DNA of 64,000 bases from Candidatus Kryptonium sp. (GTDB lineage: Bacteria; Bacteroidota; Ignavibacteria; Kryptoniales; Kryptoniaceae). Under the pieces are notes generated by a model. The model ran no database searches. It saw only the letters and a program-made list of their open reading frames with translations, and was not told the origin of the DNA. Shown piece after piece: positions 1 through 64,000 of this stretch. The stretch's first letter is position 1, and the number at the start of each line of letters is the position of its first letter. The stretch is from the NCBI GenBank assembly GCA_025060635.1, contig JANXBN010000006.1, forward strand, positions 62,001 to 126,000. The letters are read 5' to 3'. Both the position numbers and the translations under genes were made by a program.

Positions 1-1
1 T

Positions 2-679
2 GACTCAAATCTTATTCTGATAAAACCAAAAGGGGAAACAGAGTTTGAAGAAATTAGCATAAAAGAAATTGACAGCACTAAAGTAATTGCTTCAACGGTT
101 GGCGATTTTAATAACGATGGATATTTTGATGTCGCAGTTATAAATCGTGAAGGTGAAAATATCCGATTAAATATATTTGTCAAGGCGAAGGGTAGCGAAT
201 ATATCAAAGTTTACTCTGGAAATTTAAACAAAATGATAAAGCGTGCTTTTCTTTACACTGACGATTTCAATAGCGATGGTTATCAAGATATACTTGCCTA
301 TTACGATTATTCTGAAACAAGAATTTCCGATGGCGAACTAAATCTCTTTCTAAACGATGGAACAGCGAAGTTCAGGGAAAGAAAAAGGATTGATACGCAT
401 ATCCATCTTTCTACAAGCAAACTTTTGAAGATCGGTGATTTTTCTGGTGATTATAAGAAAGATATCGTCGTTTTTGACAAATTTAGAGATAAAATCTACC
501 TCTATGCGGCTGGTGATAAAGGTTTTGAAAAGAAACAAGTATATTATACATCAGGAAATAAAATCAATGCAATCGGTGTTGCCGATGTTAATCATGATGG
601 ATTTCTTGATTTGATTTTACTTAACGGAGCAAATGGAGGAATTGAATTTTTAATAAACAAAAATGGTCAGTTTGAATGA
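2..679 (+). CDS. FG-GAP/VCBS repeat protein, 5'-truncated by window edge
   Basis: The reading frame is open from base 2, so the true start lies outside the window; the ATG at 233 is only an internal Met. The translation holds at least four calcium-binding-like FG-GAP/VCBS repeats, each with a DxNxDG-type loop: GDFNNDGYFDVAV, DDFNSDGYQDILA, a degenerate GDFSGDYKKDIVV, and ADVNHDGFLDLIL. Such repeats fold as beta-propeller blades in secreted or surface proteins. The stop codon overlaps the ATG of the next gene in an ATGA, so the two are probably translationally coupled. The ligand or substrate is unknown. No C-terminal T9SS domain follows the last repeat. Confidence 0.85.
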   Translation, partial: DSNLILIKPKGETEFEEISIKEIDSTKVIASTVGDFNNDGYFDVAVINREGENIRLNIFVKAKGSEYIKVYSGNLNKMIKRAFLYTDDFNSDGYQDILAYYDYSETRISDGELNLFLNDGTAKFRERKRIDTHIHLSTSKLLKIGDFSGDYKKDIVVFDKFRDKIYLYAAGDKGFEKKQVYYTSGNKINAIGVADVNHDGFLDLILLNGANGGIEFLINKNGQFE

Positions 680-2340
680 AAATTCTTTTGCTTTTGTTTG
701 TTATCTCAAGTTTACTGTTTTCGCAGAATGAAAAGATTGAACGAATTTATTATACGATTTGCGATAGAGCTGGAATTGATGTGAGCAAACCTTTTGACTT
801 TAAGCCATTTGATACAGGTAAATGTGGATTTAATCTTTATGTTGAAGCGGGGAAAAATTGGGATAGTTTTAGCGAGCTTCAAAAGACGAACATAAAGAAA
901 TCTTTAGAGAGACCACGACTTCAGGCGAGCGTCTTGTCCCCAAGCAAAAAATTTAGAATTCACTTTGACACGACGGGGGTAAATGAGCCATTTTTATTTG
1001 ATCAAAATGGAAGCAGGATCCCGAACTCGTGGAAAATGTATGTTGATTCTGTTGCAAAGTATATAGATTCAGTTTACAATGTTGAGGTAAATTTATTAGG
1101 TTTTGAGTTTGACTTTAACGATAACGGCGCTGGGGGTGGGAATGAATATGATATTTATATTCAAGATCTTGATGATGGTCTTTATGGTGAAACGGTCTTT
1201 GATCCTTCAAGTCCTCTGCCCAGAGGTGGAGTTGCGAAAAGATATCTGAGCTATATGAGAATTGATAACTCATATTATGAGACTTCTTATTATACTCGTG
1301 GTATAGATGGTTTAAAAGTGACGCTTGCACACGAATTTGGGCATGCAGTTCAAATTTTATCTTACGGGCTTTGGTTTGAAGATATTTGGTTTTATGAAAT
1401 GACCTCCACTTGGCTTGAAGAGGTCGTCTTTGACGAGGTGAATGACTACTATGCTTATATTCCAAAGTTTTTCAGATCAACAAAAACTCCAATTTATCTT
1501 CAAGATGGTTACTCTCTTGTTGTCCTTGGGATATTTCTACAAGGAAGATTTACACATAGGATAATGGTAAAGGCGTGGGAGAACATAAGAAATTATACTC
1601 CTCTTTTATCGCTTGAGTTCGCACTAAATTTCTTCAATAGCAGTTTGAAGCGTGAGTTTGTTGAGTTTTCACTCTGGAACTATTACACTGGCAGTAGAGC
1701 GAAAACTGGATATTACTACAAAGAAGCTAAAAATTATCCTGAAATTAGGTTTGAAACGCAACCTGTTGTTATAACATCAAATGAGGCAATGGTGGAAAAT
1801 TCCACTGGGGCGCTCTCAACACAATATTATAAGTTCATTTGGCGAAGTGATACGATTATTGCGATAATTTCAAATGTTAATTTGAATTCTGCGTTTGCTC
1901 GTTTTGAGGACGAGTTTATTTTTCAATATCACATAACAACTGGAACTTATGAAGGTTATACAACGCTTGGCAACGGTCTGAGGGCAAAATTAAAAGTTTC
2001 AGATTTTGATAATTGGGGGAATTTAAATATCTTAAACTCACGAGTTGCGTTAGCCAAGGATGCAAATGTTTTCCCCAATCCTTTTTACGCTGATGGTGTT
2101 GAAAAAATTTTGATACCTGTTGATCCAAATGTCCAGGAAGTTGAATTGAAAATTTTTACTGCTGGTCTTGATCTTGTTTATTCTGCAAAATTAAAACCTG
2201 AATTTAATCTTGGAGATTATTTTGTAAGTTGGAATGGAAGAGATGGAAATGGCGAGCTTGTTAAAAGTGGAGTTTACATTTATTTTGTAAATTCGGGTAA
2301 AGTTGAAAAAATCGGTAAGTTTGTATTGATAAGAAAGTGA
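676..2340 (+). CDS. Secreted HExxH metalloprotease-like protein with T9SS/FlgD-like C-terminal domain
   Basis: 554 residues. An N-terminal signal peptide (about residues 1-17, hydrophobic, ending near SQN) is followed by a region with HEFGH at 219-223, a zinc-protease HExxH motif, and a downstream acidic stretch (TSTWLEEV) that could supply the third ligand. A repeat-like DFNDNGAGGGNEYDIYI around 146-162 resembles calcium loops in secreted M6/M30-like proteins. The last ~90 residues (VFPNPFY..., VSWNGRDGNGELVKSGVYIY) match the FlgD-like/Por secretion C-terminal domain. I infer export by type IX secretion. Its start overlaps the FG-GAP gene by 4 bases. The protease family (MXAN_6640-like) is a guess; activity is inferred from the motif only. 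Confidence 0.75.
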   Translation: MKILLLLFVISSLLFSQNEKIERIYYTICDRAGIDVSKPFDFKPFDTGKCGFNLYVEAGKNWDSFSELQKTNIKKSLERPRLQASVLSPSKKFRIHFDTTGVNEPFLFDQNGSRIPNSWKMYVDSVAKYIDSVYNVEVNLLGFEFDFNDNGAGGGNEYDIYIQDLDDGLYGETVFDPSSPLPRGGVAKRYLSYMRIDNSYYETSYYTRGIDGLKVTLAHEFGHAVQILSYGLWFEDIWFYEMTSTWLEEVVFDEVNDYYAYIPKFFRSTKTPIYLQDGYSLVVLGIFLQGRFTHRIMVKAWENIRNYTPLLSLEFALNFFNSSLKREFVEFSLWNYYTGSRAKTGYYYKEAKNYPEIRFETQPVVITSNEAMVENSTGALSTQYYKFIWRSDTIIAIISNVNLNSAFARFEDEFIFQYHITTGTYEGYTTLGNGLRAKLKVSDFDNWGNLNILNSRVALAKDANVFPNPFYADGVEKILIPVDPNVQEVELKIFTAGLDLVYSAKLKPEFNLGDYFVSWNGRDGNGELVKSGVYIYFVNSGKVEKIGKFVLIRK

Positions 2341-2355
2341 ACGAAGGATTTTTAA

Positions 2356-3009
2356 GTGGAATTTAAATTAATAGGTAAGGACATAAGAAAAAATTTTGGT
2401 CGCTTGCTCGTTTTTGATTCAGTTAATTTTGAACTTGGTATAGGCTCATCACTTGCCATTGCTGGGAGAAACGGTTCTGGCAAGTCAACGCTTGTTAAGA
2501 TAATTGCTGGACTTTTAAGCCCAAGCTCTGGCGAGGTAATTTATCAAATTGATGGAAAGAAAATTGATAAACTTGAATGGTTTAAGTATGTTGGATTTGT
2601 TGCTCCATATCTTCAACTATATGACGAATTTACGGGTTATGAAAATATTGAAATACTTGCAAAGATAAGAGGTTTAAGAAACTACAAGGAAAAGATAAAT
2701 GAGGTTTTAGAACTTGTAAATTTGTATTCTCGTCGTAATGATCTTGTTCGCGGTTATTCATCAGGAATGAAACAGCGTTTAAAATACGCCTGTGCACTTC
2801 TTCACGAGCCGATGGTTTTGATACTTGATGAACCTACTTCAAACCTTGACTCAGAAGGTGTTGAGATGGTGTGGGCATTAGCAGAGAAACAAAAGAAAAA
2901 GGGAATTCTGATCGTTGCCACAAATGAACCAGAAGAACTGCAAATGTGTGATGATGTTGTAAATCTTGATGAATTAAAACAAAAAGTGAAAAATCAAATT
3001 GTTAGGTAG
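2356..3009 (+). CDS. ccmA: Heme exporter ATP-binding protein CcmA
   Basis: 217-residue ABC ATPase with Walker A GRNGSGKST (37-45), signature YSSGMKQRL and Walker B VLILDEPTSNLD. With CcmB and CcmC it releases holo-CcmE during system I cytochrome c maturation at the cytoplasmic membrane. The start is a GTG with a GAAGGA-type ribosome site about 8 bases upstream. It lies 15 bases after the preceding secreted protein gene and overlaps ccmB by 11 bases. The identity rests on the motif set plus the unmistakable ccmBCDEF context. Confidence 0.93.
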   Translation: MEFKLIGKDIRKNFGRLLVFDSVNFELGIGSSLAIAGRNGSGKSTLVKIIAGLLSPSSGEVIYQIDGKKIDKLEWFKYVGFVAPYLQLYDEFTGYENIEILAKIRGLRNYKEKINEVLELVNLYSRRNDLVRGYSSGMKQRLKYACALLHEPMVLILDEPTSNLDSEGVEMVWALAEKQKKKGILIVATNEPEELQMCDDVVNLDELKQKVKNQIVR

Positions 3010-3664
3010 CGTTTGGGCAATTTTTTTGAAAGATTTAAAGTCGGAGCTCAGAACAAGATATGCTTTAAATGCTTTAATCATGTTCGTCGTGGTCACGATT
3101 TCAATGCTTCTGTTTGCCACCGCTGGTGAAGTTTTGAGCGCTGAATTGCTTTCGGGATTGCTTTGGGTTGTCATATTTTTCTCTGCGATGTCCGGGCTTT
3201 CAAGGACATTTGTAAGTGAGGAGGATAGAGGAACTGTTATTTTCCTTCAACTTTCAGCACGACCAAGCGTTGTGTATTTTGGTAAATTGCTTTTTAATCT
3301 CGTTTTGATTTTTGGGATCAATTTTTTCGTTGTTGTGGCTTATCTTTTAACTATGGAAAATTTCAAGGTTAGAAGTTTTGATGTTTTTCTTGTTGCTTTG
3401 ATCCTCGGAGGCATGGGGCTTGCTTCAACATCAACTATAATTGCAGCAATAATTGCAAAGGCAAATACGAAAGGAACACTTTATCCAGTGCTCTCTTTTC
3501 CGATCCTTTTGCCACTTCTAATTACAGCGATAAATATGACACAGCTTTCAATTGAGGGTGCAAGTCTTGCAGAGACGACGGGACACTTAAGGATTTTGTT
3601 TTCTTATTTTTTTGTTGTTATAATTGCGTCATATCTTTTATTTGACTATATCTGGAAGGAATAA
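2999..3664 (+). CDS. ccmB: Heme exporter permease CcmB
   Basis: 221 residues with about six hydrophobic membrane segments, the usual length for CcmB. The N terminus (SVWAIFLKDLKSELRTR) is the typical amphipathic start of the family. It would pair with CcmA as the membrane part of the ABC complex. The start is a TTG inside the end of ccmA, giving an 11-base overlap; no ATG is available near the family's expected N terminus. Confidence 0.9.
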   Translation: MLGSVWAIFLKDLKSELRTRYALNALIMFVVVTISMLLFATAGEVLSAELLSGLLWVVIFFSAMSGLSRTFVSEEDRGTVIFLQLSARPSVVYFGKLLFNLVLIFGINFFVVVAYLLTMENFKVRSFDVFLVALILGGMGLASTSTIIAAIIAKANTKGTLYPVLSFPILLPLLITAINMTQLSIEGASLAETTGHLRILFSYFFVVIIASYLLFDYIWKE

Positions 3665-3710
3665 ATTGTGTGTCGGTTTTGTTTTATTTATTGAACAGCG
3701 TTGAAAATTT

Positions 3711-3725
3711 AGACAAAAATTGTCT
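3711..3725. repeat. Short perfect inverted repeat upstream of ccmC
   Basis: Arms AGACAA and TTGTCT flank a 3-base AAA centre. It sits in the only sizeable gap (100 bases) inside the ccm cluster, 41 bases before the proposed ccmC start. It could be an operator for a dimeric regulator or chance in AT-rich DNA; nothing else supports a role. Confidence 0.3.
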
Positions 3726-3765
3726 TGGATTGTGCAAAATTGGCTAAAAATCAATACTTTAATGT

Positions 3766-4512
3766 TTGGCACACGAGTTGTTGAAAATAAATGACGATAA
3801 AAAACATAGAGCGAAAAATTTGATGCTAATTTGGAAAATCCTGTTAGGTTTATATATTGCGATAATAACGGTTCTTGCGTTCGTTATTCCTATCGGGTTT
3901 ATTCCTGGGCTTGGGGAAAGAGCGAGGATAATTTTTTTGCATGTCCCATCGGCATGGTTGAGTGTTATTGCTTTTTTCGTATCAATGATTTATGGAATTC
4001 GTTATCTTAGGACAAGAAATATATTTGAAGATGTTAAGTCAGCGTCCTCGGCAGAAATTGGATTTTTATTTTGTCTTATTACAACTGTAACTGGTGCTAT
4101 TTGGGCGAAATTTAACTGGGGTTCTTTTTGGAATTGGGATCCTCGTCAGACATCAATTTTTGTTCTTCTCTTGATCTATGGTGCGTATTTTGTTTTAAGA
4201 TCAGCGATTGAAATTGAGGAAAGAAAAGCAACTCTTTCTGCGGTTTATTCAATAATTGCTTTCGTCACTGTTCCGTTTTTCATTTTCATAATGCCAAGAA
4301 TGATGCCGGGATTGCATCCAGGTTCAAAAGGGGATCCTGAAGGTGCAGGTCCTGTTTTGACTTTTAAGATGGATCCAAATATGAGAATTCTCTTCTTTGC
4401 TTCTTTAATTGGTTTTACGCTTTTATATCTTTGGATCTTTAAACTTCGCTCAAAAACGGAGGTTTTGAAAATCAAAATTGAAAACAAACTGTATCAGGAG
4501 GTTCAAAATTGA
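3766..4512 (+). CDS. ccmC: Heme-handling protein CcmC
   Basis: 248 residues with six membrane spans and the tryptophan-rich WWD motif (WGSFWNWDPRQTSIF) that binds heme between conserved histidines. CcmC loads heme on CcmE at the outer face of the cytoplasmic membrane. The start is uncertain: the frame opens with TTG codons (3766, and TTG-TTG a few codons later) and no good ribosome site. The first internal ATG (NLMLIW) comes just before membrane span 1. The stop TGA overlaps the TTG start of the following ccmD. Confidence 0.93.
   Translation: MAHELLKINDDKKHRAKNLMLIWKILLGLYIAIITVLAFVIPIGFIPGLGERARIIFLHVPSAWLSVIAFFVSMIYGIRYLRTRNIFEDVKSASSAEIGFLFCLITTVTGAIWAKFNWGSFWNWDPRQTSIFVLLLIYGAYFVLRSAIEIEERKATLSAVYSIIAFVTVPFFIFIMPRMMPGLHPGSKGDPEGAGPVLTFKMDPNMRILFFASLIGFTLLYLWIFKLRSKTEVLKIKIENKLYQEVQN
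4496..4501 (+). promoter_or_regulatory. Strong ribosome binding site for ccmD
   Basis: AGGAGG lies seven bases before a TTG that overlaps the ccmC stop. This site is the main evidence that the 53-codon frame that follows is translated. Confidence 0.75.
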
Positions 4513-4670
4513 GCGTATATGAATTTCTTGAAAAGAACTCTATTTACCTTGTTTTAATCATTGCGTTGATCGTTTGGCTTTCGGTGTTTGTTTATCTAAT
4601 AAGGGTTGATGTTAAATTGAAAAAGCTTGAAGATGAGTTCTCAAAGATTGAAAACCAAGGAGGAGGTTGA
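4509..4670 (+). CDS. ccmD: CcmD-like small membrane protein
   Basis: A 53-codon gene that is easily missed. It starts at a TTG overlapping the ccmC stop and is preceded by a perfect AGGAGG. The peptide begins MSVYEFLEKNSIYLVL, has one hydrophobic span (about residues 12-31), then a charged helix (RVDVKLKKLEDEFSKIE). That topology, size and position between ccmC and ccmE match CcmD, which helps release holo-CcmE from the CcmABC complex. Sequence conservation in CcmD is weak, so the name rests on topology and context. Confidence 0.8.
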   Translation: MSVYEFLEKNSIYLVLIIALIVWLSVFVYLIRVDVKLKKLEDEFSKIENQGGG

Positions 4671-4673
4671 GAG

Positions 4674-5063
4674 ATGAGGTTGAAAGTTATAATTGGCTCA
4701 ATTCTCATCATCGGCTTTATAATTTTCGGAGCTTATTCCTTCATTGAAAGTAATGTTAAATACGCAACAATAGAGGAAGCAAAAAAGACAACTAAAAAAG
4801 TTCAAATAGTCGGCGAGTGGGTAAGAGACAGGGAAAGCTATTATGATACGAGAAGGCATCAGTTTATCTTTTATCTCAAAGATGACAATGGTGATATTGT
4901 AAAAGTTGTTCATCAAGGAGCGAAGCCAAATAATTTTGAAATTGCTTCTCATGTTGTTGTTAAAGGTCGTTATGTTAATGGGATTTTTGAATCGCAGGAG
5001 ATTTTGACAAAATGCCCATCTAAATATCAATCTGCCGACGCGCTGAAACAATATCAAAACTAA
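4674..5063 (+). CDS. ccmE: Cytochrome c maturation heme chaperone CcmE, CxxxY type
   Basis: 129 residues: one N-terminal membrane anchor (about 4-22) then an OB-fold domain. CcmE binds heme covalently and passes it to CcmF. The usual heme-binding His in HxxxY is replaced by Cys: the C-terminal motif is C114-P-S-K-Y118. Such CxxxY CcmE proteins are known from some sulfate reducers and archaea. Starts 3 bases after ccmD with GGAGG overlapping the ccmD end. Confidence 0.88.
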   Translation: MRLKVIIGSILIIGFIIFGAYSFIESNVKYATIEEAKKTTKKVQIVGEWVRDRESYYDTRRHQFIFYLKDDNGDIVKVVHQGAKPNNFEIASHVVVKGRYVNGIFESQEILTKCPSKYQSADALKQYQN

Positions 5064-5079
5064 ATTTGGAGAGTTCAAA

Positions 5080-7389
5080 ATGACAGGTAGAATTTTAATA
5101 TATATTGCTTTCGCAACAGCTCTTTTTGCAGCGATTGGATATTATCTTGGTTTCAGAGGTAGAAGGGAATTAATAACAAAGGCAAGGGTAAGCTATCATA
5201 TTTCTGCTGTAACTGTTATACTTGCTTCAGCTCTTTTGCTTTATTTCATCTTAACGCATCAGTTTCAATATACTTATATTTGGAGTTATAGTTCAACCGA
5301 TTTATCTACCCCACTTTTGATCTCAACATTTTATGCTGGTCAAGAGGGGAGCATTTTACTTTGGACATTCTACACTGCGATACTTGGTTTGTTTTTAATG
5401 GGGTATTCAAGGCGTAATGGTTATGAACCGGAAGTTATGAGTGTTTATTCACTTATCAAAGCTTTTCTTCTTTTAATGTTGATTGTCAAAAGTCCGTTTG
5501 AATATGTATGGGAGACATGGCCTAAGGAAGTTCACGAGGGATTTATTCCACCTGAGGGTCGCGGTTTAAATCCACTTCTTCAGAATTTCTGGATGGTAAT
5601 TCATCCGCCTATAATTTTCATTGGTTTTGCTGCGATGGCTATACCTTATTCTCATGCTATAGCTGCTCTCTTAAGGCGTGAGTATATTACTTGGGTTAAA
5701 CCGGCACTACCTTGGACTATCTTTGCAGCTTTGACGCTTGGAGCAGGGCTTGCAATTGGTGGTTTCTGGGCTTATGAGACGCTTGGATGGGGTGGATTTT
5801 GGGGTTGGGATCCAGTTGAAAATTCTTCACTTGTCCCGTGGCTTATAGCCGTTGGAACTATTCACACGATGCTTGTTCAGAAAAGAACAGGTGCATTTGC
5901 ACGGTGGAATCTTGGAATGTCAATTCTTGCTTTTATTCTTATCCTATACAGCACATTTTTGACAAGAAGTGGAATCCTCGGTGATACCTCTGTTCATTCT
6001 TTCGTTGATCCTGGAATGTGGGTTTATACGCTTTTGATTACACTTATAGTTGTCTTTTCTGGTATTGGTTTCGGCTTGCTATTTGCAAGAAGAAAGGAAA
6101 TACCGAAGGTAAAAGTTGAAGCAGATCTTTTATCAAGAGAATATAATCTTTTCCTTGCCTCCGTTATACTTGCTATAATTGCTGCACTTGTGATAGCTGG
6201 GACATCTTCACCGATCATAACGAAAATCTTTCAAGGCAAAGCAAGCGCCGTTGATATTTCGTATTATAACAAAACTACGCTTCCGCTTGGAATAATAATG
6301 GCTTTGCTAATTGGGTTAGCTCAGGTGATGTGGTGGAGAAAGACCAAACCTGAGGCTTTAATGAAAACACTTATGTTTCCAACTGCTGCTTCAACTATTT
6401 TCACCTCAATTCTTATAATTGCTGGTGTAAGGGAAATTTTAATGGCACTTTTTGTTTTAACATCATCTTTTGCTTTCTTTGTAAACTTGAGAATCGCCTA
6501 TAAAATTGCGCGTGGCAATCCAAAATATATCGGAGCTTCTTTAACTCATGTTGGAGTTGGTATATTTTTCCTCGGAGTTATTGCGTCAACAAAATATGAT
6601 AAAACTCAAATTATCTCATTGCCCAAGGATCAACCTGTCAATGTTTTTGAGTATAAGTTGACATATATCGGAAATCAAAAAATTGATAAGGAAAAAGTTG
6701 CTTATAATGTGAAAGTTGAAAAGGGTGGGGATTCGTTTATAGCTCCATTACAGATGTACTTTAGCGAATATAATCAGGGAGTTATGAGACATCCTTATAT
6801 CTTTAGTTTGCTTAACTATGATATCTTCAGCAATCCGAAACTTCCTGCTTTTCTTATTAAAAACATGCTGACAAACGACCTTTATTTATCTCCAATGAGC
6901 TTGGAGAAAAGCACTGGCTTTAATCCTCATTCAACTGGTGACCTTATTATACTAAGCAAGGATCAAGAAAGGACGATCGGTGATTATACCTTAAAATTTA
7001 TTCGCTTTGATATGACATCGGACGATATGGCGAAAATGATGGCTGGAGAAGATTTTGCAATTGGTGCAGTGATTGAAGTTACATACGGTGGGAAAAAACA
7101 ACAAGTTATCCCGAAGATTTATTATCGCAACAATGTGCCGGTTCCAGAGGCGGTTAAAATCGGTGATAAACAATTAACATTTGTTAATCTTAATGTTGAA
7201 ACTGGACAAGTTGCTGTGAGTTTAAAATCAAATGGTGGTAGCTTACAGGTTAAAGATGAACCGGTTGAGGTTTTGGTAATTGAAGCAAGTGTTAAGCCGT
7301 TTATAAATTTGGTTTGGTTTGGTGTTTTGGTCATGCTTGCTGGATTTATTGTTTCAATGGTAAGACGAATCTCTGAAGTGAAAAAGTAA
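5080..7389 (+). CDS. ccmF: Cytochrome c heme lyase subunit CcmF
   Basis: 769 residues with many membrane spans and the WWD heme motif WGGFWGWDPVENSSLVPW. CcmF takes heme from CcmE and attaches it to apocytochrome c. It is longer than the roughly 650-residue enterobacterial protein, mainly through a C-terminal periplasmic region (about 500-740) before the last span. No ccmG or ccmH follows; the gene is closed by a strong terminator, so the thioredoxin and apocytochrome-chaperone parts must be encoded elsewhere or replaced. Confidence 0.93.
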   Translation: MTGRILIYIAFATALFAAIGYYLGFRGRRELITKARVSYHISAVTVILASALLLYFILTHQFQYTYIWSYSSTDLSTPLLISTFYAGQEGSILLWTFYTAILGLFLMGYSRRNGYEPEVMSVYSLIKAFLLLMLIVKSPFEYVWETWPKEVHEGFIPPEGRGLNPLLQNFWMVIHPPIIFIGFAAMAIPYSHAIAALLRREYITWVKPALPWTIFAALTLGAGLAIGGFWAYETLGWGGFWGWDPVENSSLVPWLIAVGTIHTMLVQKRTGAFARWNLGMSILAFILILYSTFLTRSGILGDTSVHSFVDPGMWVYTLLITLIVVFSGIGFGLLFARRKEIPKVKVEADLLSREYNLFLASVILAIIAALVIAGTSSPIITKIFQGKASAVDISYYNKTTLPLGIIMALLIGLAQVMWWRKTKPEALMKTLMFPTAASTIFTSILIIAGVREILMALFVLTSSFAFFVNLRIAYKIARGNPKYIGASLTHVGVGIFFLGVIASTKYDKTQIISLPKDQPVNVFEYKLTYIGNQKIDKEKVAYNVKVEKGGDSFIAPLQMYFSEYNQGVMRHPYIFSLLNYDIFSNPKLPAFLIKNMLTNDLYLSPMSLEKSTGFNPHSTGDLIILSKDQERTIGDYTLKFIRFDMTSDDMAKMMAGEDFAIGAVIEVTYGGKKQQVIPKIYYRNNVPVPEAVKIGDKQLTFVNLNVETGQVAVSLKSNGGSLQVKDEPVEVLVIEASVKPFINLVWFGVLVMLAGFIVSMVRRISEVKK

Positions 7390-7410
7390 AATTTCGCAAA
7401 ATTGATCTCA

Positions 7411-7441
7411 AAAAAGGCGTGCTATCAAGCACGCCTTTTTT
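7411..7441 (+). terminator. Rho-independent terminator after ccmF
   Basis: Hairpin with arms AAAAAGGCGTGCT and AGCACGCCTTTTT, a 4-base loop ATCA, then more T. The A and T tracts on the two sides make it able to work in both directions, so it can also end the converging hypE transcript. Confidence 0.93.
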
Positions 7442-7555
7442 ATTTTAAATCCGTTTCCGCTTGTGGATAATAAGTGTGAGTAAAAAGGAGGAATAATTGG
7501 TTTTTTTACTTGCATAGAATTTAACTTGAAGAGCGAAGGTAAAGATTTCTGATTT

Positions 7556-8635
7556 TTAACATATTCTCGGCAATTGTTCACCAGTAAGCATATCAACGAC
7601 TCTTTTCCCACCGATGATTGTCTTCATCAGGACAAATCCTGGATGTTCATATGTGACCTCTCCGATAATTTTTGCATCTTTTCCAAGTGGATTCTTCCTC
7701 ATTGCTTCCAGGACCTTATCTGAATCTTCATTTTTAACAACGACGATTATTTTCCCTTCATTTGCGACATAAAGTGGATCAAGCCCAAGCATCTCGCAGG
7801 CTGATTTGACAGGTTCTGGTATTGGTATTTCAGATTCCCAGATTTCAATCCCGACATTTGCTAATTGAGCAAGTTCATTTAGAGCGCTTGAGATACCTCC
7901 GCGAGTTGGGTCGCGCATCCAATGAATTTCTCTGCTCGCAGATAGAATGTCTTCAACAAGATGGTTCAATGGCGCTGTATCACTTTCAATTTCTATTTCA
8001 AACTCTAATCCTTCGCGCTTTGATAGAATCGCTATCCCATGAAGTCCAATCGGACCATTAATTATGATCTTATCGCCCGGCTTAACTTTTTTAGGAGAAA
8101 TTTCAACATCATGTTCAATTATTCCAATGCCAGATGTATTTATGAAAATTTTGTCCCCTTTTCCTTTTTCAACTACCTTTGTATCACCAGTCACAAGGAT
8201 TACTCCAGCTTTTTCGCAGGCTTTTTTCATGCTTTCAACAATTAAGCATAGATCTGATATTGGAAAACCTTCTTCAATTATAAGACCTGCACTTATAAAA
8301 AGAGGCTTTGCGCCGCCAACTGCTAAATCATTTACCGTTCCATTTATAGCAAGCTCGCCGATGTTTCCACCAGGAAAAAAAATTGGGTTAACGACATATG
8401 AATCTGTTGTGAAAGCAATTTTCAATCCGTTTAGATTTATCACTGCTTGATCACCAAGTTCCGAAAGATATGGATTGTTAAAAGCGGGGAGAAATATGTT
8501 TTTTATAAGTTCATGCGTAAGCTTTCCACCGCTTCCATGTCCAAGGAGGATTTTTTCAGCATTTGAAGAAAAGCTCAAGCAATCTGATGTAATTCCCTTA
8601 CTCATTTTTATGAAAAGTTTATTCTCCAAGTTCAT
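7556..8635 (-). CDS. hypE: Hydrogenase maturation protein HypE
   Basis: Up to 359 residues. HypE uses ATP to dehydrate the carbamoyl group placed on its C-terminal Cys by HypF, giving the thiocyanate that supplies CN- ligands for [NiFe] hydrogenase. The N-terminal LGHGSGGKLTHELI and D-R-P-T/RGGISSALNELA motifs are PurM-like, and the protein ends in the diagnostic PRIC with the acceptor Cys last. Two starts are possible: ATG at 8635, which overlaps hypC by 17 bases, or ATG at 8605 (MSKGIT). Neither has a well-spaced ribosome site. Confidence 0.95.
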   Translation of the reverse strand: MNLENKLFIKMSKGITSDCLSFSSNAEKILLGHGSGGKLTHELIKNIFLPAFNNPYLSELGDQAVINLNGLKIAFTTDSYVVNPIFFPGGNIGELAINGTVNDLAVGGAKPLFISAGLIIEEGFPISDLCLIVESMKKACEKAGVILVTGDTKVVEKGKGDKIFINTSGIGIIEHDVEISPKKVKPGDKIIINGPIGLHGIAILSKREGLEFEIEIESDTAPLNHLVEDILSASREIHWMRDPTRGGISSALNELAQLANVGIEIWESEIPIPEPVKSACEMLGLDPLYVANEGKIIVVVKNEDSDKVLEAMRKNPLGKDAKIIGEVTYEHPGFVLMKTIIGGKRVVDMLTGEQLPRIC

Positions 8636-8864
8636 TATTTATGAAGCCAATCCTTTCAAGATAATATAGCATTTCTTGGGCTTCTTGCTCGTTAAGTTTG
8701 CTTATTCCAAATCCAACATGAACGACGGTGTAATCTCCAACCTGGGCATCAGGTATATATTCAAGGCAAACAGTTTTAATAACACCTCCAAAATCAACTT
8801 TACCCATTTTTAATCCATTTTCTTCAAAGATTTCAATTATCTTTCCAGGAATACCGAGGCACAT
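8619..8864 (-). CDS. hypC: Hydrogenase maturation chaperone HypC
   Basis: 81 residues starting MCLGIPGK, the HypC/HupF signature with the essential Cys2 that binds the iron cofactor precursor together with HypD. It overlaps hypE, so the two products are probably made together. hypA, hypB, hypD, hypF and the hydrogenase subunits are not in the window. Confidence 0.95.
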   Translation of the reverse strand: MCLGIPGKIIEIFEENGLKMGKVDFGGVIKTVCLEYIPDAQVGDYTVVHVGFGISKLNEQEAQEMLYYLERIGFINNELGE

Positions 8865-8933
8865 AGCGTCTTCACTCCGTTTAAGTTTACTGGAAACATT
8901 CAGTTATTAAATTTAAAAAGAATAATTTGAAAA

Positions 8934-9902
8934 TTACATCCTGCTCCACATTTCTTGGATTTGTCTTAGTAGTATAGTTGGATCTGTTGAGTGAGGTGCT
9001 CCAGCAGGATTAATTATATCAAGTTGTCTTGCTGCGTTTTGAAAATCTCCAAGTGTATAATACGATTGTGCAAGAACGAGGCGAAGGCGTCTGTGATGTA
9101 CGCGATTGTCATATGTAAATACATAGTTTGAATTTGCATTTAAAACTTCAAGTGCTCTTTGAATTGCGGATGGAAATTCGTTTAAAGCATGGTGAACGAA
9201 AGCAAGCCCCGCTCTTGAATCAATAGATACTTTTTGAGACACATTTTGGCGAGCAAGGGCGCTTAACAAATCATTTTTTGCAAGTTGGAAATCACGGTTG
9301 TAAGCTCTTGACCAACCACGACCACATTCCGCTTCTGCTTGTAAACTGTCATATCTTGAGCTCGTTCGTGCAAGAGAAATGGCGGAATCAAATTTTGCAT
9401 AAGCTTCATTATAATTTCTATTGCTAAAAGCTTGCCAGCCAGATTGGATCAAAGAAGATATTCTAACTATGGTGGCATCGCCATTTCCAATTAGCTGAAC
9501 CGTCAAAGGCGATGTTGAATTTGTCGCGTTATGTGTAATTGATAGCGCTCCAGCAAACGCGCCGTCAGATGTAGGGGCAAATCTCACGAAAACGATTAAC
9601 GATTCACCAGGGGAAAGATTAAATTGCGTCGCCCCCTGAAGCGTAAATCCAGCTCCACTTATGCTCATTGCCCCTGTCAATCGTCCTGTTGAATTATTTT
9701 GATTTTTTATCACAACTTGCATGTCTTTAAATTGATTTAGCGGAACATATCCGAAGTTTATTGAACTTGGTGATATGCTTATGTAAATCGCTTCACTTGG
9801 TCCGGATGGTTGTTTTTTGCAACTTGGAAATACAATAAGCATGGCGAAAATGGAAACGAAACTTAAAACTGAAATTAATGTTGATTTGAAAATCTTTTTC
9901 AT
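8934..9902 (-). CDS. Lipoprotein with HYDIN/ASPM-like Ig domain and TPR-like repeats
   Basis: 322 residues. The N-terminal signal ends in a lipobox-like FPSC (Cys about 28). Residues ~40-140 form a choice-of-anchor-D/ASPM-SPD2-HYDIN-type beta domain (ISPSSINFGYVPLNQ..., FAPTSDGAFAGALSI). The C-terminal half is helical with TPR-like units (AYAKFDSAISLARTS, YYTLGDFQNAARQLD). The function is unknown; such proteins are often envelope scaffold or assembly factors. It lies 19 bases downstream of the large T9SS protein, and 69 bases before hypC. Confidence 0.7.
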   Translation of the reverse strand: MKKIFKSTLISVLSFVSIFAMLIVFPSCKKQPSGPSEAIYISISPSSINFGYVPLNQFKDMQVVIKNQNNSTGRLTGAMSISGAGFTLQGATQFNLSPGESLIVFVRFAPTSDGAFAGALSITHNATNSTSPLTVQLIGNGDATIVRISSLIQSGWQAFSNRNYNEAYAKFDSAISLARTSSRYDSLQAEAECGRGWSRAYNRDFQLAKNDLLSALARQNVSQKVSIDSRAGLAFVHHALNEFPSAIQRALEVLNANSNYVFTYDNRVHHRRLRLVLAQSYYTLGDFQNAARQLDIINPAGAPHSTDPTILLRQIQEMWSRM

Positions 9903-9921
9903 AGATTTATCTCCCGTTTGT

Positions 9922-12900
9922 TTATTTTGTCAAAACCATTTTTAATGTCTTGCTGAAATTGCCAGCTGTTATTCTGTAGAAGTAAATACCGGATGGTGCA
10001 ACTTTACCTGAATTATCTTTTCCATCCCATACAACCGTATATCTACCTGCGTTTTTGAATTCATTAACAAGGGTTCTGATCTCCTGACCAATGATGTTAT
10101 AGATTTTTAGTGTGACGAATTCATCTTCTGGGAGATCAAATGATATACTTGTTGATGGATTAAATGGATTTGGATAATTTTGATAAAGTTCAAACTTTTT
10201 CGGGATATCAACCAGCTGAGGTGTATTTGTCACAACTTCGCTTTTTCTTGTGACAATGAAATGCCCGAGTTTATTTATTTCCGCCGTGATGAAATCCCCT
10301 GAATTTGACACTGTTGAAACCAATCCAACCCATCTTGAACCATCCCAATATGCGATCGTAAGATCTTCTCTCGGAATTCCTGAGATTTTGTTGGGATCAA
10401 GATAAATTTTGATTGTCGCTGGCTTGTTAAGTGCATATCCAACTGGGCTTAGTGTGTAAATTGAACTTAATTTTGTTGCAATTGAATTTTCAATCTCTGT
10501 GTTCAAAACATCTGAATTTCCAGCAAATGAGATCACATAGATATTATCACGAAGCGAATTTCTACCAAATTCTGCTTCCATTTTCCCATCGGTTGAAACA
10601 ATGTTACCACCATCTGTGGATCGCAAGAATTGAACATTGAAAGTATATGCCGTATCTGAGTAAATAAAACCATATTTCGTCGTTCCTCTTACTCTTATTT
10701 CAATTGTTCCGCTTGATGTAAGAGTGATATTATTGTCAACGAAGACCCTATCACCTGAATTCGGAACTAATTGAAAGTTCAGGTTTACAACTCTTGAACC
10801 CTGTGTTAGGGTACCTGAAAGATTACTTCTGTTGAGTTTTGAAGGGCTTGCAACGAAAACATCAAGCTGTTCACTAAATATCGGGTTCTGGAAAAATCCG
10901 ACAATCAATCTCGGTCTTGTTGTATCAGTATAAGCGAAAGTTGCTCTCATCATCATATTCCAACCTCTTAAAGAAACCGTTGTCCCACCACTTGATACCT
11001 GAAGGTTTTCCATTGGAACCCAAGTGTTTGGATTTGATGGATGTGTCGGACCAAAGAAGGCATAAGTATAATTAACCTTCGTAGTGCTGTCCATACCAAC
11101 ATAAGTTCCAATCGTATCGTCAGGATCTTCAGTAAAGCCAATATATATCGTTCCAAGGTTTCTAAGCTGAGAAGCGTATGGAGTAAGGTCAATTGTTAAA
11201 AACTGTCCATCATAGCCAGCTCTATTTGTTGAGTAGATAAACGGTGTAATTATGTTATTTCCAGGAAGCCCATTGTTATCTGCCCAAACATGGAAATAGA
11301 AATCCTTTGGAGCTGTTGGTGGAATGTTTGAGCCAGAGAATTCATGAGCGAATGCTGCGAGTATTTTTGCGGAAACAAGTTGATTTACGCTAACCTCAGG
11401 GATAAATTTAACAGCCCATCCATACCCAGCTCTATTATTTCCAAATCCAAGGAAGTTTGCTTGACCAACAAATCTATCTGGATTGCCATCGTCATAAGCA
11501 ACTTCAACATAGTGAGCAATTTGTCTTCCTTGCGAAGTGTATGAATAAGTTGCAGATGTTGAACCTGTATTCATTACAACAAAAACTACTGTTCTAACAG
11601 AGCTTCCAAATTCGGGGACTTGGAACTGAACCCCAGGAGTAACATCAACGACTTGTTTTACAGACGGTCCAAGCTTTATGGCTTTTATTTGAACAAGTGC
11701 TGATGTAGTTGTGAATGTCACCTTTAAAGATTCACCGTAGATAAAAGCGATGTAATCAACAGCATAGCCGTAAACAGATTGATTTGTGACATTTACATTT
11801 GGATCAGTATGAGAATTTGCTTCCGATGGTCTTCCGGAAATAGGATAAGTATAGCCATAACTCGGGCTTACGGTTTTATCATTGAGATAATTTGCGATAA
11901 ACCAATTAGTTAAAATTTGTGTAAATGTTCTTCCTTTTGTCGTGAAAACGGTATTTAACCCAACTGCACCATCTCCGGGTTCTTGGACAACACTTTTTAG
12001 AATATCATCCCCAAGTTGTTCCGTATAATAAAGTGTAAAGAGCGCAGCTCTTGCATAATCTGAGAGAACATCACCACTTATATTATTCCAGTCAAAAAGT
12101 GGAACATCAACTTTTGAGAAATATCTTGATGGACTTCTTAAGGAATATCCGCAAATAACTTCGGAAACCTCTGATAAACCTTCGTTTACAAATGTTACTT
12201 CATTTCTATCATAATTGTAATGGATCAAATGCTGATATTCATGCGCAAGTGTGCTTAAAGGTCTTTGTGGATCTCTTACATTATTGTAGAAGATACCTGG
12301 GTAGGAGTCAATGTAAAGTATATCTCTGCGATTACTTCCAGTGTTATCTGTTTGATCCCATGAGAAGAAAAAGCCAGCAACATAGCTTCCACCAGGTTGC
12401 CAGCCATCTTTTATATCAGTTATCAGAAAATCTGTTTTCCCATCGCCATCTTTATTTGGAGGATTTCCAAAGTATTGATGCATAATCCGAACTATTCCCC
12501 AGTTAGGGTTCCGTGATCCACTTGGCGTTTTGTTTTCAAGAGCGTTCAGGATTGCGTTAACCTCAGTTTGGGTTACATAACCATTATTTAGGTCTGTGAC
12601 ATCAACCCACACTTGAGTTAGGCTGCCAACCCCTCTTAATTCTGCAGTGATATTATCAAACTGTTGAGTCACAAGATTGTAAACGAAGAAGCTTCTTCTT
12701 GTTCCAACAGTGTCTGATGTTTTTTGAGGAACCGTCTTCTCAAGCAGTGCCTTTTGCATTAAGGCATAGACCTCGGGATTGTAAATTCGCGTGTTTTCAA
12801 GCGCTTGTTTTGCTACTTCATCAGTTAAAAGCGTCGTTACACATATAGAAGTACCGATCTCATCAGATGAACTTTCAAGTGTCGCCTTTGCTATCTCTGG

Positions 12901-12978
12901 AGTTTTATGCAGTTGTTGGGTGAACGAAAGGTTTACAAAGAAATAAAGAAGCAGAAAATACCAAATTTTCGCCAGCAT
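9922..12978 (-). CDS. Large T9SS-sorted metalloprotease-like secreted protein
   Basis: 1018 residues. After a signal peptide (about 1-20) comes a protease-like domain with HEYQH at 246-250 and NEGLSE at 265-270, an arrangement of HExxH plus a downstream Glu seen in M30/M6-like zinc peptidases. A DxDGDGKTDFLI loop sits near 177-187. The middle is beta-rich. The C terminus (about 930-1018) is a textbook type IX sorting domain: QNYPNPFNPSTSI, VVWDGKDNSGKVAPSGIYFYRI. I infer export through the outer membrane and surface or medium location. The substrate is unknown. Confidence 0.82.
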   Translation of the reverse strand: MLAKIWYFLLLYFFVNLSFTQQLHKTPEIAKATLESSSDEIGTSICVTTLLTDEVAKQALENTRIYNPEVYALMQKALLEKTVPQKTSDTVGTRRSFFVYNLVTQQFDNITAELRGVGSLTQVWVDVTDLNNGYVTQTEVNAILNALENKTPSGSRNPNWGIVRIMHQYFGNPPNKDGDGKTDFLITDIKDGWQPGGSYVAGFFFSWDQTDNTGSNRRDILYIDSYPGIFYNNVRDPQRPLSTLAHEYQHLIHYNYDRNEVTFVNEGLSEVSEVICGYSLRSPSRYFSKVDVPLFDWNNISGDVLSDYARAALFTLYYTEQLGDDILKSVVQEPGDGAVGLNTVFTTKGRTFTQILTNWFIANYLNDKTVSPSYGYTYPISGRPSEANSHTDPNVNVTNQSVYGYAVDYIAFIYGESLKVTFTTTSALVQIKAIKLGPSVKQVVDVTPGVQFQVPEFGSSVRTVVFVVMNTGSTSATYSYTSQGRQIAHYVEVAYDDGNPDRFVGQANFLGFGNNRAGYGWAVKFIPEVSVNQLVSAKILAAFAHEFSGSNIPPTAPKDFYFHVWADNNGLPGNNIITPFIYSTNRAGYDGQFLTIDLTPYASQLRNLGTIYIGFTEDPDDTIGTYVGMDSTTKVNYTYAFFGPTHPSNPNTWVPMENLQVSSGGTTVSLRGWNMMMRATFAYTDTTRPRLIVGFFQNPIFSEQLDVFVASPSKLNRSNLSGTLTQGSRVVNLNFQLVPNSGDRVFVDNNITLTSSGTIEIRVRGTTKYGFIYSDTAYTFNVQFLRSTDGGNIVSTDGKMEAEFGRNSLRDNIYVISFAGNSDVLNTEIENSIATKLSSIYTLSPVGYALNKPATIKIYLDPNKISGIPREDLTIAYWDGSRWVGLVSTVSNSGDFITAEINKLGHFIVTRKSEVVTNTPQLVDIPKKFELYQNYPNPFNPSTSISFDLPEDEFVTLKIYNIIGQEIRTLVNEFKNAGRYTVVWDGKDNSGKVAPSGIYFYRITAGNFSKTLKMVLTK

Positions 12979-12998
12979 AATTTTTGCCTCCGTTTATT

Positions 12999-13295
12999 TT
13001 ATTTTGATAAAATTTTAAAACTTTTGACGAGAATTTTTCCTTTCTCAATTCCTTTGGTATCCCTTCCTGTGACTTCAAGAACAACCGTAGATCCCTGATT
13101 TTTCCACAGCTCTTTGTAAACAGGTGAATTTCTTGAGATAATAAAAACTCTACCATCCTCTGTTTGAATCGCAAGCTCAACAAACGGCTCATTGCCGGTT
13201 GTGTAAATTTTCCCTTTAATGCTAAAGCCGTCCGAAGAATGCCATATCGCATAACAGCCTGAAATTAGAACAAGAAGTAAAATAAAAATCTTCAC
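12999..13295 (-). CDS. Small putative lipoprotein
   Basis: 98 residues with a short signal ending in the lipobox LISGC (Cys 14). The mature part is beta-rich, with no recognised domain. It lies 20 bases upstream of the large T9SS protein and 24 bases after the flippase gene, so probably is in the same transcript. No function can be assigned. Confidence 0.65.
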   Translation of the reverse strand: MKIFILLLVLISGCYAIWHSSDGFSIKGKIYTTGNEPFVELAIQTEDGRVFIISRNSPVYKELWKNQGSTVVLEVTGRDTKGIEKGKILVKSFKILSK

Positions 13296-13319
13296 GAGAA
13301 TTGTCCCTTGTGTTTTGTC

Positions 13320-14756
13320 CTATGCCCGTTTTCGGGGAAAGAACTTTAAAACTAAAAGAAATATAAAAAACACAATCAACAATATCAACTTTAAAAGCGT
13401 AGGTGTGAGTTGAATCAAGCTCGGATTGGCGAATTTATAAAGAGCGAAACATGAAATCGTTGCGGTTCCGATTTTTATCAGTTTTATGTATTCGTATTGT
13501 ATGGGGTAAATTTTTTGAACAATAAAGAAAAGCGAAACCGCCATCACAAAATAACTTATAAATGTTGCCCAAGCAGAGCCATAGATTCCGAAGTATGGGA
13601 TTAAAATATAGTTTCCAGCTATATTTGCTATCGCTCCGATCCCTGTAATGTAAGGGAGATAGCTTGTCTTTTTCTCAATGTAAATTCCTGCTATTAAATT
13701 AACATAGATTCCGTTGAAAAGATAACCAAGCAAGACAATCGGCACAATGTCAAGCCCGCTCCAGTAATCCGGATGTATTATGTATCTTCCAAAGATTTTT
13801 ATTTTAACAATATCGCTTATAAAGAATGAGACAGCCAAAAACAAAAACGATGCAGATAAAACAAAGTAGGTCATAACTCTTGAGAAGAGAATCTTCGCAT
13901 CAGGACGACTTGCGTTTTTCAGAAAAAAAGGTCTCCAAGCGTAGTCAAACATTGAAACGAAAAGCATCATAAAGATCCCGAGCCGATAGTTAGCTTGGTA
14001 AATCCCCACGGTCTCGTCGTTTGTCAGGGCTTTTAAAATTGGGCGATCTACAACTTGGATCACCATTGCGGATAAGCCCGAGGGTATGTAAGGCAAGCCA
14101 AACTTTAAAAGCTCCGTGTAAAGATTTTTCAAAAATGTCAATGAAAAATTTTGTAATATCACAGGCAGAAGCAAAGCAAATGTCAACGCTGATGCGATAA
14201 GATTGCTTATAAAAATGCCATAAATTTCAAGATTCAATTTCAAAAGCAAAAAAATGTTGAGAGCAACATTTACAATTATATTCAGCACCTTTATCGTTGA
14301 AAAGATAAGCGCTTTACTTTCAAGGCGTAAATATGCAAATGGAATTATGGAAACAGCGTCAAAAAATAAAATCCAGGCTGAATATCTTATACATATTGCG
14401 TATTTTGGAGGAATGTCAATTAATTTCGCGATTTGATCCGAAAAAAAATGAATCAAACTTGAGAATAACAACGAAGTTAGAAAAACCGATATAAACGGCG
14501 TGCTAAAGTTTTCTTTTTTGTTGCCAATTTCAAGCGATGAAGCATATCTTAAGTATGCTGATTCCATTCCATAGGAATAAATCACATTCAGAAAAGCAAT
14601 GTAAGCGTAAATTGTGGTGACAACTCCATATTGGTCTGGTTTTAAAACATTTGTGTAAAATGGAACGAGAAGGAAATTTAAGAATCTTCCAATTATCGTG
14701 CTTATACCATAGATTGCGGTTTCCTTCCCAAGCTGTTTTATTTGCGGGAACATCAA
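13320..14756 (-). CDS. Polysaccharide/lipid-linked oligosaccharide flippase (Wzx/MATE-like)
   Basis: 478 residues with about 12-14 membrane spans. The N terminus (KQLGKETAIYGISTIIGRFLNFLLVPFYT) and the LPDQYG-like KPDQYGVVTTIY motif are typical of the polysaccharide biosynthesis (Wzx/RfbX) branch of the MOP superfamily. It would flip undecaprenyl-linked glycans across the cytoplasmic membrane. The start lies 15 bases from the lipA stop. No other glycan genes are adjacent; two glycosyltransferases appear far away at 48.7-50.8 kb. Confidence 0.85.
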   Translation of the reverse strand: MMFPQIKQLGKETAIYGISTIIGRFLNFLLVPFYTNVLKPDQYGVVTTIYAYIAFLNVIYSYGMESAYLRYASSLEIGNKKENFSTPFISVFLTSLLFSSLIHFFSDQIAKLIDIPPKYAICIRYSAWILFFDAVSIIPFAYLRLESKALIFSTIKVLNIIVNVALNIFLLLKLNLEIYGIFISNLIASALTFALLLPVILQNFSLTFLKNLYTELLKFGLPYIPSGLSAMVIQVVDRPILKALTNDETVGIYQANYRLGIFMMLFVSMFDYAWRPFFLKNASRPDAKILFSRVMTYFVLSASFLFLAVSFFISDIVKIKIFGRYIIHPDYWSGLDIVPIVLLGYLFNGIYVNLIAGIYIEKKTSYLPYITGIGAIANIAGNYILIPYFGIYGSAWATFISYFVMAVSLFFIVQKIYPIQYEYIKLIKIGTATISCFALYKFANPSLIQLTPTLLKLILLIVFFIFLLVLKFFPRKRA

Positions 14757-14771
14757 TTTATTTTTTTACTT

Positions 14772-15623
14772 TCACCATATTATGTGTGACTCCGCGTGGT
14801 AGGAACTTCTCACAAGTGGACCCGACTCAACATATTTAAATCCCATTTCAAGCCCGATATTTTTAAACATTTCAAACTCTTCTGGTGTGACATATCTATC
14901 AACAGGCAGATGCATCTTCGTCGGTTGGAGATATTGCCCAAGCGTTAAAATATCAACATCTATTTTTCTTAAATCTTTCATCACTTCAATTACTTCTTCG
15001 TTTGTTTCCCCCAGCCCTAAAATTATTCCTGTTTTTGTAACAAGCCCTCGCTTTTTACAATAATCTAAAACCTTTAAGCTTCTTTCATATTTCGCTTGAG
15101 GACGGACGGTTTTATAAAGTCGTGGGACTGTCTCAACATTGTGATTTAAAATATCTGGTTTTGCTTCAATTACTATATCAAGAGCTGATTCATCCCCTTT
15201 GAAATCCGGAATCAAAACTTCAACTCTGCATTCTGGGACAAGTTTTCTTATCTGTCTTACTGTTTCAGCAAATGCCCACGCTCCTCCATCTTTGAGGTCA
15301 TCTCTGTTAACCGAAGTTATAACAGCATGTTTTATTCCCATAAGTTTAACTGCTTCTGCGACTCTCCTTGGTTCATCTTGGTCAAACCATTCAGGTTTTC
15401 CTGTTTTTACGGCACAAAATCCGCAGCTTCTTGTACACACATCGCCAAGTATCATAAAGGTTGCAGTTCCCCTTGACCAACATTCGGACATGTTTGGACA
15501 ATGTGCTTCTTCACAAACTGTGTGGAGTTTATAGACATTGACGATGTTCCTCACATAGGTGAAGGAACCGTTAACCTGAAGTTTTATCTTAAGCCAGTCG
15601 GGTCGCTTTTCTCTTATTTGCAT
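14772..15623 (-). CDS. lipA: Lipoyl synthase LipA
   Basis: 283 residues from the ATG at 15623. This radical SAM enzyme inserts two sulfurs into octanoyl groups on lipoyl domains. The auxiliary cluster motif has Cys 37, 42 and 48 ([12 protein letters not shown]); the SAM cluster has Cys 63, 67 and 70 (CTRSCGFC); the RSSY motif near residue 272 is the auxiliary cluster's serine ligand. The frame runs 58 codons further upstream, but that stretch is Lys/Phe-rich and lacks family similarity. [12 protein letters not shown] is the normal N terminus. Confidence 0.95.
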
Positions 15624-15715
15624 TGTTTTGAGAAATTTTGTTTTCGTCAATACAAAGTTAAAAAATTTTGTTTGAGAAATGAAATTTTTAAATTCAAAAT
15701 AAAAAAGAAATCTTG

Positions 15716-17869
15716 ATGGGCGTTTTTTCGCTGAATGCAAACCTGATAATAGCTTTGCTTGCGGTTTTGGTTTCAGTTGGAGTTGGGTTGATTTCATATT
15801 ATCGTGTGTCCGTCCCAGGTGAGCGAAGCAAAATAATTTTTCTTTTCATCTTAAGAGTTATTGCTGTTTTTATATCTTTTCTTCTGATTTCCGAACCGAT
15901 TTTGACGCTCATATTGCGCTCAAGTCAATCACCTTCGGTTGCTATATTAATTGATAACTCAAAAAGCATGGGAATTCAAGATCGCCTTGGGGATAGGAAA
16001 AAGCAAACTAAAGAAATAGTAGAGAAATTAACCAAAATAGATATCAAAGGGGATAAGAGATTTTTTGTTTTTTCTGGGGATGTTGAGGAAAAAAGGAACT
16101 TTAATGTGGATTCACTTTCGTTTTCTGGTGGTTTGACCGACATCGCAAGAGCTTTGAGGAAAATTCAATCAATTTCAACGCAGGAAAATATAAAAGCAGT
16201 TATCCTTGTTTCGGACGGAATTTACAACGCTGGTGAGAATCCAGTTTATTTCGCTGAAAAGGTTGAAATACCAATTTTCACAGTTGGAGTTGGTGATTCA
16301 ACCGTTCAAAAAGATTTAAAAGTTATTGATGTTTTGGCAAACGAAGTAGCATATGCAGGTGTAGAAACTCCGATCGTTGCGAGGATAGGAAGCGCTGAGC
16401 TTGGTGGAAGCGAGGTGATCGTTTCTCTTCATGATGAAAAGAGTGAAATTAGCAGGGAGAAGCTAAAGTTAGATGTTGGCGTAAATGAGTATGTTGTTAA
16501 CTTTAAGTTTATCCCCAAAGAGGAAGGATTAAAGAAATTTGTAGTTAAAGTTCAGCACCTTCCGGGCGAGGTAACATATCAAAACAATCAAAAATCTTTT
16601 TATGTTAAAGTTTTAAGAAGTAAATATAAAATTTTACTCGTAAGCGGTGCTCCGAGCCCTGATCTTGCTTTCGTGAAAAGGGTTCTTGTTGAGAATAAAA
16701 ATTATGAGGTTATCTCTTATACGGAGAAACGGGGTAGAGAATTTATAGAAGGAAATTTTGACTTTAAAAACGCTGAAACAGCTGACGCTGTTGTGTTTGT
16801 TGGATATCCAGTTAAAACCTCCGATGTTGAGATAATTAACAGATTGAAAAATGTTATCAGTGCGCAAAATAAACCATTTTTCTTTTTAATAAGTCGGACG
16901 GTTGATTTTGATAAGTTAAGGATTTTTTCAGATGTCTTGCCTTTTAGATTCTCAAGGGTTTTTGGTGATGAGGAGATTGTGAATTTGGTTATAACCGAAG
17001 ACGGGCGAAATCACTCAATTACAGATTTGAAGGATAAAAACAATATATGGAACATGCTCCCACCTGTTTTTAAACTGCGTGGTGTTTTCAACGCAGTTTC
17101 GGGGACGATTGTTCTTGCGAAAGCAAAATATCAGAACATAGAAACCGATGAACCGTTAATTGTCGTAAATCGTTTTGGAGATAAGAAATCTGTTGCAGTC
17201 CTATGTTATGGGATTTGGAGATGGAAGCTTATGACCGCACAGAATAGGGAGTTTGATGGTTTTTTTGAAACATTTGTTAATAATCTCGTTCGTTGGCTTA
17301 TAGCGCCTGTTGAGGAAGAATTTGTGAAATTTAAAATTACGAAAAATTTTTATAGTGAAGATGAGGAGATAAAATTTTCAGCTCAGGTTTATAATGAAGA
17401 TTATTCGCCGATAAACGATGCGGAGGTAGAGGTTAAAATTTTATCTCATGAAAGCGGAGAGATAATTCGTGAGATTGAACTTGAGAATGTAAGTCCTGGG
17501 GTTTATTCCGGTGGAATTAATCTTTTGAGGGGTGATTACAGGTATGAAGCCAGTATTTTGAGAAGGGGAAAAGTGTTAAGAAATTTCTCGGGGCGTTTTA
17601 CGGTTGGAGAAGCAGAAGTTGAGTTTTTAAACACACGGATGGATGCAAAGCTACTTCGCGAAATTGCCACAAGAACTGGTGGCGTCTTCATAAGTAGCGA
17701 AAAAGTTGATACACTGGGTGGAATAATAAATTCACTTTCTGATTTTAAGCCAGCGATAGTTGAAAGGAAAATGGAATACATTTTATGGTCAAGGTTTGAG
17801 CCACTTGCTATAGTTATAATTTTGCTTTCAATAGAGTGGTTTATGCGGAAAAGGATGGGGCTTGCGTAA
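15716..17869 (+). CDS. VWA-domain membrane protein
   Basis: 717 residues from ATG 15716 (a TTG lies one codon earlier). Two N-terminal membrane spans (about 10-30 and 40-68) are followed by a von Willebrand A domain whose MIDAS motif DNSKSM begins near residue 80. Next comes a glutamine-amidotransferase-like fold region ([19 protein letters not shown]), a beta domain, and a final span at the C terminus ([14 protein letters not shown]). Proteins of this build are common beside BatA-like or MoxR systems, but none is adjacent here. It diverges from lipA and ends 3 bases from the converging xerC stop. Confidence 0.8.
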
Positions 17870-17872
17870 AAT

Positions 17873-18775
17873 TTATTCAGAGCGAGGATGGGCAAGTTTG
17901 TAGGTTTTTTTCAGATGCTCAATTGTGACATGCATGTATCTTTGCGTCGTTGATAAGCTTGAATGACCGAGAAGTTCTTTAACAGCCATTATGTCGGCGC
18001 CGTGATTTAAAAGGTGAGTTGCGAATGAATGTCTCAAGACATGCGGTCCTTTCTTTTCAATATCCGCAACTGCGGATATATATCTACTTACTATGTGGTA
18101 AACCTCAATACTTGTTATCCTTTTCCCGTTTTTTGATAAGAACAAAGCTTTCTTGTCATCATCTGTTTGATTTGGTGTTATAAAGTTTTTTCTTATGTTA
18201 AGGTAAGTTTTCAATGCTTCCTTCGCTTTTTTGCCGAAGGGGACAAATCTAACTTTGCTACCTTTTCCAAGAACTTTAATTGTTTGGCTTGCGAAGTCAA
18301 CATCTTCAATGTTCATCCCACAAAGCTCGCTTACTCTTATTCCTGTGCTGTAAAGTGTTTCAAGTATTGCTTTATCCCTTATGCCTTCATCGGTTTTTAA
18401 ATCAGGTAAATTCATCAGTTTTTCAATTTTGCTTTCTTCAAGGAAAACAGGCAGTGTTTTTTCTGTTTTTAGTGAGAAACCAATTGTTGGGTTTGAAGAG
18501 ATGAACTTGAATTTGTTCAGGAATTTGAAGAAAGATTTAAGAGCGGAAAGTTTTGTTGATATACTTGTTTTTTTGAGCCCTCGCGAGTGGAGATAAGAAA
18601 GAAAATCCCTAATTAAAGATCTATCAATCCGTGCGACATTTGCTTCCCTTTGGGCTTCGTTTATGATGAAGGAATAAAACTCATACAGTGCGTCGTGGTA
18701 GGATTGAATTGTTCGTTGCGAGTAGTTTTTTTCTATGTCAAGATACTCAAGAAATTTTCTGATTTCGTTTTGCAT
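17873..18775 (-). CDS. xerC: Tyrosine site-specific recombinase XerC/XerD
   Basis: 300 residues, the normal Xer length. The N-terminal SAM-like core-binding domain (1-100) is followed by the catalytic domain with R147, K171, H245-x-x-R248, H271 and Y280 all present. It resolves chromosome dimers at dif with FtsK. The C terminus AHPR fits XerC, but some members of this group have one or two Xer paralogues, so C versus D is uncertain. A chromosomal housekeeping copy is favoured: no phage or integron genes are near. Confidence 0.88.
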   Translation of the reverse strand: MQNEIRKFLEYLDIEKNYSQRTIQSYHDALYEFYSFIINEAQREANVARIDRSLIRDFLSYLHSRGLKKTSISTKLSALKSFFKFLNKFKFISSNPTIGFSLKTEKTLPVFLEESKIEKLMNLPDLKTDEGIRDKAILETLYSTGIRVSELCGMNIEDVDFASQTIKVLGKGSKVRFVPFGKKAKEALKTYLNIRKNFITPNQTDDDKKALFLSKNGKRITSIEVYHIVSRYISAVADIEKKGPHVLRHSFATHLLNHGADIMAVKELLGHSSLSTTQRYMHVTIEHLKKTYKLAHPRSE

Positions 18776-18858
18776 TCGTTTTGTGTTAAAAAATTTATAT
18801 AAGGGCTTTAAACTTGACTTTTTCTGAAAGATGTATTATATTTATTACAGGTTTAAGA

Positions 18859-18924
18859 GTTCCCTCACCCAGGGTATCCCCCGCCCTGGGTTCCCCCGCA
18901 GGGCAGGTTCCCCCCGCCTGCCCT
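18859..18924. repeat. GC-rich tandem double hairpin with G-quadruplex potential
   Basis: In an AT-rich gap between pdaD and xerC lies a dense G/C block. Hairpin 1: ACCCAGGG (18867-18874), loop tatcccccg, CCCTGGGT (18884-18891). Hairpin 2: AGGGCAGG (18900-18907), loop ttccccccg, CCTGCCCT (18917-18924). Both have 8-bp stems and 9-base loops ending CCCCCG, and a similar TTCCCCCGC joins them. The block can also be read as four 16-17 base units that begin GTTCCC/GTATCC. On the minus strand, which is the sense strand of the flanking genes, it shows many runs of three to six G. No T tract follows. Confidence 0.85.
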
Positions 18925-18945
18925 TTCCTTCTTACCTTAAAGGAA

Positions 18946-19491
18946 TTAAGGAATTAAAACAGCAGCAGCAACAACCGTTGTCCATAATCCAGTTTTATCA
19001 ACCACAGCAGATTGAGTTATATTAAATGTCCTTACGATTTTACCGCTCATTTTCCATACTTGTTCTCTTTCGTCCCAGCTTGTGTTCGGATCAAACTCAA
19101 GTCCAAGCGTCGTTGCAAGCATTGTTGCAGCAAGGTCTTCAGCATATTCTCCGGCTTTATCGTCAGTTTGACCAAAAGCGTGATGCTCTGAAAGATATCC
19201 AAATTGTTCAGAATCAGCAGGTATGGCGACCCCAATTGATGCAGCGATCAATCTGTTAGGCTCGTTGCTTGATTCTTGGCTTATAACGACATGGACAATT
19301 TGTCCTGGCTTGAGATATTCAAGTCCTTTGTTTTTTGGTATTATTTTACATCCAGGTGGAAATATACTTGAGACACGAACGAGATTAAATTGCGCGATCC
19401 CCGCATCGCGGAGCGCCATCTCAAAGCTTGTTAATTTTTCTTTGTGTCTGCCAACTCCTTTCGTCAGGAACATTTTTGTTGGGACATACAA
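18946..19491 (-). CDS. pdaD: Pyruvoyl-dependent arginine decarboxylase
   Basis: 181 residues. The proenzyme cuts itself between Ser41 and Ser42 in [10 protein letters not shown], giving a beta chain and an alpha chain with an N-terminal pyruvoyl group. It turns arginine into agmatine, the first step of polyamine synthesis by the agmatine route. The family is known from archaea and also from Bacteroidota/Chlorobi and chlamydiae. It sits just downstream of tyrS (22 bases); the GC-rich hairpin block follows its stop. Confidence 0.92.
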
Positions 19492-19513
19492 TTTTACCTT
19501 TCCTCCTTTAAAT

Positions 19514-20743
19514 TTAGTTTTTAATTTTTGGCTTTATTCTTAAAAATTTCCGTTTTCCAACTTTTATGACGAATGATTTTTCAAGAGTGACAACGCTGTC
19601 AATATCGTTGATTTTGTTGCCGTCAATGCTTACGCCACCAAGTTGAATCAATCTTTTCGCTTCGCTTTTTGAACTTGCAAGCCCCGTTTGAACAAGTAGT
19701 TCAACAACTCTAATCTTCCCATCGTTGACATCAATTTCAAATTCTTCAACTTCATCTGGGATTTCTTTCTTAACAAAAATTTTATCAAACTCTTCCTGCG
19801 CCTTATTTGCTTCGTTGAAGCCATAGTACATTCGCACGAGTTCCCACGCTAAACGCCTTTTCAAGTCCCTTGGATTTACGCTCGGGTCTTGAAGTTGCTG
19901 ACGAATTGTTTCAATTTCTTGCGGTGGAAGATCCGTCGTTAAAAGAAAATAATCGTAAATCAAATTATCTGGAATTGACATGGTTTTGCCATAAATTTCA
20001 AAAGGTGGATCATTTAAAGCGATGTAGTTATCAAGTGATTTGCTCATTTTTTCAACGCCATCAGTTCCAACAAGAAGTGGCATCGTTATTATAACTTGTG
20101 GTTCTTGTCCAAATTCCTTTTGTATATCTCTGCCAACAAGAAGATTAAATTTTTGATCAGTTCCACCAAGTTCAACATCAGCTTCAATCGCAACAGAATC
20201 CATCGCTTGCGCAAGTGGATACAGAAGTTCATGAATGCTTATTGGTTCTCCCGATTTATATCTTTTGTTGAAATCATCTCTTTCAAGCATTCTTGCGACC
20301 GTATATTTGCTGGCGAGTCGTATCACATCTTCAAATGTCATCTTCCCAAGCCATTCGGAGTTATATCTTATCTCTACTCTTTCTGGAAGCAGAATTTTCT
20401 TTGCTTGCTCAAAGTATGTTTGTCCATTTATCCTTGTCTCTTCAAAAGATAATTGCGGTCTGGTCTTACTTCGCCCTGACGGATCACCAATCATCGCTGT
20501 AAAGTCTCCGATTATTAAAATTGCTATGTGCCCAAGCTCTTGAAAGTGTCTCAATTTTCTCAATACAACCGAATGACCGAGATGAAGGTCTGGTTTGGTT
20601 GGATCGCAACCAAGTTTAACTTTCAGAGGTTTTCCTGTCTTTATTGATTTTTCAATTTTTCTTACAAGATCGTCTTCTGGGATTATCTCAACAACACCGT
20701 GCTTAATTAAATCCATTTGTTCATTTACGCTCGGGAATTTCAA
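19514..20743 (-). CDS. tyrS: Tyrosyl-tRNA synthetase
   Basis: 409 residues. Class I aminoacyl-tRNA synthetase with the HIGH-type motif [11 protein letters not shown] and KMSKS, tyrosine-pocket region ([22 protein letters not shown]), and a C-terminal S4 RNA-binding domain ([21 protein letters not shown]). The long gap-rich form with these motifs matches the TyrZ-like bacterial type. It precedes pdaD in the same direction and follows smpB by 29 bases. Confidence 0.95.
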
Positions 20744-20772
20744 TTTGTGTAAATATCATTTTGTTTTTGAAG

Positions 20773-21237
20773 CTATTCTCTATATTTATCCGCATACTTT
20801 CGCTTCAATTCTCGCTGTAAATCTCTTTCTGCAATGTCTTCTTTCTTTTCGTATTTTCTCTTTCCACGGACAAGTGCAAGTTCAACCTTAGCTTTTCCTT
20901 TTTTAAAATAAACTTTCAACGGTATCAGCGTCAAACCGCGCTCTTTAACTTTTGTTGCAAGTCGTATGATTTCATGTTTATGTAGAAGTAATTTCTTGTC
21001 GCGGAGTGGATCGTGATTATGAATGTTTCCATACTCATAAGGGCTTATGTGCATGTTTAAGAGCCACATTTCGCCGTCTTTAATAATTGCGTAACTGTCT
21101 TGTATGCTTACTTTACCTTGGCGGAGCGATTTGACCTCTGTTCCTTTCAATACAAGCCCTGCTTCAATTGTTTCAAGAATTTCGTAGTCGTGATATGCTT
21201 TTCGGTTCGTTGTTATTATTTTGATCTTCTCTTCCAT
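20773..21237 (-). CDS. smpB: SsrA-binding protein SmpB
   Basis: 154 residues. It binds tmRNA and delivers it to stalled ribosomes for trans-translation. The family hallmarks are present: NRKAYHDYEILETIEAGLVLKGTEVKSLR near the N terminus, HISPYEYGNIHNHDPLRDKKLLLHKHEI, and the basic tail (KRKYEKKEDIAERDLQRELKRKY) that mimics the anticodon arm. No ssrA gene is seen in the window. Confidence 0.95.
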   Translation of the reverse strand: MEEKIKIITTNRKAYHDYEILETIEAGLVLKGTEVKSLRQGKVSIQDSYAIIKDGEMWLLNMHISPYEYGNIHNHDPLRDKKLLLHKHEIIRLATKVKERGLTLIPLKVYFKKGKAKVELALVRGKRKYEKKEDIAERDLQRELKRKYADKYRE

Positions 21238-21279
21238 TTGAAGATAATTTTAAAAAAATTAATTCCTAAAGTCAATTTT

Positions 21280-21768
21280 TCATTCTTCACCTTTCACCTC
21301 TATCAGGATAACGCGATATGAAACCAGGACATCTACACCAAGGAAACAAACGCCGCAGAGAACGAGTAAAAGCCCAATGACAAACAAGTAAAGCGGAATT
21401 TCACGAATAAGCGGAGTTGCAAAAAATATATTCAGCCCTATTGCAAACGATGTCAAGACGAAAAATATCGCAGCAACAATATGACAAAGCATCGCATTTC
21501 TTATATACCAGATCCTTTTGATCAAAATATCAATTTGATTTTTTATGCTTAGAAAGCGAACATTCTCTGTGTATTCAAGCTCGCCGTGTTTTACAAGCTC
21601 TTTTATGAGTTTGCGTTTTTCCTCGTTTAGTAATCTTACTCTATTCACAAGCGTTGAATGTCTTGCGTTCAAACCTGATAGAAAGAAAGCGCTTGATGAT
21701 ATCATGATCGCTGGTGACAAGATCGTTTGAATTGCCTGCGTTGCTGTTAAGACGAAATTATTTTCCAT
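21280..21768 (-). CDS. DUF2721 family membrane protein
   Basis: 162 residues with an N-terminal span, a charged helical stretch with NARHSTLVNRVRLLNEEKR (about 34-52), and two C-terminal spans. This layout and the R-H-S/T-x-L-x-N-R motif match the DUF2721 family of unknown function. It starts 2 bases downstream of the apt stop, so is likely cotranscribed with apt. Confidence 0.75.
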   Translation of the reverse strand: MENNFVLTATQAIQTILSPAIMISSSAFFLSGLNARHSTLVNRVRLLNEEKRKLIKELVKHGELEYTENVRFLSIKNQIDILIKRIWYIRNAMLCHIVAAIFFVLTSFAIGLNIFFATPLIREIPLYLFVIGLLLVLCGVCFLGVDVLVSYRVILIEVKGEE

Positions 21769-21770
21769 TT

Positions 21771-22331
21771 TTACATTTCTTGTTCGCTGTCATATTGAAT
21801 GATTGAAAATATATCGTAATTTTTCAAGCGTTCTCTTCCATTCAGGAAGCTTAGCTCAATCAAAAAGCAAATGCCAACGACTTCGCCACCGAGTCGCTCT
21901 ATTAATTTGCATGCAGCTGAAACAGTTCCGCCAGTTGCAAGCAGATCGTCGTGGACCAGGACTTTTTCGCCTGGCTTAATTGCATCAACATGGACTTCCA
22001 TTGCATCAGTGCCGTATTCAAGTTGATATTCTTGCCTTATTTTTTCAGCTGGAAGTTTTCCTGGCTTTCGTATGGGCACAAATCCAGCACCGAGAAGATA
22101 GGCAAGCACTGAACCAAATATGAAACCTCGGGATTCAACGCTTACGACTTTGTCAATTTTAATGTCTTTGTATTTTTGATAGAATGTGTCAATGGCGAGT
22201 TTGAAAGCGTCCTTGTCTTTCAAAAGCGTTGTGATGTCTCTGAAAACAATTCCATCTTTTGGGAAATTTGGAACGCTTCGGATTATGCTTTTTAGCTTCT
22301 TGCTGACCTCGGCAATTTGAATTTCGTTCAT
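21771..22331 (-). CDS. apt: Adenine phosphoribosyltransferase
   Basis: 186 residues. Salvages adenine to AMP using PRPP. Visible motifs are IRSVPNFPKDGIVFRDIT at the N terminus, VESRGFIFGSVLAYLLGAGFVPIRK, and the PRPP loop VLVHDDLLATGGT. One base separates it from the crotonase-family gene upstream. Confidence 0.95.
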   Translation of the reverse strand: MNEIQIAEVSKKLKSIIRSVPNFPKDGIVFRDITTLLKDKDAFKLAIDTFYQKYKDIKIDKVVSVESRGFIFGSVLAYLLGAGFVPIRKPGKLPAEKIRQEYQLEYGTDAMEVHVDAIKPGEKVLVHDDLLATGGTVSAACKLIERLGGEVVGICFLIELSFLNGRERLKNYDIFSIIQYDSEQEM

Positions 22332-22332
22332 T

Positions 22333-23109
22333 TCACCATTTGATTTTTTCTTTTTTTAAAAATGCATTTATACCCTTTTGACAATCTTCCGTTAACCTTG
22401 AAATTGAATTCATCGCTTTGGCATATTCAACTGCTTGGTGTAGCCCCAGAAAATATATGTTTGAAAGCATCTCTTTTATAAATTTAATAGATTCTGGGCT
22501 TGTTTCCGTGGCTAAATTTTCAGCTAACTTAAAAGTAAAGTTTTTCAACTCGTCATCTGGAACTGAATAATTAGCAAATCCGATCCTAACAGCTTCTTCC
22601 GCATCAATTATATTTCCAGTCAGAAGAAGTTCCCTTGCTTTTGCGCCAGAAATTCTCCTTACGAGAAATGCCATCACGATTGCTGGGATGAAGCCAATTT
22701 TAGGTTCGGTGTATCCAAATTTTGCGTTTTCTTTTGATGCGATGATAAAATCGCACACGCTTGCAAGCCCACATCCTCCTGCTAAAGCAAAACCGTTTAC
22801 CATCGCAATTGTTATTTTCGGATATGAAAAAATTTTCAAATAAAGTTGTGCGAGCTTTTCAGCGTCAAGATAGTTCTCATATGAATTTAGGGTTGAAAGT
22901 TTTTTAATATATTCAAGATCTGCACCTGCACAAAAAGAATTTCCAGATCCAGTTAAAATCACACATCTTATGTTTTCCTCCATCGCAAGATCAAATGCTT
23001 TTGAAAGTTCATCAACAAGCTCTGAATTTAGGGCGTTTCTTTTATCGGGTCTGTTCAGAGTTATCGTCGCAATTCTGTCGTTTTTTTCGTAAATGATTTG
23101 CTGAAACAT
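22333..23109 (-). CDS. Enoyl-CoA hydratase/isomerase (crotonase) family protein
   Basis: 258 residues. The crotonase fold motifs are clear: NRPDKRNALNSELVDEL, oxyanion-hole FCAGADLEY, GFALAGGCGLASVCDF and GYTEPKIGFIPAI. Of the two Glu residues used by classical hydratases, the second is kept (TEPKIG) but the first is Gly (GGCGLA). The reaction could be a hydratase of a branched substrate, such as methylglutaconyl-CoA, or an isomerase. Acyl-CoA dehydrogenase, 3-hydroxyacyl-CoA dehydrogenase and thiolase genes follow within 7 kb upstream, supporting a role in acyl-CoA metabolism. Confidence 0.85.
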   Translation of the reverse strand: MFQQIIYEKNDRIATITLNRPDKRNALNSELVDELSKAFDLAMEENIRCVILTGSGNSFCAGADLEYIKKLSTLNSYENYLDAEKLAQLYLKIFSYPKITIAMVNGFALAGGCGLASVCDFIIASKENAKFGYTEPKIGFIPAIVMAFLVRRISGAKARELLLTGNIIDAEEAVRIGFANYSVPDDELKNFTFKLAENLATETSPESIKFIKEMLSNIYFLGLHQAVEYAKAMNSISRLTEDCQKGINAFLKKEKIKW

Positions 23110-23247
23110 CTCTTTTTAAATTTTGTTTCCAACGATTTGAAAATTACTTATTCTGTTTGACAAAATCAATTTTATCAGCGTGATAGTTCGGAATAAATTA
23201 AATTCCCCTTTTTCAGGACGGTTATTTAATCTTTGCGTTCTTGATTC

Positions 23248-24270
23248 TTAAATTTTTAAAACAACTTTTCCGAAGACCTCTCTATCCTCAAGCATCCTGT
23301 GAGCTTCCTGGGCTTCTTCAAGTGGCAAAACCGCGTGAATTACAGGTTTTAATTTTCCATCTGTGAAAAATTTTAATACTTCCATCAGTTCGCTTTTACT
23401 TCCCATGTAAATCCCCTCTATTGACAAATTTTTACCGTAGATGAATCTTAATTCAATTGGAACTTCGCTTCCGCTTGTTGCACCGAGCGTGATTAGCTTG
23501 CCTCCCTTTTTAAGTGATTTCAAGCCTTTCATAACTGTATCAAATCCGACATGGTCAAGGATCAAATCAATCCCTTCGCCTTGCGTTTCAACTTTTAATC
23601 TTTCTTGGAAATCTTCTTGTTTATAATTTATTAAAACATCTGCACCTAATGATCTTGCCTTTTCAAGTTTTTCATCACTTCCGGCAGTTACGAAGACGAA
23701 TGCGTTGAAAAGTTTAGCAATTTGAATTGCTGCGATCCCAACGCCACTTCCAGCAGCGTGAATTAGAACTTTCATTCCTGGTTTTATCCCTCCGCGAGTG
23801 ACAAGCGCATGCCAGGCAGTTAGGAAAACAAGAGGTATTGAAGCTGCTGATTCAAAATCAAGATTTGCAGGAATAGGTAAAACATTTTGAGCAGGCAATA
23901 CAACATATTCAGCATAAGTCCCATCTTTCTGAACGCCGAGTATATGATAAAGTTTGCAGAAATTTTCTCTGCCAGAGACACACTCTTGGCAAACTCCGCA
24001 ACCCATTCCTGGGGAAATCAAAACTTTCTCACCAACTTTAAGGTGTGAAATTCCATCGCCAACTTCTGCAATTATTCCAGCTCCATCTGCGCCAAGTATA
24101 TGTGGGAATGGTATCTTGAAAAGCCCTTTCCTTACCCAAATATCAAGGTGATTTAAACTCGCCGCTTTTAGCTGCACGAGCACTTCACCAGCTTTAGGCT
24201 TTGGCTCAGGAAATTCAATAACTTTAAGTTTATCTCGCCCGCCGAATTCGTTGATTCCGACCGCTTTCAT
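23248..24270 (-). CDS. Zinc-binding MDR-family dehydrogenase/quinone oxidoreductase
   Basis: 340 residues. GroES-like N-terminal domain, then a Rossmann domain with AAGSGVGIAAIQIAK. The structural zinc lobe is present (CGVCQECVSGRENFC), but the usual catalytic zinc ligands are not: the position of Cys in G-x-C-H is N in SLNHLDI, and GHE is replaced by GAD. That suggests an NAD(P)H-dependent quinone/enone reductase rather than a zinc alcohol dehydrogenase. It is separated from the crotonase gene by 138 bases and follows the acyltransferase gene by 13 bases. Confidence 0.8.
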   Translation of the reverse strand: MKAVGINEFGGRDKLKVIEFPEPKPKAGEVLVQLKAASLNHLDIWVRKGLFKIPFPHILGADGAGIIAEVGDGISHLKVGEKVLISPGMGCGVCQECVSGRENFCKLYHILGVQKDGTYAEYVVLPAQNVLPIPANLDFESAASIPLVFLTAWHALVTRGGIKPGMKVLIHAAGSGVGIAAIQIAKLFNAFVFVTAGSDEKLEKARSLGADVLINYKQEDFQERLKVETQGEGIDLILDHVGFDTVMKGLKSLKKGGKLITLGATSGSEVPIELRFIYGKNLSIEGIYMGSKSELMEVLKFFTDGKLKPVIHAVLPLEEAQEAHRMLEDREVFGKVVLKI

Positions 24271-24283
24271 TTTTTGCTCCTTT

Positions 24284-25426
24284 TTAGTATGGGTTTATGA
24301 GAAACACCAATAAAATTATATTCGCTATGGCATATCTCAGATAATCAACTGTGCGATAGTTCCTCCACTTTGCAATGTTTAAAAGGTAGGAGGATAGAAA
24401 CATTGTCATAGCGAGAATCAAAAAGAGAGTAAATACTTGAGGATAGCTCAACATCTCTCTCCAAAACGCAGAGAAGGAAAGAGTGGGATTAATTGGGCTT
24501 CCATAAATAATCATAAGATGAACGACATAAACGAAAAGAGATTCAACACCGAAAACTTGTAATGGATGAAATTTCAAATTTATAACACTTTCAATTCTCC
24601 ACACGATGTAGAAGACGATAATTACAAACGAAAGACGCGAGAAAGAGAGGAACGGACTTGAATAAATCAAAAACTGATTTGGATTTAAAATGATTTCGGA
24701 TAGTGGTTGAAGGATTAGCGTAATTGGGAAAACGAAAAGTGAAATCTTGAGAATTTTGTTGAAAAAGATTTCGGTCTGTTTGGAATTTGCACTTACCATG
24801 AACATATGCCCAATATAAACGCCGAACAAGATATAACCAGCCCAAGGGAAAAGCGGGAATTTTGAACCGTGAAATGTGTTGAGGTATTGAGACAAAAAGA
24901 GAGGTAAAAACTTTGAGAAATCAATCATAAATAAAAGCGGTGAAATCAGGAACACGAAAATTCCAGCCAAGAGAGAAAAGGTGGAAAACTTATTAGCATC
25001 TTTAAACAAAAACAGAGCTAATTGTAGCGATAAAAGAGAAACGCCTATCACTTGCAAAACATCTGAGGAGAACAAAACAGAAAGCACTTCAAAGTTTGAC
25101 TCGCTTATCAATTTTCTCAAGGACAGGTAGGGAAGGTGAAGGAAGTAGCCAAGGAATATAATGAAGAGAAACTTCCTAATTCGCTTTAGAAATTTCTCGG
25201 AAAACCTTGAATATTCTTCAACATATTTCAGCGTCGTGATTGAGAAAGCGAATCCAGATATGAACAAAAACATCGGTGCTGTAAACCCGCGAAAGATCGT
25301 GTAAATTTGGAACGCCAAGGAGGATTTTTCAACTGGATTTAGGAGAGCGTCCGCTGTATGACCGTGAAGCATTAGAAGTATCGCAAGCCCACGAAATACA
25401 TCAATAAATCTCAAACGACCGCTCAT
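24284..25426 (-). CDS. DUF1624/acyltransferase-3-like integral membrane protein
   Basis: 380 residues with about ten membrane spans. The N terminus RFIDVFRGLAILLMLHGHTADALL matches the DUF1624/heparan-alpha-glucosaminide N-acetyltransferase-like family, where the His acts in acyl transfer across the membrane. The substrate is unknown; cell-envelope glycan is a reasonable guess. It overlaps gltX by 4 bases (ATGA-type). Confidence 0.75.
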   Translation of the reverse strand: MSGRLRFIDVFRGLAILLMLHGHTADALLNPVEKSSLAFQIYTIFRGFTAPMFLFISGFAFSITTLKYVEEYSRFSEKFLKRIRKFLFIIFLGYFLHLPYLSLRKLISESNFEVLSVLFSSDVLQVIGVSLLSLQLALFLFKDANKFSTFSLLAGIFVFLISPLLFMIDFSKFLPLFLSQYLNTFHGSKFPLFPWAGYILFGVYIGHMFMVSANSKQTEIFFNKILKISLFVFPITLILQPLSEIILNPNQFLIYSSPFLSFSRLSFVIIVFYIVWRIESVINLKFHPLQVFGVESLFVYVVHLMIIYGSPINPTLSFSAFWREMLSYPQVFTLFLILAMTMFLSSYLLNIAKWRNYRTVDYLRYAIANIILLVFLINPY

Positions 25427-26862
25427 ATTTTAAAAGATCTCTCAATTCTTTGTTTTACTTTATCTTTTCCAAAGTATTCAACGATAAGTGGAAGCTCTGG
25501 GCCGTGTGTTTTTCCAGTCAGGGCTACTCTTATCGGCATGAAGAGGTTTTTACCTTTTATGCCAGTTTCGTTTTGTATTTCTTTTGCTAATTGTTTGAAT
25601 TTTTCTCTGTCTATTTCTGTGTCAAGTTCTTGGATTTTTTGGATAAACTTTTCAAGCACGGTTTTGCTGGTTTCAAGCTTCATTATTTCCTGTGCTTCAC
25701 CGTTTTCAATTTGAATTTCTTCGGTAAAGAAGATATCAACATAATCAGTGATCTGCGCGAGATATTCAAGGTGTGTACGCACTGCTTCAACAATTATTTT
25801 AACTTTTTGAAAGTTTGATACATCATATCCTTTTTCTTTCAAAAATGGGATCGCAAGTTGAGTTATCCTGTCAAGGTCTGAATTTTTGATGTAATGTGAG
25901 TTCATCCAGTTAAGTTTCTTCAGGTCAAAAATTGCGCCTGCTTTATTGACTCTTTCAAGCGAAAACTCTTTTATTAGTTCATCAAGCGTGAAAAATTCTC
26001 TTTCGTCGCCAGGATTCCAACCAAGCAGTGCAATGAAATTGACAATTGCTTCGGGCAGATAACCTTTTGCTCTGTAATCCTCAACAGCGACATCACCTTG
26101 TCTCTTGCTTAGTTTTGTTCTATCTGGATTTAAAAGCAAAGGCAAATGTGCAAATTGTGGTTTTTCCCAACCGAGATATTCGTAGAGGAGAATATGCTTG
26201 GGTGTGCTTGGTAACCATTCTTCACCGCGGATCACATGTGAAACTTTCATATGGTGGTCATCAACTACTACCGCAAGATGATATGTTGGGAAACCATCTG
26301 ACTTTAAAATTATCTGATCATCAAGGACTTTAAAGCTTATCGTCACATCTCCGCGAATTAAATCATGAAATGTTAATTCTCCCCACTCTGGGATTTTCAT
26401 TCTTATTGTTTTAGGTATCCCTTCGTCAAGTTTTCTTTTTACTTCTTCTGGCGATAATCTTCGGCAAGTGCCATCGTATCTTGGGGCTTGTTTGTGTTTT
26501 ATCTGTTCCTCTCTCATTTTTTCAAGTCGCTCTGGAGAGCAAAAGCAATAGTAAGCTTGTCCTTTTTCAACAAGCTCTTGAGCGTATTTTTGGTAGAGTT
26601 CTAATCTTTGAGATTGGATATACGGTCCATAGGGACCACCTTTGTTTGGTCCCTCGTCAAATTCAATTCCTGCCCAATGTAATGTTTCAATTAAATTTTC
26701 TATAGCTCCAGGGACGATTCGGGTTTGGTCGGTGTCTTCTATGCGGAGGATAAATTGACCGTTGTGCTTTTTTGCAAATAAATAGTTGTAAAGTGCTGTT
26801 CTTAAACCACCAACATGAAGAAAGCCAGTCGGGCTTGGTGCAAAGCGAGTTCTTACAGACAC
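25423..26862 (-). CDS. gltX: Glutamyl-tRNA synthetase
   Basis: 479 residues. Class I synthetase with PSPTGFLHVGGLRTALYN (HIGH region), KLSKRQGDVAVEDYR (KMSKS region), and a CFCSPERL/C-R-R-L zinc-type insert. Charges tRNA-Glu; whether it also charges tRNA-Gln cannot be told from the sequence. Its transcript starts downstream of a terminator at 26.9 kb, so it likely has its own promoter. Confidence 0.95.
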   Translation of the reverse strand: MSVRTRFAPSPTGFLHVGGLRTALYNYLFAKKHNGQFILRIEDTDQTRIVPGAIENLIETLHWAGIEFDEGPNKGGPYGPYIQSQRLELYQKYAQELVEKGQAYYCFCSPERLEKMREEQIKHKQAPRYDGTCRRLSPEEVKRKLDEGIPKTIRMKIPEWGELTFHDLIRGDVTISFKVLDDQIILKSDGFPTYHLAVVVDDHHMKVSHVIRGEEWLPSTPKHILLYEYLGWEKPQFAHLPLLLNPDRTKLSKRQGDVAVEDYRAKGYLPEAIVNFIALLGWNPGDEREFFTLDELIKEFSLERVNKAGAIFDLKKLNWMNSHYIKNSDLDRITQLAIPFLKEKGYDVSNFQKVKIIVEAVRTHLEYLAQITDYVDIFFTEEIQIENGEAQEIMKLETSKTVLEKFIQKIQELDTEIDREKFKQLAKEIQNETGIKGKNLFMPIRVALTGKTHGPELPLIVEYFGKDKVKQRIERSFKI

Positions 26863-26895
26863 AATCGCATTTTATACAATTTGATTTTAAATCAA

Positions 26896-26923
26896 AAACT
26901 GCCCTGAAAACTCAGGGCAGTTT
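26896..26923 (-). terminator. Rho-independent terminator after the acyl-CoA dehydrogenase gene
   Basis: Arms AAACTGCCCTGA and TCAGGGCAGTTT with a 4-base loop; on the minus strand a short T run follows. It separates the acyl-CoA gene group from gltX. Confidence 0.85.
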
Positions 26924-26979
26924 GTTTCTTTTGTTTCGGAAACAAATATAGTTAAACGAAATTTGAAATCCAAAGAAAA

Positions 26980-28128
26980 TTATAGCTTCATTTCAAGCAA
27001 TTCTCTTGCGATGATGATGCGTTGAATTTCAGATGTTCCTTCGTAGATCTCTGTGATTTTTGAATCTCTAAGGAATCTTTCAACTGGAAAATCTTTGATG
27101 TATCCATAACCTCCGTGGATTTGGACAGCTTCAAGCGATGCTTCAACAGCAACTTGCGAGGCGAAAAGCTTCGCCATAGATGCTTCTTTGATATATCTTT
27201 CGCCGCGATCCTTTTTCCAGGCAGCGAGCAAGGTTAACAACCTTGCAGCTTCAATTTTCGTCGCCATGTCAGCGATTTTAAATTGAATCGCTTGATGTTC
27301 AGCCAAAAGCTTCCCGAAAGCTTTTCTCTCTTTTGCATACTTTATTGACGCTTCAAGCGATGCTTGAGCGATTCCAAGGGCTTGGGCAGCGATTCCTATT
27401 CTTCCGCCGTTTAAGGTTGTCATTGCAATTTTATATCCAATTCCTTCTTCACCGAGCCGATTGCTCACTGGAACTTTACAATCTTCAAAAACGATCTGCG
27501 CTGTATCTGAACTTCTTATCCCAAGTTTCTTTTCTTTCTTTGCAACTATAACACCAGGGAAATCTTTTTCAACTATGAAAGCAGAAATTCCTTTTGACCC
27601 TTTCTCTTTGTCAGTTTGAGCAAAAACGATCAAGATATTTGCATAGACACCGTTTGTGATGAAATTTTTTGTCCCATTCAAAATATAAAAATCACCATCT
27701 CTTACAGCGGTTGTTCGCTGATTAGAGGCGTCGCTTCCAGCTTCTGGTTCAGATAGGCAAAATGCACCAAGCAATTCTCCACGAGCAAGGCGTGGTAGAT
27801 ATTTTAATTTTTGTTCTTCAGTTCCAAATGTCTCAATAGGCCAACAGATAAGCGAATTGTTAACTGACATAATAACTCCTACTGATGCATCAACTTTTGA
27901 AATCTCTTCCATTGCTAAAACATAGCTTATCGTGTCAAGACCAGCACCACCATATTTTTCGGATGTCATCATCCCCATGAAACCAAGTTCTGCGAGTTTT
28001 TTGATTTCCTCGTGAGGGAATTCTTCTTTTTCGTCCCTTTCGGACGCTCCCGGTAATAATTCTTCAACCGCAAATTTTCTTGCGGTTTCTTTGATCATCA
28101 GTTGTTCTTCTGTAAACTGGAAGTTCAT
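26980..28128 (-). CDS. Acyl-CoA dehydrogenase (butyryl-CoA dehydrogenase type)
   Basis: 382 residues. FAD enzyme that oxidises acyl-CoA to trans-2-enoyl-CoA. Signature 1 ([12 protein letters not shown]) and signature 2 ([20 protein letters not shown]) are present, and the catalytic Glu is in [11 protein letters not shown] near residue 367. It overlaps the hbd gene by 4 bases, so the two are a translational pair. Chain-length preference is inferred from similarity to short-chain enzymes only. Confidence 0.92.
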
Positions 28129-29006
28129 TGCTGTGGTTTGCTATTTTGTTGTTGAGTATAATCGTAAAATCCTTTGCCAGTTTTCCTGCCGAGGTATCCG
28201 GCGGCGACCATTTTCTTAAGCAATGGGCAAGGTCTATATTTGGGATCTCCAAATCCTTCGTAAAGAACATTCATAATTGAAAGACACACATCAAGCCCGA
28301 TCAGATCAGCAAGTGCCAAAGGTCCCATTGGATGGTTCATTCCAAGTTTCATGACATTGTCAATATCTTCTGCTGATGCAACTCCTTCCATAAGACAATA
28401 AATTGCTTCGTTTATCATCGGCATCAAAATTCGGTTTGATACGAAGCCAGGATAATCTTTAACCTCAACCGTCGTTTTACCAAGTTTTTCAGCAAGTTCT
28501 TTCGTAATTCTAAATGTCTCATCTGAAGTATCATAACCGCGAATTATTTCAACAAGTTTCATAACTGGGACTGGGTTGAAGAAGTGCATGCCGATGACCT
28601 TATCGGGTCTATTTGTTGCGGAGGCGATTTCGGTAATTGAAATTGAAGAAGTATTAGTTGCAAGGATCGTTTCCGGTTTACATACGAGATCAAGCGACTT
28701 AAATATGTCTTTCTTGATTTTAACATTCTCGGTTGCTGCTTCAATAACGAAGTCAGCATCTTTTGCTCCACTTTCAAGTGATGTTAGTGTGTTAATTCTG
28801 GCTATCGCTTGCTCTTTTTCTTCCTCGGTCATGACTCCTTTTTTGATTTGCCTGTCCATATTTTGTCTTATCACGCTTATAGCTTTCTCAAGGACGCTTT
28901 TGTTGATGTCAATTAAGTTGACGATATATCCATTTTGGGAAAGGACATGGGCGATTCCACTCCCCATTGTTCCAGCTCCGACGACTGTAACTTTTTTGAT
29001 TTCCAT
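28125..29006 (-). CDS. hbd: 3-hydroxybutyryl-CoA/3-hydroxyacyl-CoA dehydrogenase
   Basis: 293 residues. NAD-binding [18 protein letters not shown] at the N terminus, catalytic-region [14 protein letters not shown], and C-terminal dimer domain with [21 protein letters not shown] and [11 protein letters not shown]. It oxidises 3-hydroxyacyl-CoA to 3-oxoacyl-CoA; with the adjoining acyl-CoA dehydrogenase and thiolase genes it can supply most steps of beta-oxidation or its reverse. Confidence 0.93.
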
Positions 29007-29044
29007 TGTATGTGCTCCAATTTTGTTTTTAATTTACTTTTCAA

Positions 29045-29266
29045 TCATTTTATTGAAGATGGCAACTTTTCTGGTTCAACGCCTTTGCCAAGAAGATACG
29101 CATCTATTGCTCTTAAAGCAGCAAGATAAGCCATTGCAGATGCTTCTCTTACATACTTTGTGTCGGTATATCGCTCATATTCAATTTTAACTTTTGATAA
29201 AATCTCTTTCGCATTTTTCAAAAATTTCTTCGCCTCCGCAATTGCTTTAGATGTTATGATTGAACG
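29045..29266 (-). pseudogene. DUF5618-like fragment without ATG start
   Basis: An open stretch of 73 codons plus a stop. It contains EAKKFLKNAKEILSKVK, then YTDTKYVREASAMAYLAALR and AIDAYLLGKGVEPEKLP. This resembles the first half of DUF5618 proteins of Bacteroidota. No ATG or GTG lies at the expected start. Only a TTG at 29221 with GGAGG 11 bases upstream is available, and it would lose part of the first helix. The family normally runs on past KELP for some 50 residues; here a stop follows at once. I read it as a gene remnant, though a short TTG-started protein (58 residues) is possible. Confidence 0.5.
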
Positions 29267-29318
29267 TTAAAATTTTAATTTGTTTTGAATCCGAACTTCG
29301 TTGTCACAATTGGTATTT

Positions 29319-30497
29319 TCAAATTCTTTCAACGATGACAGCGCTTGCTTCTCCGCCACCGATGCAAAGAGTTGCAAGTCCCAGTTTTGCTTCTTTTCTT
29401 TTCATTGCGTAGAGCAAAGTTGTCAATATCCTTGCGCCACTTGCGCCAATTGGATGTCCGAGAGCAACAGCACCACCGTGGATGTTCATTTTTTCAATTG
29501 GAATTCCCGCAAGTTTTGATGTTGCGAGGGCAACGACAGCAAATGCTTCGTTTACTTCAAAAAGGTCAATATCTTCTTTTTTCAAATTTGCTTTCTTCAA
29601 AACTTTTTCAATTGCGTCTACAGGTGCTGTTGTAAACCATGCGGGATCTTTAGCTGCAGAGGTGTAAGCGACGACTTTAGCAAGTGGTTTAATTCCGAGT
29701 TCATCTGCTTTTTCTTTTGACATCAAAACAAGCGCGGAAGCACCATCATTTATCTTTGATGCATTCGCTGGAGTTATAGTGCCGTTTGGTTCAAAAGCCG
29801 GTTTTAATTTCGGTATTTTCTCAAAAACTACTTTTTTCGGTTCCTCATCTTCGGAAACGATTATCGTTTCACCTTTTGGTTGAGGCACAGGGACTGGGAC
29901 AATTTCATCTTTGAAATAACCTTTTTCAATTGCTTCAAGAGCTCGTTTATAACTTAACACTGCAAATTCATCTTGTTCTTCCCTTGATATTTTACATTCC
30001 CTTGCACATAGTTCACCGGCGTTGCCCATGTGAAAATCATTATATACATCCCAAAGCCCATCTTTTATCATTGAGTCAATTAATTGCGCATGTCCCATTC
30101 TGTAACCGGTTCTTGCTTTGTCCAAAAGATATGGGGCGTTTGACATGCTTTCCATCCCTCCTGCGACAATTATGTCCGCATCTCCAAGTTTTATTGCTTG
30201 GGTTGCAAGCATCACTGCTTTAAGTCCAGAGCCACAAACTTTATTAATCGTCATACATTCAACTTTTTTAGGAAGTCCAGCGAAAATTGCTGCTTGTCTT
30301 GCCGGAGCTTGTCCGACACCTGCGGTTAAAACACAGCCCATTATAACTTCGTCAACCATTTCCTTCGGAACATTTGCTCTTTTCAAAGCTTCCTCAATAA
30401 CTATTGCTCCAAGTTTAGGTGCTGGCAAAGGGCTTAAAGCACCATTGAATGAACCAATTGGGGTGCGACATGCGCTTGCTATCACAACTTCTCTCAT
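29319..30497 (-). CDS. Acetyl-CoA C-acyltransferase (thiolase)
   Basis: 392 residues from ATG 30497. It cleaves 3-oxoacyl-CoA or condenses two acetyl-CoA. The nucleophile is in NKVCGSGLKAV (about Cys 88), GGAVALGHPIGASGAR has the His, and CIGGGEASAV has the second Cys. A longer reading from 30509 (MEVF) is possible, but its ATG is part of the GGAGG ribosome site that properly serves 30497. The gene lies in the same direction as hbd, with the DUF5618 remnant between them. Confidence 0.93.
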   Translation of the reverse strand: MREVVIASACRTPIGSFNGALSPLPAPKLGAIVIEEALKRANVPKEMVDEVIMGCVLTAGVGQAPARQAAIFAGLPKKVECMTINKVCGSGLKAVMLATQAIKLGDADIIVAGGMESMSNAPYLLDKARTGYRMGHAQLIDSMIKDGLWDVYNDFHMGNAGELCARECKISREEQDEFAVLSYKRALEAIEKGYFKDEIVPVPVPQPKGETIIVSEDEEPKKVVFEKIPKLKPAFEPNGTITPANASKINDGASALVLMSKEKADELGIKPLAKVVAYTSAAKDPAWFTTAPVDAIEKVLKKANLKKEDIDLFEVNEAFAVVALATSKLAGIPIEKMNIHGGAVALGHPIGASGARILTTLLYAMKRKEAKLGLATLCIGGGEASAVIVERI

Positions 30498-30502
30498 AAA
30501 TA

Positions 30503-30507
30503 CCTCC
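30503..30507 (-). promoter_or_regulatory. Ribosome site that fixes the thiolase start
   Basis: GGAGG on the minus strand, 5 bases before the ATG at 30497. Spacing supports MREVVIASACRTP as the N terminus, the family norm. Confidence 0.7.
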
Positions 30508-30726
30508 ATTGCTTAATTTTTATGTGGAGAAGGAATTTTTTGGTTGCGGAATTTTGGAAAATTTTATAACCGAATGTTTTTGCCTCTCTATTTTGGCTTC
30601 GCTTTCCATGTGAAAGTGTTGTAAAATTTTGCTCACTCAAAAATATAGCGATTTCAAATTTAACATTCAACTCCGACGAAATTGCATTTTCAAGTTCAAA
30701 TTTTTAATTTAAAATAAAAATCGCAA

Positions 30727-31365
30727 ATGTTGATGGGAAATAATCTGTTGGTTGTCAATCATCCGCTCATCAAACGAGACCTCACATATCTTCGGGATAA
30801 GAACACGCCGAGCTCGGTATTTAGAAGCATTTTACATCGTTTGACTTCTCTTATGGCTTTTGAAGTAACCAAAGACCTTGAACTCTCAAGCAGAGATGTG
30901 GAAACACCTCTTGAAGTTACACAAGGTCATGTTCTTAAAGACGAAGTTGTCCTTGTGCCAATTTTAAGGGCTGGGCTTGGAATGGTTGACGCATTTCTTG
31001 AGCTAATCCCAGAGGCAAAGGTTGGACATATCGGGTTGTATCGTGATGAAGAAACATTAAAACCTGTTGATTATTACTTTAAATTTCCCAAGAACATTGA
31101 TAAAAGCGTTGTTATAATCCTTGATCCTATGCTTGCAACGGGCGGAAGCATTTGCGCAGCAATTTCTTATCTTAAGGAAAGAGGCGCAAACAGAATCAAA
31201 GTTGTAAGTTTGATCGCTGCACCAGAGGGAATTAATAAGTTGACAACCGAGCATCCGGATGTTCAAGTTTATATTGCTGTCCTTGATAGACAACTTAATC
31301 AAAGAGGATTTATTCTTCCAGGACTTGGCGACGCCGGAGATAGAATTTTTGGAACGGAAAACTAA
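30727..31365 (+). CDS. upp: Uracil phosphoribosyltransferase
   Basis: 212 residues. Salvages uracil to UMP using PRPP. The N-terminal NHPLIKRDLTYLRDK, ILRAGLGMVDAFLELIPEAKVGHIGLYRDEETL, PRPP loop DPMLATGGS and C-terminal GFILPGLGDAGDRIFGT are all family hallmarks. ATG at 30727 or ATG two codons later; neither has a ribosome site. A 229-base divergent gap separates it from the thiolase gene and should hold both promoters. Confidence 0.95.
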   Translation: MLMGNNLLVVNHPLIKRDLTYLRDKNTPSSVFRSILHRLTSLMAFEVTKDLELSSRDVETPLEVTQGHVLKDEVVLVPILRAGLGMVDAFLELIPEAKVGHIGLYRDEETLKPVDYYFKFPKNIDKSVVIILDPMLATGGSICAAISYLKERGANRIKVVSLIAAPEGINKLTTEHPDVQVYIAVLDRQLNQRGFILPGLGDAGDRIFGTEN

Positions 31366-31380
31366 TTTTGAGTTTGTGGA

Positions 31381-32382
31381 TTGAAACTGAGAAAGTTGAT
31401 TTATTATACATCTATTCTCATTCCTTTGCTTGTTTTGATGTTTTCAATTTCAATTTCAATTGGGGTTTCGGAAAGCGGGGTTAAATTTGAATTGGATAGG
31501 ATTTTTAATTTTTTTCTTGGTCGTGCGGATGAAATTGATAAAGTCATAATTTTCCAAATTCGTTTTCCGAGGGTTTTAACATCTATTTTCGCTGGGGGAG
31601 GTCTTGCCATCGCTGGAGCGATATTACAAGCAATAATACGAAATCCGCTTGCAGAGCCATATATACTTGGGATCTCAAGTGGTTCTGCTTTCGGCGCGGT
31701 TGTGTCAATAGCTTTGATAGGTTCATTTTCATTTACTTTCACACCGATTTTAGCTTTAGCTGGTTCTCTTTTTGTCACTTTGCTTGTTTATTTTCTCGGG
31801 AAGAAAAGAGGAATGATTGATATAAATACGATGTTGTTAAGCGGGATAATGACGGGTTCTTTCTTTTCGGCTCTGATTTTATTAATAATAACTTTGTCTG
31901 GTGAGTCAGTTAAAAATGTTTTGTTTTGGTTGCTTGGGAATCTTGCGAATGTAAATTTGAGTCAATCAATTTTAATTTCTATTGTCGTGTTAATTTTTTC
32001 AGTTTTAACTTTCGTTTATGCGTACCGTCTTAATTTGCTTGCGGTTGGTGAGGAGATAGCTACTCAACTTGGTATTGATGCTGAACTGACGAAGAAATCG
32101 GCATATTTTGTCGCTTCAATTTTAACTGCTGTCGTTGTTTCAGTAACGGGAATAATTGGTTTCGTTGGGCTTGTTGTCCCGCATATATGTCGCAGGATCT
32201 TTGGTGTTGATTATAGAATTTTGGTACCGACATCGTTTTTCTCTGGGGCTATAATTTTACTTTTTGCTGATATAGTTGCTCGCGTTGCCTTGTATCCGAA
32301 TGAGATCCCGATTGGCACTGTCACAGCTCTTTTCGGTGCGCCATTTTTCATTTATCTTTTGAAAAAAGAAAAGAAGGTTTAA
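31381..32382 (+). CDS. FecCD/BtuC-type ABC transporter permease
   Basis: 333 residues with about nine to ten spans. FPRVLTSIFAGGGLAIAGAILQ and RNPLAEPYILGISSGSAFGAV are the FecCD family motifs. Members import iron-siderophore, heme or cobalamin. The start is TTG, 15 bases after the upp stop. No binding protein or ATPase gene flanks it, so the partner subunits must be elsewhere. The cobalamin or iron substrate cannot be told apart here. Confidence 0.88.
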   Translation: MKLRKLIYYTSILIPLLVLMFSISISIGVSESGVKFELDRIFNFFLGRADEIDKVIIFQIRFPRVLTSIFAGGGLAIAGAILQAIIRNPLAEPYILGISSGSAFGAVVSIALIGSFSFTFTPILALAGSLFVTLLVYFLGKKRGMIDINTMLLSGIMTGSFFSALILLIITLSGESVKNVLFWLLGNLANVNLSQSILISIVVLIFSVLTFVYAYRLNLLAVGEEIATQLGIDAELTKKSAYFVASILTAVVVSVTGIIGFVGLVVPHICRRIFGVDYRILVPTSFFSGAIILLFADIVARVALYPNEIPIGTVTALFGAPFFIYLLKKEKKV

Positions 32383-32384
32383 AA

Positions 32385-32918
32385 ATGAGAGAAAAAGTCA
32401 TAACTATCTTCGGAAGTTCAAAACCAGTTGAAGGGGAAGAGGATTACGAATTTGCACGAAAACTTGGATACGAGCTCGGTAAAATTGGCTTTGCTATTTG
32501 CAATGGCGGTTATAGCGGGATAATGGAGGCAACTGCAAGAGGTGCGAAGGAAGCAGGAGCTAAAACAATTGGGGTTACAGTTGCAACTTTTGAAGGTCCG
32601 GCAAATAAATGGATAGATGAGGAGATAGAAACGAAAAGTTTATTTGAACGATTGAAAATTTTGATTGAAAAAGGCGATGGGTATATTGTTTTAAGAGGTG
32701 GGACTGGCACAATGGTGGAGCTTTCGCTTGTGTGGGAAATGATGAATAAAGGTTTGATATATCCAAAGCCGTTTGTTGCTGTTAACTTTTGGACACCAAT
32801 TATTGAGGTAATCTCGGAACAATTAAGAATTGAATCACGAGAGAACGCAACTAAATTTATCAAGATCTTAAGCGATGTTGACGAGATCGTCAAATATATC
32901 AAAGATCAATTGTTATAG
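32385..32918 (+). CDS. LOG-family / TIGR00725-like nucleotide-binding protein
   Basis: 177 residues with a Rossmann-like fold. ICNGGYSGIMEATARGAKEAG and LRGGTGTMVELSLVWEM correspond to the GGG-x-GLM and PGGxGTxxE motifs of LOG (lysine decarboxylase-like) proteins, which hydrolyse nucleotide 5'-monophosphates at the N-glycosidic bond. The first Pro of PGGxGT is Arg, as in some TIGR00725 members. It starts 2 bases after the permease stop. Physiological role unknown. Confidence 0.8.
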   Translation: MREKVITIFGSSKPVEGEEDYEFARKLGYELGKIGFAICNGGYSGIMEATARGAKEAGAKTIGVTVATFEGPANKWIDEEIETKSLFERLKILIEKGDGYIVLRGGTGTMVELSLVWEMMNKGLIYPKPFVAVNFWTPIIEVISEQLRIESRENATKFIKILSDVDEIVKYIKDQLL

Positions 32919-33006
32919 CGATGCCGAAAGTTGCTTTGGTAATTGAAAATAACGAATTCATTTTTTATATTAGAGCGAACATAAACTAAAAAATGGGTCT
33001 TTAACA

Positions 33007-34002
33007 ATGAAAGCAATTATCCCAGTTGCAGGAATAGGAACAAGGTTGCGTCCGCATACATATACGCAACCGAAGGTTTTGTTAAATGTGGCTGGAAAAC
33101 CGATACTTGGTCACATACTTGATAAGCTTGTTGAAAACTCAATAAATGATATCGTGCTTGTGATTGGATATCTTGGTGAGAAAGTGAAAATCTATGCTGA
33201 ATCAAACTATCCAAATGTAAGATTTGAATTCGTTGAGCAAAAGGAGACACTTGGGCTTGGTCACGCAATTTATCTTGCGCGAGATCTTTTTGAGAACGAA
33301 GATGAAGTTTTAATAATTCTCGGAGATACAATTTTTGATTTTGATCTCTCAAAATTTCTAAAAAGCAAATTTACAACGCTTGGTGTTAAGACAGTTGAAG
33401 ATCCAAGAAGGTTTGGAGTTGTGATTCTTGATGGGGATAATTTCGCTAAAAAACTTATAGAAAAGCCATCTCAACCGGAGAGCAATCTTGCGATCGTCGG
33501 AATTTATTTGATTAGAAATCCAAAACTTTTAAAGGAAGCGCTTGAAGAGGTTGTAAAAGGAGAAATAAAAACCAAGGGGGAATATCAACTTACCGACGCG
33601 CTTCAGATTATGGTAAATAAGGGTGAAAAGATAACTGTTTTTGAGATAGATGGATGGTATGATTGTGGCAAACCGGAAACGCTTCTTGAGACGAACAGAT
33701 TTTTGCTTGAGAAAAACGGAACAAGCTTGAAAAAACTCGGTAAATTTGAGAATGTTTTGATAATTCCGCCAGTTTACATCGCGCCAACGAGTAGAATTGA
33801 AAATTCAATCATAGGACCATATACGACGATTTCAGATGGCGTTGAAATTTCATCTTCAATCATAAGAAATTCAATCATAGGTGATGACGCGAAAATTCAA
33901 AATGCTCTTCTTGATTCTTCAATCATTGGTCTTGGAGCTATCGTCAAGGGGGATTATAAGAAAATTAACATTGGGGATTCATCAGAGGTTGAGTTTTATT
34001 GA
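33007..34002 (+). CDS. Sugar-1-phosphate nucleotidyltransferase with C-terminal hexapeptide repeats
   Basis: 331 residues. The N-terminal nucleotidyltransferase signature MKAIIPVAGIGTRLRPHTYTQPK and the GDTIFDFD metal motif are clear. The end has left-handed beta-helix repeats (NSIIGPYTTISDGVEISSS, NSIIGDDAKI, SSIIGLGAIV). It makes an NDP-sugar, perhaps dTDP-glucose or UDP-GlcNAc. The substrate cannot be settled without structure-guided comparison. No nucleotide-sugar pathway genes are adjacent. Confidence 0.85.
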   Translation: MKAIIPVAGIGTRLRPHTYTQPKVLLNVAGKPILGHILDKLVENSINDIVLVIGYLGEKVKIYAESNYPNVRFEFVEQKETLGLGHAIYLARDLFENEDEVLIILGDTIFDFDLSKFLKSKFTTLGVKTVEDPRRFGVVILDGDNFAKKLIEKPSQPESNLAIVGIYLIRNPKLLKEALEEVVKGEIKTKGEYQLTDALQIMVNKGEKITVFEIDGWYDCGKPETLLETNRFLLEKNGTSLKKLGKFENVLIIPPVYIAPTSRIENSIIGPYTTISDGVEISSSIIRNSIIGDDAKIQNALLDSSIIGLGAIVKGDYKKINIGDSSEVEFY

Positions 34003-34034
34003 AAAACTAAAACTTAAACAAATTAGGAGAGTAA

Positions 34035-35204
34035 ATGGGAAGGCTATTCACCTCTGAATCAGTTGCCGAAGGACATCCAGACAAAATCTGCGATCAAATT
34101 TCCGATGCAGTTCTTGATGCCTTTCTTATGCATTATCCCGAGGCAAGGGTCGCTTGTGAGGTATTTGTGACAACAGGGCTCGTTGTAATAGGTGGTGAAA
34201 TTAAAGCTCCCGAAGAGGTAAGGGCAAAAGTTAATTTTGACGAAATCGCAAGAGATGTCATTAAAGACATAGGTTATGATAAATCAGAATATCAATTTGA
34301 TTACCGCTCCTGCGGAGTTATAGTCACAGTCAAATCTCAATCACCTGACATAGCCAGGGGAGTTGATAAAGGTGGGGCAGGTGATCAAGGAATGATGTTT
34401 GGCTATGCTTGCCGAGAAACACCAGAACTTATGCCAATGCCCATCATGTTTGCACATAAATTAATGAAACGGCTTGCTTATGTCAGGAAGAAAACTAATC
34501 TAATGCCATATCTAAGACCCGATGGTAAATGCCAAGTTACGATTGAGTATGACAATACTGGTAAACCCGTCAGAGTTGATACGATAGTTTTTTCAGTTCA
34601 ACATGATGAAAGGTATAAAGGGAAAAAGTTAACATCAAAAGATATAGCTGAGGACCTCAAAGAATTCGTTATAAAAGAGGTTATCCCAGAGGAATATCTG
34701 GATAAAAAGACGAAGTATCACATCAACCCAACGGGTTCATTTGTGATTGGTGGTCCTCACGGTGATACGGGGCTTACTGGTAGAAAAATAATAGTTGATA
34801 CATACGGCGGAAAAGCACCGCACGGTGGCGGTTGTTTTTCAGGCAAAGATCCAACAAAGGTTGATAGAAGCGCAGCTTACGAAATGAGACACATTGCGAA
34901 AAATATCGTTGCTTCTGGGCTAGCTGATGAATGTTTGATTCAAGTTGCCTACGCAATAGGCGTTGCGAAACCAGTTGCAATCTATGTTGACACGAAGGGA
35001 ACGGGCAAAGTCCCAGATAATATGATAGCTGATTTCATCATGCAAAACTTTGACCTTTCTCCGAGAGGAATAATTGACAGATTGAAGCTTCAAAGACCAA
35101 TCTACCGAAAAACCGCTGTCTACGGACATTTCGGAAGAAATGAACCTGAATTCACTTGGGAGAAACTTGACTATGTCCCTATGTTCAAAGAACTCTTGAA
35201 ATAG
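34035..35204 (+). CDS. metK: S-adenosylmethionine synthetase
   Basis: 389 residues. Makes SAM from methionine and ATP. Signatures [51 protein letters not shown] and [19 protein letters not shown] are intact. A GGAGAG ribosome site precedes the ATG. ahcY follows 43 bases later in the same direction. Confidence 0.97.
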
Positions 35205-35247
35205 ATTCAAATAAAACTCAAAAACAAAATAAGGAGAACCTTTTAAC

Positions 35248-36525
35248 ATGGATGAACTAAAAGGCGTCTATAAAGTCAGAGATCTATCATTAGCAGAGGA
35301 AGGATTCAAGCAAATACGGTGGGCTGAAAGTAGAATGCCTGTTATGATGGCTTTGAGGGAAAAATACAAAAAAACAAAACCCTTTAAAGGATTTAGAATT
35401 GCAGGATGCCTTCATGTAACGAAGGAAACAGCAGTTTTGGTTAAAACCTTTGTTGAGTGCGGAGCAGAAGTTAGTTGGAGCGGATGTAATCCTCTATCAA
35501 CTCAAGATACAATAGCTGCAGCACTTGCAAAAGAGGGGATTTCAATTTTCGCATGGAATGGGATGAGCGTTGAAGAATTTTATTGGGCAATTGAACAAAC
35601 GCTTCATATAAAACCGAATTTAACACTTGACGACGGAGCTGACCTAATTTTCACAATTCACAGCAAACACCCAGAACTTATCCCGGACATAATCGGTGGA
35701 ACAGAGGAAACAACAACAGGCGTGAAAAGATTAAGAGCGATGGCAGAAGCAGGAGCTTTGAAGTACCCAATCATAGCTGTTAATGACGCAGAAACGAAGT
35801 GGGATTTTGATAATGTATATGGAACTGGACAGTCAACTCTTGACGGAATTTTAAGAGCAACAAGCATTTTAATTGCTGGTAAAACTGTTGTTGTCGCCGG
35901 ATATGGACACTGCGGGAAAGGAGTTGCAATGAGAGCAAGAGGTCTTGGTGCAAATGTGATCGTTACGGAAGTTAGACCAATTGCAGCGTTGAAAGCCGTG
36001 CTTGATGGTTTTACAGTTATGCCAATGAAGGAAGCTGCAAAAGTCGGAGATGTTTTCATAACTGCTACGGGGGTGAAAGATGTTATAACTGAAGAACATT
36101 TTAAAGTTATGAAAGATGGCGCCATAGTTTGCAACACTGGACATTACGATGTTGAGGTAAATCTTGTCCATTTAAAAAAGATGGCAAAAAGCATAAAAGA
36201 AATTAGAAACCATGTTGAAGAGTATCTTTTGAAGGATGGCAGAAGAATTTTTGTCCTCGCAAAGGGTCGCCTTGTAAACCTTGTCGCAGCAGAAGGTCAT
36301 CCTTCCGAAGTTATGGATATGTCATTTGCAAATCAATTTATGGCTCAACTTAAACTTGTTGAAATGTTTAAAAAAGGCAAAAAGCTTGAACCGAAAGTTT
36401 ATGATATTCCTCCCGAACAGGACGAAGAAATTGCGGAACTTAAATTGAAAACGATGGGTATAAAAATTGATAAGCTAACGAAGGAACAAAAAGCATATAT
36501 AAAAGATTACAGCGCCGGAACTTGA
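35248..36525 (+). CDS. ahcY: Adenosylhomocysteinase
   Basis: 425 residues. Hydrolyses S-adenosylhomocysteine, the product of SAM-dependent methylation. It carries LTLDDGADLIF, the NAD-binding VVAGYGHCGKGVAMRARGLGANV and NLVAAEGHPSEVMDMSFANQF. It is the shorter archaeal/thermophile type: it lacks the insert of ~470-residue bacterial enzymes and the C-terminal K-x-DHYRY tail, ending instead in a MGIKIDKLTKEQKAYIKDY segment. A GGAG site lies before the ATG. Confidence 0.95.
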   Translation: MDELKGVYKVRDLSLAEEGFKQIRWAESRMPVMMALREKYKKTKPFKGFRIAGCLHVTKETAVLVKTFVECGAEVSWSGCNPLSTQDTIAAALAKEGISIFAWNGMSVEEFYWAIEQTLHIKPNLTLDDGADLIFTIHSKHPELIPDIIGGTEETTTGVKRLRAMAEAGALKYPIIAVNDAETKWDFDNVYGTGQSTLDGILRATSILIAGKTVVVAGYGHCGKGVAMRARGLGANVIVTEVRPIAALKAVLDGFTVMPMKEAAKVGDVFITATGVKDVITEEHFKVMKDGAIVCNTGHYDVEVNLVHLKKMAKSIKEIRNHVEEYLLKDGRRIFVLAKGRLVNLVAAEGHPSEVMDMSFANQFMAQLKLVEMFKKGKKLEPKVYDIPPEQDEEIAELKLKTMGIKIDKLTKEQKAYIKDYSAGT

Positions 36526-36539
36526 ATTATCTTTGATCA

Positions 36540-36568
36540 GGGCGAGGGAATTTAAATTCACCTCGCCC
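36540..36568. terminator. Hairpin between converging ahcY and VanX-like genes
   Basis: Arms GGGCGAGG and CCTCGCCC enclose a nearly palindromic gaatttaaattca. The stem is strong but no clean T tract follows on either strand, so it is a possible terminator rather than a sure one. Confidence 0.5.
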
Positions 36569-36614
36569 TCTTAAAAAATCTCAAAATGTGGGGAAATTGT
36601 AAGGCAGGGTAAAA

Positions 36615-37268
36615 TCACTTCGTTATTTTAGATTTTCTATCTTTAACGAGTTCTTCCAATGGGATGTCAAGAATTGAAAATCTTTCCCATCCTTCGGAAT
36701 CAAAATGCCACCACTCGGTTGGAAGTGGGATGAAACCATATTTTTTCATCACATCTTCAAGGAGTTTTCTATTTTTTATAACTGTATCTGGCAAGTTATA
36801 ATAATCTCGGTGTGCCTTTTCGGAGAAATCGTCATATTTTGTCGGCATTGGCAATTCCTTGCCTGATGAATCAACGAGAGTTAAATCAACAGCGCAACCG
36901 CGATTATGTCTTGAACCTTTAGCTGGATTTGCAACATATCTTTCGTCTGGGACGATTGACCACAGAATTTTCTGAACCGAAAGTGGGCGATAACAATCCC
37001 AAACTTTTAATCCGAGCCCAAATTTTTCAAGCTCTCGTTGAACTGAATCAAGTTTAAGCGCTACAAACTTTCTCAAAAAGCATCTTGAAACAGTGTAAAG
37101 TTTTCTTCCAGTAAAGTTGTCATCGGTTGCGTATTTTATTTCAACAAATATCCTCGGGTTAATTTTTTGTATATCAACAAGAACTGTATCTTCTGGTGAA
37201 AACTGCGCTACGGAATTTTGAGCAAAGAGAAGAAAGAAGGCAAAGAGTAATAAGATTTGAACCTTCAT
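36615..37268 (-). CDS. D-alanyl-D-alanine dipeptidase, VanX/DdpX family
   Basis: 217 residues with a signal peptide (about 1-21). Zinc ligands H121 and D128 sit in SRHNRGCAVDL and H188 in EWWHFD with catalytic E185; R94 of DCYRP matches the substrate-binding Arg. It would split D-Ala-D-Ala in the periplasm. Its ATG overlaps the yidC stop by 4 bases. It is most likely a peptidoglycan recycling enzyme; no vancomycin-resistance genes are near. Confidence 0.92.
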   Translation of the reverse strand: MKVQILLLFAFFLLFAQNSVAQFSPEDTVLVDIQKINPRIFVEIKYATDDNFTGRKLYTVSRCFLRKFVALKLDSVQRELEKFGLGLKVWDCYRPLSVQKILWSIVPDERYVANPAKGSRHNRGCAVDLTLVDSSGKELPMPTKYDDFSEKAHRDYYNLPDTVIKNRKLLEDVMKKYGFIPLPTEWWHFDSEGWERFSILDIPLEELVKDRKSKITK

Positions 37269-39058
37269 TTCTTGGATTTCTTCTTTTTTGCTCCTGTTAA
37301 CTCGCTCATCGTTGGGATATCAAACTTTCTAAAGATTCCACCTTTGAAAGGCCTCTTCTTATCTTGCGCTGGTTTTAGCTCAACTTTAGTGTATTTATTT
37401 ATATACCACTGGTGCAGTATTGATAGCACATTGAACACAAAGTAATACAAGTTAAGTCCAGATGGCAGGCTGTTAAATATCAAGAAGAAAATTATCGTCA
37501 TTATGGTCGCAGTTACTCTTTGTCTCTTGTCTATTGTAGCCGACGACATCCATTGCTGAATTAGCATAGTTATAGCCATTAACAAGGCAAGACCGCTTAT
37601 CTGATTAACTCCAAAGATCGGAATATAAAAGGGTAGTTTTAGAATTGTGTCTGGAATTGAAAGATCTTTTATCCAAAGTATAAATCCAGCCTGTCTTAAT
37701 TCAATCGTGACGCGGAACAATGAGAAGAGAGCATAAAGAATTGGTAATTGTAAAAGCAATGGCCAGCATCCGCTGAAAGGATTGACACCATATTCACGAT
37801 AAACTCTCATCACCTCTTGGTTAAGCTTCTGCGGGTTGTCTTTGTATTTTTCCTGCAACTCTTTCAAGATAGGTGCTATCGCCTGCATCTTTTTGATTGA
37901 TTTCATCTGCGTTATGGTCAGCGGGGTAAGGAGAATTTTTATCACAATTGAGAAGATGATTATCACAACTCCATAATTTGGTATAAACGAGTGCAGGAAT
38001 GTAAAGAACGGGAGAAGAACATATTCAGCTATTGGTCTTATCAACCATCTCAAACCTAAACTAATCATCTCTTCAAGTCCGACGCCGTATGACTTCAAAA
38101 TTTTATAATCAAGCGGACCGAGATAAACTGTGAAATGATTCTTCTGATAACTTTCGCCTCTAAATGGAATTTTTAAAGCAACTAAGTAATCTTCTTTAAC
38201 TCCGTTATCAGGCAATGGGAAGCGTTCACCCTCAAGATATGCGCCGTCTGAATAGTCGTTTGATATTATCGCTACCGCGAAATACTTATTGTGTGTCCCA
38301 ACCCATCTTGTTGTCCCAGAGTAAGAGCGAGAAACTTTTTTGCCAAATTCGCTTGCATCTATCGTCTCATAAACATCTCCAACTTTAGCGTATGCGCTGG
38401 CAAAATATGATTCCTCAACGCTGTTTTCTTCAGTTAGCTTTATCCCGTTCTCCCAAACGACTTGATATTCAAAATTTGCAATTATCTTCTCCATCTTTAT
38501 GAACTCAACCTCCGTATCAAACGAGTATTTCCCGCTCTCAAAGATAAATTTTTTCACAATTTTGCTTGAGTCGTTAACATTGAGCACAAAGTCAATTTCT
38601 ACTCTTTCATTTTTGCCTTTGATTACAAAGTTTTCCCAGTTTCTGGCTTTTGTATCAAAGTAAAGTTTTTTGGTGTTAATTATTTTACCATCTGTTGTCA
38701 TGAAAAGAAGCGAGAAATCGCCACCCTTTTTCATTTCCACCAATTGGACAGGATATCCATCCCATGTCTTGAATTTTTTCAATTCAAACTTTTCAACTAC
38801 GGCACCCTTTGATGAAATAACGCAAGTGTATAAGTCAGTTTCAACAAGTATTTTTTTCTCTTCCCCTTTTGAAAGATGAGAAAAATAAACTCCGAATGTA
38901 TCGCTTTTCGCTTGATCTATTTTTTCTAATTCCTCTTTTGCTTTAAGCGTGTCTTTGACATTTTGCATTTGTTGGGGCACTCTTGGAGCATTATACCACA
39001 TCCAAATCAGTAAAACAAGCGTAATTAAAATTATTCCAAGAAGGGCATTTCTATCCAT
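37265..39058 (-). CDS. yidC: Membrane protein insertase YidC
   Basis: 597 residues. N-terminal membrane span (1-22), a large periplasmic domain, then five C-terminal spans with the conserved motifs (FSIVIKILLTPLTITQMKSIKKMQAIAP, YREYGVNPFSGCWPLLLQLPILYALF). It inserts membrane proteins with or without Sec. Together with rpmH, rnpA and yidD it makes the highly conserved bacterial block. The C terminus ends in a basic KKKKSKK tail. Confidence 0.96.
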   Translation of the reverse strand: MDRNALLGIILITLVLLIWMWYNAPRVPQQMQNVKDTLKAKEELEKIDQAKSDTFGVYFSHLSKGEEKKILVETDLYTCVISSKGAVVEKFELKKFKTWDGYPVQLVEMKKGGDFSLLFMTTDGKIINTKKLYFDTKARNWENFVIKGKNERVEIDFVLNVNDSSKIVKKFIFESGKYSFDTEVEFIKMEKIIANFEYQVVWENGIKLTEENSVEESYFASAYAKVGDVYETIDASEFGKKVSRSYSGTTRWVGTHNKYFAVAIISNDYSDGAYLEGERFPLPDNGVKEDYLVALKIPFRGESYQKNHFTVYLGPLDYKILKSYGVGLEEMISLGLRWLIRPIAEYVLLPFFTFLHSFIPNYGVVIIIFSIVIKILLTPLTITQMKSIKKMQAIAPILKELQEKYKDNPQKLNQEVMRVYREYGVNPFSGCWPLLLQLPILYALFSLFRVTIELRQAGFILWIKDLSIPDTILKLPFYIPIFGVNQISGLALLMAITMLIQQWMSSATIDKRQRVTATIMTIIFFLIFNSLPSGLNLYYFVFNVLSILHQWYINKYTKVELKPAQDKKRPFKGGIFRKFDIPTMSELTGAKKKKSKK

Positions 39059-39081
39059 TTTGAGATATCCTTTGTTTTATT

Positions 39082-39306
39082 TTAAGGAACTTCGTCAATT
39101 CCACCTGGATTAAATGGGTTGCACCTTATTATTCTTTTCGTTGAAAGCCAAAGACCTTTGAAAAATCCATATTTTGAAAACGCTTGTATTGAATATTCGG
39201 AACATGATGGATAAAACCTACAACTTGGCGGAAAGATCGGAGAAATAAAAAATTTGTAAATTTTGACAAGCAGTATTGCAAATTGCGTCAAAATATCACG
39301 CTTCAT
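39082..39306 (-). CDS. yidD: Membrane protein insertion efficiency factor YidD
   Basis: 74 residues with the family pattern [22 protein letters not shown] and a C-terminal [14 protein letters not shown]. It helps YidC. The ATG is inside the end of rnpA (11-base overlap), the normal arrangement in this block. Confidence 0.95.
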
Positions 39307-39697
39307 TTATCATCTGCAAAATTTTTTCCATTGAGTGTGCAAAATCCCTTTCAACATCTGAGTATTTCAACTTTTTAAGCAATTCTTTCTCTCCGATAAA
39401 TAACAAAACCAAGTCAATGGATTTGTTCTTCAAAGAGAGAAGGTCTATCAGCTTATGTTTATTTAGCCGATAGACCTCTCTTAATAATCTTTTCGCTCTG
39501 TTTTTTAGAACGATCGGTTTTACTCTTTTTGATACCGCAAATGCTACTCTTGTTGTTATGTCTCTTGCTGGCAGGAGACGAAAGTAAATTTTAATTAAAT
39601 TTCCAGCTATTGAGTTTGAATTTTTAAGTATCTCCGTTATCTCTTTGGGCTTCTTGATGATTTCTCTTTTCGGTAGCGTATATCTTTTAGCGTTCAT
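39296..39697 (-). CDS. rnpA: Ribonuclease P protein component
   Basis: 133 residues from ATG 39697 (a GTG lies one codon earlier). Protein part of RNase P that matures tRNA 5' ends. The RNR-box region [23 protein letters not shown] is intact. The start lies inside the rpmH coding end, an 11-base overlap. Confidence 0.95.
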
Positions 39698-39833
39698 CAC
39701 TTACAGTCAATTTCCATCTTCCTTTTGCTCTCCTTCTTGCGAGAATTTTTCTACCACTTTTTGTCTTCATCCTTGCTCTGAAGCCGTGCGTTCTGCGTCT
39801 TTTCGTGTTATGAGGTTGATATGTCCTTTTCAC
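39687..39833 (-). CDS. rpmH: Ribosomal protein L34
   Basis: A 48-codon gene: starts with GTG (39833) and encodes [18 protein letters not shown]...[16 protein letters not shown], the complete L34 sequence. GAGG lies upstream at a usual distance. An ATG seven bases earlier is out of frame. The stop overlaps rnpA. dnaA is not beside it, and no cluster of DnaA boxes is visible in the 123-base gap upstream. Confidence 0.96.
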
Positions 39834-39956
39834 CTTTCATCCTCATTTGTTTTGGAGATTTCAACTTTCCCGAAAATAAAGCAGGTTAAAAAACATTAGA
39901 TTTCCACCATCAAATCTGAACAAAAATACGAAAAATAAGCGAAAGAACAAAAACTT

Positions 39957-40481
39957 TCACTTTAAAACGGCAGATATTTTTTCAAAAATCAAACTTGGGA
40001 TTTCATCCCTGTTTTCAAATGTGAGTTTTATCAGCTCAACATCGTCTCTGGATTTTATCGTGTTTATAACTTGGTCTCCTTTCTCTTTTATAGTTCCAAC
40101 TACAATTTTTTCTGAATCAAGCGCTTCAAAAACTTTTTGAACGAAAAGTTTGGAGAAACATTCCATTTTCCCGATCTCGTCAATCACAACTATATCTGAA
40201 TTCAAATCAATTGAAGGCACAGCGATGTTGTCAATATCTTTCAAGTTGACGCCGTATTTGCCAACTCTTGGTGTGTTTTTCAAATTGATATCAGCTAATG
40301 TCCCTGATTTCCCATCAAGAGTGATGATCTTGAATCCGATTCTTTTTCCTGTTTTATCTCTAATTTCTTCAGTTATGAAGCCAGATAGTTTAAATTTTCC
40401 CTTTGCGAGGTTAACGAAATTTTTTATAGCTGTTGTCTTTCCTGTTCCTGGTGGAGATGTGATTAGAAAATTTTTCTTCAC
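39957..40481 (-). CDS. Nucleoside-triphosphatase, THEP1 family
   Basis: 174 residues. P-loop ITSPPGTGKTTAIKNF at the N terminus, GFITEEIRDKTGKRIGF, and Walker B DIVVIDEIGKMECFS fit the THEP1/NTPase_1 family, found mainly in thermophiles and archaea, which hydrolyses NTPs; the cellular role is unsettled. Its ATG directly abuts the recR stop, so the two should be coexpressed. Confidence 0.9.
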   Translation of the reverse strand: MKKNFLITSPPGTGKTTAIKNFVNLAKGKFKLSGFITEEIRDKTGKRIGFKIITLDGKSGTLADINLKNTPRVGKYGVNLKDIDNIAVPSIDLNSDIVVIDEIGKMECFSKLFVQKVFEALDSEKIVVGTIKEKGDQVINTIKSRDDVELIKLTFENRDEIPSLIFEKISAVLK

Positions 40482-41081
40482 TTACATTGATGTTCTATTT
40501 TCAATTGCTCTAACGATTGTCGCTGTGTCTGCGTATTCAAGGGCTGTGCCGATAGGCAAACCTCTTGCGATGCGAGTAACCTTTACACCAAATGATTTGA
40601 TAAGGTTTGCGATATAAATTGATGTGGTTTCTCCTTCAACGCTTGGATTTAGAGCAATTATAACCTCATTAATTCCCCCTGATGAAACTCTTTGTATAAG
40701 TTCCTTTATTTTCAAATCGTCTGGACCAATTCCTTCAAGCGGGTTCAGGACGCCACCAAGGACATGATATAGCCCGTTATATTCATTGGTTTTTTCTATG
40801 GCTAAGACATCCATTGGTTCCTCAACAACACATATTGTTGTTTTATCGCGCTTTGGGCTTGAGCAAATGGGGCAAGGATCAGTTTCAGTTATATTGTAGC
40901 AGATGGAGCAATATCTTATTTTTTCTTTGACATCAATAATTGCTTTGACGAGTTTTTCAACTTCTTCCTTAGGTTGCTTTAAAATATAAAGCGCAAGTCG
41001 CTGTGCCGTTTTTCTTCCGATGCCTGGGAACTTTGTCAATTCCTCTATCAAAATTTCAAGGCTTTCGGATGTGTAAAGCAT
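40482..41081 (-). CDS. recR: Recombination protein RecR
   Basis: 199 residues. HhH region ([20 protein letters not shown]), Cys4 zinc finger ([16 protein letters not shown]) and a Toprim domain ([14 protein letters not shown]). With RecO it loads RecA on gaps. It follows the YbaB gene by 19 bases, the common ybaB-recR order, but dnaX is not upstream here. Confidence 0.96.
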
Positions 41082-41100
41082 CTTTCGTCAAAAATTTGTT

Positions 41101-41445
41101 TCACGCCTTGAAGCCAGGAAAATTAAATAAAAATCCAGGCAATCCAGGAATCAATCCGGAAGTTGCTTTTGCGATTTCCTCGCTTATCATTTTGTCTGCG
41201 CTTTGAAGTGCTTTGTTTACAGCAGCGACAAGCAAATCCTCAAGCATTTCTATATCATCTGGATTAACAACCTCTTTATCAATTTCAATCTTCACAACTT
41301 CCTTTTTTCCATTTACTGTTACCTTTACCATTCCACCGCCGACTTCTTCGGTGACGGTCTTGTTTTCAAGCTCCGCTTGAACTTTCTCAAGCTCTTCTTG
41401 GACTTTTTCAATTTGTTTGAAGATCGCTTTTAGATCTGGCTTCAT
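41101..41445 (-). CDS. YbaB/EbfC family nucleoid-associated protein
   Basis: 114 residues. The N-terminal coiled-coil (KVQEELEKVQAELENKTVTEEVGGGMVKVTVNGK) and the NPDDIEMLEDLLVAAVNKAL part match YbaB/EbfC, a small DNA-binding protein. First gene of the ybaB-recR-THEP1 run; the divergent gap on its 5' side is 135 bases. Confidence 0.93.
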   Translation of the reverse strand: MKPDLKAIFKQIEKVQEELEKVQAELENKTVTEEVGGGMVKVTVNGKKEVVKIEIDKEVVNPDDIEMLEDLLVAAVNKALQSADKMISEEIAKATSGLIPGLPGFLFNFPGFKA

Positions 41446-41580
41446 TTGACTTGATACTTTAATTTTTAAAATAAATTAAACAAGATTTTGCTCTAAAACA
41501 AAAAAGCCGAAGCCCAAATTTGCAAGTTAAAATCCCATTAATTAGATTGACAATAAGCAAAAAATCAGTAGGAAAAATTC

Positions 41581-42627
41581 ATGCGAGCTGAACAAAGAAA
41601 ATATATCACAGAAGAAGACAATAGGGCGATAGATATAGTTGCAAATTATTGGCTCAATTCAGAGCCAGTGTTTTTTGAAAAAATTAGAGGAAGCGTTGTT
41701 TTAATTCTGTTTTTCAACTACGCAAGCGGTGAATGGAAGGAACTTCACAGATATGTTGAAGAATGGTGGAAAAGATATGGAGATAAAGGGCTTTTCATCT
41801 TGGGAGTTCATATACCGAAGTTTCCATTTGAAAGCAAAGTTGAAAATGTTGAAAAGGAGATGAAACGACTTGGGATAGATTTCCCAATTGCAATTGATAA
41901 TGATTGGATAAATTTGAAAAGATATTCGTCGCTTCGTGGACTTTACCCGGATGTCCCATTGATATTTCTTGTTAATCGTGATGGTTTGATCTCTTATTCG
42001 CACTTTGGGATTAAAAATTTATGGGAAGTTGAGTTTTTCATTCAATCGCTTTTGATAAAAGCTGGATACTATGGCGATTTCCCCTTGCCAATAGGCTCTC
42101 GTTATGATATTGACGAAACAGCTTTCTATCGTGTTATTCCTGAAATTTACACTTGTTACACTGGTGGAGCGCTCGGTAATATAGAAGGTTTCGCCCCTGA
42201 ATCAGTTGTGAAATACGAAGATCCAAAGATATATGTGAATGGTAAATTTTACCTTGACGGTAATTGGTATAACGGAAGATACTACCTAAAATATAATCCA
42301 GTTTCAGGCGAAATTGGCTCAGTCATATTACCTTATGCTGGAACAAAAGTTGGCGCTGTTATGGAATCTATCAATGGCGAGAGTTTGAATGTCCTTGTTA
42401 TGCAAGATGATGAATTTTTAAACGAGGGGAATTGCGGTGAAGATGTCTTTTTTGAAAATGGACAAAGCTATGTTAGAGTTTGTGAGCCAAGATATTACGA
42501 GATAGTTAGAAATTCCGATTTTAAAGAAAGCATATTAAAATTGCTCGTTGATTCGGAAAATTTTGCAATATATAAGTTTTCAATCTTCGCTTGTAAAACA
42601 AGGTGGGAATTAATAAAAGAAAGTTGA
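41581..42627 (+). CDS. DipZ-like thioredoxin-fold protein without catalytic CxxC
   Basis: 348 residues. The thioredoxin-like half aligns without gaps to the DipZ/TlpA-type redoxin pattern: VVLILFFNYASGEWKELHRYVEEWW and KGLFILGVHIPKFPFE correspond to VVLxDFWTYSCINCIRTLPY and KGLVVIGVHTPEFAFE. The CINC pair is here S49-G50-E51-W52, so the redox centre is missing. The second half (TCYTGGALGNIEGFAPE) resembles the DipZ carbohydrate-binding-like C-terminal domain. No signal peptide is evident. A structural or scaffold role is possible; I cannot name a function. The next gene begins 10 bases later. Confidence 0.7.
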   Translation: MRAEQRKYITEEDNRAIDIVANYWLNSEPVFFEKIRGSVVLILFFNYASGEWKELHRYVEEWWKRYGDKGLFILGVHIPKFPFESKVENVEKEMKRLGIDFPIAIDNDWINLKRYSSLRGLYPDVPLIFLVNRDGLISYSHFGIKNLWEVEFFIQSLLIKAGYYGDFPLPIGSRYDIDETAFYRVIPEIYTCYTGGALGNIEGFAPESVVKYEDPKIYVNGKFYLDGNWYNGRYYLKYNPVSGEIGSVILPYAGTKVGAVMESINGESLNVLVMQDDEFLNEGNCGEDVFFENGQSYVRVCEPRYYEIVRNSDFKESILKLLVDSENFAIYKFSIFACKTRWELIKES

Positions 42628-42637
42628 GCCTCGGCTG

Positions 42638-43138
42638 ATGGCGAAAAAGATAAAAAAATCAGATGTAGAGCAGTTTTTGATTGATTTTTCCAGAAAGAAT
42701 CAATTTAAACCGATGGTTGTTGAATCCGCAAGTGGAAGAAAAAGGGAAAGAATTCTTGAGGGCGCATATTTCCTTGGGTTTCATTGTAAGACGGAAGTTG
42801 GTAGCAAAGACAAAGTTTACCTGTTCAAGGCAACAACAAATTATCAATTCATCGGTGAAATTGTTTTTGAAATTGACGGATTGGAAGAGATTAGTTTTAA
42901 TAAAGGAACGGAGATAGAAGAGGTTAGTTTGAAGTCAGATAAATCAAAAAAGTATATCGTCAAGGTTTTCGGTCGTCCGAACGACGAAATGCGTAGGGAG
43001 ACGATAGCAAAGGTTGCATATTTTATCTGGGAAAGGAAAGGTGGAATAGGAACACAGGATCTTGAGAACTGGGCAGAAGCCGAAAGAATAGTTCAAGATT
43101 GGTCAAGAATTTTCAGCGATGGTTTTATAAAAGTTTAA
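42638..43138 (+). CDS. DUF2934-containing protein of unknown function
   Basis: 166 residues. The C-terminal ~40 residues (TIAKVAYFIWERKGGIGTQDLENWAEAERIVQDW) match the short DUF2934 domain. The first 120 residues are lysine-rich and mixed alpha/beta with no known domain. It probably is cotranscribed with the preceding DipZ-like gene. Its stop abuts the converging ROK kinase stop with no bases between. Confidence 0.75.
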   Translation: MAKKIKKSDVEQFLIDFSRKNQFKPMVVESASGRKRERILEGAYFLGFHCKTEVGSKDKVYLFKATTNYQFIGEIVFEIDGLEEISFNKGTEIEEVSLKSDKSKKYIVKVFGRPNDEMRRETIAKVAYFIWERKGGIGTQDLENWAEAERIVQDWSRIFSDGFIKV

Positions 43139-44095
43139 TTACACGAGCTCTTCAAAAGCCAAAGCTCCTGCGCCAAGTACTCCAGCTTTGTTTCCAAGTT
43201 GTGCTGGAATTACAATCGCTTTTTCTGCGATTGGTTTCAATGCTCTTGACTTAACAGTTTCGTTCATTGCGTCAAATAAAATTTTTCCAGCTTTAGCAAC
43301 CCCACCGCCGACGATCGCAACATTTATATCAAAGAGGTTCATCACAGAAGCAAGCATAACCCCGACATAAAAACCAGCTTTTTTCCATACATTTATCGCA
43401 AATTCATCCCCTTGTTCAGCAGCAATAGAAATTATATGTGGCTCAATTTTTGAAAGGTCTCCGTTTACAATTTCTATTATTTTTGAATTTGGATTTCTTT
43501 CAAGTTCCTTTGCAACCCACGATGATAGATATTTCTGTCCGACATAAGCTTCAACACAGCCATAGTTTCCGCAATTACATTTTGGACCTTCAAAGTTGAT
43601 TGATACATGTCCGATTTCTCCAGCTCCACCAGTTGGACCGCGATAAATTTTCCTACCAATTATAATTCCACCACCTATTCCAGTTCCGAGCGTGACCATT
43701 ATAAAATTTGGATGTTCCTTTCCAGCGCCGAACTTTGCTTCGCCTATCGCAGCGACATTTGCGTCATTGTCAACGATCGCCCTTAAAGAAGTTCTCTTCT
43801 CAACTTCTTTCGCAAGATAGACGACCGTCCAACCTGGGAAATTTGGTGGATATTTAACTCCGCCCTGTGGATCAACTTGACCTGGTGCTCCGATCCCAAC
43901 ACCTATGATTTGATCATCGTCGTAGTTTTCAGAAAGTTTCAAAACGATTTTTGAAATTTGTTCAATTACATGAGAAGGTCCTTTTTCTGCTTCCGTTGGG
44001 ATTGAATCTTCAATGATGATGTTTCCGGTCTCATCAACTATTCCAGCTTTGATAAATGTTCCGCCGAGGTCAACACCAATTACAAGTTTTTTCAT
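43139..44095 (-). CDS. ROK-family sugar kinase (glucokinase-like)
   Basis: 318 residues. ATP-binding VIGVDLGGTFIKAGIVD, NDANVAAIGEA with the catalytic Asp, GTGIGGGIIIGRKIYRGPTGGAGEIGH, and a CNCGNYGCVEAY zinc site define the ROK family. Probably phosphorylates glucose or N-acetyl-sugar. It overlaps rarA by 4 bases. Confidence 0.9.
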   Translation of the reverse strand: MKKLVIGVDLGGTFIKAGIVDETGNIIIEDSIPTEAEKGPSHVIEQISKIVLKLSENYDDDQIIGVGIGAPGQVDPQGGVKYPPNFPGWTVVYLAKEVEKRTSLRAIVDNDANVAAIGEAKFGAGKEHPNFIMVTLGTGIGGGIIIGRKIYRGPTGGAGEIGHVSINFEGPKCNCGNYGCVEAYVGQKYLSSWVAKELERNPNSKIIEIVNGDLSKIEPHIISIAAEQGDEFAINVWKKAGFYVGVMLASVMNLFDINVAIVGGGVAKAGKILFDAMNETVKSRALKPIAEKAIVIPAQLGNKAGVLGAGALAFEELV

Positions 44096-45405
44096 TTTTT
44101 AATTTTTTTATTTTCTTTTCGTTTGCGCCATAAACTTTCAAGTCGTTCTTTTAAAATTTTTTCTCTGCCGAGTTCTGTTGGTTCGTAATAGATTTTATCT
44201 TTTAGTTCATCAGGCAAAAATTGCTGTTCAATGAAATGCTCAGGGAAATCGTGGCTGTATTTATAATCTTTTCCGTAGCCAAGCTCTTCCATTAGCTTGG
44301 TTGGCGCATTTCGTAAGTGGAGAGGGACGGGAAGGTCGGGATATTTTTGTGCATCTTCAATTGCTTTTTCAATCGCAAGATAAGCAGAATTACTTTTGGG
44401 GCAACTTGCAAGATAGGTTGCAACTTGCGCAAGAATTATTCTTGCCTCTGGCATTCCAACATAGTCAACAGCAGTGAAACAACTTGTTGCAAGGGTCAAA
44501 GCATAAGGTTCTGCGTTTCCGATGTCCTCGCTTGCTAAAATTATCATTCTTCTTGCGATAAATTTCGGGTCCTCGCCAGCAATCAACATCCTCGCAAGCC
44601 AATAAACCGCTGCGTCAGGATCACTACCACGAACACTTTTAATGAAAGCAGAAATTAAATTGTAATGCTCTTCGCCCGCTTTGTCGTATTTGAAATGTCT
44701 GCGCTGAAATGCCTCAGAAATAATTTCTTTTGTCAAAAAAATTTCATCTTGCGATTTTGGCTTTGCAAGTTTTAATGCGATCTCAAGTGCGTTCAACATC
44801 ACACGAGCATCTCCTCCAGAATAAAGAAACAAAAGATCCTTGTCCTCAATTTTGATTTTAAATTTTGATAGGACCTCATCTTTCATTAATGCTCGTTCAA
44901 GGATTGCGTTGAGCTCATTTACACCGAGTGGTTCAAGGACGAAAACTTGACATCTTGATAGAAGAGGCGATATTATTTCAAAAGATGGATTTTCGGTTGT
45001 CGCTCCGATGAGTATTATTACACCTTCCTCAACGCTGTTTAATAGAACGCTTTGTTGTGCCTTGTTGAACCTATGGATCTCGTCAATAAAAAGAATTGTC
45101 CTCTTTCCGTAATATTTCAGATTTTTTTCAGCTTTGTCAATTATTTCTTTTAATTCTTTTGTTCCTGATAAAACGGCGTTTATCTGAAAAAATTCAGCAT
45201 TAACTTTTTCAGCGATGATTCTCGCAAGAGTTGTTTTGCCAGAGCCCGGAGGACCCCAAAGGATCATAGATTGAATCTCACCAGTTTCAATCATAACTCG
45301 TAAAGGTTTCCCCTCGCCGATGATATGTCTTTGGCCGACGAATTCTTCAATCCTCGTTGGTCTTATTCTGTCCGCAAGTGGTGGGAGGATTTTTTCATCA
45401 TTCAT
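44092..45405 (-). CDS. rarA: Replication-associated recombination ATPase RarA (MgsA)
   Basis: 437 residues. Clamp-loader-like AAA+ protein with Walker A LWGPPGSGKTTLARII, Walker B TILFIDEIHRFNKAQQ, and C-terminal RarA domain (AVYWLARMLIAGEDPKFIARRMIILASEDIG). It acts at stalled forks. The next gene in the run is the ROK kinase; the FtsB-like gene lies 16 bases upstream. Confidence 0.95.
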   Translation of the reverse strand: MNDEKILPPLADRIRPTRIEEFVGQRHIIGEGKPLRVMIETGEIQSMILWGPPGSGKTTLARIIAEKVNAEFFQINAVLSGTKELKEIIDKAEKNLKYYGKRTILFIDEIHRFNKAQQSVLLNSVEEGVIILIGATTENPSFEIISPLLSRCQVFVLEPLGVNELNAILERALMKDEVLSKFKIKIEDKDLLFLYSGGDARVMLNALEIALKLAKPKSQDEIFLTKEIISEAFQRRHFKYDKAGEEHYNLISAFIKSVRGSDPDAAVYWLARMLIAGEDPKFIARRMIILASEDIGNAEPYALTLATSCFTAVDYVGMPEARIILAQVATYLASCPKSNSAYLAIEKAIEDAQKYPDLPVPLHLRNAPTKLMEELGYGKDYKYSHDFPEHFIEQQFLPDELKDKIYYEPTELGREKILKERLESLWRKRKENKKIKK

Positions 45406-45421
45406 TTTTTATGTGTTTGGG

Positions 45422-45709
45422 TTATTTTTCTTTTATTATGAAAACTTCCTCGCCTTCTTTTGCCATGCCGTATTTTTCACGAGCGATTCTTTCAATTTCC
45501 TTCGGATCTGTCTCAAGTTTGTGAATTTTTTCCCTCAATGATGCGTTTTCGTTTTCAATTTTCTCAATTTCTTTTTTGAGTTTTTTCAGCTCAATTTCAA
45601 GTTTCACACGCTTTATAAGTCCCTTTTCAGCGAAGACGAGATAAAATAAAAGTGCAATTACGATGCTAATGAAAATTAAATTCACAGGGTTTGATAAAAA
45701 TTTTCTCAT
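45422..45709 (-). CDS. FtsB/DivIC-like septum formation protein
   Basis: 95 residues: one membrane span (about 10-27), a long coiled coil (KRVKLEIELKKLKKEIEKIENENASLREKIHKLE), and a C-terminal DPKEIERIAREKYGMAKEGEEVF motif diagnostic of the FtsB/DivIC family of divisome proteins. It is 16 bases upstream of rarA. Confidence 0.88.
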   Translation of the reverse strand: MRKFLSNPVNLIFISIVIALLFYLVFAEKGLIKRVKLEIELKKLKKEIEKIENENASLREKIHKLETDPKEIERIAREKYGMAKEGEEVFIIKEK

Positions 45710-45830
45710 TTGAGATTGCTTTAAATTTAACTGCTAAAATATAAAAAAGAGCGCAAGAAGTAGCAAATTTGTTTGTGTGAAGATTTTGAAATTTTACGAG
45801 ATGATTGGAAGGTGCAAGTTTTACAAACGA

Positions 45831-46634
45831 TTAATTTTGGGTGTTTTTGATATAGTGATGAATGCCGAAGTAAGTTTTTGCGGAGGAATTGATTTTAAGG
45901 TAAGTTTTTTCGCCGACCAATTTTTTAAATTTTCTCGTTGTGGTGTTTTCCGAAAGCGGTGGGTGAAGTTCAAAAATTCTATTTAAAAATTCAATAGTTT
46001 CAGGTTCTTTATTTTCAAGATATGCCATAGTAAATGGCATAATGATGTTGAAAAACATTTCTCTTTTTCTGTCAATGCCGATGCCTTTTATGTCCATTAT
46101 CCTGATTACACATTCCTTCGCTTCTTTAGGGTTTTTCAGATTTTTCATTTCTTTTTTGATTTTTTCAACGAAAAACTTAACTAAACCTGTTGATGTCATC
46201 TCCGAGAGGAATTGGGAAATTTTTATTATTCTTTTATTTGGAAAATTTGCGGGGCGTATTTTTTTAAATTCCCAGACGGATTTATCCATTCTCAGGGAGA
46301 AATCAAAATCCTCGGGCAGTCCTTTTTTCACATCGCTGAATCCAGCTCTATAAAGCAAAGCGGTTTTTATTTTTTCTTCTTCTTTTAGATCTTTTATCAC
46401 TCTGAAAGGGAGAAGCAGTGCGAGTTCTAAAAATTGAATTTTATTTTTCGGATAGCCGAGCGAAAGCATGATCTCGCGATAAAGAGCTTCATCTGGTTCG
46501 GCAATTTTCAGAAGATTTCGCATGCGTTGAATTTTAACATAAAGCCATTGTTCACCGAGATGATTTAGATCCATTTTTTCATTGCCATGGTTGTCAAGAT
46601 TAGCAAGACGATGAGCGAAGTTCCAATCGGTCAT
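45831..46634 (-). CDS. DUF2851 family protein, N-terminally short
   Basis: 267 residues. The motifs EALYREIMLSLGYPKNKIQFLELA, WEFKKIRPANFPNKRI, GIGIDRKREMFFNIIMPFTMAYLE and GIHHYIKN match the C-terminal two thirds of DUF2851, which is normally around 420 residues. The N-terminal part is missing; the frame stays open for about 25 more codons upstream of the ATG (to about 46709) but these do not look like the family. It sits in a gene-poor zone with another remnant. It may be a decayed gene or a shortened functional form. Confidence 0.65.
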   Translation of the reverse strand: MTDWNFAHRLANLDNHGNEKMDLNHLGEQWLYVKIQRMRNLLKIAEPDEALYREIMLSLGYPKNKIQFLELALLLPFRVIKDLKEEEKIKTALLYRAGFSDVKKGLPEDFDFSLRMDKSVWEFKKIRPANFPNKRIIKISQFLSEMTSTGLVKFFVEKIKKEMKNLKNPKEAKECVIRIMDIKGIGIDRKREMFFNIIMPFTMAYLENKEPETIEFLNRIFELHPPLSENTTTRKFKKLVGEKTYLKINSSAKTYFGIHHYIKNTQN

Positions 46635-46728
46635 GAGGTTATGACTTAAAATATCAAGTTGATTTTTAAATACTTTAAAAAGAGGACAAAAATCCCGAAT
46701 TTTTTAGGTTTCTTCTATTTCTTATTTT

Positions 46729-46869
46729 TCACACGCTTTTTGCTTTTTCAAGTCTATTTTTCACAAGTTCTGCGACTGCCCAATAAACCTCTTTGCGTTC
46801 TTCTTCGGTTAAGCCAAGGACGTCAAAGACAATATCATCAAGCGCTTTACGGTCTAAAAATTTTATAAC
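46729..46869 (-). pseudogene. C-terminal remnant of an Eco57I/N6-type DNA methylase
   Basis: A 46-codon tail reads VIKFLDRKALDDIVF, then LGLTEEERKEVYWAVAELVK, then NRLEKAKSV and a stop. This resembles the C terminus of large N6-adenine DNA methylases or type IIG enzymes of thermophiles. The frame continues 11 codons upstream to a TAG at about 46905 without a start codon. The rest of the gene is gone. No other restriction-modification gene is in the window. Confidence 0.5.
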
Positions 46870-47128
46870 GCGATTATATTGAATGTTATGCGTTAAACCT
46901 GCCTATTAATTTTTTTCATTTCTTCATCCTTCCATAATTTAATTATCAACAAAGCAAAAGTCAAGGGGTTTACTTTAGGAAAAGCATAAAAAGTTTTTAA
47001 TCTGAATCTTTGGGGAGATCATTGAAATTTTGTTGCTTGCGAAAAGACGCGGGACTGATAGATGTTTTCTTGATTAAATGCTTAAGTTTTTTTAGTTTAA
47101 GGGCAGAAAAACACAAAGGTTTTTGAAA
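46870..47128. other. Noncoding gap upstream of the PEBP gene
   Basis: AT-rich sequence with no open frame that looks coding and no clear hairpin. The last 60 bases should carry the promoter and ribosome site (AAAGG) of the following PEBP gene. With the methylase tail it makes a nearly 500-base stretch without an intact gene. Confidence 0.5.
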
Positions 47129-47671
47129 ATGCGGATCTTAATTTATTTGCTATTACTTTCGCTTCTTGCAACTCAAATCAACGCTCAAAAAGGAGGGGTT
47201 AAAAGAATGTTTACAATTAAAGCAACCGCTTTTAAAGACGGCGAGACAATTCCCAAAAAATTTACCTGCGATGGTCAAGATTATTCTCCTGAATTGACAT
47301 GGGAAAATGTTCCAGCGGGGACGAAAAGTTTTGCTTTGATCTGTGAAGATCCTGACGCTCCAGGTGGGACATTCATTCATTGGGTTATCTACGACATCCC
47401 AGCAAATGTGACGAAACTTTCTGAAAATATTAAAAAAGTTGGAGTTGTAGATGATAAGATTAAACAAGGCCTGAATGATTTTGGAAGGATCGGGTATGGC
47501 GGACCTTGCCCACCGAGAGGTCATAAACCGCATCGGTATATCTTTAAACTTTATGCGCTTGATGTTGAGACGCTTGGATTAAATGCAGGAGCAACCGCTG
47601 ACCAAGTCCAAGCAAAAGCAAAAGGTCATATACTCGGCGAAGCAAAAATCGTTGGTTTTTATGGGCGTTGA
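47129..47671 (+). CDS. YbhB/YbcL (PEBP) family protein, secreted
   Basis: 180 residues from ATG 47129 (a TTG lies two codons earlier); a signal peptide ends near INAQ. The PEBP fold motifs are clear: ITFNDGE-like IPKKFTCDGQDYSPELTW, CEDPDAPGGTFIHWVIYDIPA, and GYGGPCPPRGHKPHRYIFKLYAL. Raf-kinase-inhibitor-like proteins of this kind bind anionic ligands; the bacterial role is unsettled. Overlaps or nearly abuts the asparaginase gene. Confidence 0.9.
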   Translation: MRILIYLLLLSLLATQINAQKGGVKRMFTIKATAFKDGETIPKKFTCDGQDYSPELTWENVPAGTKSFALICEDPDAPGGTFIHWVIYDIPANVTKLSENIKKVGVVDDKIKQGLNDFGRIGYGGPCPPRGHKPHRYIFKLYALDVETLGLNAGATADQVQAKAKGHILGEAKIVGFYGR

Positions 47672-47690
47672 ATCTGAAAATGAGAAACTT

Positions 47691-48692
47691 ATGAAACGAA
47701 TTCTGCTTATTCACACCGGCGGAACTTTCGGAATGGGATTTAAAGGTGGAACACTTGCCCCAAGCTCTTTTATTCAGAGAATAGTTGAATTTGTCCCCGA
47801 GATCAGAAAAATCGCAGAAATTGAGTCAAGGATCGTCGCAAACATTGATTCTTCAAACATCGGTATTGAACATTGGATAAAAATTGTTGATGTGATCGTT
47901 GAAAACTATGAATCTTTTGATGGGTTTGTGATAACGCATGGGACTGATACCATGGTTTACACTGCTTCCGCTCTCTCATTTATGCTTGGTGGTCTTTCAA
48001 AGCCAGTGATCCTCACTGGTTCACAGCGTCCACTTTCGGAGATAAGAACTGATGCGAGAAATAATCTGATAAACGCCGTTGAGCTTGCGACATATCAGAT
48101 CCCCGAAGTTTGTATATTTTTTAACAACAAGCTGTTTCGTGGAAATCGGACGAAAAAGCTTAACATTTGGGGATTTGATGCGTTTGACTCTCCGAATTAT
48201 CCACCACTTGCTGAGGTTGGTGTGGGGATTGAGATCAATGAAGAAAATTTTCTAAAACGGGATGAGAAATCACTCGTCGTTTCAAAAAATTTTTCGGATA
48301 GGGTTTTTTGTATTAAAATTTTCCCCGGCTTGAGAGTTGATTATCTTATGTCTCTACTTGAGCTTGATGTTCAAGGTTTTGTGATTGAAGCGTTTGGCTC
48401 TGGTAATTTGCCAAATATAGAAGAGCGTTCTTTGATCCCGTTCGTTAAAAATGCAATTGAGATGGGGAAAGTTGTCGCAATTTCAACGCAAGCTGTTTAT
48501 GGCAAGGTAGATCTTTCACTTTATCAATGTGGTAAAGATGCTCTTGATGTTGGTGCATTAAGCTGTAAGGATATGACAACTGAATCAGCAATTGTTAAGT
48601 TGATGTTTCTGTTTGGAAAATATGGAAACGATGTTGAAAAGGTCATTGAGAAGTTTTATGAGCCAATCGCTGGTGAGATAAGCGAAGATTAA
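47691..48692 (+). CDS. ansA: L-asparaginase (type I, cytoplasmic)
   Basis: 333 residues from ATG 47691. Hydrolyses asparagine to aspartate and ammonia. The first catalytic Thr is in LIHTGGTFGM and the second set in VITHGTDTMVYTASAL; QRPLSEIRTDARNNLINA follows. Longer starts exist: ATG 47661 overlaps the PEBP gene by 11 bases; the frame remains open to 47583. GAGAAA just before 47691 and the family N terminus favour the short form. Confidence 0.9.
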   Translation: MKRILLIHTGGTFGMGFKGGTLAPSSFIQRIVEFVPEIRKIAEIESRIVANIDSSNIGIEHWIKIVDVIVENYESFDGFVITHGTDTMVYTASALSFMLGGLSKPVILTGSQRPLSEIRTDARNNLINAVELATYQIPEVCIFFNNKLFRGNRTKKLNIWGFDAFDSPNYPPLAEVGVGIEINEENFLKRDEKSLVVSKNFSDRVFCIKIFPGLRVDYLMSLLELDVQGFVIEAFGSGNLPNIEERSLIPFVKNAIEMGKVVAISTQAVYGKVDLSLYQCGKDALDVGALSCKDMTTESAIVKLMFLFGKYGNDVEKVIEKFYEPIAGEISED

Positions 48693-48746
48693 TTTAAGAT
48701 GTGTGGCAAGATAAAGCAAAGCCATTAAGCGAAAAATCTTCAGGCA

Positions 48747-49877
48747 CTATGAAGGGTGGGTTCGTGAAGCGAGAAGAGCATTAACAAAGTTTTCCCAAGA
48801 AAATCTCTTCTTTTCTGCTTCAATGTTTTTTGAGAAGAATTCACCAAGATTTTCATTAAAGAACTTAACAACTGCTTCAGCTATTTTTTCAGGTGATGGG
48901 TCAACGATGAAACCTGTTAAACCATCATACACAACTTCCGGGAGCCCACCAACATTTGTCGCAACGACAGGTTTGTTGAAGTTATAGGCAATTTGGACAA
49001 TGCCGCTTTGAGTTGCAGAAAGATACGGCAAAACGACAAGATCGCAAGCGGAAAAATAGATTTTCACATCATCGTTTGGGACATATTCATTTACGAAAAC
49101 AACAAAATCACCAATTCCTTCCTCTTCAACTAATTTGAAATACTTTTCCGGATTTTCGTAAAACTCACCGACAACGAAAACCTTAACTTGAAATTTGCTC
49201 ACGATAAATTTTACAGATTTTAAAAGTATGTCAAGCCCTTTGTAGGGTCTTATGTAGCCAAAGAACAGGAGAACTTTTTCATTCGGTCTGATGCCAAGAA
49301 TCTTTCTCGCTTCATCTTTATCAATCGCTTCGCCAAAAATTTCGTAAATCGGGTGAAAAACTTTTTTGTAATTTGCTGATGGTTTTAGCTTAAGTAGATC
49401 CTTCTCAACTGCATCTGATTGTACGATGAAGCGATCGGCGAATAAAAAAGCGAACTTCGTCAGCAGGTTTCCAAAAGGGAATTTTTCATGCGGGGTGATG
49501 TTGTGGCAAATGAAAACTATTTCTGAGCTTGAGAAAATTTTTAGGATCGCTGATATAACTCCGTAGCAGGGAGCAAAAAACGGAAGCCAGTATTTGAAGA
49601 TCACAATCTCTGGTTTTTGTTTAACGATTTTTATAGCGGTGAAGATCCAATTTAATGGATTAATTGAATCAATTATTCGCTCGCTTTCAATTTTCTCTGT
49701 TGTGGTTGAGCTCTCAAATTGCGTTTTCCCAGGGAAGAGAAATTTCGGATATAATCGTTTGAAGTTGAAAATTTTTACCTCGTTATTTTTCATCACGAGA
49801 TTCTTGTAAAGTAATCCAGTGAAGTGCGCAATTCCACCACGATATGGATAGGCAGGTCCGACGATGATTATCTTCAT
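48747..49877 (-). CDS. Glycosyltransferase family 4-like protein
   Basis: 376 residues with GT-B fold. N-terminal VGPAYPYRGGIAHFTGLLY, then LLFFGYIRPYKGLDILLKS and the C-terminal donor-site PYLSATQSGIVQIAYNFNKPVVATNVGGLPEVVYDG with an E-x7-E-like motif. Transfers a sugar from an NDP-sugar; acceptor unknown. Three bases separate it from the glycosyltransferase gene that precedes it in the same transcript. Confidence 0.87.
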   Translation of the reverse strand: MKIIIVGPAYPYRGGIAHFTGLLYKNLVMKNNEVKIFNFKRLYPKFLFPGKTQFESSTTTEKIESERIIDSINPLNWIFTAIKIVKQKPEIVIFKYWLPFFAPCYGVISAILKIFSSSEIVFICHNITPHEKFPFGNLLTKFAFLFADRFIVQSDAVEKDLLKLKPSANYKKVFHPIYEIFGEAIDKDEARKILGIRPNEKVLLFFGYIRPYKGLDILLKSVKFIVSKFQVKVFVVGEFYENPEKYFKLVEEEGIGDFVVFVNEYVPNDDVKIYFSACDLVVLPYLSATQSGIVQIAYNFNKPVVATNVGGLPEVVYDGLTGFIVDPSPEKIAEAVVKFFNENLGEFFSKNIEAEKKRFSWENFVNALLASRTHPS

Positions 49878-49880
49878 TGA

Positions 49881-50846
49881 TTAGTCAAGATGTGTTTCCT
49901 TGATTGAATATGTTTCAAGATGTTGATATGCCTTCGTTATCATTTCGCCAAGCAAACCGATTGAGATAAATTGTATCCCAACGATGGTGAGCATAACGCC
50001 GAGAATAAACAAAGGTCTATTGCTGAGGGAGATGTTTTCAATTATTTTTAATAGCGAAAGATAAAATGTGATGCCGAAACCGAGAAGGAAGATGACAAGT
50101 CCAACAGTTCCAAAAAGATGAAGTGGGCGCATAAAATATCTTGTCGTGAACATCACCGTTAGAAGGTCAAGAAATCCTTTTATAAATCTGCTTACGCCGA
50201 ATTTGGTTTTGCCGTATTTTCTTGGGTGATGTTGAACAACTATTTCTCCAATTCTATATCCTGCCCAATGTGCAAGGACAGGTAAATATCTGTGAAGTTC
50301 GCCGTAAACTTTTATGTTTTGTGTCACTGTCTTCTTATACGCTTTTAAACCGCAGTTGAAGTCATGAATTTTAATTCCAGTTAAGGTTGAGACCACGAAG
50401 TTAAAAAATCTTGATGGGATCGTTTTTGTTATTGGATCATATCTTTTCTTTTTCCATCCGGAGACGAGATCAAAGCCTTCATCAAGTTTTTTCAAAAGGT
50501 TGGGAATTTCATGAGGATCATCTTGAAGGTCAGCGTCCATCGTAATAACGACATCACCTTTTGCGTGTTCAAATCCAACTGCTAAAGCAGCGGATTTGCC
50601 GTAGTTTCTTCTAAAACTTATTATTTTCACATTTTTATCATTTTGGCGCAGTTTTTTTAAAACATCAAGTGAGCCATCAGTTGAGCCGTCGTCAACGAAA
50701 ATTATCTCATATTTATATCGGTTTCTTTTTACGACTTCCTTGATTTGAGCGTAAAGTTCGGGAAGTGATTCAGCTTCGTTGTAAAGTGGTATCACGATTG
50801 AGATATCGGGGTTGGTCTGCGCTTTTTTGCCTTGTTTTGCCGACAT
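49881..50846 (-). CDS. Glycosyltransferase family 2 (polyprenyl-phosphate type)
   Basis: 321 residues. GT-A domain: VIPLYNEAESLPELYAQI, FVDDGSTDGS, ITMDADLQDDPHEI, and two C-terminal spans (about 235-295). It resembles DPM1/ArnC/GtrB proteins that load a sugar on undecaprenyl phosphate. It is first in a two-gene run with the GT4. Confidence 0.88.
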   Translation of the reverse strand: MSAKQGKKAQTNPDISIVIPLYNEAESLPELYAQIKEVVKRNRYKYEIIFVDDGSTDGSLDVLKKLRQNDKNVKIISFRRNYGKSAALAVGFEHAKGDVVITMDADLQDDPHEIPNLLKKLDEGFDLVSGWKKKRYDPITKTIPSRFFNFVVSTLTGIKIHDFNCGLKAYKKTVTQNIKVYGELHRYLPVLAHWAGYRIGEIVVQHHPRKYGKTKFGVSRFIKGFLDLLTVMFTTRYFMRPLHLFGTVGLVIFLLGFGITFYLSLLKIIENISLSNRPLFILGVMLTIVGIQFISIGLLGEMITKAYQHLETYSIKETHLD

Positions 50847-51178
50847 TTTTGATTTGATGTTAATTTAAAATTTGCACCTGCGAAAATAATTTAAAAAGAA
50901 ATTTTTCAAAAATGTAATATCGCTTTCTCAAAATCCTAAAAGAATCCAATTTGAGGTATGTGCGCAGAGCGATGCTTCGGGTTTGTCAAGTGGGCGTAGA
51001 AGTAAGTTTCAGATGCGGAAGCTCGGTGAAAGATGGGAAATTTAAGATGTTTAATGGAATACCTTTTGCAAGTGAAAGATGTTTTTTAGCTATGGATGAA
51101 CGAAGCAAAGAGTTTAAGTTGATATTCTTTTTCGTTTTTTTTAATTTTTGAGCAAACTAAAATATAAGGAGCGTTCTT
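50847..51178. other. Intergenic region upstream of sdhC
   Basis: 332 bases between the divergent GT2 gene and sdhC, expected to contain both promoters. The middle (about 50955-51045) is richer in G than its surroundings, and GCTTC at 50974 can pair with GAAGC at 51018. It also holds a 66-codon frame from 50951, which lacks a ribosome site and family resemblance. AAGGAG before the sdhC ATG is the ribosome site. I cannot assign a known RNA. Confidence 0.4.
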
Positions 51179-51592
51179 ATGAAGCTTAAGAAAACAAATG
51201 AAGGATACTTCAAACTTGTAGCCTCCTACAAGAAAGAAGCTGGGGGATGGGCTTGGATAATTCACCGAATCTCTGGAATTGCCTTAACAGCTTATCTTTA
51301 TGTTCATATCTACGCTCTTTCAGCTCTTGCGAAGGGAAAAGAAGCTTTTGATGCGGAGATGGCTTTGTTTAAAAAACCAGTTTTCAAATTCCTTGAGTGG
51401 GTGCTGTTTGCGTTCGTTCTTGCTCACACTTTGAATGGGATCAGGATTGTTCTTGTTGATTTCGGGAAAGGAGCGTATTATCATAAAAAGGCGTTCGCTT
51501 ACCTTACAGCAATTGGGATAATTGCATTTCTTGTGATGGGTTATTTCATATTCAGTCAAGAAATTAATCAGCTCTTTGCTGGCTTAATTTAA
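51179..51592 (+). CDS. sdhC: Succinate dehydrogenase membrane anchor SdhC
   Basis: 137 residues with three membrane spans. WAWIIHRISGIALTAYLYVHIY is the classic first span of the SdhC family, and the AHTLNGIRIVLVDFG segment has the heme-ligand His and conserved Arg. With SdhD it anchors SdhAB, binds quinone and probably heme b. First gene of sdhCDAB, with AAGGAG close upstream. Confidence 0.92.
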   Translation: MKLKKTNEGYFKLVASYKKEAGGWAWIIHRISGIALTAYLYVHIYALSALAKGKEAFDAEMALFKKPVFKFLEWVLFAFVLAHTLNGIRIVLVDFGKGAYYHKKAFAYLTAIGIIAFLVMGYFIFSQEINQLFAGLI

Positions 51593-51620
51593 AAGCTAAA
51601 ACAAATCAGGAGGTTTTCAA

Positions 51621-51974
51621 ATGTCCTTTAGGTATTACGGTTCAAGAAAAAGTGGTTCAATCGGGTGGCTTCTTCAGAGGATAACAGGTGTATTTCTAAT
51701 TTTCGCGATGGTAGGGCATTATGTCTTGATGCATTATACTCCGGAAGTAGGGCATTCGTATGATCAGTCTGTCGCAAGGCTTTCTAATATATATTGGAAA
51801 GTATTTTATCTTACTTTTGTAACTTTAGGTTTGTGGCATGGATTAAATGGCGTGTGGTCAATTTTGAGAGATTTTAAAATGAAGCATTGGGTTGCAGTAA
51901 CTCTTTACGGAATAATTATCGTATCGGGAATTGCTTTTTGGGTTCTTGGTGTAACCACTGCTTTGAAATTTTAG
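51621..51974 (+). CDS. sdhD: Succinate dehydrogenase membrane anchor SdhD
   Basis: 117 residues with three spans. GSIGWLLQRITGVFLIFAMVGHYVLMH and LGLWHGLNGVWSILRDF carry the conserved His and Arg of the anchor. AGGAGG precedes the ATG. The gene lies 28 bases after sdhC. Confidence 0.9.
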   Translation: MSFRYYGSRKSGSIGWLLQRITGVFLIFAMVGHYVLMHYTPEVGHSYDQSVARLSNIYWKVFYLTFVTLGLWHGLNGVWSILRDFKMKHWVAVTLYGIIIVSGIAFWVLGVTTALKF

Positions 51975-52009
51975 AGCACATCTAAAACAAAATTTCAAGA
52001 GGTTCAAAA

Positions 52010-53767
52010 ATGATTCATCAATTTGATGCAGTAATAGTAGGTGCAGGAGGCGCTGGGCTTCGCGCAGCTCTTGAAATTCCAGAAGGTTATTCCTGTGCCG
52101 TCTTAACAAAAGTTTATCCGACAAGATCACACACGGGGACAGCTCAAGGTGGCGTTTGCGCAGCACTTGGAAATGAAGAAGAAGATTCTTGGGAATATCA
52201 CTTTTTTGATACCGTAAAAGGAAGCGATTTTTTGGGGGATCAAGATGCGATTGAAATAATGTGTTATGATGCAATTCGTGCGATAATTGAGCTTGAACAT
52301 ATGGGAATGCCATTTTCAAGAAATGAGAAAGGGTTAATAGCACAAAGACCTTTTGGAGGACATACAAAGCCGAAAGATCCAAATAATCCATTTGGTGAAA
52401 GGGTTCCTGTTAAAAGGGCGTGTTTCTCAGCAGATAGAACTGGTCATGTGATGCTTCAGACACTTTATGAAAATTGCGTAAAGCGTGGTGTTCAGTTTTT
52501 CCCAGAGTTTTTTGTAACTGATCTGATCGTTCAAGATAATATAGTTCGTGGTGTCGTCGCAATTGAAATTCCAACTGGCGAAATTCACATTTTCCACGCA
52601 AAGGCGGTGATGTTTGCAACTGGTGGATATGGCAGGGTTTATAGGATAACTTCAAATGCAGTTGTAGGCACTGGTGATGGTTTTGCTATTGCATATCGTA
52701 GGGGAATTCCGCTTGAAGATATGGAGTTTGTCCAGTTTCATCCGACGGGATTGTGGCGTCTTGGCATACTTGTTTCCGAAGCTGCGAGAGGTGAAGGTGG
52801 GATATTGAGGAATAAAGATGGCGAAAGATTTATGGAAAGATACGCCCCAACGATTAAAGACCTTGCCCCGCGCGATGTGGTCTCAAGAGCAATGTATACG
52901 GAAATTCGTGAAGGTAGAGGAATTCAAGGACCAGATGGAACTTACTATCTTTTGCTTGACTTGACACATCTTGGGGCTGAAGTTATAAACAAAAAGATCC
53001 CAGAGATAACAGGATTTGCTAGGATTTATCTCGGTGTTGATCCGTTGAGAGAGCCAATCCCAGTTCAGCCAACGACGCACTATGCGATGGGTGGGATACC
53101 AACGAATGTTGATGCCGAAGTTGTAATTGACGATAAAGGAACCAAAATTGAAGGATTTTATGCAGCTGGTGAGGTTGCTTGCGTTTCGGTTCATGGTGCA
53201 AATCGTCTCGGGACGAATTCGCTTCTTGATATAATTGTCTTTGGGCGTCGTGGTGGAAAGAAGATGGCAGAATATATCAAAGAACGCGATTTCCCTCCAC
53301 TTCCAAAAGATGCAGATGAATGGACAAAGAAAACAGTTGAAAAGATCTTGAACAGCAACGGAAAGGAGCGCGTTTCAAGGATAAGAAAGGAACTTCAAGA
53401 TGTGATGATGGATAAGGTCTCCGTCTTTAGAACAGGCGAAAGCATAAAAGAAGCAATTGAGAAAATAAAAGAGTTAAAGGAACGATACAACGAAATTAGA
53501 ATTGATGACAAGGGTAAAAAATTTAACACTGATTTAATTGAAGCAATTGAACTTGGCAATTTGCTTGATACAGCTGAGACAATCGCTTACAGCGCCTTGA
53601 ACAGAACCGAAAGCAGAGGTGCACACTACCGCGAAGATTATCCAAATCGCGATGACCAGAACTGGTTAAAGCATACGCTTATTTACAAAAATGGCGAAAA
53701 AGAGCCAATTATAAAATACAAGCCCGTCGTAATAACGAAAATTCCACCTATGGAGAGAAAATATTAA
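52010..53767 (+). CDS. sdhA: Succinate dehydrogenase flavoprotein subunit
   Basis: 585 residues. FAD-binding VIVGAGGAGLRAAL; His41 in SHTGTAQGG is the covalent FAD site; HPTGLWRLGILVSEAARGEGG and the catalytic-site Arg in APRDVVSRAM; HGANRLGTNSLLDIIVFGR. It oxidises succinate to fumarate in the TCA cycle and respiratory chain. Reverse use as fumarate reductase cannot be excluded from sequence. Confidence 0.97.
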   Translation: MIHQFDAVIVGAGGAGLRAALEIPEGYSCAVLTKVYPTRSHTGTAQGGVCAALGNEEEDSWEYHFFDTVKGSDFLGDQDAIEIMCYDAIRAIIELEHMGMPFSRNEKGLIAQRPFGGHTKPKDPNNPFGERVPVKRACFSADRTGHVMLQTLYENCVKRGVQFFPEFFVTDLIVQDNIVRGVVAIEIPTGEIHIFHAKAVMFATGGYGRVYRITSNAVVGTGDGFAIAYRRGIPLEDMEFVQFHPTGLWRLGILVSEAARGEGGILRNKDGERFMERYAPTIKDLAPRDVVSRAMYTEIREGRGIQGPDGTYYLLLDLTHLGAEVINKKIPEITGFARIYLGVDPLREPIPVQPTTHYAMGGIPTNVDAEVVIDDKGTKIEGFYAAGEVACVSVHGANRLGTNSLLDIIVFGRRGGKKMAEYIKERDFPPLPKDADEWTKKTVEKILNSNGKERVSRIRKELQDVMMDKVSVFRTGESIKEAIEKIKELKERYNEIRIDDKGKKFNTDLIEAIELGNLLDTAETIAYSALNRTESRGAHYREDYPNRDDQNWLKHTLIYKNGEKEPIIKYKPVVITKIPPMERKY

Positions 53768-53787
53768 AATCATAACGAGGTTTAAAA

Positions 53788-54513
53788 ATGAAGGTAACCT
53801 TCAGAATTTTCAGATTTAATCCTGAAACGGACGAAAAACCTTATTACAAAGATTATGAAGTTGAAGCGGATCCCAAAGATCGCGTCGTTGATGTCCTCCA
53901 CTACATAAAAAATGAAATTGATGGAACTTTGACATTTCGTCGCTCTTGTCTTCATGGGATTTGTGGTTCAGATGGGATGAGGATAAACGGGAAAAATATG
54001 CTTGCTTGTTCAATTCTTTTACAAGACCTTGGTTATTCAGACAAGGATAAAACTTATAAAAAGCCGATAGTCGTTGAACCATTGCCAGGAATGCCAATTA
54101 TAAAGGATCTCGTTACTGATTTTACAGATTTCTGGAAAAAATACGAAGCTGTTAAACCGTATCTTATTACCAAAACTCCTCCACCTGAAAGAGAGCGATT
54201 GCAAAGGCCTGAAGATGCTGAGCTTCTTATGGAAGCATCAAAATGTATTCTTTGCGCTTGTTGCACTACAAGCTGTCCGTCAACTTGGTCAAACGATAAT
54301 TATCTTGGACCTGCTGCGCTCCTGAAAGCATATAGATTTATCTTTGATACAAGAGATGAAGCAACTGATGAACGACTTGACATAATTGACACTCCTGATG
54401 GCATATGGCGCTGTCATACTATCTTTCATTGCGTTCAAGCATGTCCAAAAGAGATTAACATCACTTGGCACATTTCTCAACTTAAGAAAAAGCTTGTGGA
54501 AAGGGAAATTTGA
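53788..54513 (+). CDS. sdhB: Succinate dehydrogenase iron-sulfur subunit
   Basis: 241 residues. [2Fe-2S] ligands C54, C59, D62 and C74 (CLHGICGSDGM...C), where Asp replaces Cys as in E. coli SdhB. [4Fe-4S] ligands C153, C156, C159 and C219; [3Fe-4S] ligands C163, C209 and C215. It passes electrons from FAD to quinone. Last gene of the operon, followed by a strong terminator. Confidence 0.97.
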   Translation: MKVTFRIFRFNPETDEKPYYKDYEVEADPKDRVVDVLHYIKNEIDGTLTFRRSCLHGICGSDGMRINGKNMLACSILLQDLGYSDKDKTYKKPIVVEPLPGMPIIKDLVTDFTDFWKKYEAVKPYLITKTPPPERERLQRPEDAELLMEASKCILCACCTTSCPSTWSNDNYLGPAALLKAYRFIFDTRDEATDERLDIIDTPDGIWRCHTIFHCVQACPKEINITWHISQLKKKLVEREI

Positions 54514-54522
54514 AATTCTTGG

Positions 54523-54546
54523 GGGCGGTCTCAACCGCCCTTTTTT
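54523..54546 (+). terminator. Rho-independent terminator after sdhB
   Basis: GGGCGGT, loop ctca, ACCGCCC, then six T. It lies 9 bases after the sdhB stop and its T run touches the stop codon of the converging DUF971 gene. Confidence 0.95.
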
Positions 54547-54832
54547 ATTCCTCTTTTAACTCTCGCAAATAATCAAAACTATAAATTCCTGTGTTGTGCC
54601 CATCTCCCCAAGTTATTTGAATTGCGTAGTTTCCAACTTGATTTATCTCTTTGATTTCATACTGCCCTGAGACAGGTAACTTGAAAAATGTTTCTTCCTC
54701 TCTTTCTGTTGAGCAAGTGGCGCAAGGACAACTATCGCGCAAAAATTTTAACGACAAGACATTTTCATAGCCATCGTTCCATGTGAATTTAAGTTTGTCC
54801 TCTATTCTTTCAATCTTAACCGGATAAAGCAT
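54545..54832 (-). CDS. DUF971 (GBBH-like N-terminal) protein
   Basis: 95 residues. LKFTWNDGYENVLSLKFLRDSCPCATC and the ITWGDGHNTGIYSFDYLREL end match the DUF971 family, which is related to the N-terminal domain of gamma-butyrobetaine hydroxylase and in bacteria is linked to Fe-S protein assembly. The Cys-x-Cys-x2-Cys could bind metal. It is transcribed against sdhB. Confidence 0.88.
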   Translation of the reverse strand: MLYPVKIERIEDKLKFTWNDGYENVLSLKFLRDSCPCATCSTEREEETFFKLPVSGQYEIKEINQVGNYAIQITWGDGHNTGIYSFDYLRELKEE

Positions 54833-54904
54833 TTGGCGAAAAGTTGAATTTGTTTTTAAATTTCAAGTGAAAAATACCAATTAAAAACTCAATTTTCAAC
54901 ACGA

Positions 54905-56137
54905 GTGGAAAAGATAGGCGAAAATGTTGTCAAAACATACATCAGGGATGTTGGGGATGTTTACTTTAACCTACAAAAGTATTCAACTACGATTTCGGAG
55001 GAGCACAAGTTTATCTATTATTTTGATGCGGAAGGCAGGTTTATGGGTGGATTTTTTGATGGCATAAGCTACAGACGAGGGCTTGACAATAGATTGATGA
55101 AAAAATTTTTTGATAAGGACGGATTTAAAGTAAAGGTTTTTGCCGATAAGGTTGAAAAAAGAAAAGTCATTGAAGATGTAATTCAAAGAGTTAACAAAAT
55201 AAGATCTGGACTGAGCGAGTGCGAAAGAATGGATGAGATTTTGGAAAGGATAGATGGAATTTTGCGATGGAATTTTGATGAGCTTGAAAAAGATGGGGTT
55301 AGATTTTTAACAGTTTATAAACCGATCAGCATTCTCCCGCCCGATCAGTATTTTTCGCTCGTGATTCAACTTGCGGAGGGTTGTTCATGGAATAGATGCA
55401 CATTTTGCAGTTTTTATCAAGATAGAAAGTTTAGGGTGAAATCGCCAGATGAGCTCGTGGGGCACATCGTAAAAATTAAAGAATTCTTCGGTAAATCAAT
55501 TGGCTTGAGGAAATCAATCTTTCTTGGGGATGCGAACGCTCTTGTGATCCCGCAGAAGCGACTGGTTGAGTTAATAAAAATCGTCCACGATGAGTTTCCG
55601 ATCGGGCAATTTAAGAAAGAGCATGGCTATGTTTTTGATGGAATCTATTCTTTTCTTGATATTTTCGGGGCGGAAAGAAAAAGCTATGACGAATATATTG
55701 AACTTAAAGAGTTGCTTGTTAAAAGAATTTACATTGGGCTTGAGACGGGGGATGAAACTTTATTTAAATATCTTAACAAGCCAGGATCGCCGAGCGAATG
55801 TATTGATGTCGTTTCAACGATAAAAAAAGCTGGGATAAATGTCGGCATCATAATTCTTGCAGGCGCTGGTGGTAAAAAATTTTATAATCAACATGTCAAA
55901 AACACTGTTGAAACAATTGTTAAAATGCCGATCGGAAATGGGGATATAATTTATCTTTCTCCGCTTGTGCTTGACGAAGCAGATGAATATGTGAAAATAA
56001 TGGCAGAGATTGGTTCAGAGATGCTGAACAAGTTTGAGATATCAAACCAAATTCGGGAGATCAAAGAAGGGCTCAAGGGTTTAAACAAGATTGGAGTTAG
56101 AGTGACGCTTTATGACATTCAGGAATTTATTTACTAA
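54905..56137 (+). CDS. Radical SAM protein of unknown substrate
   Basis: 410 residues from a GTG. The radical SAM cluster is CSWNRCTFC (about 162-170) within LAEGCSWNRCTFCSFYQDRKFR. GLETGDETLFKYLNKPGSP and INVGIIILAGAGGKKF are typical Elp3/MiaB-like core strands. A ~140-residue N-terminal domain precedes the core. The family is widely annotated only as radical SAM. The DASS transporter gene follows at once. Confidence 0.85.
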   Translation: MEKIGENVVKTYIRDVGDVYFNLQKYSTTISEEHKFIYYFDAEGRFMGGFFDGISYRRGLDNRLMKKFFDKDGFKVKVFADKVEKRKVIEDVIQRVNKIRSGLSECERMDEILERIDGILRWNFDELEKDGVRFLTVYKPISILPPDQYFSLVIQLAEGCSWNRCTFCSFYQDRKFRVKSPDELVGHIVKIKEFFGKSIGLRKSIFLGDANALVIPQKRLVELIKIVHDEFPIGQFKKEHGYVFDGIYSFLDIFGAERKSYDEYIELKELLVKRIYIGLETGDETLFKYLNKPGSPSECIDVVSTIKKAGINVGIIILAGAGGKKFYNQHVKNTVETIVKMPIGNGDIIYLSPLVLDEADEYVKIMAEIGSEMLNKFEISNQIREIKEGLKGLNKIGVRVTLYDIQEFIY

Positions 56138-56141
56138 AAAT

Positions 56142-56146
56142 GGAGG
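56142..56146 (+). promoter_or_regulatory. Ribosome site that fixes the DASS transporter start
   Basis: GGAGG five bases before ATG 56152. It overlaps an earlier in-frame ATG (56140), so translation from 56140 is unlikely. Confidence 0.65.
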
Positions 56147-56151
56147 CAAAA

Positions 56152-57705
56152 ATGGATTTTGACAAAATAAGGGGGAATGTTGGATTTTTTCTCGGATTGT
56201 TCGTCTTTATATTAATTTTGCTTATGCCAGTTCCGCAGACATTTATTCATTATGCAAGTAATAAACTTAACACTTCCGATTTGACTCCGGAAGTTCTAAA
56301 AGTTTCATATAGCATGAAAGTCACTCTTGCGCTTTTGTTTCTGATGATAATTTGGTGGATAACCGAGGCGGTTCCGATCCCTATCACAGCTCTTTTGCCA
56401 GGGATCATTTTACCGATTTTTCAAACTTACGGTGTTCAAGATGGGAAGCTAATTGAGCTTAACGGAAAGAATGTTTTTCTAAATTACGCAAATCCTGTGA
56501 TCTTTCTTTTTCTTGCTGGATTTCTAATAGCTGGTGCTTTGCAGAAGTGGGGGATTGATAGAAGAATTGCGCTTTGGATTTTAACGCGCGGAGACATCGC
56601 AAAAAGCCCAAACAAAATTTTATTCGGATTGATATTAGCAAGTGCTCTTGTTTCAATGTGGGTTTCCAATACAGCAACGACAGCAATGATGTTGCCAATC
56701 GGTTTAGGTATATTGAGCAAGCTAAATGTTGATCTCGGTTCAAATTTTGGGAAAACAATTATGTTTGGAATAGCTTACGCTTCTTCAATCGGCGGTGTTG
56801 GGACGATAGTTGGGACGCCACCGAATGGAATCGCCGTGTCAATACTTGCAAATGAAAAAGTAGCACGGATAAGCTTTCTTGATTGGATGATTTTCGGTGT
56901 GCCATTTGTCATATTTGCGTTGCCTGTTTTATGGTTCGTGCTGAAAATAGTTTTTAAGTTTGATATTTCAATAAGTGGCGAGGTGAAGAAAAGTTTAATT
57001 AGCGAGAGAAATAAACTTGGAAACTTGACCAAAGCTGAAAAATTGACACTTTTTGGTTTTTTGTTTACAGTTTTACTTTGGGTGACGAATCCATTTTGGC
57101 GTTTCATACCTTTCTTTGGAGATAAGCTTAGATGGTTTGATGAGTATTTAATTGCAGTTTTCGGTAGCGTTCTATTATTTGTTTTGCCTGTTGATCTATC
57201 AAAGAGAAAATTTGTTCTTGATTGGGGCGATTCAAAATATGTTGAATGGGGGACTTTGCTTTTGTTCGGCGGTGGGATCGCTTTGTCCGATGCTATGTTT
57301 AAAACTGGCCTCGCAACTGTGATATCTACTGAATTTGTGAAGCTTTTTGGACATCCATCACCAGTTTTACTCGTTCCGATTGTTGTCATTTTGGTTGATT
57401 TTTTAACCGAGGTGACATCAAATACAGCGGTGACATCAATGATGGTCCCGATATTGATTTCAATATGTTCCGAACTTAATGTGAATCCTTTAATTCTTGT
57501 CTTACCTGCGACTGTTGCGTCATCTATGGCTTTCATGCTTCCGGTCGCAACTCCTCCAAATGCAATAGTTTATGGTACAAGATATGTTTCTTTGAAAGAT
57601 ATGCTAAAGGTCGGGTTTATACTTGATTTAGTTATGTGGTTCTACATTACGGTTTTTTTCTATGTTGCTGGCGCGATCGGTTTGGTTAACATTCGTTTGG
57701 GATGA
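56152..57705 (+). CDS. DASS/SLC13-family sodium-coupled anion transporter
   Basis: 517 residues with about 11-12 spans. The two hallmark SNT motifs are present: WVSNTATTAMMLPIG and VTSNTAVTSMMVPI, plus GGVGTIVGTPPNGIAV and LPVATPPNAIVYG. The family imports dicarboxylates, citrate or sulfate with sodium. Start at ATG 56152 is set by GGAGG. It may supply C4-dicarboxylates for the TCA cycle, though sulfate is possible. Confidence 0.88.
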   Translation: MDFDKIRGNVGFFLGLFVFILILLMPVPQTFIHYASNKLNTSDLTPEVLKVSYSMKVTLALLFLMIIWWITEAVPIPITALLPGIILPIFQTYGVQDGKLIELNGKNVFLNYANPVIFLFLAGFLIAGALQKWGIDRRIALWILTRGDIAKSPNKILFGLILASALVSMWVSNTATTAMMLPIGLGILSKLNVDLGSNFGKTIMFGIAYASSIGGVGTIVGTPPNGIAVSILANEKVARISFLDWMIFGVPFVIFALPVLWFVLKIVFKFDISISGEVKKSLISERNKLGNLTKAEKLTLFGFLFTVLLWVTNPFWRFIPFFGDKLRWFDEYLIAVFGSVLLFVLPVDLSKRKFVLDWGDSKYVEWGTLLLFGGGIALSDAMFKTGLATVISTEFVKLFGHPSPVLLVPIVVILVDFLTEVTSNTAVTSMMVPILISICSELNVNPLILVLPATVASSMAFMLPVATPPNAIVYGTRYVSLKDMLKVGFILDLVMWFYITVFFYVAGAIGLVNIRLG

Positions 57706-57788
57706 TTTGAAAATTTGTGAAGTTATTTTTAAATTTGTTTCAGTTTTTTCCTCAGGATTTCCCAAAACAAAAATGGAGGTCTATTTTC

Positions 57789-59792
57789 ATGATTTCTACA
57801 AGCTTAGCGATTTTTGTCCCTGTTGTTGGATTTTTAGGAGTTTTATACGCTCTTTATCTATTTTTCTACATCAAGAGGCAGCCAGCAGGGAATCAAACGA
57901 TGCAGGACATCGCTGAGTTGATTCAAAAGGGCGCTTCCGCTTTTCTTAAAAGAGAATATTCTACTTTGGCAATTTTCATATTGATTATGTTTGTCATTTT
58001 GTGGGCTGTGATAAAACTTGAAACAGCGATCGCTTTCGTAAGTGGTGCAATTTGTTCAATGCTTGCTGGATTTATCGGTATGACAGCAGCAACAAGGGCA
58101 AATGTAAGAACTGCTCAAGCTGCGACTCAAGGACAGAATAAAGCTCTTGTTGTCTCGTTTACCGGCGGTGCTGTTATGGGATTAACAGTTGCAAGCATTG
58201 GACTTCTTGGGCTTGGGATTTTCTATCTTTTGTATAAAGATCCGACGATAATAAGTGGTTTCGGAATGGGTGCAAGCTCAATAGCACTTTTCGCAAGGGT
58301 CGGCGGTGGAATCTACACAAAAAGCGCTGATGTCGGAGCAGATCTTGTTGGAAAAGTTGAAGTCGGAATCCCTGAAGATGATCCGAGAAATCCAGCTGTG
58401 ATCGCAGATAATGTCGGTGATAATGTTGGCGATGTTGCTGGAATGGGTGCTGACTTGTTTGAATCTTATGTTGGTTCAGTTATAGCGACGATCGCAATCG
58501 GTGCCACGCTTGCAGTGCCAGATAAGGAAAGCTGGATGATATTACCGCTTCTTGTTATAATGTTTGGAACAATTGCTTCTTTCCTTGCTTCGCTTTCAAT
58601 TAGAGTTTTTCAGAACATTGATCCTCAAAAAGCATTGAGATATTCAACATTTGTTGCAGAAGGCTTGCTTATTGTGTTTTCGTATTTCATCGTTAAAAAT
58701 CTCGTCGGGACATTAAATCCTTTCTGGGCGATCCTCTCAGGTGTATTTGCTGGAATTGCCATTGGACTTTTAAGTGAATACTATACTTCGGGCTCACCTA
58801 TAAAATCAATTGCTCAATCAGCTACAACCGGTGCAGCAACGAATATAATTACTGGAATAGCTGTTGGTTTCAAGAGCACAACCTATCCAGTTCTTGCAAT
58901 TGCAATCGCAATTCTTATCTCGTATGTATCTGCGGGAATTTACGGAATAGCGATTTCAGCTGTTGGAATGTTGGCAACGATTGGAATAACTATGTCGGTT
59001 GATGCTTATGGTCCGATAGCGGACAACGCTGGTGGAATTGCGGAAATGTCCCATCTTGGTCCTGAAGTGAGAAAGATAACAGATAAGCTTGATGCGCTCG
59101 GAAATACAACTGCTGCAATTGGAAAAGGTTTCGCAATTGGTTCAGCTGCTTTGACAGCGCTTGCTCTTTTCACTGCTTATTCTCAAACAGTTGGACTTGA
59201 GAAGATTGATTTAACACATGCGAACACTGTTATTGGTCTTTTAATCGGAGCAGGGATGCCATTTCTATTTGCTGCTTTGACGATGGAAGCCGTCGGAAAA
59301 GCCGCTTTTAAAATAGTTGAGGAAGTAAGAAGGCAATTTCGTGAAATCCCTGGGCTTCTTGAAGGAAAAGCAAAGCCAGATACAGCTACCTGTGTTGACA
59401 TAGCAACTGCTGGCGCACTGAAGGAGATGATTTTGCCTGGAATCCTTGCGATTATTGTCCCAGTTTTAACTGGCATAATTCTTGGACCAGAAGCACTTGG
59501 TGGATTGCTCGCTGGAGCAATTGCAAGTGGTGTAATGGTTGCGCTCTTTATGGCAAATGGAGGTGGAGCATGGGATAACGCAAAGAAATACATTGAAGCT
59601 GGAAACTTCGGAGGCAAAGGTTCACCAGCACATAAAGCAGCTGTCGTTGGTGATACGGTTGGAGATCCATTCAAAGATACAAGCGGTCCGTCAATGAACA
59701 TACTCATAAAACTTATGTCAATCGTTTCGCTTGTCTTCGGTGTTTATCTCAAGGGATTGCATGAAAATTGGTTCGCTCAACTATTTAAGTAA
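57789..59792 (+). CDS. hppA: Membrane-bound ion-pumping pyrophosphatase, K+-dependent type
   Basis: 667 residues from ATG 57789, set by GGAGG 9 bases upstream; the frame opens 24 codons earlier. About 16 spans. Substrate motifs [25 protein letters not shown] and [18 protein letters not shown] are intact. The sequence [11 protein letters not shown] carries Ala where K+-independent enzymes have Lys, so it belongs to the K+-dependent branch. It couples PPi hydrolysis to H+ or Na+ pumping; I cannot say which ion. Confidence 0.95.
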
Positions 59793-59800
59793 AAATCAAC

Positions 59801-59827
59801 AAGGGACGCTTTCAGGCGTCCCTTTTT
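59801..59827 (+). terminator. Rho-independent terminator after hppA
   Basis: AAGGGACGC, loop tttcag, GCGTCCCTT, then TTT. Nine-pair stem with T run, 8 bases after the stop. Confidence 0.93.
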
Positions 59828-59859
59828 AAATTTTTATGTGAATTTTTATGTGATAAAAA

Positions 59860-60309
59860 ATGGAAACGGTGAAAATCAAAATAACGCGCCTTCGCCAAAA
59901 CCACGATTTACCTTTACCTAAATACGCAACCGAAGGTTCCGCAGGAATGGATCTTTACGCAGATGTTGACTCTGAAGTTGTGCTTAAACCTGGAGAAATA
60001 GCACTCATCCCAACTGGAATTGCGATTGAGCTTCCGTTTGGATATGAAGCCCAAATAAGACCAAGAAGTGGGCTTGCAATAAACCATGGAATAACTCTAC
60101 TTAATACGCCAGGGACAATTGATTCGGACTATCGCGGTGAGATAAAAATAATTCTTGTAAATCTCGGAAAAAAAGAGTTCACCATCAAGCGTGGCGATAG
60201 AATCGCTCAAATGGTCATCTCAAAATATGCTAAGGTTGAATGGGAAGAGGTAAGAGAACTTAACTCAACAAAAAGAGGCGCTGGTGGCTTCGGTCATACG
60301 GGAATATGA
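59860..60309 (+). CDS. dut: dUTP diphosphatase
   Basis: 149 residues. Trimeric dUTPase that makes dUMP and keeps uracil out of DNA. Motifs: [43 protein letters not shown] and C-terminal [10 protein letters not shown]. Four bases overlap with the polysaccharide deacetylase gene. Confidence 0.96.
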
Positions 60310-61067
60310 ACATACCGATTTTAACATACCATAAAGTTGATACAAAGTTTGAACTCGGCATAACGAGAGTCACTCCAAAGCAGTTTGAAAAACACATAAA
60401 ATTTCTATACGAAAGAGGTTATAAATCCCTCACCGTCTCCGAAGCGAGAAATTTAAAAACAAACGATGAAAAATTCATCTGCATAACTTTTGATGATGGT
60501 TATAAAAATGTCTTTGACTTTGCATTTCCAATTTTGAAGAAATACGACTTTAAGGCGACCGTTTTTGTAATTTCAAACTTCGTTGGAAAGATTAACACTT
60601 GGGATTTCGGTTTCGGGATAAGATTTGAACATCTTAACTGGGATGAGCTTAAAATTTTATCCGAACATGGTTGGGAAATAGGCTCACATTCCGCAAGCCA
60701 TATATCTTTAAATCTCGTTGATGATGAGAGGATTAAACTTGAGCTTGAATCCTCAAAATATGAGATTGAGAAAAATCTCGGGATAGTTGTTAAATCTTTC
60801 GCTCCGCCGTTTAGCAGATACAACAAGAGGATAGTGGATCTTGCGTTAAAGTGTGGTTATGAAGGTGTTTACGCTTTAACGAACGGAGAAAAACTTGACG
60901 GTGTTTATCACCGATTTGCGGTTTACGCAATTGATTCAATTTCATCTATCATCCGAAAGATTAATTCTTCGGAATTTGAGCGATTTAAGTTAAATTTGAT
61001 CAATTCATTTGCCGAGATCACTTTGACGATAAATTACATGAAAAACAAAATCAAGAAACTGATCTAA
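60306..61067 (+). CDS. Polysaccharide deacetylase family protein
   Basis: 253 residues. NodB homology domain: [16 protein letters not shown] with metal/catalytic Asp pair, GSHSASH with two metal His, and [10 protein letters not shown]. It removes acetyl groups from cell-wall or exopolysaccharide GlcNAc. No signal peptide is obvious. It touches rsmI by one base. Confidence 0.88.
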
Positions 61068-61780
61068 TGGAAGTACCTTTGAAAGGAACGCTTTACCTTG
61101 TGGCGACGCCGATAGGAAACCCGGAAGATATAACGCTTAGAGCATTGAAAGTGTTGAAGGAAGTTGACATCATCGTTTGCGAAGAATTGAAGGAGGGAAG
61201 AAAGATCTTGGCTAATTATCAAATAGAGCCAAAAGAACTTGATACATTGAACGAACACAACGAGGCAACGAAGGTTGATAAAATCATAAACGATTTAAAT
61301 TCTGGTAAAAATGTCGCTTTGATTTCGGATGCCGGGACGCCTGTATTTTCAGATCCCGGTTCGCTTCTCGTGAAGAAAGCAATCAAAGAAGGTATCAAAA
61401 TTGTTCCAATTCCCGGCGCATCTGCGCTTCTTCTTGCTTTAATTGTATCCGGCTTTAACATTGAAAAATTTATCTATTATGGATGGTTATCACAAAAAAG
61501 GGAAAGAAGAAGGGAAGAGCTGCGAAAATTGAAAGGTGAGCAAAGAACCGTTGTTATATTTGAAACACCTTACAGAATCATACCTGTGCTTGAGGACATC
61601 GGAGCAGTCCTCGGAGTTGAAAGAAAAATTTGCGTCGCTTATAATTTAACAATGCCAGATGAGGAAATAATCAGAGGCAATGTTATTGAGGTTATGAACT
61701 ATTTCGCAGAGAGGAAGAAAAAGGGCGAGTGTGTGATCGTAATAGCTGGATCTGAAGAGAGCAAGAAAATTGATTTTTAA
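61067..61780 (+). CDS. rsmI: 16S rRNA (cytidine1402-2'-O)-methyltransferase RsmI
   Basis: 237 residues. The tetrapyrrole-methylase-fold motifs LYLVATPIGNPEDITLRAL, LISDAGTPVFSDPGS and IPIPGASALLLAL are intact. It methylates C1402 of 16S rRNA using SAM. The protein is slightly short at the C terminus compared with long forms. Confidence 0.93.
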   Translation: MEVPLKGTLYLVATPIGNPEDITLRALKVLKEVDIIVCEELKEGRKILANYQIEPKELDTLNEHNEATKVDKIINDLNSGKNVALISDAGTPVFSDPGSLLVKKAIKEGIKIVPIPGASALLLALIVSGFNIEKFIYYGWLSQKRERRREELRKLKGEQRTVVIFETPYRIIPVLEDIGAVLGVERKICVAYNLTMPDEEIIRGNVIEVMNYFAERKKKGECVIVIAGSEESKKIDF

Positions 61781-61795
61781 AACAAAATTCAAATT

Positions 61796-62593
61796 ATGAT
61801 GAATTACCTAAGTAGCGCAATAGAGATCGCAAAGGAAGCTGGGAAGTTTTTAAAAATGAACATCGGAAAGGTCAAAAACATTGAAAGAAAAAAAGAAGAA
61901 ATAAACCTCGTCACGGAGATTGATAAAGCGTCGGAAAGAAAAATAATTCAATACATCAAGAGCAAGTTTCCACATCATGATATACTTTCGGAGGAAAGCG
62001 GTGCATCAGTTGAAAAATCTGATTACAAATGGATAATTGACCCTCTTGACGGGACGACGAATTACACTCACTCTTTCCCCGTCTTCTGTGTGTCAATTGC
62101 GCTTGAATATAAAGGTGAAGTCATACTTGGAGTTGTTTATGACCCGAACTTTGATGAACTCTTTTACGCTGAAAAAGGTAAGGGTGCGTTTTTAAATGGA
62201 AAGAGAATCTCCGTTTCTAAAACCGATGTTCTGATAAAAAGTATGCTTGCAACTGGATTTCCCTACAATGTCAAGGAAAATCCAGATAATTGTATTGAAC
62301 ATTTTGTTAACTTCTTAATGAGTGCGCAAGCGATAAGACGACTTGGTTCAGCTGCTCTTGACCTTGTCTATGTTGCTTGCGGGCGACTTGATGGATTTTG
62401 GGAAGTTGATCTGAATCCGTGGGATGTCGCAGCTGGAAAAATAATAGTTGAAGAAGCTGGGGGCAAGGTGACAGATTTCTATGGAAATAAGTTCAACATC
62501 TATACTAAGGGGATTGTTGCAAGCAATGGAATAATACACGAACAAATGCTTGAAGTCATAAAAAAAGGACTTAACAAAAATGAAAGAAAATAA
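61796..62593 (+). CDS. suhB: Inositol monophosphatase family protein (SuhB-like)
   Basis: 265 residues. ILSEESG, DPLDGTTNYTHSFPVFCVS and WDVAAGKIIVEEAGG are the three metal-binding motifs of the IMPase fold. It dephosphorylates inositol phosphate or a related sugar phosphate; it may also act as a ribosome-biogenesis factor. Two ATG codons start the frame. It overlaps nikR by 14 bases. Confidence 0.9.
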   Translation: MMNYLSSAIEIAKEAGKFLKMNIGKVKNIERKKEEINLVTEIDKASERKIIQYIKSKFPHHDILSEESGASVEKSDYKWIIDPLDGTTNYTHSFPVFCVSIALEYKGEVILGVVYDPNFDELFYAEKGKGAFLNGKRISVSKTDVLIKSMLATGFPYNVKENPDNCIEHFVNFLMSAQAIRRLGSAALDLVYVACGRLDGFWEVDLNPWDVAAGKIIVEEAGGKVTDFYGNKFNIYTKGIVASNGIIHEQMLEVIKKGLNKNERK

Positions 62594-62990
62594 GTATGTC
62601 GTTAGGTTTGGGGTCTCAATGGAAAACGAACTTCTTGAAAAGTTTGATAAACTAATCCAACAGAAAGGATACACCAATAGATCAGAAGCAATAAGAGACC
62701 TCATAAGGGAAAAGCTCGTTGAGCAAGCAATTGAGAAAAACAAAATTTGCTTTGGAATTTTCTCTTTTGTGTATGATCACAGAAAGCGAGAGCTTGAGGA
62801 AAAGTTGACCGATTTTCAGCACGAACATTTCAATATGATAATTTCAACAACTCACATTCACATTGACCAAAACCATTGCCTTGAGGTTGTGATAATGAAA
62901 GGGAAGTCAGAAGACCTGAAGAAGATAACGGATAAAGTGTTGAGTTTTAAAGGAGTTGAAAATGGCAAGCTCGTTTTAACAACGGTCTAA
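62580..62990 (+). CDS. nikR: Nickel-responsive regulator NikR
   Basis: 136 residues. N-terminal ribbon-helix-helix (RFGVSMENELLEKFDKLIQQKGYTNRSEAIRDLIRE) and ACT-like domain with the four Ni ligands H81, H92, H94 and C100 (HIHIDQNHC). It represses nickel uptake when Ni is high. Its presence fits the hypCE genes at 7.6-8.9 kb. No classical GTATGA-N16-TCATAC operator was seen near it. Confidence 0.93.
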   Translation: MKENKYVVRFGVSMENELLEKFDKLIQQKGYTNRSEAIRDLIREKLVEQAIEKNKICFGIFSFVYDHRKRELEEKLTDFQHEHFNMIISTTHIHIDQNHCLEVVIMKGKSEDLKKITDKVLSFKGVENGKLVLTTV

Positions 62991-63153
62991 AGAACAGCGT
63001 TGTAAAAGGATCCATCCAATTGAGAAAGTTCGTGGCGAAATCTTATTTAAATAAAACGCTCCTTTGCCCTTATCTCTTTTTCGCCTTACATTATCTTTTG
63101 CACGTCATTTGATAAAAGAGCGTAGCATTTTTTTAAATCCGTTGGCGGAGAAA

Positions 63154-63549
63154 TTACTTGACTAATTCTTTATCTTTTGATGAAACTGTAATTATCGTCT
63201 TGACATTTCCTCTCACATTCCAATCACCGATAACTTCAAGAAACCTTGGCTTTAGAAGCTTCTCAAGGTCATCGTAAATTTTGTTCGTTGCTGATTCGTG
63301 CGAGATGTATTCGTTTCTGTATTTGTTCAGATAAAGTTTGAGAGAGCGAAGCTCAACTATGTATTTGTCGGGTATGTATGTTATCTTTATCGTTGCGAAA
63401 TCTGGATAGCCAGATCTTGGGCAAAGACAGGTGAATTCAGGGAATGTTATCTCAATTTTGTAATCTCTATCGGGGTAGGGATTTTCCCAAGTTTCAAGTT
63501 GTGCGTTTAGAATCGCTTCCTCGCCGTATTTGAGTTTCTTGTCCTCCAT
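63154..63549 (-). CDS. queF: 7-cyano-7-deazaguanine reductase QueF
   Basis: 131 residues, the small type I form. The catalytic Cys43 and Asp50 sit in [14 protein letters not shown], and the C-terminal part has WNVRGNVKT. It reduces preQ0 to preQ1 for queuosine in tRNA. No preQ1 riboswitch is evident upstream. It converges on nikR across a 163-base gap with no clear terminator. Confidence 0.94.
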
Positions 63550-63674
63550 GGTTCATGCAAGTTTGTTTTTTATTCCCGTAAAATCTAATCAAAAATTTGC
63601 GCATTTAAAAAATTGAATATCTTTTTTTCTTTGCTTAATTTTGAATTAACAAAAATAAAAAAACGGATTCCGAA

Positions 63675-64000
63675 ATGAAAGCCAAACTTTTCGCCCTTCT
63701 AATTTTAACCACCGCGATCTCACTTGCCCAGAGTTTATATGTTCCAAGTTTTGAAAGATATCTTTTCACAGCGACGGCTGATGGTTCCGAATTCCTGCGT
63801 ATGAACCCAGCAAGCATGGGTTTTCCGCATAAGGCAAATTTCTCACTTTATCTTTCTTCTGGTGAAAAATTCTCCTTCAAAAACTATGATGCTGGATTTT
63901 TCTTTCAATCAATGCGTTTTGGATTTGCTCTTAAAAGAGCGAAAATTCAAAATCAAACATCAACTTTGATCTCAACATCAACTGGGTTCGGACAAGAGAA
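63675..64000 (+). CDS. Outer-membrane-type exported protein, 3'-truncated by window edge
   Basis: Begins MKAKLFALLILTTAISLAQ, a clean signal peptide, then alternating hydrophobic strands. The MNPASMGF stretch resembles the NPAGLGF motif seen near the N terminus of PorV-like barrels and of barrel domains fused to SppA-type proteases in this bacterial group. The gene runs off the window after about 108 codons. I cannot tell a PorV-like barrel from a fused protease. Confidence 0.6.
   Translation, partial: MKAKLFALLILTTAISLAQSLYVPSFERYLFTATADGSEFLRMNPASMGFPHKANFSLYLSSGEKFSFKNYDAGFFFQSMRFGFALKRAKIQNQTSTLISTSTGFGQE

Follow-up and report, generated by a model that had tools for sequence, protein, structure and literature searches.

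The window analysed here, a stretch of 64,000 nucleotides from Candidatus Kryptonium sp., carries xerC and pdaD on its minus strand, and the gap between these two genes holds a compact element, E1, in surroundings of 37–38% G+C (Table 1). The springs inhabited by Kryptonia are pH-neutral, with temperatures of about 70 degrees C or higher (PMC4737851). Relatives of xerC at 80–83% identity are found in Candidatus Kryptonium thompsonii, Candidatus Chrysopegis kryptomonas and a Kryptonia MAG, and the xerC proteins encoded at the syntenic site are 49–85% identical to that of the window. In two genomes (G005 and G006; loci L004 and L005) xerC is only ~50% identical to the window's, against 80–85% in the four other species, as if it had been replaced or were fast-evolving in this pair. 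The pdaD protein is ~99% identical to the window's in the other six species, although identity at its four-fold sites is only 45%, a protein constraint that is unusually strong for an arginine decarboxylase.

Table 1. Features of the E1 locus (window coordinates).
Feature	Position	Strand	Evidence
xerC (tyrosine recombinase), divergent from E1	17873-18775	-	PF00589, 1.5e-47
Sigma-70-type promoter: -35 TTGACT (18814-18819), 17-bp spacer, -10 TATATT (18837-18842)	18814-18842	+	10/12 matches; hexamers invariant
Small RNA gene E1 (candidate), ~82-89 nt	18850-18938	+	Core without substitution in 7 species; flanked by pdaD and xerC in each
5' mini-hairpin GAG-UUCC-CUC, first C-rich segment	18857-18866	+	Minimum-energy structure; weak, 3 bp; outside the model of the paralogue
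Hairpin H1, 9-bp stem (18867-18875 / 18883-18891), loop AUCCCCC (18876-18882)	18867-18891	+	Fold; A-U to U-A swap in paralogue keeps the stem
C-rich single-stranded linker UCCCCCGC	18892-18899	+	Unpaired in fold; C run present in most paralogues
Hairpin H2, terminator hairpin, 9-bp stem (18900-18908 / 18916-18924), loop UCCCCCC (18909-18915)	18900-18924	+	Fold; five compensatory pairs versus paralogue
U/C-rich tail UUCCUUCUUACCUU, terminator-like	18925-18938	+	Invariant in 7 species
pdaD (pyruvoyl-dependent arginine decarboxylase), convergent with E1	18946-19491	-	PF01862, 5.7e-65

The original prediction described two hairpins of the same build, each with an 8-bp stem and a 9-base loop ending in CCCCCG, and both their positions and their build match H1 and H2 exactly. 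Counted in this way the loops are UAUCCCCCG and UUCCCCCCG; if the closing U-G pair is included, the stems have 9 bp and the loops 7 nt. The third near-copy of the loop, said to join the two hairpins, corresponds to the linker. The plus strand folds at -34.2 kcal/mol, compared with -20.3 +/- 2.5 for shuffled sequences (z = -5.64, with 0/200 as good), whereas the minus strand of the same region reaches a z of only -2.65. Three long C runs are exposed in the predicted fold (loop 1, linker and loop 2), along with a shorter one (UUUCCC). Directly 3' of H2 on the plus strand comes the tail TTTCCTTCTT, which is terminator-like, so the earlier statement that no T tract is present holds only in part.

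A search with an 81-bp query gave one strong match per genome across the genus (seven genomes), with E values of ~1e-29 or better, and nothing credible beyond those single sites among 61 genomes. In all seven species the site lies between pdaD and xerC. When these were aligned, the core of ~82 nt (18857–18938) showed no base substitutions and two 1-nt indels, the invariant stretch running from GAG (18857) through H2 to the tail TTCCTTCTTACCTT, with conservation ending ahead of the pdaD stop codon. Four-fold degenerate sites of pdaD, only a few bases away, are on average 45% identical, which means that neutral positions are near saturation, and the invariance of E1 therefore reflects strong constraint rather than closeness of the species. 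A coding function was considered and rejected, since the indels, which occur in two species, shift the reading frame, and E1 is thus non-coding. An unvarying core also means that there is no covariation within E1 across the seven species. Copies in relatives and conservation of the stems had been proposed as a check, and E1 proved to be present in every species with its stems invariant; together with the fold energy, this upholds the earlier view of a structured, conserved and probably RNA-level element.

The best promoter-like site in the region is the plus-strand TTGACT-17-TATATT. None of the 12 hexamer positions varies among the seven species, while invariant columns around them number 6/17 in the spacer, 3/30 upstream and 2/27 in the leader. 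From the distance to the -10 box, E1 would start at about 18850, and promoter, RNA body and terminator-like end all fall within 125 bp of the plus strand. These signals suggest that 18850–18938 is a gene transcribed on this strand.

A covariance model of E1 (R1) detected a diverged paralogue, E2, in the window's own genome (G000:C1:659348-659439; L032:1497-1598) and in G001, G003 and G006, at E values of 1e-7 to 3e-3. A second model (R2), built from four E2 sequences only and without E1, added E2 in G004, giving five of the seven genomes (the other loci being L041, L042, L043 and L078), and independently recovered E1 in all seven at ~1e-11. The earlier remark that no second copy occurs is correct for the window, but not for the genome as a whole. 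E2 was not found by either model in the remaining two genomes, which are 71% and 78% complete. Weak model matches at G005:C58:2765-2830 (L102) and G002:C16:30969-31010 (L100), which fall in these two incomplete genomes, each contain a lone terminator hairpin, the loops being UUAUCCCC and UUUCUCCC.

E2 lies just downstream of gatB and in the same sense, ahead of an amidohydrolase gene, with its C-rich strand in the sense of the mRNA. Its layout is that of E1 (UUUCCCC, H1, C-rich linker, H2 and a terminator U tract), and sequence similarity between the two is above that of dinucleotide shuffles (z 5.3–9.8). The H1 stem is CCCUGGG/CCCAGGG in E2 and CCCAGGG/CCCUGGG in E1; the H2 stem is wholly different (GCGGUGAG/CUCACCGC, with loop UUCCUCCCCC) and is followed by CUUUUUAUUUU, a true and strong intrinsic terminator U tract. 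Although the H2 stem has been rewritten, C runs persist in the loops and linker, and several C-rich seeds are predicted to be exposed there in E1 and E2 alike; the E2 loops vary in length and in number of Cs. The compensatory stem changes that had been proposed as a test were found between the paralogues: six stem pairs (one A-U/U-A swap in H1 and five pairs in H2), all of which fall on the single divide between E1 and E2 and were counted after the alignment had been fitted to the model. In the stems 100% of cells are paired, a level reached by 0/500 shuffles and compared with 40–62% for slid controls. A switch between H1+H2 and an overlapping hairpin, GCCCUG...CAGGGC, with the linker as its loop, is possible in E1 but is not favoured because the alternative pairing is lost in E2. 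The aligned E2 loci show no conserved promoter of their own, and E2 may be an RNA released by processing from the 3'UTR of the gatB message, or simply the terminator of gatB. About 20–60 nt past the E2 terminator (L041–L043 and L078), ahead of the amidohydrolase gene, there is a conserved stretch, TGAAACATTT...CGACTAAAAAGA, possibly the promoter or leader of that gene.

Taken together, the conserved E1 promoter and the terminators found in E1 and E2 identify the C-rich strand as the RNA sense, and this is fixed by the true terminator U tract of E2. They also speak against two claims of the original prediction, namely that the element is sense with pdaD and xerC and that its G runs could form a minus-strand RNA G-quadruplex. 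A minus-strand element between these genes, acting as a 3'UTR or leader with G-rich loops that serve as GGA sites for CsrA or as a quadruplex, is very unlikely: both genes do lie on that strand, the G runs would permit a quadruplex, the window's genome encodes CsrA, and the near-symmetry of the -10 region could allow firing in either direction, but the conserved -35/-10 pair is on the plus strand, the minus strand has no U tract and a fold z of only -2.65, the loop GGGGGA is without the A of the CsrA consensus ANGGA, and E2 runs in the direction of gatB, so that its mRNA carries the C-rich strand and ends in a real U tract. Regulation of xerC, which had also been suggested, is unnecessary for explaining the data.

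A second possibility is that E1 acts in cis, as an antisense RNA to the tyrS-pdaD(-xerC) transcript that crosses it on the other strand. Its convergence with pdaD, ending just short of the stop codon, and its unbroken association with pdaD and xerC across the seven species are consistent with this. E1 does not, however, reach the pdaD coding sequence, and perfect pairing of the two strands tolerates any sequence, since both change together, and so leaves the lack of substitutions unexplained. E2, moreover, is sense to an unrelated gene. We regard a purely cis-acting role as distinctly unlikely.

Each genome carries one close, syntenic copy (E1) and at most one diverged paralogue (E2), and a strict pattern, GGTTCCCCC...CCCTT, returned no copy. 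This disposes of the earlier suggestion of a small dispersed palindromic element, since a REP/MITE-type repeat would have many copies at unrelated sites. That the elements are plain transcription terminators or such a repeat is highly improbable. H2 does resemble a terminator in both paralogues, but terminators need no invariant 82-nt sequence, E1 has a dedicated promoter upstream, and there is no dispersal; copy number and promoter largely refute this reading. Nor are C-rich loops a habit of local terminators, as CCC occurred in the loop of 0/18 others in about 450 kb from two genomes.

No Rfam family matched in the window at gathering scores, none matched near the element (18750–19050) at E <= 5, and none at the E2 loci at E <= 1. 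The 6C RNA model (RF01066) gave no hit in the seven genomes at E <= 10. Outside the genus no credible homologue was found in about 820 genomes, a search that covered 294 from the class, 39 relatives and 396 from the phylum, and viral contigs gave no match. Weak distant matches in other families (R1, E 0.009; R2, 21–24 bits; R3, E 0.0015) lay in ordinary or low-quality sequence, were at chance level over hundreds of genomes, and were rejected. A limited literature search found no published small RNA for Kryptonia. E1 is a candidate RNA gene missing from Rfam: 18850–18938 is very probably a small RNA gene, the founder with E2 of a new family of two paralogues confined to the genus. That so short an RNA shows no substitutions between species with nearly saturated silent sites strongly points to an important regulator.

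With its own promoter and a terminator-like H2 (imperfect U tract) in an intergenic gap, E1 has the gene layout of trans-acting small RNAs with C-rich loops. By analogy with that class, the role that we consider the most likely is that of a trans-acting RNA whose C-rich seeds mask G-rich Shine-Dalgarno regions and so lower the output of the mRNAs, independently of Hfq, a protein absent from all seven genomes. The RNA would form the 5' mini-hairpin, H1, the single-stranded C-rich linker and the terminator hairpin H2, and its C runs, each able to stand in for the others as a seed, would pair with G-rich sequences (of GGGGGA/GGGGAU type) in or close to the Shine-Dalgarno regions of several mRNAs. 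Such pairing would block the entry of ribosomes and reduce expression without Hfq. Ahead of Kryptonia gene starts, an A-rich stretch spans -14 to -22 and G peaks between -12 and -8, from which it follows that G-rich Shine-Dalgarno sites exist. The 6-mers complementary to the loops occur 32 times at -15 to -1 of start codons, compared with 9 and 6 in two upstream bins, but a rise of this kind is expected from any use of Shine-Dalgarno sequences and proves no target, and their density in coding interiors is as high as at starts. The pattern GCGGGGG-N0-12-ATG was only mildly above its reversed control, few of its matches being real gene starts, and no conserved target emerged from the GGGGGAW and GCGGGGG patterns ahead of ATG. 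One gene start (G001:C6:23488; L110:3488) is preceded by GCGGGGGTATCTTTATG, in which 7 nt match loop 1; over its first 60 residues the protein has no Pfam match, and in other species the site was not seen at a gene start.

An RNA that pairs by its loops need not keep its stems invariant, which suggests that the constraint on E1 exceeds that of simple seed pairing. A plus-strand RNA acting through protein binding, whether as a sponge, a scaffold or part of a ribonucleoprotein, with the C-rich loops as protein sites rather than antisense seeds, would accommodate the invariance of stems, loops and tail, which goes beyond the needs of seed pairing, and the four similar C-rich modules resemble repeated binding sites such as those of CsrB-type sponges. 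The genome does encode CsrA, but CsrA recognises GGA, which is here on the opposite strand; the paralogue loops differ in length and number of Cs, and we know of no poly-C-binding regulator in these bacteria. Protein binding is on balance unlikely. It could also be speculated, tentatively, that E1 is a near-housekeeping, lineage-defining RNA of Kryptonia, its sequence being so invariant because the C-rich modules act globally, on many Shine-Dalgarno sites or through an unknown protein that binds C runs, with the copy in the gatB 3'UTR coupling this function to the supply of translation.

Among known systems, CsrB/RsmZ-type sponges share with E1 the repetition of similar motifs in hairpin loops and linkers, but they carry GGA in the loops whereas the transcribed strand of E1 carries CCC, with GGA only opposite. 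E1 was rejected as a sponge of this type, as CsrA sites (multiple ANGGA) are absent from the transcribed strand. Small RNAs with UCCC loops occur in the Firmicutes, where they include RsaE, FsrA and SprD. In Listeria, LhrC, an experimentally supported precedent for this layout, displays UCCC in loop A, in a single-stranded stretch and in the terminator loop, all of which can bind the G-rich lapB leader (PMC4132741). E1 is similar in presenting C-rich motifs in loops and a single-stranded stretch, and in being multicopy, although E1 and E2 are two paralogues where LhrC has five close copies, and E1 differs in its phylum, in its G+C-rich stems and much longer C runs, and in having no Rfam sequence match.

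The layout also resembles that of 6C/B11 (RF01066), an RNA of ~85–100 nt in which about six cytosines are exposed on each of two stem-loops and the second stem-loop is the terminator, and with loops AUCCCCC and UCCCCCC E1 shows the same 6C-type feature of two stem-loops with ~six Cs per loop. The 6C RNA is named for its Cs (PMC4046766), and pairing of the C-rich loops of B11/6C with G tracts at ribosome-binding sites has been proven experimentally (PMC10470900, PMC12395582); either loop suffices for B11 of M. abscessus (PMC10470900), while in M. marinum it is the terminator loop that pairs (PMC12395582). E1 differs in its extra C-rich linker and in having a paralogue behind gatB, 6C/B11 belongs to the Actinobacteria, a phylum unrelated to Kryptonia, and E1 is not matched by the RF01066 model. 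The resemblance in layout is best read as analogy. If the C-rich-loop mechanism holds for E1, Actinobacteria, Firmicutes and the Bacteroidota-side Kryptonia came to this solution independently, in the last case without Hfq and in organisms found at about 70 degrees C and above. The E1/E2 pair could be used for testing the pairing of loop seeds.
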